This document shows positions 1-42,437 of a DNA stretch of 42,437 bases, one piece after another. A program made the translations under genes and the position numbers. The stretch's first letter is position 1. The number at the start of each line of letters is the position of its first letter. The stretch is from Verrucomicrobiales bacterium (GTDB taxonomy: Bacteria > Verrucomicrobiota > Verrucomicrobiia > Verrucomicrobiales > DEV007): positions 1-42,437 of the forward strand of contig JANQJH010000005.1 in the NCBI GenBank assembly GCA_028281705.1, written 5' to 3'. Under the pieces are notes generated by a model. It saw only the letters and a list, made by a program, of their open reading frames with translations, was not told where the DNA came from and made no database searches.

Positions 1-47
1 CCTTCGACGAGGTCATCGATCAACCGTGAGCGTTCCTCCGCCTTCAT
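1..47 (-). CDS. Partial protein downstream of ECF sigma factor (possible anti-sigma/FecR-like)
   Basis: Only the first 15 codons are in the window. The ATG at 47-45 overlaps the TGA stop of the sigma-factor gene (ATGA junction), so the two are translationally coupled. The visible residues begin MKAEERSRLIDDLVE, a charged helical start. In Verrucomicrobiota and Planctomycetota the gene directly after this sigma-factor type often encodes a membrane FecR-like or LamG-bearing anti-sigma protein. That assignment is inference from position; the visible sequence alone does not identify it. Confidence 0.5.
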   Translation of the reverse strand, partial: MKAEERSRLIDDLVE

Positions 48-613
48 GCGCCTGCCGACCCTCCCTCTTGAGTTTTCAACTGCCGCTCGATGCAGGCGAG
101 GAGCGCGTTTCGCAGACGATGCAGAGTCACTTTCAAGCCGCCGACACTGCGCCCCGTTTCCCTGGCAAAATCCTTCAGCGTCCCCTCGCCGCCATAACGA
201 TGAAGCAAGAGATCACGATCCTTGTCTCGCAATTTCGTCAAACATCCCTGCAAGGCGACGTGACGGCGATCCGTATCGTCGCGACGCTCCGCCAGATCAC
301 TGGCAAAGGTCTCCTCCATTTCCTCGCTAAATACCAGCCGCGCCTCACTCGCCTGCTTCTTCCGATAATTCAACACCTCAAAGCGAGCGATGGCGAAGGC
401 CCAAGCCTTGAAATTCGTCCCCAATTCGAAGTCAGACCGCTTGCGCCAGATGAGCACACTGGCCTGTTGGGCCACATCCGCCGCCGCCGCATCCCCGGGC
501 AACAACGCCTGCACATAGAGACGCAACGGAAGCTGGTGCTCGGTCAACAGCGCGACAATTTCGTCGTCGTTGCCCGTCTGGCGCATCTCATCATGTTCGG
601 CAGGCTCCATCAA
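44..613 (-). CDS. ECF sigma factor, Rhodopirellula/Verrucomicrobium type
   Basis: A 189-aa extracytoplasmic-function sigma factor that would direct RNA polymerase to a small regulon. Region 2 lies at about residues 25-95, with the helix around VAQQASVLIWRK and the -10-reading stretch FKAWAFAIARFEVLNYRKK. Region 4 lies at about residues 120-180, with the helix-turn-helix LKDFARETGRSVGGLKVTLHRLR. Length and motifs fit the PVC-specific ECF family (TIGR02989-like). The next gene starts within its stop codon, as in sigma/anti-sigma operons. The second Met could also be the start. No operator was recognised upstream. Confidence 0.9.
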   Translation of the reverse strand: MMEPAEHDEMRQTGNDDEIVALLTEHQLPLRLYVQALLPGDAAAADVAQQASVLIWRKRSDFELGTNFKAWAFAIARFEVLNYRKKQASEARLVFSEEMEETFASDLAERRDDTDRRHVALQGCLTKLRDKDRDLLLHRYGGEGTLKDFARETGRSVGGLKVTLHRLRNALLACIERQLKTQEGGSAGA

Positions 614-653
614 AATCGATGTTCACCCAGAAATGTAAGATCCCGGCCAAAGG

Positions 654-893
654 TTAACAGCGAAATGGAGAAAAAGATGCCAAAGCCCGTGAAATGGGCT
701 TCCCGCCCGTCCCGAAGGACAAACAATCCGCCCATGGACTTGAGCCAATTCCCGCATGTCTGCGCAAAGGAGAGGAAAATGGATTCTCTAACTGAATGGG
801 TCGCCAAGAATTGCCGAGAGCTTTTCTGGATCTTGCTTTAACGGAGCGATCGTATAAGTCTGCCTCCGCTCGCAGTAAGAGGATGACTTCCAT
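654..893 (-). pseudogene. Degraded ParE/RelE-type toxin remnant
   Basis: The start codon at 893-891 overlaps the antitoxin stop (TGATG), as in intact type II toxin-antitoxin operons. The first residues, MEVILLLRAEADLYD, look like the opening strand and helix of a ParE/RelE toxin. After about 15-25 residues the similarity ends and the remaining frame to 654 has the composition of non-coding sequence. No ParE-like core or C-terminal arginine motif was found in any frame. I read it as a toxin truncated by frameshift or deletion. Confidence 0.5.
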
Positions 894-1117
894 CAATCTC
901 GGGAGTCCCGGATGCGCCGCTTGGCATCCTCCCAAGACGTCACTTGCGAAGGATCCTTCAAGTACTCCTCATGTCGGCGATCAAGCTCCTCGAATAAGCT
1001 GTCGGACACAGGAATATCCAATCGGCCCGCAGTCAGAGAGTCCCATAACTCGCTCACCAATAGGAGCTTCTCATTCGCGTCAAGATCGTCGAGTTGAGGG
1101 ATTTTATCCGCGATCAC
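893..1117 (-). CDS. Antitoxin, putative addiction-module component family
   Basis: A 74-aa protein starting at GTG (1117). It has the family features of the 'putative addiction module component' antitoxins (PF09720/TIGR02574): an N-terminal helix with EKLLLVSELWDSL, then LFEELDRRHEEYLKDP and a C-terminal SWEDAKRRI. These bind and neutralise a ParE/RelE-like toxin encoded immediately downstream and usually repress their own operon. Here the downstream toxin is broken, so this is probably an orphan antitoxin. The upstream remnant frame ends inside its start codon. Confidence 0.85.
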   Translation of the reverse strand: MIADKIPQLDDLDANEKLLLVSELWDSLTAGRLDIPVSDSLFEELDRRHEEYLKDPSQVTSWEDAKRRIRDSRD

Positions 1118-1275
1118 AAGAGAAATGTGTCACAAAAACCAATCAAAGCCAAGAGTGTGTCCCCGACATTCTGCGGATCGACCGTCCCATCCGAGGTGAG
1201 ATGGACGGCTAGTGACAATCCGCCCCCTGGACTCACATCAAGGCCCGCAAGCACGCCAGGAAAAGATGAGACCAC
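1114..1275 (-). pseudogene. Possible remnant of an unidentified gene
   Basis: Between the methyltransferase stop and the antitoxin start a minus-strand frame (GTG at 1275, TGA overlapping the antitoxin GTG) encodes about 53 aa. The stretch PGVLAGLDVSPGGGLSLAVH and a following DPQNVGDTLLALIG look protein-like rather than random. No family was recognised, and an in-frame stop lies just upstream. It may be the tail of a deleted gene or a small unknown protein. Support is weak. Confidence 0.2.
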
Positions 1276-1290
1276 CGCGAAATCAACCGC

Positions 1291-1974
1291 TCAGCCACTC
1301 TCCTTCACCAGCGCCAGAGCAAAGCCGTCGTAGCCCTTGGACCCAACCGTCTGCAATGCCGTGCAGTCCAGCCTTGGATGTCGCCCCATCCACTCGAGGG
1401 CCTCTCGCGAACCGGACACCTTGGGATCGTCGGACGGGCTGGTCACCGCACCGGCACGGACCACGTTGTCCACGACGATCACGCTCCCGGACCGCGAAAG
1501 CCTCAAGGCCCAATCCAGATAGCCCGCGTTATTCTCTTTGTCGGCATCAATGAAAATGAAATCGAACGGCGCCAACCCTTCCGATTCGATCTGGGGCAAG
1601 ACGTCGAGCGCGGCCCCCGTCCGGAGATCGATCCGGTCCGAGACGCCCGCCGAGGCGAGATTACTCGCCGCCACCCGGGCGTGGCTCTGCTCCAGTTCAA
1701 TCGTCGTCAGGCGCCCGTCCGCGGGAAGCGCCCGAGCCAGCCAAATCGTGCTGTAGCCACCCAGGGTCCCAATCTCCAGGATCCGCCGGGAACCGTGAAG
1801 GCGCGCCAGCAGGTGGAGAAATTTGCCCTCGGATTCCGAAACCTGGATCGCGGGCAACGCCGCCTTCTCGCTCTCCGCAATGGCGCGACTCAGAGCCGGA
1901 TCAGCACGATGAAGGATTCCAGTCAAGTAATCGTCCACCGCCGTCCAGGACGTCTGCATTTCATCGGCAGCCAT
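1291..1974 (-). CDS. Class I SAM-dependent O-methyltransferase
   Basis: A 227-aa protein of the catechol/caffeoyl-CoA O-methyltransferase family (Methyltransf_3). The SAM-binding motif I is ILEIGTLGGYSTIWLARAL at about residues 65-83. TIELEQSHARVAASNL is the motif binding the SAM ribose. FDFIFIDADKENNAGY carries the divalent-metal aspartate, and SGSVIVVDNVVRAGAV the second metal-binding region. It should transfer a methyl group to a hydroxylated small molecule; the substrate cannot be told. The start at ATG 1974 was preferred over TTG 1992; ATG 1959 is also possible. It is a single gene with a diverging neighbour. Confidence 0.88.
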   Translation of the reverse strand: MAADEMQTSWTAVDDYLTGILHRADPALSRAIAESEKAALPAIQVSESEGKFLHLLARLHGSRRILEIGTLGGYSTIWLARALPADGRLTTIELEQSHARVAASNLASAGVSDRIDLRTGAALDVLPQIESEGLAPFDFIFIDADKENNAGYLDWALRLSRSGSVIVVDNVVRAGAVTSPSDDPKVSGSREALEWMGRHPRLDCTALQTVGSKGYDGFALALVKESG

Positions 1975-2209
1975 CCCAAACCCTATCCGCAATCGTGGCT
2001 TCGTCAGTGAAAATCGAGGCGCTGTCCCAAGTCGCCGGCTTCGTCGTCACGTGCGACGTGCCATTCCCACGTGGTGGAACCAGGTCTCTACTCGTGAAAT
2101 CGGGGGTTGGTCTTTGGGGCCGCGCGTTGTAAATCTATCATTCATGAACGGAGCCAATTCGATGAGCGTGCCAGCCATGAACTCGGAAGAGCACCAATCC
2201 CAATCCTTC

Positions 2210-3352
2210 ATGCGGAGACACCTCGTCCAGCAGGTGTCGCTCTCGTCCGCTTGCCTTCTGCTATGGGCAGCCATGGCAACGGCTCCTGCCATCGACGAAG
2301 CCGCGTTTGCCAAGCTCCATCATCAGCTCCAACCGCCACAGGACGAAGCCTGGCGCGGACTTCCCTGGCAAGATTCGATTCTAAAAGCGAAAGCGCTGGC
2401 GGCGACACAAGAGAAGCCTGTCTACATGCTCGTACGTTCCGGACACCCTTTGGGCTGCGTCTGAAACAATGGCATCGCCGACCGTGCGTCGGTGTTCAAA
2501 GACGATTCGGTCATCAAGGCGCTCCGCGAAGAGTTTGTTCCTCTGGCAATCGACCAGCACGTTCATCGCCGGTTAGAGAATGCGGAGGGAGCCTTGTTCG
2601 CAAGAGTCCTCAAACAAGCAGGGCGTGGGCTTGGCGGACGCTCGCAGGGTGTCTACATTTTTGATGCTTCGGAAAAGCTTCTAGCATTCTCTAACACCGC
2701 GGATGCCGAGCAGGTAAAACGGCTCATGGCGAAAGCGCTCACCAGCTTCGACCCGGACGTCAAGGGTCCGGCATCAGAATCAGCCCCATTCAAAGCGACA
2801 ACCCCACCGAAGGGCACGACGATTGTCACGGTCACGTCAAAAGTCCTGGGCGGATACGAAGACGTCAAGGGTCGTCGCACGGAGATCCACGCCGCCTCAC
2901 TCGGTCGCGACCATTTGTGGATTCGCAAGGATGAAGCCGTCGCTCTGGCCGAAGGTGACCTTCCCAATTCGTTGATCATGCGCCTGGTCCGTTATCATTT
3001 GGTGGACAACACACGTGGTGAACCACCGTTCTGGCGATCGAGGGACGTTCGAGTGGCCGACATCACGTTGACCGATGGACGGCTTTCGGGGCGTGTGGAA
3101 CTTCGATCCGAAGACGGATCGCGTGCCTTTGTGGCAGACGTGTTGGGACACATCAAAGCGGACGGCACTCAACTCACGCTCTTTGACATGGTGGCGTCAG
3201 GTCGTTTTCAGGGCGAAGGGCGCTTCACTCGTGGTGCGCCTCCCGGTAAGTACCCCTTCGCTGTCGCCTTCCGGCTCACACGGTCCTCCAGCGCCGCCGA
3301 CCTCGTGATTCCAGGCGCTGCACGCAACAACCTCGAAGGCTATTTGAAGTAG
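2210..3352 (+). CDS. Secreted thioredoxin-like protein with in-frame UGA (candidate selenoprotein)
   Basis: One reading frame runs from ATG 2210 to 3352 but is crossed by a TGA at 2462-2464 (codon 85). Coding character continues on both sides. An N-terminal signal peptide (about residues 1-29) is followed by the thioredoxin-like strand KPVYMLVRSGHPLG. Then comes C-V-[UGA]-N-N-G-I-A-D-R, so the UGA sits where a redox cysteine of a CxC motif would be, with Cys83 two residues before it. After it FKDDSVIKALREEFVPLAID continues the fold, and the C-terminal half (about residues 210-380) is a separate unrecognised beta-rich domain. Read with selenocysteine it is 380 aa. Alternatives are a nonsense mutation or sequencing error, or a separate GTG-started ORF at 2492, which would lose the active site. 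A second gene follows on the same strand after 80 bp. Confidence 0.6.
2476..2494 (+). promoter_or_regulatory. Candidate bacterial SECIS hairpin
   Basis: Directly seen: a 7-bp stem (2476-2482 with 2488-2494, one G-U pair) closes the 5-nt loop CGUGC at 2483-2487. The loop starts 18 nt after the in-frame UGA at 2462-2464 and has G at its second position. Bacterial SECIS elements sit inside the coding sequence just after the UGA, with the apical loop roughly 16-37 nt downstream and a G among the first two loop bases, so geometry fits. SelB binding is inference. Confidence 0.45.
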
Positions 3353-3432
3353 TCATGCGAGCAGCCGGTCGCCCAATCAGCAACGAAAGCCTTTCCTAAC
3401 CAGCGCATGATTCCGGGAGATTCACCATTGCC

Positions 3433-4791
3433 ATGAAGAACTTCTTCACACGACGAAAATTCGTTCGCAAAGCAGCGACCACTTCGGTGGCCATGAGCTG
3501 GCTCAGCTCGCGCCAAGCCCCCACGGCGCTTGGCGCCGAGACCGCCAAACCGGCCCAGCTCGGAGGCACGCCTGTGCATCAAGGAGGCTGGCCCAGCTGG
3601 CCCAACTGGCTGGAAGTCTGGGAACCTGCGGTGATCAATGTCCTGCGCAGCGGCAAATGGTTCCGAGGCCGCGGCGGCCACGTGGCGGAATTCGAGACAG
3701 CGTACGCCAAACTGCTCGGAGCCAAGCGCTGCCTGGCCACAGCAAGCGGTACGACCGCCCTCCAGGTAAGCCTGCATGTCATGGATGTGGATGCCGGCGA
3801 TGAAGTCATCGTCTCCCCTTACACATTCATTGCCACCTACAATGCGATCCTCAACTGCAAGGCCCTGCCCGTTTTCGCGGACACCGACCCCGCTACGTTC
3901 ACGTTGGACCCTACATCAATCGAAAGCCGAATCACCGAGCGGACTCGCGCCGTCCTTCCCGTGCACATCTACGGTATGCCGTGCGACATGGACCCAATCA
4001 ATGGCATTGCCCGCCAGCATGATTTCGCCGTTATTGAAGATGCTTGCCAGGCCTGGCTGGCCGAATACAAAGGCCGTAAATGTGGGACACTCGGCGATCT
4101 GGCCTGTTTCAGCTTTCAGAATTCCAAACATCTTCCCGCCGGTGAGGGCGGCGCCGTCACCGGTGACAGTGATGAACTCCTGGACCGGTGCCACGCCTTC
4201 CACAACGTCGGAGTCGCCACCGGAAACTTTCGAGGCGAGAGGCAGTTCTTCACTCGCGGCTGCAATTACCGCATGCAGCAGTTCCAGGCGGTGATTCTGA
4301 TGCAACAGATCGACAAGCTCGTGCGTGAAACGGCACGCCGGCGGGAAAATGCCGATTATTTGGGCGCCCAACTGAAACAGATTCCGGGGATCCAACCCGC
4401 GCGCCTGCCCGAAAACAGCCGAGCCGTCTGGCATCTCTATCCGATCCGATACGACGCGGAGCATTTCAGCGGTTTGGCTCGCGACCAATTCCTCCAAGCG
4501 CTCAACGCTGAAGGCATCCCCTGTTCGAGTGTCTATCACGAACAATATTTCGACGGCCTCCTCGACGAGGCGATCCATTCGCGCGGATTCAAGCGTCTCT
4601 TCAGCGCCCAACGATTGAAAGCCTATCGTGAAAGCTTCCAGGATTTGAAGGGCAACCGGCAAGTCTGCGCCACGACGGTGGCGTTTGGCCAAAACCTTCT
4701 CCTGGCCGACCGCGAGGACTTGGATCGGATCGCCGAAGCCGTGCAGAAGATTCAAACGCACAGCGGGGCGCTGGCAAAGGCCGCCGGATAA
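3433..4791 (+). CDS. DegT/DnrJ/EryC1/StrS-family PLP aminotransferase with Tat-like leader
   Basis: A 452-aa member of the sugar aminotransferase fold-type I family. The N-terminus has a twin-arginine motif (TRRKFVRKAA) followed by a hydrophobic stretch and a possible cleavage site near residue 35, suggesting export of the folded, cofactor-loaded enzyme by Tat. Core motifs are SGTTALQ (phosphate-binding), DEVIVSPYTF, VLPVHIYGMPCDMD, VIEDACQ (Asp holding the PLP pyridine nitrogen) and FSFQNSKHLPAGEGG, whose lysine forms the Schiff base. Family members aminate keto-sugars or catalyse dehydration; the substrate here is unknown. It follows the thioredoxin-like gene after 80 bp on the same strand. 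Confidence 0.88.
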   Translation: MKNFFTRRKFVRKAATTSVAMSWLSSRQAPTALGAETAKPAQLGGTPVHQGGWPSWPNWLEVWEPAVINVLRSGKWFRGRGGHVAEFETAYAKLLGAKRCLATASGTTALQVSLHVMDVDAGDEVIVSPYTFIATYNAILNCKALPVFADTDPATFTLDPTSIESRITERTRAVLPVHIYGMPCDMDPINGIARQHDFAVIEDACQAWLAEYKGRKCGTLGDLACFSFQNSKHLPAGEGGAVTGDSDELLDRCHAFHNVGVATGNFRGERQFFTRGCNYRMQQFQAVILMQQIDKLVRETARRRENADYLGAQLKQIPGIQPARLPENSRAVWHLYPIRYDAEHFSGLARDQFLQALNAEGIPCSSVYHEQYFDGLLDEAIHSRGFKRLFSAQRLKAYRESFQDLKGNRQVCATTVAFGQNLLLADREDLDRIAEAVQKIQTHSGALAKAAG

Positions 4792-4855
4792 CGACATCCG
4801 ATGGCAAGGAGATGAAACCACCAACGCCAACAACGCGGCATGCTGGAAATAAGGA

Positions 4856-4890
4856 GCGGCCCCTCGACTCCGTTCGAGTCGAGAGGCCGC
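4856..4890. terminator. Strong hairpin between convergent genes
   Basis: GCGGCC-C-CTCGACTC, loop CGTTC, GAGTCGAG-A-GGCCGC: 14 base pairs with one C/A mismatch. It lies between the convergent aminotransferase and katG genes, so it could end transcription from both sides. There is no T-run, so intrinsic termination is not certain. Confidence 0.5.
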
Positions 4891-4923
4891 GGTTACCTAC
4901 CTAACTTTAGGGTGGGATCGATG

Positions 4924-7344
<2,421 letters not shown>

Positions 7345-7355
7345 TTAGCTTGCCG

Positions 7356-7766
7356 TCACGATTGGCAATCGGGGCAAGTGCCCCAAAAGATCACCTCGGC
7401 TTCGTCAATGATGAAACCCGAGTCGTCGGCGGCCTGCAGGCAGGGCCTTTCGCCGACCGCACAATCGACATCGACCGTTTCGCCACAGCGACGGCAGATC
7501 AAGTGGTGATGGTTGTCACCCACCCGATCCTCGTACCGCGCCGGCGAACCTGCGGGCTGAATCCGGCGAATGAGCCCCTTGTCAGCAAGCATCCCAAGGG
7601 CGTCGTAGACGGCTTGCCGCGAGATGACGCCGATTTCGGAGCGAACGTCCTTGGCAATGGCGTCCGCCGTGGCATGCGGCCGGCCTGAAACCGCCCGCAA
7701 CACCGCCAATCGCTGGGCCGTGACGGGAATCCCGTGCTGGCGAAGGAGGTCGACTGGATCAGACAC
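7356..7766 (-). CDS. Fur-family repressor (PerR/FurA-like) of katG
   Basis: A 136-aa metal-dependent repressor. The N-terminal winged helix has [20 protein letters not shown] and the recognition helix [19 protein letters not shown]. The hinge/metal region is [15 protein letters not shown]. Two CxxC pairs (CRRC and CPDC) form the structural zinc site. The arrangement, with the regulator just upstream of katG, matches the FurA-KatG and PerR-catalase operons, so peroxide sensing by metal-catalysed oxidation is likely. GTG 7766 is preferred because the TTG at 7784 falls at the edge of the operator palindrome. It would repress itself and katG. Confidence 0.9.
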
Positions 7767-7783
7767 GAAATCAGACTTTATCA

Positions 7784-7806
7784 AGTTCTGGACTGAGTCA
7801 AGAACT
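7784..7806. promoter_or_regulatory. Palindromic operator (candidate Fur/PerR box)
   Basis: An interrupted palindrome AGTTCT-g-GACT-g-AGTC-a-AGAACT centred on 7795: 10 of 11 positions pair around a single central base. It lies 18-40 bp before the chosen start of the Fur-family gene and includes a -35-like TTGACT on the minus strand. Autoregulation of the regulator-katG operon is the simplest reading. Confidence 0.6.
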
Positions 7807-7943
7807 GGTTTTTATCTCCAATCGCGTCGGACTGGGAACGTGGGGGGCGCCGCGAAAAAATGCAATGTCAGTTGCCTCGCACAGGGCTTTCGGTGCTTAA
7901 AGAGGCAGTGTGGATTCCGCTCTCTTGATGGAAGGGGGGGCAT

Positions 7944-7975
7944 AAAAAAAAGCCCCACCCCATGCGGCGGTGGGG
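7944..7975 (-). terminator. Rho-independent terminator
   Basis: On the minus strand a 7-bp perfect GC-rich stem (CCCCACC/GGTGGGG) is followed immediately by eight T residues. It lies about 280 bp beyond the stop of the XylR-type regulator gene and would end that transcript. The rest of the 7807-8249 gap holds nothing else I recognise. Confidence 0.75.
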
Positions 7976-8249
7976 TACCCGCTCTGGATATTTTCCAAAA
8001 TTTTCATAAACGCAGCACTAACATTGTCAGGTTGAGCGGGCCGCCTAATGGCGCCTAAGAGACTGCCTAACTGAATCAGGTGATTAGCGGTCGTTCGTAT
8101 GCGGAGAGAAGGACTCACGGACTTCCCCATTCTTCCGGCGCAGGCAGCCGCGTGGAGAGAATGACAAGGTTTGTGCCATGGGTTGAAGCGCGCGTTGACG
8201 CTCGGCGGTGTTACCCTCCCTAGATACGAGTACCGGGATCGACATAGGA

Positions 8250-9413
8250 CTATTGGTCGAATCGGCAGCGATTCCGGAACTCCACTGGTGTCATTCCGGT
8301 ATGGGATTTGAGAATCATTGCTAGTCTGCGATGATTGGCATATCCGCATTCGCTGGCCACCGTGGCTACGGAAAGGTCGGTTGAGAAGAGAAGATGTTTT
8401 GCTCTGCGGGTTCGGTAACGGTGGATCGTTGAGAGGACGGTAGTGCCAAGGACTTCGGAGAACGTACGTTCTAGTTTTCGGCGTGAAATCCTAGCGTGCT
8501 CCGCGACATCTCTCACGCTCAATCCTGTCTCCCGCAAGTTTCGCCGGATATAGGTAATGGCACTGCGAATCACCGGGTTCTCGGTGGCTAGGCGGTCGGT
8601 TGATTGGCGCTCGACGATGTGAATTGGTTGGACGGACTCGCGAGAATGCCCCTCGATTTGGCCACGATCGGCAGCATCAAGAAGATGCGCTGCCCGATAA
8701 CCGATTTCTTCTGCCGGGTTGTCGACGCTCGAGATCGGGGGGCAACACAATCCGCAGATTGTTTCATCGTTGTCGACCCCTAGAAGCGCCACATCTCTGG
8801 GAACGTGAATGCCACTGGCTTGGCACAAGAAGCTGAGCATCCGGGCATGTTCATCATTGGAACAAAGGACGCCCACGGGTTTTTCAAGCTTGTCGAGCCA
8901 CAGCCTTGTTTGCTCTTCAGAATCCACCGTGTACTGATCGAATGGCGGCCTCAAGACGTACTCGGCGTGATGACTTTCGACCTTGAATCCACGCTTGGAG
9001 AGTTCAGTGGAAAACCCGGCCTCACGCTCAAGAGAGAATCCCGCCTTGGCGCTGCCGAGGAAAGCAAACGTGCGGTAGCCGAGCTCTAGCAGGTGTTCAG
9101 CGGCTAGTCGCCCGACGGAGTGATGGTCGACGTCGATTGTTGGAAAAGGTAGGTCCGTGATGGTGGACGAGATGCTTACCACCGGTCGCCCAGTTTGCTT
9201 GAGCATCTCAGCGACTGGCTCGTCGAGGACATGACCAATGATACCGTGTGGTTGCGAAAGCATCAGCCGCGATCTTGCGGCTTCACTCGCAGGCATCTCC
9301 TCAAGGAGCCAATGCTTCTTCGCGGCATACGCAGAGATTCCTGTCACGGCACGCCGACAGTAGCCAATCTGGAGATTAAGAAGAAGGGCGACCCGCTTGT
9401 GCTGAAATGGCAT
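8250..9413 (-). CDS. XylR-type transcriptional regulator (LacI-like sensor + AraC DNA-binding domain)
   Basis: A 387-aa regulator. Residues about 5-280 form a LacI/periplasmic-binding-like ligand domain, with VALLLNLQIGYCRRAVTGI at the start, FPTIDVDHHSVGRLAAEHLLELGY, and PVGVLCSNDEHARMLSFLC. Residues about 285-387 are an AraC-type double helix-turn-helix (LSVRDVAEHARISRRKLER, then VATVASECGYANHRRLAMI). The family usually senses sugars. ATG 9413 gives the usual family length. The open frame continues to 10070, but that extension has no protein character. It is divergent from the truncated sensor gene and the DUF1080 giant. Confidence 0.88.
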   Translation of the reverse strand: MPFQHKRVALLLNLQIGYCRRAVTGISAYAAKKHWLLEEMPASEAARSRLMLSQPHGIIGHVLDEPVAEMLKQTGRPVVSISSTITDLPFPTIDVDHHSVGRLAAEHLLELGYRTFAFLGSAKAGFSLEREAGFSTELSKRGFKVESHHAEYVLRPPFDQYTVDSEEQTRLWLDKLEKPVGVLCSNDEHARMLSFLCQASGIHVPRDVALLGVDNDETICGLCCPPISSVDNPAEEIGYRAAHLLDAADRGQIEGHSRESVQPIHIVERQSTDRLATENPVIRSAITYIRRNLRETGLSVRDVAEHARISRRKLERTFSEVLGTTVLSTIHRYRTRRAKHLLFSTDLSVATVASECGYANHRRLAMILKSHTGMTPVEFRNRCRFDQ

Positions 9414-9486
9414 TCGTGTGGCTATCAGACAACAGAGCTGATGGCGACCAATTTGCAGTAGAGAGGTGCAGTTTGCGGCACAATGT

Positions 9487-9509
9487 CGTAAATTGACACC
9501 TGTTTTACG
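9487..9509. promoter_or_regulatory. Inverted repeat in the divergent regulator interval
   Basis: CGTAAA and TTTACG are perfect 6-bp inverted arms separated by 11 bp, placing the half-sites 17 bp apart, about 1.5 helical turns. It lies between the divergent XylR-type gene and the truncated AraC sensor, so it may be the operator of the XylR-type regulator. Confidence 0.35.
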
Positions 9510-9584
9510 GAGAGTAAGACCTAGAAAAATAGGGGTAATTTGCCTATTGTTCACGAATCCTAGACAAGAACAAGGAAGATACAA

Positions 9585-10043
9585 ATGCGCAGAATCACGG
9601 ATTCGCCAGGCGATCACATGCATCGCCCAAGACAAAACGTCGTTGGTACGAATGTGCGCACTCATGGTGGGGAGGTCTACTACGAGTTGGCTAGGAGTGA
9701 CGAATGGGATCCATGGGTGGAATTGGCTTGTCAGCCCCAGTGTCCTCTTTTGCTGAGCCGCTCCCTTGCCCACATGGGGACCATGCAAGTTGCCGCTCCA
9801 TTTGCAATTTCCCGAACCGAACAGCCCGGCACCATCCTGTTCTCCTGTTTCGTTGGAACGGGATCTGTTTTTGTGGATGGGCGTCGGTTTCGATTGGCCG
9901 CTGGCGAGGCTTGCATCATTCCCCAGGGATCCGTGGCCTTTCTCTGCTGCAACGAGAGAGAGGTGTGGAGCCGTCGTCATACCGGACGGGGATTCCATCT
10001 GAGATGTCCGCAGATCCAGCAAGCTTACGATACCACAAATTGA
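9585..10043 (+). pseudogene. AraC-family sensor (cupin) domain lacking its DNA-binding domain
   Basis: A 152-aa frame resembling the N-terminal cupin of AraC regulators: ILFSCFVGTGSVFVDGRRF followed by RLAAGEACIIPQGS. After about residue 130 the similarity stops (SRRHTGRGFH) and the frame ends. Only about 60 bp remain before the next gene, too little for the roughly 100-residue helix-turn-helix domain. It is most likely a regulator truncated at the 3' end. A free-standing cupin sensor is less likely. Confidence 0.5.
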
Positions 10044-10101
10044 GCTCTCGTATTTCCTGTGGCTGTTCAAGCATCCGTCCCTTTCAATCGAAAATAGACA
10101 A

Positions 10102-13100
10102 ATGAGAACTCTACCGCTCTACATCCTCACCCTCGGCCTCCTGCACGCCGAGCCTCTGACCCTCTTTGACGGGAAGAGCCTGGATCGGTGGGAAGGCAGT
10201 CCTTCCATCTGGTTTATCGAAGACCATGCGATCACCGCCTCCATCGCGGAGGGCGAGCGACTCTCGAAGAACGAGTTCCTTTATTGGAAAGGTACCGTCA
10301 CAGACTTTGACCTTTCTCTTCGCTATCGCATCACAGGTGGCCCCACGGCCAATTCGGGTATTCAGGTTCGGTCTCAGAAAGACAACTCCGGTCACGCTGC
10401 TGGCTACCAATGCGATCTCGACGACGGCAAACTTTGGCTCGGTCGCATTTATGACGAACATGGCCGCGCCCTCATCGCCGAACGCGGAGCGCTGACGAAG
10501 ATTTCCCCGGAGGGAAAGCGTCACACCATCCCGTTCTCCGAACCGGACGCACTCACTCGTTTCGCTAAAATCGGCGATTGGAACCATTATCTCATTCGCG
10601 CGCGCGGCTCTCGCATCGAGATCCACATCAACGGGATTCACTTTACCACGCTCGAGGATTACCAACGCGGGGAGGCCGATCTCTCCGGACTCCTTGCGGT
10701 TCAGCTCCACAGTGGAGTCGGCCCTGCAAAAATCCAATTCCGAGACATCACTCTGACACCTTTTGAACAGAAGAAAGTGGCTGTCGCAGGCGAGCCCACT
10801 CAGGAGAATAGCGTGGGCATGGTTCCGGCTGATGCCCCTAACATTGGGTTTGAAAACGGCAACTATGACGGCTGGACCCAGACCGGCACGGTATGGTCAA
10901 AAGGACCGATCAAGGGCGACACCATCGCAGCCCGCAAACGCGGCGCCGCCACCCACGACGGCGACTATTGGGTAGGCGGATACGAAGTCTGGCTGAGCGA
11001 TGAAGCCCAAGGAACACTCTTCTCGGATCCCTTCAAGGTCGCCTACCCCTGGGCCACCTACCGCATCGGCGCCGGGCCCCACCCGGAAACTCGGGTGGAA
11101 ATCATTGAGGTCGAGTCCGGTGAAGTCATCCACAAGTCCAGCGGACGCGGCCAGGTCGAGAACATGGCCCTGACAATCGTTGACCTAAGCAAACACCTTG
11201 GCAAAGCGATCCGTGTTCGTGTGATAGACGAGCACTCAGGTCCCTGGGGACACGTCAACTACGATGACTTTCGCTTTCACAGAACCGCCCCGAACACCAC
11301 TGCTAATGGTCGCCTCAGTTCCAGTCCCCTCCTTTGGAACCTCGAACCGAACCCCACCGGAGAGACGGACGATATCACCTCTCGCATGTTTGTTCCTGAA
11401 GGATTCCAGGTGGAGACTATTGCTCGGGAACCTCAGCTCCGTCAACCCATCGCCTTCACCTTCGACAGCCGTGGCCGCATCTGGATAGCCGAAGCCTTTG
11501 CCTACCCACGCCGTCGGGCTGATGGCGAAGCCAACGACCGGATCATCATTCTCGAAGACACCGACCACGACGGTGCCTTTGAAACCCGCAAGGTCTTCGC
11601 CGACAATCTGAACCTCATCTCCGGCTTCGAAATTGGCTACGGCGGAGTCTTCGCCGCCTGCGCACCCGAATTCATTTTCATCCCCGATGCCAATGGTGAT
11701 GACATCCCAGACGGCCCGCCAGAGGTTCTTCTCGACGGGTTTTCCATTCGCGACACTCACGAAACACCCAACTCTTTCCTCTGGGGGCATGATGGCTGGC
11801 TCTACGGATGTCATGGCGTCTTTAATCCCTCCCTTGTCGGCAAGCCCGGCACGCCAAAAGAAAATCGCCTCAGCATGCAGGCAGCCATTTGGCGTTTCCA
11901 CCCGGTCACCCACGAGTTCGAGATCTACTCCCACGGCGGATCCAATCAATGGGGCCTCGATTACGGTCCAGACGGCTCCCTTTTCATGACTCACTGCCGC
12001 AGTTCCTGGGGCCTCGGTCCCGTTAGCCAAGTCTTCCGGGATGGCCACTATTGGACCCAGAACAATTCGAACCATCGCAACTTCATCGCCACAGACAAGG
12101 TAGGCTGGAACCGGACGGACGCGCCTCTCTTCAATTACTTCGATTCCATCGCCGCTTACGGTCATGGTGAGGGTGGTGCTGGTGCCCAGGGTGCACGCTC
12201 TATCTTCGGCGGCCACTCTCACGTTGGCACCATGATCTACCTTGGGAACAACTGGCCTGACGAATACCGAGGCGACCTTTTCACGCACAATCTTCACGGC
12301 CACCAATTGAATCGCGAGATCCTCGCCTCCCGCGATTCGGCTTACTTTTCTAGCAGCCACGGTCAAGATATCCTCTACACTCCCGACAAGAAATATCTCG
12401 CCGTCGATCTCAAGTACGGTCCAGACGGAGCCGTTTACTCAATCGACTGGCATGATACGCAACAATGCCACGTCAACGATGCCGCGCGATGGGATCGCAC
12501 CAACGGCCGCCTCTACCGCATGTCATGGGCGAAAACGTACAAACCCGCGCATTTCGAAGACCTGGCCAAAGCGAGCGAGAGCGAACTCCTGAGCTATCTA
12601 CAACATGAGAACGAATGGTTCGCACGCATGGCCCAGCACCAAATCCGCCAACGTGCCGCCAACAAGACGCTCCGTGCCGAGGTCATTCAAAGCCTCCGTG
12701 ACGTCCTTGAAGACACGGTGACGCCGCATCGCTTCCGGCACCTCGTAGCGCTTCATGCCACCGACGCATTCAGCCACGACGATGCCCGACGCCTCCTTCA
12801 AGCGGATGACGAGACCTTGCGCAACCAGGCTCTTCATTATCTCACGAACGGAGCGTTAGACAACATCACGCCCTTTGAAGACACCTTGCTCGACCTTGCT
12901 AAGAACGAGCCGTCCCCGCGCGTCCGTCTCACTCTTGCAGGCGCGTGCCAGCACCGTCTTCCCAAGAAGATGCGCGTCCCCATCCTCCTCGCCCTCGCAG
13001 AACGAGCGGAGGATGCCCACGACCGCTTCATCCCCAAGATGATTTGGTTTGGCATCGCCTCTAACGCCAGTGATCAGGCTGAGCTGCTCGCTGATCTTGC

Positions 13101-13791
13101 CCTTGAGACTCCCCTACCAATGCTGCGTGACTCCATTCTTTGGCACCTCGCCGGCCAGGATACCTCCACGGCCATCGCTCTTGCCAACCAACTCATCGAT
13201 CCCACCGCCATCTCCCGTGCCGCCGCCGTCATCTCCCAGGCTCTCAGTGGCAGCAAACACCCCGCTCCCGAACTCTGGGCCGAGTTCTCCGCTAAAGTCG
13301 GAGCCACCGGCAACCCCGAAGCCATCTCCCACCTCGCCGAGATGCAAGCCGTGTTCGGCCTCGCCGAATCGCAAGTCGACAACAACAAGATTCCGTCCAA
13401 GGGCAAACCCATCGCCAACGCTCGCAAGATTAAAGTGGATGCCGCCAAAGGCCTAAAATTCGCTCAAGAGCTCATCACCGCCAAACCCGGAGAAGACCTC
13501 GAGCTTACTTTCGACAACAGAGACGGCATCCCCCACAACTTCGTCCTCATCCAACCCGGCAGTTTTGAGAAAGTCGGCGCCGCCTCCGACGCCTTCATCA
13601 GCAATCCCAACGCCGCAGAGAGACACTACGTCCCTGAAATGCCGGAGATCATCGACTTCACCCCCGTCCTCAACGCTGGCGAAGCCTTCATCATCCATAG
13701 GCGTGCTCCCAATGAACCCGGAGACTACCCCTACATCTGCACCTTCCCCGGCCACTGGCGCGTCATGAAGGGAATTCTACGTGTCCGTTAG
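10102..13791 (+). CDS. DUF1080 / PVC-type dehydrogenase / HEAT / cupredoxin giant protein
   Basis: A 1229-aa secreted protein starting at ATG 10102 with a short signal peptide. Residues about 17-222 are a DUF1080 (3-keto-disaccharide hydrolase, concanavalin-like) domain. Residues about 240-395 are a jelly-roll domain (GFENGNYDGWTQTG). Residues about 415-800 are a PVC-type membrane-bound dehydrogenase beta-propeller (FVPEGFQVETIAREPQLRQP, GWLYGCHGVFNPS). Residues about 820-1100 are HEAT-like repeats. Residues about 1115-1229 are a plastocyanin/azurin-like domain with copper ligands His in PHNFVL and Cys, His, Met in YICTFPGHWRVM. There is no CxxCH haem motif, so electrons probably pass to copper rather than to cytochrome c. 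It is likely a periplasmic sugar-oxidising enzyme; the neighbouring XylR-type gene may control it. Confidence 0.85.
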   Translation: MRTLPLYILTLGLLHAEPLTLFDGKSLDRWEGSPSIWFIEDHAITASIAEGERLSKNEFLYWKGTVTDFDLSLRYRITGGPTANSGIQVRSQKDNSGHAAGYQCDLDDGKLWLGRIYDEHGRALIAERGALTKISPEGKRHTIPFSEPDALTRFAKIGDWNHYLIRARGSRIEIHINGIHFTTLEDYQRGEADLSGLLAVQLHSGVGPAKIQFRDITLTPFEQKKVAVAGEPTQENSVGMVPADAPNIGFENGNYDGWTQTGTVWSKGPIKGDTIAARKRGAATHDGDYWVGGYEVWLSDEAQGTLFSDPFKVAYPWATYRIGAGPHPETRVEIIEVESGEVIHKSSGRGQVENMALTIVDLSKHLGKAIRVRVIDEHSGPWGHVNYDDFRFHRTAPNTTANGRLSSSPLLWNLEPNPTGETDDITSRMFVPEGFQVETIAREPQLRQPIAFTFDSRGRIWIAEAFAYPRRRADGEANDRIIILEDTDHDGAFETRKVFADNLNLISGFEIGYGGVFAACAPEFIFIPDANGDDIPDGPPEVLLDGFSIRDTHETPNSFLWGHDGWLYGCHGVFNPSLVGKPGTPKENRLSMQAAIWRFHPVTHEFEIYSHGGSNQWGLDYGPDGSLFMTHCRSSWGLGPVSQVFRDGHYWTQNNSNHRNFIATDKVGWNRTDAPLFNYFDSIAAYGHGEGGAGAQGARSIFGGHSHVGTMIYLGNNWPDEYRGDLFTHNLHGHQLNREILASRDSAYFSSSHGQDILYTPDKKYLAVDLKYGPDGAVYSIDWHDTQQCHVNDAARWDRTNGRLYRMSWAKTYKPAHFEDLAKASESELLSYLQHENEWFARMAQHQIRQRAANKTLRAEVIQSLRDVLEDTVTPHRFRHLVALHATDAFSHDDARRLLQADDETLRNQALHYLTNGALDNITPFEDTLLDLAKNEPSPRVRLTLAGACQHRLPKKMRVPILLALAERAEDAHDRFIPKMIWFGIASNASDQAELLADLALETPLPMLRDSILWHLAGQDTSTAIALANQLIDPTAISRAAAVISQALSGSKHPAPELWAEFSAKVGATGNPEAISHLAEMQAVFGLAESQVDNNKIPSKGKPIANARKIKVDAAKGLKFAQELITAKPGEDLELTFDNRDGIPHNFVLIQPGSFEKVGAASDAFISNPNAAERHYVPEMPEIIDFTPVLNAGEAFIIHRRAPNEPGDYPYICTFPGHWRVMKGILRVR

Positions 13792-13805
13792 GATACCGCG
13801 GGAAA

Positions 13806-13883
13806 ATGGGAAAGACAAAAGCACAGAACGACCCCAACGGAAAAAGAATCCTCTTCCTAGCGGGTCGCAACTCCCACGAATGA
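13806..13883 (+). pseudogene. ThuA-like N-terminal fragment
   Basis: A 25-codon frame immediately after the giant gene. Its end, KRILFLAGRNSHE, matches the opening strand of ThuA-like domains (lysozyme-like glutamine amidotransferase fold), then a TGA ends it. No continuation was found in the other frames. ThuA genes commonly sit beside DUF1080 and PVC-dehydrogenase genes, so this is probably a deletion remnant. The following interval to 14067 holds nothing recognisable. Confidence 0.4.
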
Positions 13884-14067
13884 TGTTCCCAGCGCGAATG
13901 GTGATGTGAGTCTGTTCGCTATGGGCGCGCATGGTATTGTAGGAAAGCTTGGTGGGATGAGGGCAGGGTCGTCCTGTCCTACGCCGCGTCTCTCGTTCTC
14001 CTTGAAGCGGGCTTGGGCATCATCATCTTTAGAATCCAACGGAACCGAATCCGGTATCAAATGCATC

Positions 14068-14398
14068 ATGAAATCTAACATGTTTTTTCAGCAGGCCCTT
14101 GGACTCTTGATCTTGGTTCCGCTGCTGTTCGTCACAGCGACGGCGGCATTCGCCGAGAAGATCGTCTTCCTCGCGGGGGACGACGAGTATCGATCCGAAG
14201 AGTCCCTGCCCATGCTCGCCGCCATCTTGGAGCGGGACTTCGGTTTTGAGACCACCATCGGCTATTCTCCAGAAAAACATGATGGCCGCAGGACAGCTGG
14301 ACACACTTTCCGACCAGGAGGTCATCGACCTGCTCAAGTTCCTACCGCCAGGCCATGATGCGGCTTATTTGAATGGATGCCGCAAAACGACACCTTGA
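14068..14398 (+). pseudogene. Broken ThuA-like gene joined to a haem-domain-like tail
   Basis: A frame from ATG 14068 encodes a signal peptide (MKSNMFFQQALGLLILVPLL) and a ThuA start (EKIVFLAGDDEYRSEESLPM, then FGFETTIGY) before losing sense near 14270. From 14279 the +1 frame reads MMAAGQLDTLSDQEVIDLLKF to a stop at 14398. That resembles the last helix of the PVC-type cytochrome-like domains that end multi-domain ThuA/dehydrogenase proteins. I infer a large internal deletion that fused the first and last parts of such a gene out of frame. Confidence 0.5.
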
Positions 14399-14505
14399 AG
14401 TCGCATTTCATCTCTTGTCTTTGAATCTCAAAATATCGTAGCTTTCGATGGGGAGTCAGCTCGACTCTCCCAGCCACATCCCTAGCCAGAAAGGTAATCT
14501 ACTCC

Positions 14506-17500
14506 ATGAAAGAGCGTGCTCGTCCATCACTCATCATCGCATCGGCCATTCTCGCGATCTCGCCATTGGGACTCGCCGACCTCGTCCATCGCTATGACTT
14601 TGAAGAGGGAGAAGGCACCTCGGTGGCGGACTCGGTCTCCGGAGCCGACGGCGTGGTCCTCGGTGAAGGGTTTTCCTGGCAGCCCGGCCAGTTGGCGCTT
14701 GATGGAGGCCCTGCGGCAACGGCGGCCTATGTGGATTTGCCTAATCGGCTCATCTCCGGGCTGAACGAAGTGACCATCGAGGCCTGGTTCACACCGACAG
14801 GCTCGCAGAGTTGGGCTCGGCTGTTTGATTTTGGCTCCTCGGAGGGAGGGGAACTCGATGGCCCGGGCGGGGGCGGTAACGGGCTCGACTATTTCATGCT
14901 CTCGGTGTCGCGCGGTCCTGAGAACAACCAGCAGCGTCTGGAGCTTCGCAACGAGGATCAGGAGGGCGGAGGGCCTGATGGCGACGGTGGTCCTGCAGGC
15001 CAGCAGTGGACGAGTGATACCGATATCGAGTCGCCCAATGGGGTGGAATACCACATTGCCGTGACGTGGGACGACGCCACGGGGCAACTGGAGTATTACC
15101 GCGATGGGGAAAGGGTGCAGGAACTGGAGACCGAGGTGAAGATGGCTCAGATCAACGATGTCAACAATTGGTTGGGCCGCTCCAACTGGGTCAACGATGC
15201 CAATACGGCGGGTTCCTACAACGAGTTCCGCATCTACGACCATGCATTGAGCGCGCAAGAGGTGACGGAGAGCTTGGCGGCCGGCCCGGATAACCCTCCG
15301 GCATTGGTGGATACGGATGGGGACGGGATTCCTGACGCAACGGAGAATCGTTTCGCCTTTCTCAATCCCAACAATGCCGATGACGGGGCGGAAGACGAAG
15401 ACGAGGACGGGCTTTCCAATGCCGATGAGTATGCCTTGCGGACGGAGATGGACAATGCGGATACCGACGGCGATGGCCTAACGGATGGGGAGGAAGTCGG
15501 TGGTGACCCGGCCAGTGATCCCAAAGTGGCCGACACGGATGGGGACACGCTTACCGACGGGCGCGAAGCGGAATTGGGCACTAACCCAACCTTGCAGGAC
15601 ACGGATGGGGACGGTGTTTCCGATGCTGCTGAAGTGGTGTTGAATTCCGATCCCAACGATGCCGACAGCAAACCGACAGCGGTCGTGCTCAATGTGAGCA
15701 ACGCGGCCGGCCAGGACTGGGGGACGGCCAGTGGCTGGAGTGATCAATTGGCGCCGAGTGCGGGCAAGGAGTATGCGGTCATTGGGGGCAATCCGGCATC
15801 GGATACGCTGAGGACGCCGGAAGAAGCCGGCCCAGCCTTTGCGGGCGATCGGCTCACGATATCCGGAGCCGGCAGCCGGTTGATCGTGGCGAATTCGGGG
15901 ACGGCCACCGTGCCTGCGCTCGTGTTGAACGATGCCGGCCTGCACTATGAAAGCAACGGTACTGCGGGATTGAACGCCTCCATTGAGGTGAGTGGCAGTT
16001 TGAGTGTTTCCTTGGCCAATGGAGCGCGCACCTTCGAGATTGGCGGATCGCTGAAGGGTTCGGGAATGGTGACCGTGACCGGCTTTGAAGGCGCCAACAC
16101 GGTGCGACTCAACACCGTGAACGAAGGGTTCGAGGGAAATTGGACGATTGACGGCGCCGTTCTCAAGGCGACGCCGGTGAATGCGCTCGGGAAGGGCGAT
16201 ATCACCATCGCCAACGGCGGGGTTCTCGATCTCGACTATAACCTCAACAACTCGACGGGCACGCTTCAGCTTGCGGATGCCGAAGCCAAGATTGTCTTCG
16301 ATCAGGAAATCGTCGTCGGACAGTTCCTCTTTGGCGACACGCCCCTACCCGAGGGGACGTTCACCGCCGAGGATCTGGATGCCCTGGGTGTGCGCGACAG
16401 CTTCATTGGCGATACGGGTACGATCACCATTGGTGGCGATACCGACGGCGACGGCCTGCCAGATGAGTGGGAAACGGCGAACTTTGGCAATCTCGATGAG
16501 GATGGTGAAGGGGACCCCGATGGGGATGGGGTGACCAACGCGGCCGAGTTCGATGCCAACTCGGATCCCAACGCTGCGGACAGCGATGGCGATGGGTTGG
16601 ATGACGGCCAAGAGATTGCTCTGGGGACGCAGCCGGGCAAGGTGGATACGGATGAGGATGGCTTGAGTGACGGTGACGAGGTGAATCGCGCGGAGGGAGC
16701 CACGGATCCTTTGCGCGCCGACACGGATGGCGATGGGCTGACCGATGGCAATGAGGTCAACGACTCCAATACCGACCCGTTGCTTGCCGATACGGATGGC
16801 GACCAGTTCTCCGACGATTTGGAGCTGCTGGTGAGCACGGACCCTAACAACGCGAACGATTTCCCGCAGGCGGACCTCAGCCAACTCATGCACCGGTACT
16901 CTTTCAATGAGACCGGCGGCATCCGGGTGGCGGATTCTGTTTCGGCGGCCGATGGCGAGGTCAAGGGCGATGGTTTCACCTGGGGCAACGGCCAAATAAG
17001 CCTACCTGGTGGTGCCTCCGCTGATGCGCCCTATGTCGATCTGCCCAACGGTCTCCTCTCTCAGCATGAGAACGTGACCTTTGAAACCTGGGCGACCGTC
17101 GAAGGGGTCCACTCGTGGGCCCGACTTTGGGACTTTGGTTCGAGTGGGGCTCCCGGGTCCGAAGGTGGGGAACTCGATGGACCCGGCGGTGGCGATCAGG
17201 GTCTCGACTACTTCACGTATACCGCCCACCGCGGCAACGAACCCAATCAGCAACGGGTGGAGATTCGCCAAATTGACCCGGCTGGTGAGGGGGATGCCCT
17301 TGATGAGACGACGACCATCGACACCGATATTGAGACTCCCTTGGGCGAGCGCCAACACTACGCTGTGAGCTGGAGTTCCGCGGGGGACGTGGTGGTCTAT
17401 CGAAACGGTGCGCGGGTTCAGGAGGGCACTACGCAGCACCGCCCGGCGCAGATCAACGACGTTAACAACTGGTTAGGCCGTTCCAACTGGGTCAATGACG

Positions 17501-19752
17501 GCAACTTTGAGGGGTCCTTCGACGAATTCCGAATCTACAATGCGGTCCTCCCTGACGAGGCCCTGCTCACGTCGTATGCCGCCGGGCCGGATTCCGGGCT
17601 CAGCCCCCTGCAAAGGCTTTCGAACCGCTATAGCTTCAACGAGGCCGACGGGGTCATGGTCAACGACTCCGTGGGAGCGGCTCACGGAGAAGTGAAGGGT
17701 GCCGGCTTTAGCTGGAACAACGGCGAGCTCCAACTCGATGGGGGACCGTCCAGCACGGCGGCTTATGTCGATTTGCCGAACCGCTTGATTTCCGGGAAGC
17801 AGAAACTGACCATGGAAGCCTGGTTCTCCGTCGATGGCTCTCAGAACTGGGCGCGCGTATTCGATTTCGGGTCATCGCTCAACGAGGAAATTACCGGTCC
17901 CGGTGGCGGTGGTGAGGGCGCCGACTACTTCATGCTCTCCGCTTCAAGAGGGGGGAACGTGGATCAACAGCGCCTCGAGATTCGCAACAACGATCCTGGC
18001 GGTGGTGCGCCGGGTGGTGAAGACGGCCCCACCGGTCAGCAGTGGACCGCCGATACGGATATTGTCACGCCGTTGGGCGAGGAGATCCATGCCGCCATCA
18101 CCTGGGATGATTCGACCGGCCAGTTGGCATGGTACCGGAATGGGGAGCCCGTTGGTAATCTGGAAACGCCGGTGCGGTTGGCGCAGATCAACGATGTGAA
18201 CAACTGGCTGGGCCGGTCTAACTGGACGGGCGATGCCAACATGCAAGGGAGCTTCGAGGAGTTTCGCATTTACGACGCCGTACTCACGGCGGGTCAAGTG
18301 AAACAGAGTTTTCAGAACGGACCCGATGCCACGACGGGGCCCTCTGACTCGGATGGGGATGGCATGCCCGATGCCCTCGAGATCCGTTATTTTGGAAACC
18401 TCGATGAAGGGGCGAATGACGACTTTGACGAGGACGGTGTGGATAACATCACGGAGATGCTGGGCGATCTCGGGACCGATCCCTCGAACCCCGACACCGA
18501 TGGCGATTCGGTGAACGACGGGCAGGAACTGACCGACGGGACGGATCCGTTGCTCGAGGACACGGATGGCGATGGGCTGACAGACGGGGAGGAGAAGACC
18601 GGGGGCACTGATCCGCTACTGGCGGATAGCGATGGGGATGGATTCAGTGACCTGGCCGAGGTTGGGCTGGGCAGCGATCCCAACGATGCCGCGAGTACTC
18701 CTGACCCGATTGTGGGACGTGCCACTCATCGTTATCAGTTCAGCGAAACCGAGGGAGTCACAGTGGCGGACTCGGTCGGTGATTTGCATGGCGAGATCAA
18801 GGGTAACGGATTTTCGTGGGGCGAAGGTGAACTGACCCTCGATGGAGGTGCTTCGGACACCGCCGCCTATGTCGATCTGCCCAACGGCATCCTCTCCAGC
18901 CAGACTGAGATCACGATTGAGGCCTGGGTCACCGTCGATGGCCTGCAGAACTGGTCGCGGCTCTTCGACTTTGGCTCATCGCTCGGTGAAGAGGTCTTGG
19001 AACCCGGTGGCGGTGGTGAAGGGACGGATTACTTCACGGTGACCTTGATTCGCGGGACGGATCCAGCGGGTCAACGCATCGAGATTCGCAACAACGATCC
19101 CGTGGGCGGAGGTCCCGGGGGGGAAGACGGCCCCTCTGGTCAGCAGTGGAACCTCGATCCCGCGTCGCCGGTGGAGCTCGGTGAGGAGTTCCATATGGCG
19201 GTCACCTGGGACGATGCCACCGGAGAGCTCGTCTACTATCGGGATGGCCAGGAGCTGGGCTCCTTCGCCACCGAGGTGAAAATGGCGCAGATCAATGACG
19301 TCAATAACTGGTTAGGCCGTTCCAATTGGACCGGGGATGCCAACATGCAGGGGAGTTACAACGAGTTCCGCATTTATGAGGAAGTGCTCGACCCGAGTGA
19401 GGTCGGCGTCAGCTACGCCTACGGACCCGACAGTGCGGGGCCTCCCCCTGGCGATCAAGACAGCGATGGCGACGGGGTTTCCGATGCTCTCGAGACGATT
19501 GCCGGCACCGATCCGAATGATCCGTCGAGTTACTTCCGGGTGCTCTCCACGGGAGCGGCGGCTGATGAAGTCTCCCTCGAGTGGTCGAGTGTGGCCGGCA
19601 AGGAGTACGCCGTGGAGTATTCGACCAATCTGGTCGACTGGGCCGAGATTGGCACGGTTGCTTCGGGCGGGGAAACCACTTCTTTTGCCGACAGTGATCC
19701 GGATCGCGTGGCCAATCCGGATGGCTACTACCGCATCAGGGTTGACCCGTAG
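14506..19752 (+). CDS. Giant secreted protein: four LamG domains with thrombospondin type-3 repeats
   Basis: A 1748-aa protein with signal peptide MKERARPSLIIASAILAIS. Four LamG/concanavalin-like domains lie at about 14578-15290, 16885-17600, 17617-18330 and 18721-19437. Each opens with HRY or NRY and closes with a copy of INDVNNWLGRSNW followed by EFRIY. Between them are runs of Asp-rich, calcium-binding thrombospondin type-3 repeats (DTDGDGLTDGEE type) at about 15300-15670, 16440-16860, 18345-18700 and 19455-19520. A beta-helical autotransporter-like stretch (GSLKGSGMVTVTGFEGANTV) lies at about 15690-16435. The C-terminus (VEYSTNLVDWAEIGTV) is a tail common on verrucomicrobial exported proteins. 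It is probably a cell-surface glycan-binding or adhesive protein; no catalytic motif is visible. Confidence 0.85.
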   Translation: MKERARPSLIIASAILAISPLGLADLVHRYDFEEGEGTSVADSVSGADGVVLGEGFSWQPGQLALDGGPAATAAYVDLPNRLISGLNEVTIEAWFTPTGSQSWARLFDFGSSEGGELDGPGGGGNGLDYFMLSVSRGPENNQQRLELRNEDQEGGGPDGDGGPAGQQWTSDTDIESPNGVEYHIAVTWDDATGQLEYYRDGERVQELETEVKMAQINDVNNWLGRSNWVNDANTAGSYNEFRIYDHALSAQEVTESLAAGPDNPPALVDTDGDGIPDATENRFAFLNPNNADDGAEDEDEDGLSNADEYALRTEMDNADTDGDGLTDGEEVGGDPASDPKVADTDGDTLTDGREAELGTNPTLQDTDGDGVSDAAEVVLNSDPNDADSKPTAVVLNVSNAAGQDWGTASGWSDQLAPSAGKEYAVIGGNPASDTLRTPEEAGPAFAGDRLTISGAGSRLIVANSGTATVPALVLNDAGLHYESNGTAGLNASIEVSGSLSVSLANGARTFEIGGSLKGSGMVTVTGFEGANTVRLNTVNEGFEGNWTIDGAVLKATPVNALGKGDITIANGGVLDLDYNLNNSTGTLQLADAEAKIVFDQEIVVGQFLFGDTPLPEGTFTAEDLDALGVRDSFIGDTGTITIGGDTDGDGLPDEWETANFGNLDEDGEGDPDGDGVTNAAEFDANSDPNAADSDGDGLDDGQEIALGTQPGKVDTDEDGLSDGDEVNRAEGATDPLRADTDGDGLTDGNEVNDSNTDPLLADTDGDQFSDDLELLVSTDPNNANDFPQADLSQLMHRYSFNETGGIRVADSVSAADGEVKGDGFTWGNGQISLPGGASADAPYVDLPNGLLSQHENVTFETWATVEGVHSWARLWDFGSSGAPGSEGGELDGPGGGDQGLDYFTYTAHRGNEPNQQRVEIRQIDPAGEGDALDETTTIDTDIETPLGERQHYAVSWSSAGDVVVYRNGARVQEGTTQHRPAQINDVNNWLGRSNWVNDGNFEGSFDEFRIYNAVLPDEALLTSYAAGPDSGLSPLQRLSNRYSFNEADGVMVNDSVGAAHGEVKGAGFSWNNGELQLDGGPSSTAAYVDLPNRLISGKQKLTMEAWFSVDGSQNWARVFDFGSSLNEEITGPGGGGEGADYFMLSASRGGNVDQQRLEIRNNDPGGGAPGGEDGPTGQQWTADTDIVTPLGEEIHAAITWDDSTGQLAWYRNGEPVGNLETPVRLAQINDVNNWLGRSNWTGDANMQGSFEEFRIYDAVLTAGQVKQSFQNGPDATTGPSDSDGDGMPDALEIRYFGNLDEGANDDFDEDGVDNITEMLGDLGTDPSNPDTDGDSVNDGQELTDGTDPLLEDTDGDGLTDGEEKTGGTDPLLADSDGDGFSDLAEVGLGSDPNDAASTPDPIVGRATHRYQFSETEGVTVADSVGDLHGEIKGNGFSWGEGELTLDGGASDTAAYVDLPNGILSSQTEITIEAWVTVDGLQNWSRLFDFGSSLGEEVLEPGGGGEGTDYFTVTLIRGTDPAGQRIEIRNNDPVGGGPGGEDGPSGQQWNLDPASPVELGEEFHMAVTWDDATGELVYYRDGQELGSFATEVKMAQINDVNNWLGRSNWTGDANMQGSYNEFRIYEEVLDPSEVGVSYAYGPDSAGPPPGDQDSDGDGVSDALETIAGTDPNDPSSYFRVLSTGAAADEVSLEWSSVAGKEYAVEYSTNLVDWAEIGTVASGGETTSFADSDPDRVANPDGYYRIRVDP

Positions 19753-19778
19753 GGTTTTCTCCTCGACCGAATTCCCAC

Positions 19779-19813
19779 AAAGGCCAGTCTGTTCTTCAGG
19801 CTGGCCTTTGTTC
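19779..19813 (+). terminator. Terminator after the LamG giant
   Basis: AAAGGCCAG and CTGGCCTTT form a perfect 9-bp stem with a 13-nt loop, followed by a short T-rich stretch (GTTCT). It begins 27 bp after the LamG stop codon and ends just before the next gene starts. Confidence 0.65.
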
Positions 19814-19841
19814 TATGGTCCTCCTTGCAAGTTCATGTGAA

Positions 19842-22800
19842 ATGAAACCGTGGCATTCTCTTCCCCTAGTGCTCTTCTCAACTGGCCTCGCCTGGGCCCA
19901 ATTGCCGCCCCATGTGGCCTTCCATCCGGCCTCGAACTCACCCGGGCCTCTCTTTGAGGAGGTTCCAGCTGAGGCCTCGGGTATCGATTTCCAGATTCAC
20001 TGGGACAATCCCAAAGAGCACGTCAAACAACTGTTGCTCATCAATCCCGTGGGTGGCGTCGCCACCGGGGACATCGATGGTGATGGGTTGGCCGAGATTT
20101 ACGTGACCAGTCCTTCGCGAGGCAATCGGCTTTATCGCAATCTCGGTGGCTTTCGTTTCGAGGACATCACGCGGTCATCTGGTGTTTACGACCCCCAGTT
20201 CTGGGGCACGGGAGCGAGTTTTGTCGACATCGACGGCGATGGCGATTTGGATATTTTCGCCTGCGGATACACGAGGCCTAACAAACTCTATATCAATCAG
20301 GGAAATCGACGTTTTGTCGATCAAGCGAAAGCCTATGGGCTCGATGTCAACCGGGCCAGCATGACGATGGCCTTCCACGACATCGATAATGATGGTGATC
20401 TGGATGGCTACCTGGCGACGACGGGGCAGGCGCCTCCGCCCGGCACAGAGTTCCGCGTGCGCATGGTCAAGCAGACCAATGGGGTCGAAAAGCCGGTCAT
20501 TCTCGATGAGCTGAAAGAATACTGGCGGCTCATCTACCTGCCGGGCGACAGAGCTACACGAGTGGAGGCGGCGCAGGTGGATCATCTTTTCCGAAACAAC
20601 GGGTCTAACAAGGCGTTTACCGATATCACTCGGAGTGCCGGAATCGACGGCCCGCACTTCACCCTGGCGGCCACGTGGTGGGACTATGATGACGATGGCC
20701 TGGCCGACCTCTACGTGTCCAATGACTTCACCGGGCCTGATATTCTCTATCGCAATATGGGCGACGGGCGGTTCCGCGATGTCACCAGAGAGGCAACATC
20801 GTACACACCTTGGTTCTCCATGGGTAGTGATGTCGGGGATCTCAACAACGACGCCCGGATGGATTTCATGGCCACGGACATGGCAGCGACGACGCATTAT
20901 CGGGACAAGATCTCCATGGGCAACATGGATGAAATGGGGTGGTTCCTCGATTGGGCGGAGCCGAGGCAATTCATGCGCAATGCCGTCTATCTGAGTACGG
21001 GAACGCCGCACGTCTTGGAAAGCGCCTACATGATGGGCCTGGCCAAATCGGACTGGACTTGGAGCACGCGACTCGAAGATTTCGACGGTGATGGTTTGGT
21101 CGATGTCTACATCACCAATGGGGTCATCCGGGACACGCAAAACAGTGATCTCAGTCAGTTGGCCGAGCAGCAATTCGAGGCCGGGTCGGAAGAGTGGGCC
21201 GATTTTTGGGTGAAACAGCCGCTGCGCAAGGAGGAGAACCTTGCCTTTCGCAACCAGGGCGACCTCAAGTTCAAGGAGTCGAGCGAGTCTTGGGGATTGA
21301 AGCGTCTGGGCGTGAGTTTTGGTGTGGCGACGGCCGATCTCGACGGCGATGGCGACCTCGATATGGCGGTGAGCAACTTCGATGCGCCTCTCAGTCTCTA
21401 CCGCAACCACAGTCAGCACCGCCATCTGCGCGTGAAGTTGGTGGGCAAGAAGAGCAATGCCTTCGGTATCGGAGCCAAGGTGCGGATCCGGACGGCTTCC
21501 ACCGGCACTCAAGTGCGTTTCTTAACGCTGGCAAGAGGGTGGCTCTCGTCCAGTGAACCGGTGATCCATTTTGGCATTGGTCAGGACGAGAAGATTGAGA
21601 GCCTGGAAGTGGAGTGGCCCAGCGGTGCCCGCCAGGTTTTTCGTGATCTGCCTGCTAGCCGGGTTTACACGATCACGGAAAACGCCGGCGCCGGGAAGCG
21701 CGATCATGAAACCGTTGAGCCTCTGTTCAAGCCCGTGGCCCTGGGGACGGAGATGCGTCACCGGGAGATTCCGATCGATGATTTCAAACTGCAGCCGCTC
21801 TTGCCTAACAAGGTTTCGCAGTTAGGACCGGGATTGGCTGTCGGAGACATCGACGGTGATGGAGACGATGATGTTTACCTGGGAGGTGCCCGCGGCCAGA
21901 CCGGTGCGATTTTCAAAAGCGTCGGGGGAACCTTTCAGTCTTCGTCACAGCCGGCTCTGGCGTCGGACCGTCAGCATGAGGACATGGGGGCTGTTTTCTT
22001 CGACGCGGATGGCGACGCCGATTTGGACCTCTACGTTGTCAGCGGCGGCATCGAGATCGATCAGAAAGGGGCGCTGCTCAAGGACCGGCTCTACTTGAAC
22101 AATGGCTCCGGGCAGTTCGCCAAGGCCGGGGCTGGCGCGGTGCCTGACCTCCGATTCAGCGGCGGCACGGTTTCGGCTGCCGATTACGATCGGGATGGTG
22201 ACCTCGATTTGTTTGTCGGCGGACGTTTGGTGCCAGGGCAGTATCCCTCACCCCGAGTCTACCACGCCTTGTTGCGGAATAACGGTCAGGGTGCCTTCGA
22301 GATTGCCTCGCCGCCCGTTTTTCAAACGCTAGGGATGGTCACCAGTGCTTTGTGGAGCGATGCCGACCATGATGGCTGGCTGGATTTGCTCCTGACAACT
22401 GATTGGGGCTCGGTTCGCTACCTGCGTCAGCGCGAAGGCGAGTGGCAGGACGCGACGGAGAGCGCCGGCTTGACGGATCTCCTGGGGTGGTGGAATGGCA
22501 TTGATGGCGGCGATCTGGATCACGATGGTGACATCGATTACGTCGTGACGAACTTTGGTCTCAACACCAAATACAAAGCCTCGCCTGACAAGCCTGAGCG
22601 GCTCTATTACGCCGATTTTGATGGCAATGGTCGATTCGATATCGTCGAAGCCAAGTACGAGGCGGGGAAACTGCTGCCGCGGAGAGGCTTCAGTTGCTCT
22701 CAGAACGCCATGCCGGCGGTCAAGGACCGGATGAAGACCTTTCACGGCTTTGCCTCAGCGACTCTAGCGGAGATCTACACGGAATCTAAGTTGGAAGAGG

Positions 22801-23468
22801 CTCTCCAACTCAGGGCGAATACGCTGAGCAGCGGCGTGTTGATCAATTCGGGCAAGGGCACCTTCACGTTTTTGCCCTTGCCGCGTTTGGCGCAGATTTC
22901 GCCCGGGTTTGGCCTTTCATTGACCGATGTGAATGGTGACGGAACGCTCGATCTCTACGTGGCTCAGAATCATTTCACACCTCAGCGGGAGACCGGGAGG
23001 ATGGCTGGAGGCTTGAGCCAGTTGTTGTTAGGCGCCGGTGACGGAACGTTTGAACTCGTCGATCTCGAGTCCAGTGGACTGATGGTACGTGGTGACGCCA
23101 AGAGCCTCGTGCGACTGGATTTCAACCAGGACGCCGCCCCGGATTTTCTCGTCGCCCAGAACAACGAATCGGTTCGAGGCTTTGCCAATGCGACGGGAGT
23201 GAGCGGACGATGGGTGGCGAAGCTTCGAGCGTCCAACGGGAAGACGCCCGCTGTGGGGGCGCGTGTTATGGCGATTGGTGAAAATGGGCGCCGAACAGCC
23301 TATGAGTTGCGTGCCGGAGGAGGATACCTTTCGCAGCAATCCTCCGACCTGTTCTTCGTTGAGTCGTCTATCAAAAGCTTGGAGATTGAATGGCCAAACG
23401 GAAAGAAGACCGTCGTCAAGCCCCAGCCGGTTTCCGGTGAGCAAGTAATCATCCAGAAAAAGAGGTGA
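19842..23468 (+). CDS. Secreted VCBS/FG-GAP and ASPIC/UnbV repeat protein
   Basis: About 1208 aa from ATG 19842, chosen because it begins the signal peptide MKPWHSLPLVLFSTGLAWAQ. Two series of FG-GAP/VCBS beta-propeller repeats carry calcium-binding DIDGDGLAEIYV and DYDDDGLADLYVSNDF motifs at about residues 80-540 and 670-1100. Each is followed by an ASPIC/UnbV domain, near FGIGAKVRIRTASTGTQVRF and near the C-terminus (SLEIEWPNGKKTVVKPQ). Such proteins are exported and abundant in PVC bacteria; their role (adhesion or scaffolding) is not established. It is convergent with the next gene, 66 bp away. Confidence 0.85.
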   Translation: MKPWHSLPLVLFSTGLAWAQLPPHVAFHPASNSPGPLFEEVPAEASGIDFQIHWDNPKEHVKQLLLINPVGGVATGDIDGDGLAEIYVTSPSRGNRLYRNLGGFRFEDITRSSGVYDPQFWGTGASFVDIDGDGDLDIFACGYTRPNKLYINQGNRRFVDQAKAYGLDVNRASMTMAFHDIDNDGDLDGYLATTGQAPPPGTEFRVRMVKQTNGVEKPVILDELKEYWRLIYLPGDRATRVEAAQVDHLFRNNGSNKAFTDITRSAGIDGPHFTLAATWWDYDDDGLADLYVSNDFTGPDILYRNMGDGRFRDVTREATSYTPWFSMGSDVGDLNNDARMDFMATDMAATTHYRDKISMGNMDEMGWFLDWAEPRQFMRNAVYLSTGTPHVLESAYMMGLAKSDWTWSTRLEDFDGDGLVDVYITNGVIRDTQNSDLSQLAEQQFEAGSEEWADFWVKQPLRKEENLAFRNQGDLKFKESSESWGLKRLGVSFGVATADLDGDGDLDMAVSNFDAPLSLYRNHSQHRHLRVKLVGKKSNAFGIGAKVRIRTASTGTQVRFLTLARGWLSSSEPVIHFGIGQDEKIESLEVEWPSGARQVFRDLPASRVYTITENAGAGKRDHETVEPLFKPVALGTEMRHREIPIDDFKLQPLLPNKVSQLGPGLAVGDIDGDGDDDVYLGGARGQTGAIFKSVGGTFQSSSQPALASDRQHEDMGAVFFDADGDADLDLYVVSGGIEIDQKGALLKDRLYLNNGSGQFAKAGAGAVPDLRFSGGTVSAADYDRDGDLDLFVGGRLVPGQYPSPRVYHALLRNNGQGAFEIASPPVFQTLGMVTSALWSDADHDGWLDLLLTTDWGSVRYLRQREGEWQDATESAGLTDLLGWWNGIDGGDLDHDGDIDYVVTNFGLNTKYKASPDKPERLYYADFDGNGRFDIVEAKYEAGKLLPRRGFSCSQNAMPAVKDRMKTFHGFASATLAEIYTESKLEEALQLRANTLSSGVLINSGKGTFTFLPLPRLAQISPGFGLSLTDVNGDGTLDLYVAQNHFTPQRETGRMAGGLSQLLLGAGDGTFELVDLESSGLMVRGDAKSLVRLDFNQDAAPDFLVAQNNESVRGFANATGVSGRWVAKLRASNGKTPAVGARVMAIGENGRRTAYELRAGGGYLSQQSSDLFFVESSIKSLEIEWPNGKKTVVKPQPVSGEQVIIQKKR

Positions 23469-23534
23469 GTCGCTTGAACATCGCGCGCGACTTCCAATTG
23501 GACTGAAGCGGCAGGCCCATTTAGCCTCGAGTTC

Positions 23535-26500
23535 CTATTCCTGCAGTTGGTATTGTTGCCGCATTTGGATGAAGCGCGCCTTCAGTGGACTGCCTTCCGG
23601 CACCTTCTCAATCGCCGTGTCGATCGATGCGACGGCGTCGGCGAACTGGCCGTTGGCCGCCTGGGAAGCCGCGAGGATGCTCAAGAACTCGGGTGCTTCA
23701 GATTGTTCGGCCACCAATTCGGCGGCTAACTGGAGGGCACGCGGTGCGTCTCTGAGATCGGGATCGCTGGTGGTGGACAAGAGGCCCGCCAGATGATAGC
23801 GGGCTTCCACGGATGCTGGAGCCAGGGCATGCATGCGGTTGAGCAGGGCGATGGCCTCCTTGGGATTGGAATTTCGCAACACGAGCGCCAACTCATAGAG
23901 CGCCCGGAGGTGGTCGGGATCACGTTGCAAGGCCTGTTGAAAATCGCGGGCGGCTTCATTGATATTTCCCATCATCTTGCGGGTTTGGCCACGATTTACC
24001 CAGAGCTCGGGGTTCTCCGCCGAGACATTGAGGGCGCGACTGAAGTGCTGCTCCGCCAGCGGCCAGCGTTTCATTTGGAAGTGGGCAAACCCAAGGTTGG
24101 CATTCGCTTTGGCATGATTGGGATTCAGATCCACGGTCCTGAGCAACTGGGCAAAGGCTTCCTGAGGTTTCTCCTGAATCAGAAGCTCCGTTCCCAGGGA
24201 GAAATGGAGCTCGGCCCGCAGCGATCGACTGTATCGATGCGGATCTTTCTCGGGAACCTCTTGCAGACATTGGCGCAGGTAGGTCTCGGCAGAGAAACCC
24301 TTGGTGGCGAGCGCTTGAGCGGTGCCAATCAATGGTGGGTTGGGGGCTGGTGGATGCAACCAACGCCCTCCCAAATCCGTTAGGAGATACATCTCGGGGG
24401 ATTTGAGGGACTCCAAGTCCTGCACAAGTATTTCGAAGGGCACGCGTCCGCGGTAGAGGACGGCCACCCGGCCGTAGGCATCGATGAGGAAAGTGAAAGG
24501 CACGGCCAACACCTTTCGAGCCTCTTGAAACTGCTTTTGGAACGCGTCGAGAATCCTTAGTTCGGCTTCGGAAAGTTCGCGATAGGGAATCTCCTGTCGC
24601 ATGATCTTCTCGAAGACCCCTTTGGAATCCTCTAAGGGCTGGTCATGGTCGCCCTGGGCCAAAGCATCTCCATTCAAAGGCAGGATAGTGACGCCTGCAA
24701 GTCGAGGGTCCGACAGGTGCTCCCGCCATTCGGCCAACTCGGCCATGCAGGTGGCGCAGTGGCGTGACCAGACATTAATGAGCATGGGGCCTTCGAAGGC
24801 CTCTTTGACGGCGTCGATGGCGGGAAAGGGCATCCGGCTAACAACGGCGCGCCGTTCAAATGAGGAAGGGAATTCGTCCAATGGCGCTCCGCCTTTCAAA
24901 GGGATCCCCTGGCCTCGCAAGGGGCGTTGCTCGACGACTCCCTGTCCTTGGCGAATCACGTAGCGGACGTTTGACCGAAGACTACTGATCACTTCCGGAG
25001 TCATCTGGCCAGGCCAATGGACGGCGAGATTCACGGGGGCTGAGTCGGCGCCCAGCCCAAAATGTTGCCATCTTGAGGCCTGCGACATGAAGCCGGTTGC
25101 CGTTCTCACCGTACGGCTCCGAGCCCTGCCGCTCGCTGGTTGGAGGACGATCCTGGCGCCGATGGCGTCGCGATTCGCCTCCAACCCTTCCAGCTTAAAG
25201 CTGATGCTATGAACTGTGGCCGAGGGTTGGAGGGTGTTTTCAAGATAGCGGACGCGGGGACTGGTCCGCCCCGCGACCCAGGCGTCGAGGTCACCATCGT
25301 GATCCGCATCGAGCACAGCCAGTGCGCGGCTATCGTCCGGAAAATCGAATCCGCTGATGGCTGAAGCATCAGTGTAAGTGCCAGCCTCCGCGTCACCCAG
25401 GTTGAGCAGAAATCGGTTACGCTCTCGGCCGCTGAAAGACTGCCCCTCCCGCATGCGTGCGTAGAGGTTCGACCAAGACGAGTGGTAGGCAGCGTTCGAG
25501 GCCTGGGTGCCGCTGGCATCTGCAGGAGATTGCGCCACGACCTGGCGCCAGAAGAAGCTTCACAGATCGTCCAGGGAATCATTGGTCACGAAGCCGTTGG
25601 CCACCAAGAGATCCTCCCATCCGTCGTTGTTGAGGTCCGCGAAGTCAGAACTCCAGGCCCAGCGGCCCAGGGTGACGTTGGCTTTCAGGGAGCGATCGAT
25701 GAAGGCGTCACCCTCACGCACAAAGAGCGCGTTGCCCCGCGCATGGCGGAAGAACTCTTGGCGCACGGCTTGGTCAAGTTCACCATGGAACTTCGTCAGT
25801 TGGGCGATGCGATGCCCAGCTGAAGAGAACATGTTGCCCACGTAGAGATCCACCAGTCCATCTCCATTGGCATCTCCCCAGGCGACAGACATGCCTGCGG
25901 AGAAATCCTCGACACCCAGGGTGGCGGCCACATCGACGAATTGACCATCGTCGTTGCGATAGAGGTTGTTGCGCCCAAAGTCATTGGCCACGTTGAGGTC
26001 CTGGTCGCCGTCCTGGTCAAAGTCTTCCCAGGAGGCGGCGTAGCTGAATCGCTGGTTGTTTGCCTGGAGATGGACTTCAGCGGTGACATCACGAAATCGC
26101 AGTTGGCCAAGGTTGCGCAGAAGTTGGTTAGGGGCGCCATTGTTGGCGTCGTGATAGGGGATGGGGTTGCCGAGGACGGAGTGCTTGCTTGAATCGGTCC
26201 TTCCGCCCTCTCGTTGCGTGATGTAGAGGTCAACGAGACCGTCGTTATCGTAGTCTGCCGCTGCCAGGGAATAGGCCATGGCCTGAAGGCGATGAGAGAA
26301 GCTGGGCCTGAAGACGCCATCTGACCTGTTGAGGACGACGATGTTTGGGTGCAGGTGAACCGCGAGTTCTTGCTCGCCGTCATTGTCAAAGTCGACGAAG
26401 AGGGCGTGCCTCGAGAGATCGTTGAAATCGAGGCCGTGATCCGAGGAGGCTTCGGTGATGCGGCCATCGGGCGCCTGCAGAAGCAGGCGATTGGGTAGGC

Positions 26501-27203
26501 CACCTTGCATGCAGAGGTAGAGGTCCTCCGTGCCGTCGCCGTTGGCGTCGCCGAGTGCCATGCCGTGGAGCGCCGTGAGATCGACGCCCAAGGTAGGATC
26601 GAGTCGATCGATCCAGTAGGTGGAGCTTAGCTTTAGTTGGGCATGGTAAGAGGGGATGCTGCCAAGGACCTCCTCGGTTCGATCCTGCATCCAAGGCTCG
26701 GCCTTGCTATAGGTTTGCCGAGAGACGCTGGCGGGCGCGATGGCGATCTTCTCGAGCAGGATTTGATCGTCCTCCCGGATCCAATGTAGAGTCCAACTCG
26801 CATGGGTATCCACGCGAGATCGAGGAGTGCGCTGATAGGTGCCGGCCAACACTTCCGTGGTGAACGCTGTCCCGATCTGACGGATGCCAATCGTCTTGAG
26901 GGTGGCTCGGGCCTCGTCCGGTGGCTCGCTCGATTGCATCAGCGCCAGGAAGGCATCGAGAGTCTCGAAAGTCTGGACGGGAGCCTGACCGGGGACGGTG
27001 CTCACGTCGATGGGGCCAAGGCGTTTGTCAATCTCAAGGGCCTCCGGGGCGTATCCCTGGGCCCGGAAGGCCTCCGAAAGAAAGCTCAAATTGGAAGCCT
27101 CGGTTTCGGCAATCATGAAGCTCTCAAGTTCCTTCATGAGTGGTTCAATCTCCGAAAAGAATCGCTCCTCTTCCCAATCGCTCCGGTCATCAGGGCTCAC
27201 CAA
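23535..27203 (-). CDS. VCBS/ASPIC-UnbV + TlpA-like thioredoxin + TPR protein crossed by an in-frame UGA (candidate selenoprotein)
   Basis: One frame runs from GTG 27203 to 23535 (1222 aa) with a single TGA at 25562-25560 (codon 548). Before it: VCBS repeats ending DLNNDGWEDLLVANGF. At the UGA: SLDDL-[UGA]-SFFWRQVVAQSP, in the middle of the expected domain. After it: the last VCBS repeat, an ASPIC/UnbV domain, a TlpA/AhpC-like thioredoxin fold with redox motif SRHCATCMAEL (CxxC, about residues 805-825) and six or more TPR repeats to the end. The coding frame is otherwise intact, so readthrough as selenocysteine is possible; a nonsense mutation is the alternative. The true N-terminus is unclear: the frame is open up to 27395 and shows a hydrophobic FATLFLAASLSNC stretch, but no good start codon. 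Confidence 0.6.
25532..25548 (-). promoter_or_regulatory. Candidate bacterial SECIS hairpin
   Basis: On the minus strand GCGCC (25548-25544) and GGCGC (25536-25532) form a perfect 5-bp stem around the loop AGGUCGU. The loop begins 16 nt after the in-frame UGA. The E. coli fdhF SECIS, as I remember it, has an AGGUCU loop about 17 nt after its UGA, so both position and the AGGUC bases agree. The same bases encode Gln-Val of the protein, so coincidence is possible. Confidence 0.5.
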
Positions 27204-27414
27204 ATTCTCGATGGCCAGTTCTAGGATATCCTCCGCCCGTGCGGGCTTCCCGGCGGAGGCCGGAACATGGTCCCACTCCGTGACGTCCTTTGATCGGTCG
27301 GTACAATTTGAGAGGCTCGCCGCGAGGAAGAGGGTGGCGAAGCATTGGATTGGGCGTTGGAGCTGGCAGATTGAGATGGTGTGGATGTGGGCTCTTCAAT
27401 ACCATGGTGCCAAC

Positions 27415-27810
27415 TCAGCGGCCCCCAGGGAAAGAGCATTCTTCTTCGCCGTCTCCATGAGGCCGTGTCAGCTGAAACGAGGTATCCAGCGGGTCTGAGC
27501 CCGGCGCGAGATCGAAGGCCAAACTTACAAGGTCCTTCAGGCGCATAGCTTTCATGCCCTCGAACCAGATCACGGCATGAGCTTGGTTGGCAGCGTCGTT
27601 TGCCTGACCGACCGCCACGGGTTGTCCCTCGACAAGAGTCACATCATAAACCCAATCCCGGGGGATCACCGAATCAAGTGATGGTAGCTGCTTCAGGTTC
27701 CCGGCGTCGTCGATCAGCACGGCGTTGTAGCCCCCACTATTCTGGACAAAAACGCACTACCGAGATGGCCACCGCTCTCATCTACCGCGAGGAGATCACC
27801 TAGGTAGGGA
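27415..27810 (-). pseudogene. Frameshifted remnant of a HAF-repeat-like extracellular protein
   Basis: A frame from about 27735 to 27415 encodes YNAVLIDDAGNLKQLPSL, later VAVGQANDAANQAHAVIWFE and SLAFDLAPGSDPLDTSF. These resemble the repeat and C-terminal segments of secreted HAF-type repeat proteins. Upstream the sense continues in another frame (GDLLAVDESGGHLGSAF), changing frame at a run of five T on the minus strand near 27750. Neither end has a start or complete domain. It appears to be a decayed fragment upstream of the VCBS/TlpA gene. Confidence 0.45.
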
Positions 27811-27989
27811 TACACAATAATATTTCGATTTTACAGGGCATTTCGGAAAAGTGCACAATAATTGAGATTGTTGTACTTCCTGTTTTACCCGGTAATCAGG
27901 CCTGGGATGCGGTTTTCCGCCCGTGTGCCAATCTTTGGCCGCTACAGATGATCCTTCAGTCTGTAAACGTTAAATTATTAACTTTTACA

Positions 27990-28019
27990 TTGACTAGGCC
28001 ATCAAATTGACGATGATAA
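27990..28019 (+). promoter_or_regulatory. Putative sigma-70 promoter
   Basis: TTGACT (27990-27995), an 18-bp spacer, and TGATAA (28014-28019), about 60 bp before the gene at 28081. Just upstream, at 27969-27982, is the inverted repeat GTTAA-ATTA-TTAAC in AT-rich sequence. The remainder of 27811-27968 is non-coding and holds nothing further I can name. Confidence 0.4.
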
Positions 28020-28080
28020 CCATTGGGTTTCACGGGCACGGGCATTCACCATCTGAAACCCATCCCTACGCTGACGAATA

Positions 28081-28629
28081 ATGACACCCAAAGAGATCCT
28101 CTTCTCGGCTGTGGTCATCTTGGTTGCCGCCTTTTTTATTTTTCGCCCTTTAGGGAAAAGTCGTGACGCAGAAATTCACAAGATCGCTTTCACCGCTTTC
28201 ACCCCGAAAGGGTTGGTGGCACCCTTCAACTGCACGGTGTTCCTGCGGCCCGTGGGAGGCAGCGCTGGCGCCACATCCGAATTGGGGCTGGGCACCACCC
28301 CTGAAGATTTCCAACCATTGATATCAGATTTGCCTAAGAGGATCACAGGCGAGGTTGTGGAGTTGGGCGGGTTTCAGCAAGGCACTGTCATTCCGCTGGC
28401 TATCAAAACCCAGTGGGGGGGAGATTCTTATGCGTTCTTCGGACGAGAGGATCAAGGATCGCTCGGAGCCTTCACGGATACAGACGGCTCGCTAGAAGCA
28501 CTCGGAAAACAGGTGGTAGAGCCTATCGGTGAGCGCTTTCTGATGCATCTGGATGACGCCGCCTCATTCCAGATTGATGACAATGACCAAGACCTGCTGA
28601 TCGAACTCTGGTTTGAACCGACCTCTTAG
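28081..28629 (+). CDS. Small membrane-anchored protein of unknown function
   Basis: A 182-aa protein not recognised. Residues about 5-23 (EILFSAVVILVAAFFIFRPL) form one transmembrane helix or uncleaved signal. The remaining roughly 155 residues would be extracytoplasmic. They are rich in acidic and beta-forming residues, with no cysteine pair or catalytic motif that I recognise. It is a single gene after a plausible promoter. A tandem repeat begins 30 bp after its stop. Confidence 0.6.
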   Translation: MTPKEILFSAVVILVAAFFIFRPLGKSRDAEIHKIAFTAFTPKGLVAPFNCTVFLRPVGGSAGATSELGLGTTPEDFQPLISDLPKRITGEVVELGGFQQGTVIPLAIKTQWGGDSYAFFGREDQGSLGAFTDTDGSLEALGKQVVEPIGERFLMHLDDAASFQIDDNDQDLLIELWFEPTS

Positions 28630-28658
28630 GCTCTGGGTTTGCCCGGGAGTCCGAGAGG

Positions 28659-28772
28659 GACGGAAATAAGGACGGGGTGCACGAGAAATAGAGAAATAGG
28701 GACAGAGAAATAGGGACAGAGCGGACGGAAATAGGGACGCGGACGGAAATAGCGACGGAAATAGGGACGGGG
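28659..28772 (+). repeat. Degenerate tandem repeat, core GAAATAGGGAC
   Basis: About seven imperfect copies of a unit around GAAATAGGGACGG or GAAATAGGGACAG in 114 bp, of irregular spacing. There are no constant-length repeats with unique spacers, so it is not CRISPR. Similar purine-rich strings occur near small REP-associated transposases in other bacteria, but no transposase is seen here. The rest of 28630-28990 has no convincing gene. Confidence 0.7.
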
Positions 28773-29030
28773 TACAAGAACCCTTGATATCTTGTCCTGG
28801 AACTCCGCCATCTTGGCGCCGTCATCCCCTACTCCATCCCATTCGCGACCCGCGACCCCCGCGAGTCTGATTCCCAAGTTCAATCCGGATGATCCTGGTG
28901 CGTCCGTCCACGGAGTCATCCACAAGAATTGGCAAAGTTCACGAGCAAGACCTTCGTCTGACGTTCCCAAGCGTGTCTCTTACAGACGACAGTGCCCGGA
29001 CGAAAGAACATGGAGCCCCACACGCACGGG

Positions 29031-30608
29031 ATGACGAGAACCAAGATCAGCTGGCGCCGAGGATGGGAATCCTTGCTCCGCATGCTCCTGCCTGCAGGGT
29101 TGGCCCTTGCTGGCAGCACGGCGATGGCTGACTCCGCGCCTAGCCGGATGTCAGAGCACGCCCCAAACCAGGCGTTGGCCACCAGTCTCTTTTCCTGGGA
29201 TCCCTATTCATTCCCCATGACCGACGACGGAGTCATCCACTGGACCGGGTTGGACCTCAACTTGATCAACGCCATTTTCAAGCACGCCGGCATGCGGTAT
29301 CTCGCCGAGCAGGAATCCAATTGGCCAACCTTGGTAACAGAAGTCGAGAACGGAACCAAAGACTTCGCCTTTGGATCGTTTCGAACGCCCGAGCGCGAGG
29401 AGTTTGCCCATTTCTCCGATCCCTATCGCTATGAAAACATCGCGCTCTACATTCCGAGAAGCTCTGTCGCCGCCTTCAAGCACGACTCCCTCGCGGGATT
29501 GTTCCGGCGCCTCCGCGGGCGCCACGCCAGGCTGGGAGTCGTCAAGGACTGGTCCTACAGTCATCCGGTCGATCGTCATCTGGCACAGCCGGACAACCAT
29601 GCTCTGCTCGTCAGCTTCGAGACCGAAGACAAGTTGCCTGGCGCCCTACTGAAGAACGAAATTGATGCCTATCTATGCAGCCAGATCACCGGGCAAACGC
29701 TGCTCTGGCGCAAGGGACTGCAGAGCCGGATCCAGGAATACCCCAGAGTGCTCTTCCGCTCGCCGGTTCATCTGCTCTTCAGCAAAGAAACCGTTACCCA
29801 AGAGCAAGTAGAGCACATCAATCGCGGTCTGGCAGATGCCCGTCAATCCGGAGAGTACAACCAAATCGTTCGCGATTACATGTACCCGATCTTGCTCTCG
29901 ATCACGATCGAGGCACGCTGGTTCACCATCGTCGATGTCTTGGGGACCATTGCGTTCTCCATCTCCGGACTTCTCCTCGGACGTCGAGAACGCTACTCCC
30001 TCTTCGGAACCTTCTGTCTCGCCGCCCTACCGGCCGTGGGTGGAGGCATCCTTCGAGATGTCCTCTTGGACCGGCATCCACTCGGGGTCCTGAGGACGCC
30101 GGTATACATGATGGCCGTCATCTTCACAACGCTGTCGTATTACTTCACGCTCCACGTATTCCGCTGGGCTCGGATTCACTCGACGCTACGAACGAATCAG
30201 GCACTCCGAAGATTGCGAGCTTCCACTCGCAAAATCACCGAGCCCTTGGTGCAAACCTTCGACGCCGTCGGGCTTTCGGCCTTCACCGTCATCGGAGTGG
30301 TCGTCGCCGTGGAGAGCCGCGTGGAACCTCTGTGGTTGTGGGCGCCCTTCTGCGCCGCGCTCACGGGGGCCGGAGGCGGAATCGTTCGGGATGTGGTCCG
30401 TTCGGACACGAGTCTGAAAAGCCTCAAAGGCGTCTTCTATCCCGAAGTGGCCCTCATCTGGGGCCTGATCTTCTCTCTCTACCTCACTTCGTCAGCCGAC
30501 CGCTTGGATCCGCATCAAATCGTTCTCGCCGTCGTGATCGTGTTTCTCGGCGCGTTCCTCACCCGGGTCTCTGCCATCTGCTTCAAGATCAAGAGTCCGC
30601 TCTTCTGA
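29031..30608 (+). CDS. Fusion of a family-3 solute-binding domain with a TRIC/UPF0126 membrane channel
   Basis: About 525 aa from ATG 29031, chosen because a signal peptide (residues about 1-33) follows; upstream GTG 28992 and ATG 29010 are possible. Residues about 45-285 are a bacterial extracellular solute-binding protein family 3 domain (DPYSFPMTDDG, LDLNLINAIFKHAGM, FAFGSFRTPEREEFAHFSDPY split across the lobe). Residues about 300-525 contain about seven membrane helices in two homologous halves, each with the TRIC/UPF0126 signature (AVGGGILRDVLL and GAGGGIVRDVV). The binding domain would sit in the periplasm, tethered to a cation channel or glycine-transporter-like pore. Ligand and ion are unknown. 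Confidence 0.85.
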   Translation: MTRTKISWRRGWESLLRMLLPAGLALAGSTAMADSAPSRMSEHAPNQALATSLFSWDPYSFPMTDDGVIHWTGLDLNLINAIFKHAGMRYLAEQESNWPTLVTEVENGTKDFAFGSFRTPEREEFAHFSDPYRYENIALYIPRSSVAAFKHDSLAGLFRRLRGRHARLGVVKDWSYSHPVDRHLAQPDNHALLVSFETEDKLPGALLKNEIDAYLCSQITGQTLLWRKGLQSRIQEYPRVLFRSPVHLLFSKETVTQEQVEHINRGLADARQSGEYNQIVRDYMYPILLSITIEARWFTIVDVLGTIAFSISGLLLGRRERYSLFGTFCLAALPAVGGGILRDVLLDRHPLGVLRTPVYMMAVIFTTLSYYFTLHVFRWARIHSTLRTNQALRRLRASTRKITEPLVQTFDAVGLSAFTVIGVVVAVESRVEPLWLWAPFCAALTGAGGGIVRDVVRSDTSLKSLKGVFYPEVALIWGLIFSLYLTSSADRLDPHQIVLAVVIVFLGAFLTRVSAICFKIKSPLF

Positions 30609-30695
30609 ACCGACAAAGCTCGGGAATCGAATCGACCCGATCGAGCGCCGACAGCCGGCGGCAGAGGAAGCAGCGCAAAAAAAGAATTTCACGGA

Positions 30696-30726
30696 GGTAA
30701 GAACTGTCAGGCCAAGCGCGTCCCAC
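30696..30726 (+). promoter_or_regulatory. ECF-type promoter motif, copy A
   Basis: GGTAAGA at 30696-30702, 16 bp, then CGTC at 30719-30722; the extended match is GGTAAGAACT-N12-GCGTCCCAC. It lies about 70 bp before the SPW-like gene. Copies B and C have the same two elements at the same spacing. A 7-mer, N16, CGTC layout is typical of ECF sigma-factor promoters. Confidence 0.65.
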
Positions 30727-30797
30727 AGACGCAGCCGGATCCGCCGGCCCGCATCAATGCCAGTTACAAACCAAATCAAACCAAAGGAGACATCACC

Positions 30798-31190
30798 ATG
30801 TTCCCACGTTTCATCACCAAGAAGATCCATTCGTATCTCGACTACCCAGTCGCTCTCAGCCTCATCGCACTTCCGTTCCTGCTTGGCCTCGGAGATTCCA
30901 GTGCGGCGGCGCTATGGCTCTCGGTGGCCACCGGAATGGCCGCGTTCATACTGACGCTGCTCACCGATCATCAGCTCGGTGTGTTCCGTATAATTCCCTA
31001 CAGAGCTCACCTGACGGTCGATTCACTCGTGGGCGTCACGTTTCTGCTCGCCCCATTCCTCTTTGGATTCAGCGGCATCGACGCGTGGTACTACTGGATC
31101 AACGCCACGGCCGTTCTGGTGGTGGTGAGCCTTCACAAACCAGAATCCGCAGAAAGCGAAATCACCGCCGGCAGCACTTCGCTCGCCTGA
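30798..31190 (+). CDS. SPW-repeat-like small membrane protein
   Basis: A 130-aa integral membrane protein with four predicted helices. YLDYPVALSLIALPFLLG at the start and IDAWYYWINATAVLVVVSL near the end resemble the duplicated motif of SPW-repeat proteins; function unknown. It is preceded by a good Shine-Dalgarno (AAAGGAG), one of few here, and by ECF-type promoter A. It is the first gene of a same-strand series running into the AhpD-like gene and the sigma/anti-sigma pair. Confidence 0.7.
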   Translation: MFPRFITKKIHSYLDYPVALSLIALPFLLGLGDSSAAALWLSVATGMAAFILTLLTDHQLGVFRIIPYRAHLTVDSLVGVTFLLAPFLFGFSGIDAWYYWINATAVLVVVSLHKPESAESEITAGSTSLA

Positions 31191-31249
31191 CCGCGATTCG
31201 CACTATCACATTTCAACCTCCATCCATCCAACATCAAATCCTAATCACC

Positions 31250-31795
31250 ATGACACGAATCAAACCCATCACCGAAGCCAACGCCGATCCGAAACAGAAG
31301 GAGATCCTGAGCAAGGTAAAGAAATCCCTTGGCGGCGTTCCCAACATCATTGGCACACTGGCACAATCCCCGGCCGCAGCAACCGCCTACCTCGGGTTCG
31401 AACAGGCGCTTTCGCTCGGAACACTGTCCCGGCCGGTCCGCGAGCGTATCGCGCTCACCGTCGGTCAGGCCAACTCGTGCCACTACTGCCTCGCCGCGCA
31501 CACCGCACTCGGCACCAAGGCGGGACTCAGCGAAGGCGAAGTGCTGAATGCTCGGCACGGCGATTCCGAAGACGCGCGAACCGCAGCCGCCCTTCGCTTT
31601 GCCGGCCAGATCGTCGAGCGACGAGGCGAGATCTCAGACGCCGATCTGGAGGATCTCCGCGCCCACGGCTACTCCGACGGCGAAACGATCGAGATCGTAG
31701 CCAACGTCGTGTTGAACATCCTGACTAACTACGCGAACCACATCGCGGGCACGGAGATCGATTTTCCGGTCGCTCCAGAGCTCGCCGCCGCCTAG
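31250..31795 (+). CDS. Carboxymuconolactone decarboxylase / AhpD-like protein
   Basis: A 181-aa protein from ATG 31250. It has the AhpD-type redox centre SCHYCLAAHT (CxxC with a histidine four residues on) at about residues 82-91, and the helical core around RPVRERIALTVGQAN. Family members reduce peroxiredoxins or act as thiol peroxidases; a few are true gamma-carboxymuconolactone decarboxylases. The intact CxxC and stress context favour an antioxidant role. It is 59 bp after the SPW-like gene. Genes of this family are common targets of ECF sigma factors. Confidence 0.88.
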   Translation: MTRIKPITEANADPKQKEILSKVKKSLGGVPNIIGTLAQSPAAATAYLGFEQALSLGTLSRPVRERIALTVGQANSCHYCLAAHTALGTKAGLSEGEVLNARHGDSEDARTAAALRFAGQIVERRGEISDADLEDLRAHGYSDGETIEIVANVVLNILTNYANHIAGTEIDFPVAPELAAA

Positions 31796-31875
31796 ATTCC
31801 CACCCATCAAACAAACGTGCTCGCCGGGCGGCCTCTGAGCGCCGCTCGGCGAAGTGCGTTTCACGATGGACACCA

Positions 31876-32502
31876 ATGACAGTACAGGATGCAGACTTTC
31901 CGGAAGCACTCACATCATTAGATCGTGAGCAGCAGGAGCGTGCCATTCATCTTCTTCGAACGCAGCTGCTCAAGGGCGTGCAGGCGGGACTCCAAGGTCG
32001 AGCAGGTGCCGATAGCGCTTTCGTCGAGGATGTCGTGCAGACTGCCCTGCTAAGGATCCTCGATCGCCTCCACACATTCGAAGGACGCAGCCGATTCTTC
32101 ACGTGGGCCATGTCCATCGCGTTGCGGGTGGCCTTCAGCGAACTGCGTCGCAAGCATTGGGGCAACGTCTCGTTGGATGTTCTCAAGGAATCGGGAAATG
32201 AACCTGCCGCATTCGATGGCGAGGAAGCGCTCCGTCCGGACCATTTGACCCAGCGTCGTCAGGCCTCCCAATTGTTGCACCGGCTGATCAACGAGAAACT
32301 TACCGAGAAACGACGCGAAGTCCTCGTCGCCGAGTTGAAAGGAATGCCGCAGGATGAAGTCGCAGTGCAGCTGGGCATGAATAGAAACGCCGTTTACAAA
32401 ACGGCACACGATGCCCGTAAGGTTCTCAAACGATCCCTCATGGAAGCCGGCTTCGATCTCGACGAACTCCACGCCACCTTTTCTTCCAACCCCACCCCCT
32501 GA
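31876..32502 (+). CDS. ECF sigma factor with zinc anti-sigma partner (sigma-1)
   Basis: A 208-aa ECF sigma factor. Region 2 includes FVEDVVQTALLRILDRLHTF and FFTWAMSIALRVAFSELRRKHW. Region 4 ends with the recognition segment VAVQLGMNRNAVYKTAHDAR. The anti-sigma gene follows after 6 bp. It is closely similar to the sigma gene at 33480, especially in the promoter-reading segments, so the two may share a promoter. Upstream GCGTTTCAC near the start resembles the -10 half of the regulon motif, but its -35 partner is weak. It probably also reads through from promoter A. Confidence 0.92.
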   Translation: MTVQDADFPEALTSLDREQQERAIHLLRTQLLKGVQAGLQGRAGADSAFVEDVVQTALLRILDRLHTFEGRSRFFTWAMSIALRVAFSELRRKHWGNVSLDVLKESGNEPAAFDGEEALRPDHLTQRRQASQLLHRLINEKLTEKRREVLVAELKGMPQDEVAVQLGMNRNAVYKTAHDARKVLKRSLMEAGFDLDELHATFSSNPTP

Positions 32503-32508
32503 TACGCC

Positions 32509-32757
32509 ATGACCCTGAAAGAAGACGAAATCAGAGAACTCATCGACCTGTTGGGCAAGACCCGCGATCGCGAAATCGATTGCGATGCATGCCTCGAGCA
32601 AGTGGCCGAATTCGCGGAGCAGCAGCTTTCCGGGAAGGAGGTTCCCGAGGCGCTGGACGCCGTGCAACAGCATCTGGACGTCTGCGGCGAGTGTCGCGAG
32701 GAGTATCGCGTCCTGATGGATGTTCTGCGATCCTCGGGAGACGAAACCCGCAATTGA
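32509..32757 (+). CDS. Zinc-finger anti-sigma factor (soluble, ZAS type)
   Basis: An 82-aa protein immediately after the sigma gene. Cys25/Cys28 and the H-x3-C-x2-C motif HLDVCGEC (His55, Cys59, Cys62) form the zinc-binding anti-sigma signature; there is no transmembrane helix. It should hold the upstream sigma factor inactive and release it when the zinc thiols are oxidised or modified. That fits a redox or electrophile signal, which is inference from the family. Confidence 0.82.
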   Translation: MTLKEDEIRELIDLLGKTRDREIDCDACLEQVAEFAEQQLSGKEVPEALDAVQQHLDVCGECREEYRVLMDVLRSSGDETRN

Positions 32758-32797
32758 CGGCACGAACCAGCCAAATAGAAAAAAGTGCTTGCAAAAC

Positions 32798-32819
32798 TTA
32801 CTTACTAGAAGGTAAGTAA
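32798..32819. promoter_or_regulatory. TetR operator 1
   Basis: Perfect inverted repeat TTACTTAC-TAGAAG-GTAAGTAA, ending 5 bp before the ATG of the TetR gene at 32825. Binding there would block its own transcription or translation start. A variant of the site lies upstream of the following sigma-factor gene. Confidence 0.75.
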
Positions 32820-32824
32820 CCTCC

Positions 32825-33409
32825 ATGCCCGGCGACCGTCGACAGCAAATCGTGGATTTGGCGAGCGAGTACCTTCAGACGCTCGGGTATGGCTCGTTCA
32901 GCTACAAGGATCTGTCGAAGAAACTGGGGATTACGAAGGCGGCAATCCACCACCACTTTCCGACCAAGGAGGAACTGGCTGCCGAGGCGATGAGGCAGTA
33001 TCACGCCAACGTTCGGGCATCGTTAGCCGATCGTGATGGGGTGGAAACAGAGCCGTGGGACCAATTGAATCGCTACCTCGAACAGGTTGAGGGAATCTGC
33101 GATCAGGAAGTCTGCATTTGTGCGGCGGGTTCGATCCAGAGCGAGCACAACTCGGTACCGGCAAGCGTCAACGCCGAGGCTGCCAAGATGATTCAGTTTC
33201 TCATCGGCTGGGTCACGGAAGTTTTGGAGCGAGGCCGAAAACAAGGCGTCATGGATTTTCCCGGCGATGCCCGCATTCAAGCGACGCTCATTTTCACCGC
33301 TGTGCAGGGCGCTCTGCAACTGGGCCGCGCTCAGGGCAAAGCCACGGCAAAGCCGGTTTTCACCCAGATCCGCCAAAACCTTCAACCGAAGGAAGCTGTC
33401 TCAGCTTGA
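32825..33409 (+). CDS. TetR/AcrR-family repressor (TetR-1)
   Basis: A 194-aa repressor. The N-terminal helix-turn-helix is FSYKDLSKKLGITKAAIHHHF at about residues 24-44, followed by PTKEELAAEAM. The C-terminal ligand domain (about 60-190) contains CDQEVCICAAGS with three cysteines; some TetR electrophile sensors use such cysteines. It is flanked by two matching operator sites, one at its own start and one before the sigma gene at 33480. It probably represses both itself and that sigma factor until a small molecule binds. Confidence 0.92.
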   Translation: MPGDRRQQIVDLASEYLQTLGYGSFSYKDLSKKLGITKAAIHHHFPTKEELAAEAMRQYHANVRASLADRDGVETEPWDQLNRYLEQVEGICDQEVCICAAGSIQSEHNSVPASVNAEAAKMIQFLIGWVTEVLERGRKQGVMDFPGDARIQATLIFTAVQGALQLGRAQGKATAKPVFTQIRQNLQPKEAVSA

Positions 33410-33430
33410 TCTCTTTTTTGCCCATAAAGC

Positions 33431-33446
33431 TACCTACTAGTAAGTA
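33431..33446. promoter_or_regulatory. TetR operator 2, before sigma-2
   Basis: TACcTACTAGTAaGTA: a 16-bp palindrome with one mismatched pair, containing the perfect core TACTAGTA and followed by AGTC. It shares TACTAG and TAAGTAA with operator 1 but with a 3-bp shorter centre. It lies 34-49 bp before the ATG of the second sigma factor. Confidence 0.6.
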
Positions 33447-33479
33447 AGTCACGGAACACACCAGAACCAACTCAGCTCG

Positions 33480-34103
33480 ATGACAACCGAAACCCTCGAC
33501 CGCGACCTCGATCGCAAGCAACAATCTGAATGGATACTTGAGAGCCTGCGCTCGACCGACGCCAACTACTCGGACGCCCTGACGGAACTCCGTCGAATCA
33601 TTCTCGCCGGGTTGATCCGTTCGCTCGGGGCGAGAGCCTCGGTCGATCTGCTCGAAGACGTCACGCAGGATTCCATTCTCAGAATTCTCGATCGCCTCGA
33701 TCAATTCCAAGGGCGGAGCCGGTTCACCACGTGGGCCATGTCCATCGCGATCCGCGGCGCCATGAGCGAACTGCGTCGACGGCATTGGAAGCACGTGTCG
33801 CTCGAAGTCGTGGTTGTCGAACGCAGTACCGAAACGGATGCCGCAGTGATGATGCAATCGACTTCCGAACAGCAGTTGCTCATTGATGCGATGCATCGGG
33901 TCATCGAGTCCGAACTAACGGAGCGACAGCGCGACGCCCTGACCGCAGAACTGCGCGGCGAACCGATGGCGGCAATCGCCAGCCGCATGGGCTGTAACCG
34001 GAACGCCATCTACAAACTGACGCACGATGCTCGCAAGAGGTTGAAGCGGGGACTGGAACGCGCGGGACACTCCGCCGCCACCGTCGCCACCGCGTTCAGT
34101 TAG
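33480..34103 (+). CDS. ECF sigma factor without anti-sigma gene (sigma-2)
   Basis: A 207-aa ECF sigma factor paralogous to the one at 31876. Region 2 has LLEDVTQDSILRILDRLDQF and FTTWAMSIAIRGAMSELRRR. Region 4 has IASRMGCNRNAIYKLTHDAR. The -10- and -35-reading segments differ from sigma-1 by only a few residues. No anti-sigma gene follows; instead a TetR operator precedes it, so control is probably transcriptional. The next unit downstream begins with ECF promoter copy B. Confidence 0.92.
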   Translation: MTTETLDRDLDRKQQSEWILESLRSTDANYSDALTELRRIILAGLIRSLGARASVDLLEDVTQDSILRILDRLDQFQGRSRFTTWAMSIAIRGAMSELRRRHWKHVSLEVVVVERSTETDAAVMMQSTSEQQLLIDAMHRVIESELTERQRDALTAELRGEPMAAIASRMGCNRNAIYKLTHDARKRLKRGLERAGHSAATVATAFS

Positions 34104-34143
34104 GCGGACACCCCCACATTCTCTGAGAAACATTCGAGATCAA

Positions 34144-34174
34144 GGTAAGACCGTGTCGGTTGGCTGCGTCTCAC
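34144..34174 (+). promoter_or_regulatory. ECF-type promoter motif, copy B
   Basis: GGTAAGA at 34144-34150, 16 bp, CGTC at 34167-34170; extended match GGTAAGACCG-N12-GCGTCTCAC. It starts 41 bp after the sigma-2 stop and lies about 78 bp before the ATG of the NTF2-like gene at 34252. Confidence 0.7.
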
Positions 34175-34251
34175 AAAGCGAAAGCAACCCGTGTGGCGAA
34201 ACCCACCCGAGAAAACGACCAAAACGACAACCCACAAAATCGAACACCACC

Positions 34252-34617
34252 ATGAAATCGGACACGAGCGAACACGACATCATCCGGAATACGGTTCAGA
34301 CCTACCTTGACGGAGCCCGATCCGGAAAAGGAGACGATATGAAACCTGCGTTCCACCCGGAGGCCACGGTCTTCGGCTACATCGGAGACCAACTCTTTTC
34401 CGGCCCCATCCGGAATCTCTTCCAATGGAATGACGAGAACGGCCCCGCAAGAGAACTCGAAGCAGACGTCAGCAGGATCGATGTCGCGGGCACGGTGGCA
34501 ACGGTGCAGCTCGAATTGGATAACTGGACCGGCCATCGGTTCACGGACCTGTTCACCCTGCTCAAGACGGATGGTTCGTGGAAAATCATGAACAAGGTCT
34601 TCCACCTTCACGGGTAA
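34252..34617 (+). CDS. NTF2/SnoaL-like protein (lumazine-binding-like family)
   Basis: A 121-aa cone-shaped NTF2-fold protein, with YLDGARSGKGDDMKPAFHPE at about residues 17-36 and a C-terminal VQLELDNWTGHRFTDLFTLL and WKIMNKVFH. The family includes small-molecule isomerases, dehydratases and binding proteins; catalysis here is unproven. ATG 34252 is used because upstream sequence is promoter B and a CA-rich leader without Shine-Dalgarno. The dehalogenase-like gene begins 32 bp after its stop, so they likely form one operon. Confidence 0.8.
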   Translation: MKSDTSEHDIIRNTVQTYLDGARSGKGDDMKPAFHPEATVFGYIGDQLFSGPIRNLFQWNDENGPARELEADVSRIDVAGTVATVQLELDNWTGHRFTDLFTLLKTDGSWKIMNKVFHLHG

Positions 34618-34649
34618 TCGAGACCGCAACTCAAGAAGCAGAGCAAGTC

Positions 34650-35609
34650 ATGAATACTCTAGCCACCACCCCAATACCAGAAGCCCGACTGACGGTAATC
34701 GACGCAGGAGAGACATTTGACGGCACTTGGCCGTTCACAGCTCACTACACGGAGGCACTCGGCTTCCAGATGCATTACATCGACGAAGGCGGAGGCGCGG
34801 ATACCCTTCTGCTTCTCCATGGCGAACCCACATGGGGTTATCTGTTCCGACAGCAGATTCCCGAGTGGTCGAGGCATGCACGTGTCGTTGCCCCTGACCA
34901 TATGGGATTCGGCAAGAGTGCCACACCAAGGAATCGGACGTATTGGCTTCAGGATCACATCGACAACCTGGAGGCATTTGTTTTGGATCTGGACCTGCAA
35001 GACATCACGCTTGTCATGCATGATTTCGGAGGTCCCGTCGGCATGGGCTTGGCCGCCCGTCATCCCGATCGAATCAAGCGGATCGTCTCAGTGAATGGAC
35101 CAACACCGTTTGGTCAATCCGATCTTGTCGATCGCCTCACCTCGAACGCCGGCGTCTCGCCGTGGTTCCAGTGGATCTTGCAAGCCGAGGAGAAGGGCAT
35201 CCTCGAGGAGGTTCTCGGTCACCTCGACTTCAACATCCTCTCGACCTTGAAGCTGAACGGTTTCGTTCGAAACGAGATCATCACCGACACATGGCTCGAA
35301 GCCTACCGCGCTCCGTATCCCACGCCGGCACATGCGGCGGGCGCCATCGGCTGGGCCAAGGGCTTCGCCACGGGTAAGCACCAGTTCGAGGTTCCTGACA
35401 AAGCGGCCGTGGCTGCGATCCTCGCAAAGCCGGCATTGGCAATCTGGGGGGAGCAGGATCACACCTTGCACGCCGAGTACTTTCTGCCGCTTTTCGCCCA
35501 GCTCTTTCCAGAGGCTCCCATTCATCGACTGCCAGATGCCGGCCATTACAGCCCGGAGGATGCGCCGGAGGAGATCGCCAAGCTCGTCATCGACTTTCTG
35601 AGCGAATAG
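34650..35609 (+). CDS. Haloalkane-dehalogenase-like alpha/beta hydrolase
   Basis: A 319-aa alpha/beta hydrolase from ATG 34650. HGEPTWGYLFR is the oxyanion-hole motif of haloalkane dehalogenases. VMHDFGGPVGMG has aspartate as the nucleophile, which distinguishes dehalogenases (and epoxide hydrolases) from serine esterases. The acid is probably in AIWGEQDHTL, and the catalytic histidine is in DAGHYSPEDAPEEI near the C-terminus. It would hydrolyse halogenated or similar xenobiotics in the cytoplasm. It follows the NTF2-like gene in the unit headed by ECF promoter B. Confidence 0.85.
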   Translation: MNTLATTPIPEARLTVIDAGETFDGTWPFTAHYTEALGFQMHYIDEGGGADTLLLLHGEPTWGYLFRQQIPEWSRHARVVAPDHMGFGKSATPRNRTYWLQDHIDNLEAFVLDLDLQDITLVMHDFGGPVGMGLAARHPDRIKRIVSVNGPTPFGQSDLVDRLTSNAGVSPWFQWILQAEEKGILEEVLGHLDFNILSTLKLNGFVRNEIITDTWLEAYRAPYPTPAHAAGAIGWAKGFATGKHQFEVPDKAAVAAILAKPALAIWGEQDHTLHAEYFLPLFAQLFPEAPIHRLPDAGHYSPEDAPEEIAKLVIDFLSE

Positions 35610-35629
35610 CGAAAAAATCAGAAAACCTG

Positions 35630-35658
35630 TTGACGCGACCGGTCGGTCGGGTTATGCC
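35630..35658 (+). promoter_or_regulatory. TetR-2 promoter with operator in its spacer
   Basis: TTGACG (35630-35635), 17 bp, TATGCC (35653-35658). The operator GCGACCGGTCGGTCGG (35635-35650) fills the spacer, so a bound repressor would exclude RNA polymerase. Transcription would start near 35664-35665, at the ATG itself, suggesting a leaderless mRNA. Confidence 0.6.
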
Positions 35659-35664
35659 TCATGC

Positions 35665-36246
35665 ATGCCCACCGCAACAGCCACCACTAGCAAGCGGGAA
35701 GAACTCCTCGACATCGCCTCCGAGATGTTCTACCGGCAGGGCTTTGGCGCCACGGGAGTGAAGCAGATCATCGAAGCAGCCGGTATCGCCAAGGGCACCT
35801 TCTACTCGCACTTTGACTCCAAGGAGGAAGTGGGCGTCGCGTGGTTGAAAAAGCGGCACGCGACTTGGAACTCCTGGCTCAAGGCGAAGCTCGAAGAGGT
35901 CAAGAGCCCGAAGGCGAAGCTTCTGGCAATCTTCGAGTTTCTCGAAAGCTGGATGGAGGAGTGCGAATTCCGGGGCTGCGCCTTTCTCAACACGCTGGCG
36001 GAGGTGCCCGACAGGGATAATCCCATGCGTCGCGAAATTGCGGCCCACAAGAAGGATCTGCAGGAACTCATTCAATCCCTTGCCTCCGAGCACTTTGCAG
36101 GAAAGTCCGGGGCATACATCAGGCAAAAGGGAACTGTCATTTTTCTTCTCTTCGAAGGTGCGCTCGTCGAAGCGCAGAACTTTTGCGATACGTGGCCCAT
36201 CGCCGCCGCACGGAAGGAAATGCGATCGTTGCTGAACAACGAATGA
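35665..36246 (+). CDS. TetR/AcrR-family repressor (TetR-2)
   Basis: A 193-aa repressor. The helix-turn-helix is TGVKQIIEAAGIAKGTFYSHF at about residues 30-50, followed by SKEEVGVAWLK. The C-terminal domain has ECEFRGCAFLNTLAEVPD, typical of the TetR subgroup that senses electrophiles or quinones (TetR_C_6/NemR-like), with paired cysteines. Its gene lies between two inverted copies of one operator, in its own promoter and before the isochorismatase-like gene. It should repress both. ATG 35665 is used; ATG 35661 is in another frame. Confidence 0.92.
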   Translation: MPTATATTSKREELLDIASEMFYRQGFGATGVKQIIEAAGIAKGTFYSHFDSKEEVGVAWLKKRHATWNSWLKAKLEEVKSPKAKLLAIFEFLESWMEECEFRGCAFLNTLAEVPDRDNPMRREIAAHKKDLQELIQSLASEHFAGKSGAYIRQKGTVIFLLFEGALVEAQNFCDTWPIAAARKEMRSLLNNE

Positions 36247-36269
36247 AACCCTTTTTATTTAGCATCAAA

Positions 36270-36285
36270 GCGACCGACCGGTCGC
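36270..36285. promoter_or_regulatory. TetR-2 operator, inverted copy
   Basis: GCGACCGACCGGTCGC is the reverse complement of the TetR-2 promoter operator at 35635-35650 in 15 of 16 positions. It sits 41 bp before the isochorismatase-like gene, so the same repressor should control that gene. Confidence 0.75.
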
Positions 36286-36325
36286 CTCAATAAACAAACA
36301 CTGCACCAACGAAAGAACCGAAACC

Positions 36326-37000
36326 ATGATTAACATGAACCAAGAAAACCTCGCTCTCGTCATCACCGATCCGCAAAACGATTTCCTCAGTCCCGAGGGT
36401 GTCACCTGGGGTGTGGTTGGCGAAAGCGTCGTGAAAAACAACACCGTCGATAACATCGAAAGCCTGTTCCGTGCCGCCAAGCAATCCGGCCTGCCTACCT
36501 TCGTCTCGCCTCATTATTACTACCCAGCCGATCACCAGTGGGAATTCGAGGGCACTGTCGAAAAGATGATGCACGACATCAGCATGTTCGACCGGAATGG
36601 TCCTCTCGATCTTGACGGCTTTACCGGTTCCGGCGCTGATTGGCTCGAACGGTACAAGCCCTTTATCGAGGACGGAGAAACCGTCGTCGTCAGCCCGCAC
36701 AAGGTCTACGGACCGGAAACCAACGACCTTGTCCTGCAACTCCGCAAGCGGGGCATCGACCGCGTCATTCTCGGCGGCATGTCCGCGAATCTCTGCGTCG
36801 AAGCCCACATGCGCGAACTCATCGAACAGGGATTCGAGGTCTACGTGGCGAAGGACGCCACCGCAGCGGCGATCACCCCGGAACTCGGCGACGGATACGC
36901 CAGCGCGGTAACCAACTTCGGTTTCGTGGCCAACGGCGTTTTCGAAACCGCTGAGATCACAGAAGCGCTCACGGGAGAACCGGCACTCGTCCTCGCCTGA
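36326..37000 (+). CDS. Isochorismatase-like cysteine hydrolase
   Basis: A 224-aa member of the isochorismatase/nicotinamidase fold. The catalytic triad is visible: Asp in VITDPQNDF (residue about 15), Lys in VSPHKVYGP (about 126) and Cys in [10 protein letters not shown] (about 155). Family members hydrolyse amides, imides or vinyl ethers. The substrate is unknown, but control by TetR-2 suggests it acts on whatever that repressor senses. ATG 36326 or ATG 36335 could be the start; the leader is CA-rich with no clear Shine-Dalgarno. Confidence 0.88.
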
Positions 37001-37081
37001 TCACGACGCGCGGACCAACCGATCACGTACAATCGCACTCCGATTACGAACCGCCTGCAGCCATTCTCACCAAAGACCTCA

Positions 37082-37106
37082 CCCGGCCGGGATGATCCCG
37101 GCCGGG
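37082..37106. terminator. Near-perfect 25-bp GC palindrome
   Basis: CCCGGCCGGGAT and ATCCCGGCCGGG are perfect 12-bp arms around a single central G. It lies 82 bp after the isochorismatase-like gene and 25 bp before the next ATG. As RNA it would form a very stable hairpin, but no T-run follows. It could be a terminator, a transcript-stabilising or translation-blocking hairpin, or a protein site. Confidence 0.45.
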
Positions 37107-37130
37107 CACCTCCTCCAAACGAACTTGACC

Positions 37131-37553
37131 ATGAGACCACCGTTGCCACCATTCACGGCTGAAACGGCCGCTGCCAAAGTGCAGGCCGCCGAAGATGCGT
37201 GGAACACCCACGATCCCGATAAGGTCGCACTCGCCTACACCGAGGATTCTCGATGGCGCAACCGCTCCGAGTTTCTCAACGGCCGCGACGAAGTCCGCGA
37301 GTTCCTGCGGCGCAAATGGGATCGGGAGCTGAACTACCGGCTCAGGAAGACTCTCTGGGCCTTCACCGACAACCGCATCGCTGTGAAGTTCGAGTACGAA
37401 TACCACGACACCGACGGTCAGTGGTATCGCGCCCATGGAAACGAGATGTGGGAGTTCGCGCCTGACGGGCTGATGCAAGTCCGCGAGGCCAGCATCAACG
37501 ATGTTCCGATCGAGGAGTCCGAGCGCCATTTCCGCTGGGAACGTCAGGCCTGA
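37131..37553 (+). CDS. DUF1348-like NTF2-fold protein
   Basis: A 140-aa protein from ATG 37131 with the pattern of DUF1348 (SnoaL/NTF2 superfamily): [40 protein letters not shown], then [20 protein letters not shown] and a C-terminal ERHFRW. Function of the family is unknown; genes of this type often accompany oxidoreductases and TetR regulators. The ATG lies 25 bp after a strong hairpin. It is the second NTF2-fold protein in this region and is not closely similar to the one at 34252. Confidence 0.85.
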
Positions 37554-37586
37554 CAGACAGTTAATCTCAACTGAAAAAAAAGACGA

Positions 37587-37617
37587 GGTAAGACCGCGAC
37601 GACTCAATGCGTCTCAC
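37587..37617 (+). promoter_or_regulatory. ECF-type promoter motif, copy C
   Basis: GGTAAGA at 37587-37593, 16 bp, CGTC at 37610-37613; extended match GGTAAGACCG-N12-GCGTCTCAC, identical to copy B in both half-sites although the spacers differ. It lies about 43 bp before the small gene at 37660. Confidence 0.7.
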
Positions 37618-37659
37618 CTGCAAACCCACCAGCAAACAAACTACTCTTCCATCTTTTCC

Positions 37660-37842
37660 ATGAACGCGATTTCCGAATCCACAGGATTGGCCGAGGCCCA
37701 TGACACTGTATTGCAGGCCATCCGGTATCAACACCCCGATTGGGTCGACGAACACGGCACCTGCCCAAACTGCGACTCCTACGAACAGAAACTCGCGGAG
37801 CTTCTCGTGCGTTTCGAGCCCGAGGAGGAGCGTGCGAGCTGA
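37660..37842 (+). CDS. Small CxxC protein of unknown function
   Basis: A 60-aa soluble, acidic protein, not recognised. HGTCPNCDSYEQKLAELL carries one CxxC pair, which could bind zinc or act as a thiol switch, followed by a helix. It is the first gene after ECF promoter C, and the next gene starts 4 bp after its stop, which supports its being real and part of the regulon. It might be a small regulator or metal-binding accessory; nothing in the sequence decides. Confidence 0.55.
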   Translation: MNAISESTGLAEAHDTVLQAIRYQHPDWVDEHGTCPNCDSYEQKLAELLVRFEPEEERAS

Positions 37843-37846
37843 GCCC

Positions 37847-38011
37847 ATGAAGACACTCCGAAAACTAGGCTCGTGGCTGGTGACTGCTGCAGGAACAACT
37901 GGCTGCGCCAACACCCATTTCGTTCACCATGAAGTCGCCATGCGGGAGCAATGCGTTCCGCAAACCGCCACCCCGCCGGCACCGACCAGACCCAACGCCG
38001 CACAACCCTAA
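37847..38011 (+). CDS. Small putative lipoprotein
   Basis: A 54-aa frame starting 4 bp after the preceding stop. MKTLRKLGSWLVTAAGTTGC looks like a lipoprotein signal with the lipid-attached cysteine at residue 20, though the hydrophobic core is short. A short mature part ending in a Pro/Ala-rich stretch would lie on the membrane. The next gene starts 13 bp downstream. Tight packing in the operon favours translation. No family was recognised. Confidence 0.4.
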   Translation: MKTLRKLGSWLVTAAGTTGCANTHFVHHEVAMREQCVPQTATPPAPTRPNAAQP

Positions 38012-38024
38012 CTGCCGAAAAACA

Positions 38025-38627
38025 ATGGGACAGAACTTCTCCACATTCACCTTCACACCCAGCGTCGAGGAGGCGCAAGAACGCTACGGTTCGCGCAAGA
38101 ACTACGCTGACATGGCTGAGGAACCCGATCGCTTCAACCTCACGGCCAAGGAACTCGGTTTCATCGAGTCCCGCGACAGCTTTTACATGGCGACCGTGGG
38201 CGAGAACGGCTGGCCTTACGTGCAGTTCCGCGGCGGAGCGCGCGGTTTTTTCAAAGTGTTGGGAGAACGCACGCTTGGCTTCGCCGACTTCAAGGGCAAC
38301 CGGCAGTACATCAGCACCGGCAACATCAACGCCGAGAAGAAAGCGATGCTGTTCCTCATCGACTACCCTTCTCGCCAGCGCCTCAAGATCTGGGCAACCA
38401 GCGAGATCATGGACGTTGGCGACGCGCCCGAACTCGCCTCCCGGCTAGTCGTCCCCGATTATCGCGCCAAGGTGGAGCGCCTGTTTGTTTTCACCGTCGA
38501 AGCCTACGACTGGAATTGTCCGGCTCACATCACACAGCGCTACTCGTTGGAGGAAATCGAGACCGAGATGTTGAACGGAAATCCGAAGTTCGCCTCGCTG
38601 GGTCAGGCATCGCTTTCAATTTCGTAG
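38025..38627 (+). CDS. Pyridoxamine-5'-phosphate-oxidase-like flavoprotein
   Basis: A 200-aa protein from ATG 38025 with the split-barrel FMN-binding fold: FIESRDSFYMATVGENGWPY, VQFRGGARGFFKVL, LGFADFKGNRQYISTGNI, and LFLIDYPSRQRLKIWATSEI. Family members bind FMN or F420 and reduce or bind small molecules; most are not true PNP oxidases. The C-terminal CPAHITQRY is found in related proteins of this group. It ends the unit headed by ECF promoter C and overlaps the 3' end of the convergent membrane-protein gene. Confidence 0.88.
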   Translation: MGQNFSTFTFTPSVEEAQERYGSRKNYADMAEEPDRFNLTAKELGFIESRDSFYMATVGENGWPYVQFRGGARGFFKVLGERTLGFADFKGNRQYISTGNINAEKKAMLFLIDYPSRQRLKIWATSEIMDVGDAPELASRLVVPDYRAKVERLFVFTVEAYDWNCPAHITQRYSLEEIETEMLNGNPKFASLGQASLSIS

Positions 38628-39071
38628 TGGTCCTCGATCCTCGGTGGCCAACGACGCCGCCAGAGGGACTCGTGAGCGCGTCTTGAGTAAGCCGACGCTC
38701 TGCACAAGCGCGAACCCCAGGACAATCGCCGCCACTGCGGCGGAGATGAGGTGACCGAGGGAGTTCAATACGGTGGGCGCAGCAATGAGCAGGACAATCG
38801 TAGCGACAACCCATCCAAAGTCGGCGGCGACAATACCCCAAATCCATCCCCGTTTCTCTCCCGGTCTGCGGCTGGCCCAATAGACACTGCCGGCGAAAAG
38901 CATCAACGCCAGTCCGACGCCGGTCAGGATCAGCGGATCACTCAGTCCGATCAGTCTGCCGAAGGCGGCTGCGTAGCCGACAAAAACGGCTCCCGACAGG
39001 GCGGAGAACGTGGCGTTGGCAAGCAGGACGTTTCGCAGAATGCGTTCACAAGGTGTGCAGTTTGTTCTCAT
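38616..39071 (-). CDS. Four-helix membrane protein of unknown function
   Basis: A 151-aa integral membrane protein with four predicted helices (about residues 15-36, 45-65, 77-97 and 105-125). An N-terminal CTPCERIL contains a CxxC. No family was recognised with confidence; it resembles small DoxX/YgaP-like or SPW-like uncharacterised proteins only in size. It is divergent from the HxlR regulator with 90 bp between the starts, so it is probably its target. Its end overlaps the flavoprotein gene by 12 bp. Confidence 0.7.
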   Translation of the reverse strand: MRTNCTPCERILRNVLLANATFSALSGAVFVGYAAAFGRLIGLSDPLILTGVGLALMLFAGSVYWASRRPGEKRGWIWGIVAADFGWVVATIVLLIAAPTVLNSLGHLISAAVAAIVLGFALVQSVGLLKTRSRVPLAASLATEDRGPLRN

Positions 39072-39100
39072 GGTGATCCACTACTACAACTTTAAAAAGA

Positions 39101-39135
39101 TATAGCAAATATTAACTTGAAAAAAATATAGTAAA
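39101..39135. promoter_or_regulatory. Direct repeats in the HxlR divergent promoter
   Basis: TATAGCAAA (39101-39109) and TATAGTAAA (39127-39135), 26 bp apart start to start, in an AT-rich stretch unlike the surrounding GC-rich DNA. They lie between the divergent membrane-protein and HxlR genes and may be the regulator's binding sites or the two promoters. Confidence 0.45.
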
Positions 39136-39161
39136 CTGCGATAGCCGGAATAAACTGAGCC

Positions 39162-39815
39162 ATGAACAAACGTTCCTACGGCCAGCACTGTTCTCTCGCG
39201 TATGCGCTCGACATCATCGGGGACCGCTGGACGCTGCTGATGATTCGCGAGTTGCTCATCGGCGAGAGCCGCTACAAGGATCTCCTTTCCGCTCTCCAAG
39301 GCATCGGAACCAATTTATTGGCGAAGCGCCTGCAGGAACTGATCGAAGTTGGAGTCGTCGAGAAGGACTCCGAGCAGCCATCCGGGAGGAATGCAGCCTA
39401 TCGCCTGACCGAGTTCGGACTGGGGCTGAGACCCGTCGTATTCGAGTTGATACGGTGGGGATATCGACTGCCACCCTTCGATGACGTCATGGAGGGCCCG
39501 ACTTCCAATTCACGATGGGACCTTCTGGCCGTGGAGGCGCTTCGCCGCCACGCTCCGCCAAAGAAGTTCAACGCCTGCTGCAACTTCAGTGTTGGCGAAG
39601 CCTTGCAGTTTCACCTACGCTGCAAGAACGGCGTTGCCGAGGTCCTGCCGGCGCATGCTGAGGACGCGGATGCCACCATCTCAGGCGATCCGCAAGACCA
39701 TCGTGCTGTCGTTCTCGGAGAGCTATCGATTGCGGTCGCAATCAAGCAGAAGAGACTAACTGTACGTGGCGACAGGGCAAAGGCGATGCGGATGATGGCC
39801 CTGTTTCAAGAGTGA
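39162..39815 (+). CDS. HxlR-family regulator with C-terminal SCP2-like domain
   Basis: A 217-aa protein. Residues about 1-100 are an HxlR winged helix (YALDIIGDRWTLLMIRELLI, then YKDLLSALQGIGTNLLAKRL and a wing with GRNAAYRLTEFG). Residues about 115-217 resemble the sterol-carrier-protein-2-like ligand domain found in some HxlR proteins. CNACC-type cysteines (FNACCNFS) at about 138-145 could sense thiol stress, as in aldehyde-responsive HxlR regulators. It probably controls the divergent membrane-protein gene. Confidence 0.85.
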   Translation: MNKRSYGQHCSLAYALDIIGDRWTLLMIRELLIGESRYKDLLSALQGIGTNLLAKRLQELIEVGVVEKDSEQPSGRNAAYRLTEFGLGLRPVVFELIRWGYRLPPFDDVMEGPTSNSRWDLLAVEALRRHAPPKKFNACCNFSVGEALQFHLRCKNGVAEVLPAHAEDADATISGDPQDHRAVVLGELSIAVAIKQKRLTVRGDRAKAMRMMALFQE

Positions 39816-39869
39816 TTGCCTCAATCCCGGTCCGACGCGCCCGCAGAGAGCGACCGAGCAGGTTGAACT

Positions 39870-41153
39870 CTATTTTCCTAACAAGGCCTGCTTCTCGTCA
39901 TCGGCGAGACTTGAGGCCTCGATCAGGGAACGGTTTCCTTGTTCGCCTCGGCGCTGAAACTGCCTTCCGATACTTTCAGCGGCCGTGAGTCGCGTCGCAT
40001 CATCGGTGATCGACTCCAGCCACTGCAGGGCGCTCTCCGCGTCCTTGTCGACGATGGTACGGGCGAATCGGGCCTTCGCACGATCAGCGAGCCCACCGTG
40101 CTCGTCCGCCATCTGCCCCAACCACTCTCCAGCGGCATTCGGCTCCCATTCTGCCCAACGACGGACGATGGTTTCGATCCGGTGGTCGAGATCGCTTTCG
40201 TCGCCTCTCGCAAGATACCATTCGCCAGCCGCGTGAGGATCTTCCCAAAGCCACCACCCCGCCAACTCCCGTTCAAGATCGGCCCGGGCCTCCACGGGTT
40301 GTCCATCCACCCACGCGATGGCCTCCTTCGTTTCTCCACCCCGAACCATGTTTTGAACAATGTCGCTCTTCACGTCCTTCAGTAATTTGTGGTCGCCTGA
40401 TTGCTCGATGGTTGCCAGCAGCTCTGACTGACGATCGGGCGCCGCCCCCAGCACCCCAGAGACGGCTTCTTTGGCTTCGTCCCGGGACAGTTTTTCAATC
40501 TCCGACAAGGCAGCGTCAAAGTCTTGCTCGGCCCATGATCTGAAGACTCCGGAGAGCTGGAATTCCGTGCCGTTGTCGTAGTCCCGGTCGAGTGGCGCCA
40601 TGCGTTCGCGCCAGGCTTCATAGGCCGCGACGGGGTCGCGTTTGGACAGTTCAATCAGAGGCATGCGCGCTAGCTCCAACTGCGTGTCCCTCCGCATGTC
40701 GGGCATTCCCCATGTGGGTACATCGAATGAAGCGTTGTAGGCAGCCTGTGGATTCAATTTCAACCAGCGGTTGAGAATCGCCGAGACTATCGGATCAGCG
40801 GGAATACGGCGGCCTTTCGCCGCGTGACAGGCTTCGGCAAAGGCGTCTCCAAGGAGAGCCGGATCGATTTCCTCGATCATGAGAGTCAACTGGGCACGGG
40901 CCAGCACGCCGTCGTCGTGGCGCATCAGAGCGCTCGCTTTGGCAAGCTGATCTTCGAGCGCAGCTTCGTTCGCACCGGCTTGTCCGGATCTCCGGTTCGC
41001 CCGGTCAAGGCTCGCCCAAGTCAGTTCCCCCGGGACATGGGCGCTGGTCACTTCGGGGCTCGGAACTGATCTCAGCCCCAGCCAGTAGCCCGATGTGACC
41101 ACGGCAATGCCGACGGCCGAATAGCAGCTTAATCTGAAAAGTGTGTCGCTCAT
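39870..41153 (-). CDS. Membrane-anchored helical repeat protein
   Basis: A 427-aa protein with one N-terminal transmembrane helix (about residues 8-27) and an extracytoplasmic domain of helical repeats. Each repeat carries a DPxAAxxW-like signature (KRDPVAAYEAW, EQDFDAALSEI, WEDPHAAGEWYL, WEPNAAGEWLG). Repeats of this kind are common in Verrucomicrobiota and have no established function; protein-protein interaction is likely. It starts 5 bp after the stop of the sigma-fusion gene, so they are one operon, and its repeats resemble those of that protein. Confidence 0.75.
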   Translation of the reverse strand: MSDTLFRLSCYSAVGIAVVTSGYWLGLRSVPSPEVTSAHVPGELTWASLDRANRRSGQAGANEAALEDQLAKASALMRHDDGVLARAQLTLMIEEIDPALLGDAFAEACHAAKGRRIPADPIVSAILNRWLKLNPQAAYNASFDVPTWGMPDMRRDTQLELARMPLIELSKRDPVAAYEAWRERMAPLDRDYDNGTEFQLSGVFRSWAEQDFDAALSEIEKLSRDEAKEAVSGVLGAAPDRQSELLATIEQSGDHKLLKDVKSDIVQNMVRGGETKEAIAWVDGQPVEARADLERELAGWWLWEDPHAAGEWYLARGDESDLDHRIETIVRRWAEWEPNAAGEWLGQMADEHGGLADRAKARFARTIVDKDAESALQWLESITDDATRLTAAESIGRQFQRRGEQGNRSLIEASSLADDEKQALLGK

Positions 41154-41158
41154 GACTT

Positions 41159-42437
41159 CTATTTGATATCGTTGTCAGGGCCCGTCTCGGCTGCCCTCTC
41201 CATTGCCCGCTCAACCATCGTTCGCATCTGCTCATTGGGGGCACTTTCAAGCAGCCACTCGCCAATCTCGGCGAGCTGTTCCGTGCCACGTCTGGTCCAC
41301 TCCTCGGCCAACTCCATCTTGGCCCGGAATTTCGCCATCTCGTCATCCATCTGGATGGCGTCCAACCATTCGGCGGCTGCTTGCGGCTCCACTCGCCCCC
41401 ATTTTTTTGTGACGGCTTCCACAAGTTTCGAGCGCACTTGGCTTTCCGCCATGTTCCCGATCGCCTCCAACATGGCCGACGGATCGCGACTGCGGTAGAC
41501 CGCCTCGGCGATGCCGCCCCTTGCCGAGCTCTCGTCCTCGACCGGGACTTCCTCGAACTGTTCGAGCGCTGCCGCGGGATCCTTCGCCATCCAAGCGCGG
41601 AAGACGTTTCCGGACAGATGATAGGCGGACAGCATGTCCATCCGCGAGTTGCCTGCCTCGATGCGTTCACGATACCAAGCATAAGCTGCTGCCGGATCTG
41701 CCTTTGACCAAGACGCGAGAACTTTGTGAGAAAGGATGCCCACTGACTGATCCGATACGTCCGTATCGAGCCACGCAGCGGCTGCAGGTCCATCCGCTTC
41801 GGCCCAGATGCCGATGATCACCGTGGCCATGCGAACAAACAAGCGTTCGTCGGTTTCGCGGATCGAGGTGAGGAACTCGATCCCCTCGGGAAGGTCGTCT
41901 AGCTCGAGACTCCCCAACATGATTGTCCCCTTGGCGATGGATACGGGGTCGTCAGTCCGGCGCATGAGATCGGCGGCTTCTCGTATGATCGATTGCTCGG
42001 CCCGACCTGAATTCGTCGCCGATAAACCCGATTCGTCCGACAGGAGGTCCGGCGTCGGCCTTGTGGAAAGCTGGCCAGCCGTATCGGGCGGGATTTGTGG
42101 GTGGGCGTTGGTGGCATCACTGCGTCCTGCAATGAACGAGGTTCCGGCTAGAGCGAGGTAAACCGCCGCAGCGATCACCGTTTTCATCTTGATGTTGTTC
42201 ATGATTAGATTGGCGAAGAGTGACCATGCAGAGGGAGTTCCAACGTGAGCCAGCGCACTCTGACAGATGGCTTGAGCGCTGAGAGTGGCGCCCGATGCCT
42301 TGGTGAGCACCAGCGGCAGTCCGGTCGCAAGAGTCGTTGCAGTGAGAGCGCCGGCCCCGCGCTGTTTCCCCAGCAACGTTTCAAGACGAGCCAGGGCACG
42401 TGAGACCTGCTTTCGACAGGCGTCCTCCGATTTTCCT
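41159..42437 (-). CDS. C-terminal part of an ECF sigma factor fused to a membrane anchor and extracytoplasmic repeats
   Basis: The frame is open from the window edge (codon GGA at 42436-42434) to 41159, so the gene starts outside. The first visible residues, KSEDACRKQVSRALARLETL, match the end of sigma region 4. A linker rich in Ala, Thr and Leu follows, then NNIKMKTVIAAAVYLALAGT, a membrane helix. The rest, about 300 residues, is extracytoplasmic DPxAAxxW-type repeats (KADPAAAYAWY, MAKDPAAALEQF, EPQAAAEWLDA). PVC sigma factors with C-terminal membrane extensions are known. An internal start at ATG 42202 or 42187 would make it a stand-alone repeat protein, the main alternative. Confidence 0.7.
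   Translation of the reverse strand, partial: GKSEDACRKQVSRALARLETLLGKQRGAGALTATTLATGLPLVLTKASGATLSAQAICQSALAHVGTPSAWSLFANLIMNNIKMKTVIAAAVYLALAGTSFIAGRSDATNAHPQIPPDTAGQLSTRPTPDLLSDESGLSATNSGRAEQSIIREAADLMRRTDDPVSIAKGTIMLGSLELDDLPEGIEFLTSIRETDERLFVRMATVIIGIWAEADGPAAAAWLDTDVSDQSVGILSHKVLASWSKADPAAAYAWYRERIEAGNSRMDMLSAYHLSGNVFRAWMAKDPAAALEQFEEVPVEDESSARGGIAEAVYRSRDPSAMLEAIGNMAESQVRSKLVEAVTKKWGRVEPQAAAEWLDAIQMDDEMAKFRAKMELAEEWTRRGTEQLAEIGEWLLESAPNEQMRTMVERAMERAAETGPDNDIK

Follow-up and report, generated by a model that had tools for sequence, protein, structure and literature searches.

The window analysed here, a stretch of 42,437 nt from a Verrucomicrobiales bacterium (GCA_028281705.1, contig JANQJH010000005.1, forward strand), was searched with the pattern GGTAAGA-N16-CGTC, with spacers of N14-18 scanned. 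Three matches were found, all on the + strand, at 30696-30722, 34144-34170 and 37587-37613. At all three sites a G precedes and yCAC trails the −10 box, giving candidate ECF-type promoters of the form GGTAAGA-N15-GCGTCcCAC at 30696..30726 (promoter 1, +) and GGTAAGA-N15-GCGTCtCAC at 34144..34174 and 37587..37617 (promoters 2 and 3, both +, from motif scans of the window and genome). The −10 box ends 75 nt ahead of the start codon of the SPW gene (30798), 81 nt ahead of that of the NTF2-like gene (34252) and 46 nt ahead of that of a small CxxC gene (37660). Shuffled windows contained a mean of 0.02 matches, with a maximum of 1. The first-pass annotation had described three boxes with identical spacing at 30696, 34144 and 37587, unlike spacers and flanks, and no further copy in the window, and these points hold. 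Three copies within 7 kb on one contig could be a chance occurrence, or non-functional sequence duplicated locally; the shuffle expectation, the dissimilar spacers and flanks, and the recurrence of the motif in other genomes and before unlinked same-family genes make this vanishingly improbable.

Promoter 1 lies ahead of genes, all on the + strand like the others described here, for an SPW-domain small protein (30798..31190; PF03779, E 5e-9), a CMD/AhpD-like peroxidase-related protein (31250..31795; PF02627, with TIGR00778 above cut-off and TIGR01926 slightly below), the sigma factor sigma-1 (31876..32502) and an 82-aa zinc-type anti-sigma (32509..32757). A strong RNA stem on the same strand fills the interval between the CMD and sigma-1 genes (31796..31875; −42.1 kcal/mol, z −6.2), and may be a processing or attenuation element. 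Next come TetR-family repressor 1 (32825..33409; PF00440) and a second sigma factor, sigma-2 (33480..34103), 45% identical to sigma-1. Putative TetR-1 operators (unstranded) were found ahead of both genes: TACTTACTAGAAGGTA at 32799..32814, in the inverted repeat 32796-32817, before tetR-1, and TACCTACTAGTAAGTA at 33431..33446, from a palindrome search, before sigma-2; the two are alike at 13 of 16 bases. A palindrome of TetR-1 contains GGTAAGTA, and GGTAAG occurs both in the promoter boxes and in the region of the TetR-1 operator (32796-32819), raising the possibility that the boxes are TetR-1 half-operators. This is very unlikely, as the GGTAAGA boxes have a second box at a fixed distance and recur at 10 + 4 loci in which TetR-1 was not the best BLAST match of any ORF.

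Promoter 2 precedes an NTF2-like protein (Lumazine_bd_2/SnoaL_3 by Pfam; 34252..34617) and an alpha/beta hydrolase (34650..35609), placed by family models and solved relatives in the haloalkane dehalogenase/epoxide hydrolase family. The earlier label "dehalogenase" thus holds at the family level, but the protein has HDFGG in place of the HDWGG of its best solved relative. TetR-family repressor 2 (35665..36246; PF00440, PF16925) follows, then an isochorismatase-fold cysteine hydrolase (36326..37000; PF00857) and a DUF1348 NTF2-like protein (37092..37553; PF07080). Palindrome search located putative TetR-2 operators (unstranded) at 35633..35652 (ACGCGACCG..CGGTCGGGT) and, ahead of the isochorismatase gene, at 36270..36285 (GCGACCG..CGGTCGC). 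The predicted order of an NTF2-like gene and then a dehalogenase-family gene after 34144 was therefore found, but the unit is broken by the gene for TetR-family repressor 2 and the palindromes belonging to it, so that the isochorismatase/DUF1348 part may have its own promoter. Promoter 3 is followed by a 60-aa CxxC protein (37660..37842; start read inside ORF 37501-37842), a 54-aa putative lipoprotein with a weak lipobox (37847..38011; start read inside ORF 37700-38011) and a PPOX-type flavoprotein (38025..38627; PF01243). Pfam gave no match for the longer frames, 37501-37842 or 37700-38011, of the two small proteins. The families of these genes suggest the detoxification role proposed in the first-pass annotation.

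Both sigma factors match PF04542 and PF08281, and score 76.9 (sigma-1) and 65.9 bits (sigma-2) against the TIGR02937 cut-off of 42.9, in agreement with the earlier reading of two ECF sigma factors among the units. With lengths of 208 and 207 aa, they contain regions 2 and 4 only, as in ECF (group 4) sigma factors, and no SnoaL domain by Pfam; the C-terminal extension of ECF41 sigma factors is SnoaL-like. At the sequence level, the bipartite −35/−10 element with a spacer of ~16 bases before the sigma's own operon is likewise that of the ECF group. Scores for TIGR02989, the Rhodopirellula/Verrucomicrobium sigma subfamily, fell below its cut-off (44.1 and 55.3 vs 124.55 bits). The recognition-helix pattern R-[NKS]-x-x-Y-K-x-x-H-D-[AG]-R-[KR] is common to sigma-1, sigma-2 and the aligned members of the group.

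The anti-sigma carries the motif C25-x29-H55-x3-C59-x2-C62. C25, H55, C59 and C62 are invariant in 13 of 13 aligned sequences, and the pattern is also present in three more. Hx3Cx2C with an upstream Cys is the arrangement of ZAS proteins; the Cys-His gap of 29 exceeds the x23-26 quoted for these in PMC7907618. When the anti-sigma profile was compared with solved chains, RsrA gave E 0.018, DdvA E 0.43 and ChrR E 0.82, with unrelated chains appearing from 0.24; the RsrA equivalog model TIGR03988 (NCBIfam) scored 23.8 bits, below its cut-off of 62.5. A tblastn search at E 1e-3 revealed no plasmid-borne relative of the anti-sigma.

The genome scan proposed in the first-pass annotation was carried out on 8,320,601 bases in 678 contigs (91% complete). 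GGTAAGA-N16-CGTC gave four matches, the fourth (C324:269) lying under a mechanical 387-aa ORF. The stricter GGTAAGA-N16-CGTCnCAC was confined to the three window sites at 0 mismatches, with none at 1 and 23 at 2; reversed-pattern controls gave 18+27 matches in all. Four other matches to the degenerate motif were present, three under ORFs and another on contig C252. Across 386 genomes of the order, the strict pattern occurred once each in three others (G354, G158 and G049); none of the three is among the carriers found by the sigma search, and these matches were taken as background.

Thirteen further genomes of the phylum encode a relative of sigma-1. In 12 of them the sigma gene is followed by a small anti-sigma gene with Hx3Cx2C, which in the thirteenth is in pieces. 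A GGTAAG[A/G] box precedes the sigma cluster in all 13, supporting at the sequence level the earlier reading of the boxes as ECF promoters, and in 11 of 13 it is accompanied by [CT][GA]TC at the right spacing, a form of the −10 box broadened after inspection of several loci. The consensus across loci is GGTAAGA-N15-G[CT][GA]TC. The −10 box is broader than the CGTC initially assigned, with CATC and TGTC also used in relatives; two genomes, G282 (CCTC) and G861 (AGTC), break the broader rule as well. Of 11 group loci, 10 have the full site in the sense orientation and none has it antisense, with shuffles giving 0-2% per locus. In the eight loci inspected after the consensus was fixed (L051, L052, two Methylocystis loci, G843, G820, G775 and G861), the box was found in 8/8 and the full site in 6/8. 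Outside the window, only three of the sites taken as real match strict GGTAAGA-N16-CGTC: L095:4703, a distal SPW site of G282 and a thioredoxin site of G843. A further relative at 30% identity, G426, was left out of the group, as it has neither the box nor a full site, no relative of the anti-sigma, and a recognition helix of ordinary type that does not show the group pattern.

Strong conservation across loci falls on the two promoter-like boxes, spaced as in ECF promoters, with modest conservation at a few positions 3' of the −10 box. The latter, and the 46-81 nt leaders after each window box, would fit a site for an activator, or an element of an RNA leader, in place of a sigma-factor promoter. 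The position of the strong conservation, and the co-occurrence of the box with an ECF sigma, render this highly improbable. Genes near the window sites also recur with the sigma: the promoter 1 box precedes SPW, CMD and YHS genes of sigma relatives, and sigma genes are adjoined by relatives of the hydrolase (26-29%; G349, G659 and G775), the DUF1348 protein (66-69%; G349, G775 and G843) and the flavoprotein (42%; G843).

Away from the sigma clusters, four unlinked sites precede regulon-type genes, namely SPW (G268 and G282), YHS (G843) and thioredoxin-UDG (G843). SPW was present in six of 372 genomes of the order draw, five of which are sigma carriers; the SPW gene of the non-carrier has no GGTAAG inside its 3.3 kb locus. 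Genome-wide, the consensus gave 30 sites in 11 carriers compared with 25 for the reversed pattern, and is thus no commoner than chance, so that single distal matches need gene context. Having marked unlinked same-family target genes in other genomes, the motif is usable as a search tool alongside such context.

Outside the phylum, two Methylocystis plasmid loci have the −35 box with [CT][GA]TC at the right spacing. Among nine records, those examined were Nocardioides, Methylocystis rosea NZ_CP044330, H11, H12, H14 and H16. In Nonomuraea, at 4 kb from the sigma, and in Nocardioides, GGTAAGA is accompanied by ACACC in place of the −10 box. No full site was found in five actinobacterial relatives (L094, L098 and Streptomyces L096, L097 and L099), of which L094 and L098 share the helix pattern and carry GGTAAGA together with ACACC, or in L039-L041, with sigma relatives at 29-32%. 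A related-locus search returned only four sigmas at 23-32% (Janthinobacterium twice, Duganella and Mediterranea). The bacterium's own family is represented among the eight sigma-matching genomes by this genome alone, with 73 other genomes of the family included in the order draw, which suggests horizontal gain; GC is even across the window, and horizontal gain is therefore not claimed. Contamination is unlikely, since a gene elsewhere on the contig best matches the bacterium's own genome and genus.

In other bacteria that encode this sigma, similar genes are preceded by the same switch, and the three boxes therefore very probably serve as promoters in a small stress-response system under the control of specialised sigma factors of its own. 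Comparison of loci shows the motif, its spacing, its orientation and its co-occurrence with the sigma; binding, release, the signal and the role of sigma-2 we infer. In the proposed mechanism, RNA polymerase with an ECF sigma of the group encoded nearby would read −35 GGTAAGA and −10 G[CT][GA]TC (CGTC here). Sigma-1 would be held by the zinc-thiol anti-sigma encoded directly 3' of it, as gene adjacency suggests, and freed on oxidation or modification of the cysteines. Free sigma-1 would then turn on its own operon (SPW, CMD/AhpD, sigma-1 and anti-sigma) and the two neighbouring units with the hydrolase, NTF2-like and flavoprotein genes. Sigma-2, which has the same helix pattern and is encoded after a tetR gene, with matching palindromes ahead of both genes, would be a probable second, ligand-triggered entry to the same promoters. 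We regard this model as a whole as highly likely.

A competing assignment is that only sigma-2, or another ECF sigma, reads the boxes, sigma-1 and its anti-sigma having other targets. Promoter 2 starts 40 nt past the sigma-2 stop codon, sigma-2 has no adjoining anti-sigma gene, and the sigmas of G349, G358 and G775 have sigma-2 as their best match among window genes. Against this, promoter 1 leads the sigma-1 operon, the helix pattern is shared by both sigmas, and the −35 box is also that of the nearest tree relatives of sigma-1 (G203, G153 and G491, each with a single match to sigma-1 when it was searched for). We consider this assignment unlikely and retain the model in which the group sigmas encoded nearby read the boxes.

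A more detailed and tentative proposal, to which we give slightly less than even weight, is a dual-input circuit in which sigma-1 would be locked post-translationally by the thiol/zinc anti-sigma and sigma-2 transcriptionally by a ligand-gated TetR, either signal firing the same three promoters. The group would then represent an undescribed GGTAAGA-N15-GYRTC phylum regulon (SPW, CMD, YHS, DUF1348, thioredoxin and UDG), which might answer stress by reactive halogen, oxygen or nitrogen species. The gene content of the putative regulon differs between genomes, so the signal is uncertain. If true, the two-lock circuit would be a clean natural case of differently gated sigma paralogues reaching one promoter set. 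The analysis offers a testable promoter code for one ECF group, and places SPW, YHS and DUF1348, whose roles are unknown, within one probable stress regulon.

An ECF sigma with a ZAS anti-sigma is a known kind of system. In SigR-RsrA of Streptomyces, RsrA is a small soluble anti-sigma with Hx3Cx2C, and the SigR −35 box is GGAAT. The window system resembles it in its small Hx3Cx2C anti-sigma, for which RsrA is the best solved match, and in having, in one carrier (G843), a thioredoxin gene preceded by the box. It differs in that the anti-sigma scores below the RsrA model cut-off, the −35 box is not that of SigR, and the other targets differ. In the openly licensed literature searched, including passages of PMC6180224 and PMC7406223 and a term search in PMC8103513, we found no description of this promoter specificity or regulon, nothing linking "SPW repeat" with a sigma factor, and nothing related for GGTAAG with ECF.

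According to PMC3426412, ECF41 sigma factors target an adjoining CMD gene through a CGTC −10 box with a 16-base spacer, and control a very small local regulon, likenesses shared by the window system. Their −35 box is TGTCACA, a regulatory extension is fused to their C-terminus, and no anti-sigma is obvious; in contrast, GGTAAGA is present at 3/3 window sites, and the window sigmas stop after region 4, with no fused extension and a separate zinc-type anti-sigma after sigma-1. RpoE2-HrsE of Haemophilus influenzae (ECF13), tied to the hypochlorite response, includes a cytoplasmic ZAS anti-sigma of 67 aa whose gene is cotranscribed with that of the sigma (PMC7907618). It is similar in its small ZAS anti-sigma encoded with the sigma and its adjoining target genes, and differs in the identity of these targets, msrAB and a transporter. 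In PMC3420878, Bradyrhizobium EcfF-OsrA (ECF16) is induced by reactive oxygen, and its box is GTAAC(g,a)-N14-15-(c,t)CG(t,a). This box is different, and the anti-sigma, with functional Cys129 and Cys179, is larger than that of the window, but it offers a parallel as an autoregulated ECF system with a cysteine-dependent anti-sigma.

The first-pass annotation had described a three-copy motif, GGTAAGA-N16-CGTC, with no further copy in the window, and our scan bore this out, with matches at 30696, 34144 and 37587 only, all on the + strand; shuffled versions of the window gave a mean of 0.02 matches. The restriction to these sites held genome-wide for the longer form GGTAAGA-N16-CGTCnCAC, which matched only the same three positions at zero mismatches and none at one mismatch, while two mismatches gave 23 matches, compared with 45 for the reversed control. 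The shorter form had one extra match in the genome, under a mechanical 387-aa ORF, and a further site is possible in the missing part of this 91% complete assembly.

Promoter 1 (30696) precedes genes for an SPW protein (PF03779), a CMD/AhpD protein (PF02627), the ECF factor sigma-1 (31876..32502) and an 82-aa protein, the candidate anti-sigma (32509..32757). Promoter 2 (34144) is followed by NTF2-like and alpha/beta-hydrolase genes, and then by those for TetR-2, an isochorismatase-fold hydrolase and a DUF1348 protein. The unit behind promoter 3 (37587) encodes, in order, a CxxC protein of 60 aa, a small putative lipoprotein and a PPOX-type flavoprotein. The TetR-1/sigma-2 pair (sigma-2, 33480..34103) sits between promoters 1 and 2. 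Sigma-1 and sigma-2 share 45% identity by tblastn, and the next match in the genome shows 28%. Directly past the cluster lies a gene for an HxlR regulator with an SCP2 domain (39162-39815), and an HxlR gene also adjoins the sigma cluster of one relative, G775. Upstream, the gene at 25563-27203 (-) belongs to a large paralogous family, matched 18 times in the genome and 12-14 times in three others of its genus.

Relatives of sigma-1 (E <= 1e-14) were found in 8/386 genomes drawn from the order and 4/387 drawn from the phylum, and a profile search of the class at E <= 1e-30 returned 6/384, each count including the source genome. G426 was dropped from the group, having 30% identity, an ordinary recognition helix and no anti-sigma relative, which left 13 other carriers; neighbourhoods were retrieved for all of them. 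BLAST placed an anti-sigma relative 3' of the sigma gene in 12 of the 13. In the carrier G861, recognisable anti-sigma pieces follow the sigma gene in different reading frames (L109:9640-9935), through either gene breakage or misassembly. Genes for CMD, SPW, YHS, DUF1348, PPOX-like, SDR, hydrolase and uracil-DNA-glycosylase (UDG) proteins recur around the sigma gene in varying sets.

A GGTAAG[A/G] box precedes the cluster in all 13 carriers (GGTAAGA in 12, GGTAAGG in G358), and 11 of them have the full site, in which [CT][GA]TC comes 15-16 bases later; the -10 exceptions are CCTC in G282 and AGTC in G861. The consensus was fixed after seven relatives had shown the site; in the eight group loci examined afterwards (L051, L052, two from Methylocystis, and those of G843, G820, G775 and G861), the box was present in 8/8 and the full site in 6/8. 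A strand test covered 13 loci, from nine group genomes, two from Methylocystis, G426 and Nocardioides. The full site occurred on the sigma strand in 10/11 group loci and on the opposite strand in 0/11, and on neither strand in the G426 and Nocardioides loci; 0-2% of shuffled loci held a full site. Across 22 aligned equal-spacing sites, GGTAAG and the -10 TC are invariant, the former because the sites were chosen by the box, and 19 have a G just before the -10 box. In G153, truncated CMD and SPW frames run together behind an intact GGTAAGA site (L051:10051-10420), in what looks like a broken remnant.

Searching 11 carrier genomes with GGTAAGA-N15-GYRTC gave 30 sites in 10 genomes, compared with 25 for the reversed pattern, and most matches are therefore background. 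Nine lie at sigma clusters, and 4 of the 21 others stand before genes of regulon type. Two of these are SPW genes, in G268 (70 nt; 63% identity with that of the window) and G282 (64 nt; 61%); the other two, both in G843, are a YHS gene (66% to the YHS of locus L053) and a thioredoxin gene (60 nt) followed by UDG. The remaining 17 fall under mechanical ORFs of at least 113 aa, a crude test since such ORFs also overlap two of the regulon-type sites and some of those at the clusters. A wider pattern, run on 11 genomes, was not commoner than its control, with context viewed only for matches with a locus. SPW was rare in the order, found in 6/372 genomes, five of them sigma carriers; it lies directly under a site in the source genome, G243, G268 and G282, and second in the operon in G203. 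The sixth genome, the non-carrier G008, shows no GGTAAG within the 3.3 kb of its SPW locus. The co-occurrence gives a Fisher value of 6e-9 (5/8 vs 1/364), on the assumption that all 8 carriers are in the second of two draws of different size.

Sigma-1, sigma-2 and the group sigmas have in common the recognition-helix pattern R-[NKS]-x-x-Y-K-x-x-H-D-[AG]-R-[KR], and from its co-occurrence with the box we infer that this helix reads GGTAAGA. The Nocardioides sigma has the same pattern, though without the full site. The full site is absent from all five actinobacterial relatives opened, where the rule fails; two have GGTAAGA with ACACC, not YRTC, 15-16 bases downstream (L094:4555 (+) and 4539 (-); L098:8082). 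A Methylocystis rosea plasmid (Alphaproteobacteria) encodes two group sigmas, both with a small zinc-type protein encoded next downstream, and sites precede both anti-sigma genes and the genes for a multicopper oxidase and a truncated haemoglobin; at the haemoglobin gene the spacer is 15 bases. Those facing the anti-sigma genes lie within the 3' ends of the sigma genes (L093:7661, L095:4703), a possible negative feedback.

A 16-base palindrome-like element precedes tetR-1 (32799-32814), with a 13/16 identical copy before the sigma-2 gene (33431-33446), and TetR-2 has its own pair (35633-35652, 36270-36285). On the simplest reading, drawn only from position and symmetry, each TetR would be an autorepressor, with TetR-1 also repressing sigma-2 and TetR-2 the isochorismatase unit. 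No ORF across ten relatives' neighbourhoods had a window TetR as best match; G861 has a partial TetR-2 match ~1 kb downstream. Folding of six effector-to-sigma intergenic gaps gave strong structures in the window (31796-31875, z -6.2), L052:10188-10316 (z -6.1) and L054:5046-5155 (z -5.9), moderate ones in L060:9888-9975 and the 39-nt gap of L050 (both z -2.7), and none in L053. By leaky termination or by processing, such a stem could reduce how much sigma is made compared with the effector; the stems are possibly attenuators or processing sites setting the sigma level.

Residues C25, H55, C59 and C62 are kept in 13/13 aligned anti-sigmas (window, nine genomes, two Methylocystis, Nocardioides), and the zinc-ligand pattern recurs in three further genomes. 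The best solved match to the anti-sigma profile was RsrA (E 0.018), with other anti-sigmas and unrelated chains as weaker matches behind it. According to PMC7406223, ~72% of soluble class I anti-sigmas carry Hx3Cx2C; its authors deem this consistent with redox sensing, with the caution that zinc may play a purely structural part at the site. Products of genes that follow the box or belong to the cluster include, depending on the genome, CMD/AhpD, thioredoxin, truncated haemoglobin, multicopper oxidase, a DUF417 protein and UDG. UDG follows the anti-sigma or thioredoxin gene at L050:7330-7902, L051:8488-9060, L055:4116-4760, L056:8297-8932 and L115:1931-2647, a placement by which DNA repair seems tied to the regulon. 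The gene directly after the anti-sigma of G843 (L106:9937-12087) encodes a protein of 716 aa with a vanadium-haloperoxidase-like domain, which hints at reactive halogens. From this gene content we take the signal, with about even confidence, to be stress from oxidants or electrophiles, and the zinc-thiol anti-sigma to be its sensor.

A literature search, with many journals outside its reach, turned up neither an ECF promoter of the GGTAAGA type nor a sigma regulon with SPW/YHS. The pairing of an ECF sigma with a ZAS anti-sigma is itself an already known kind of system.
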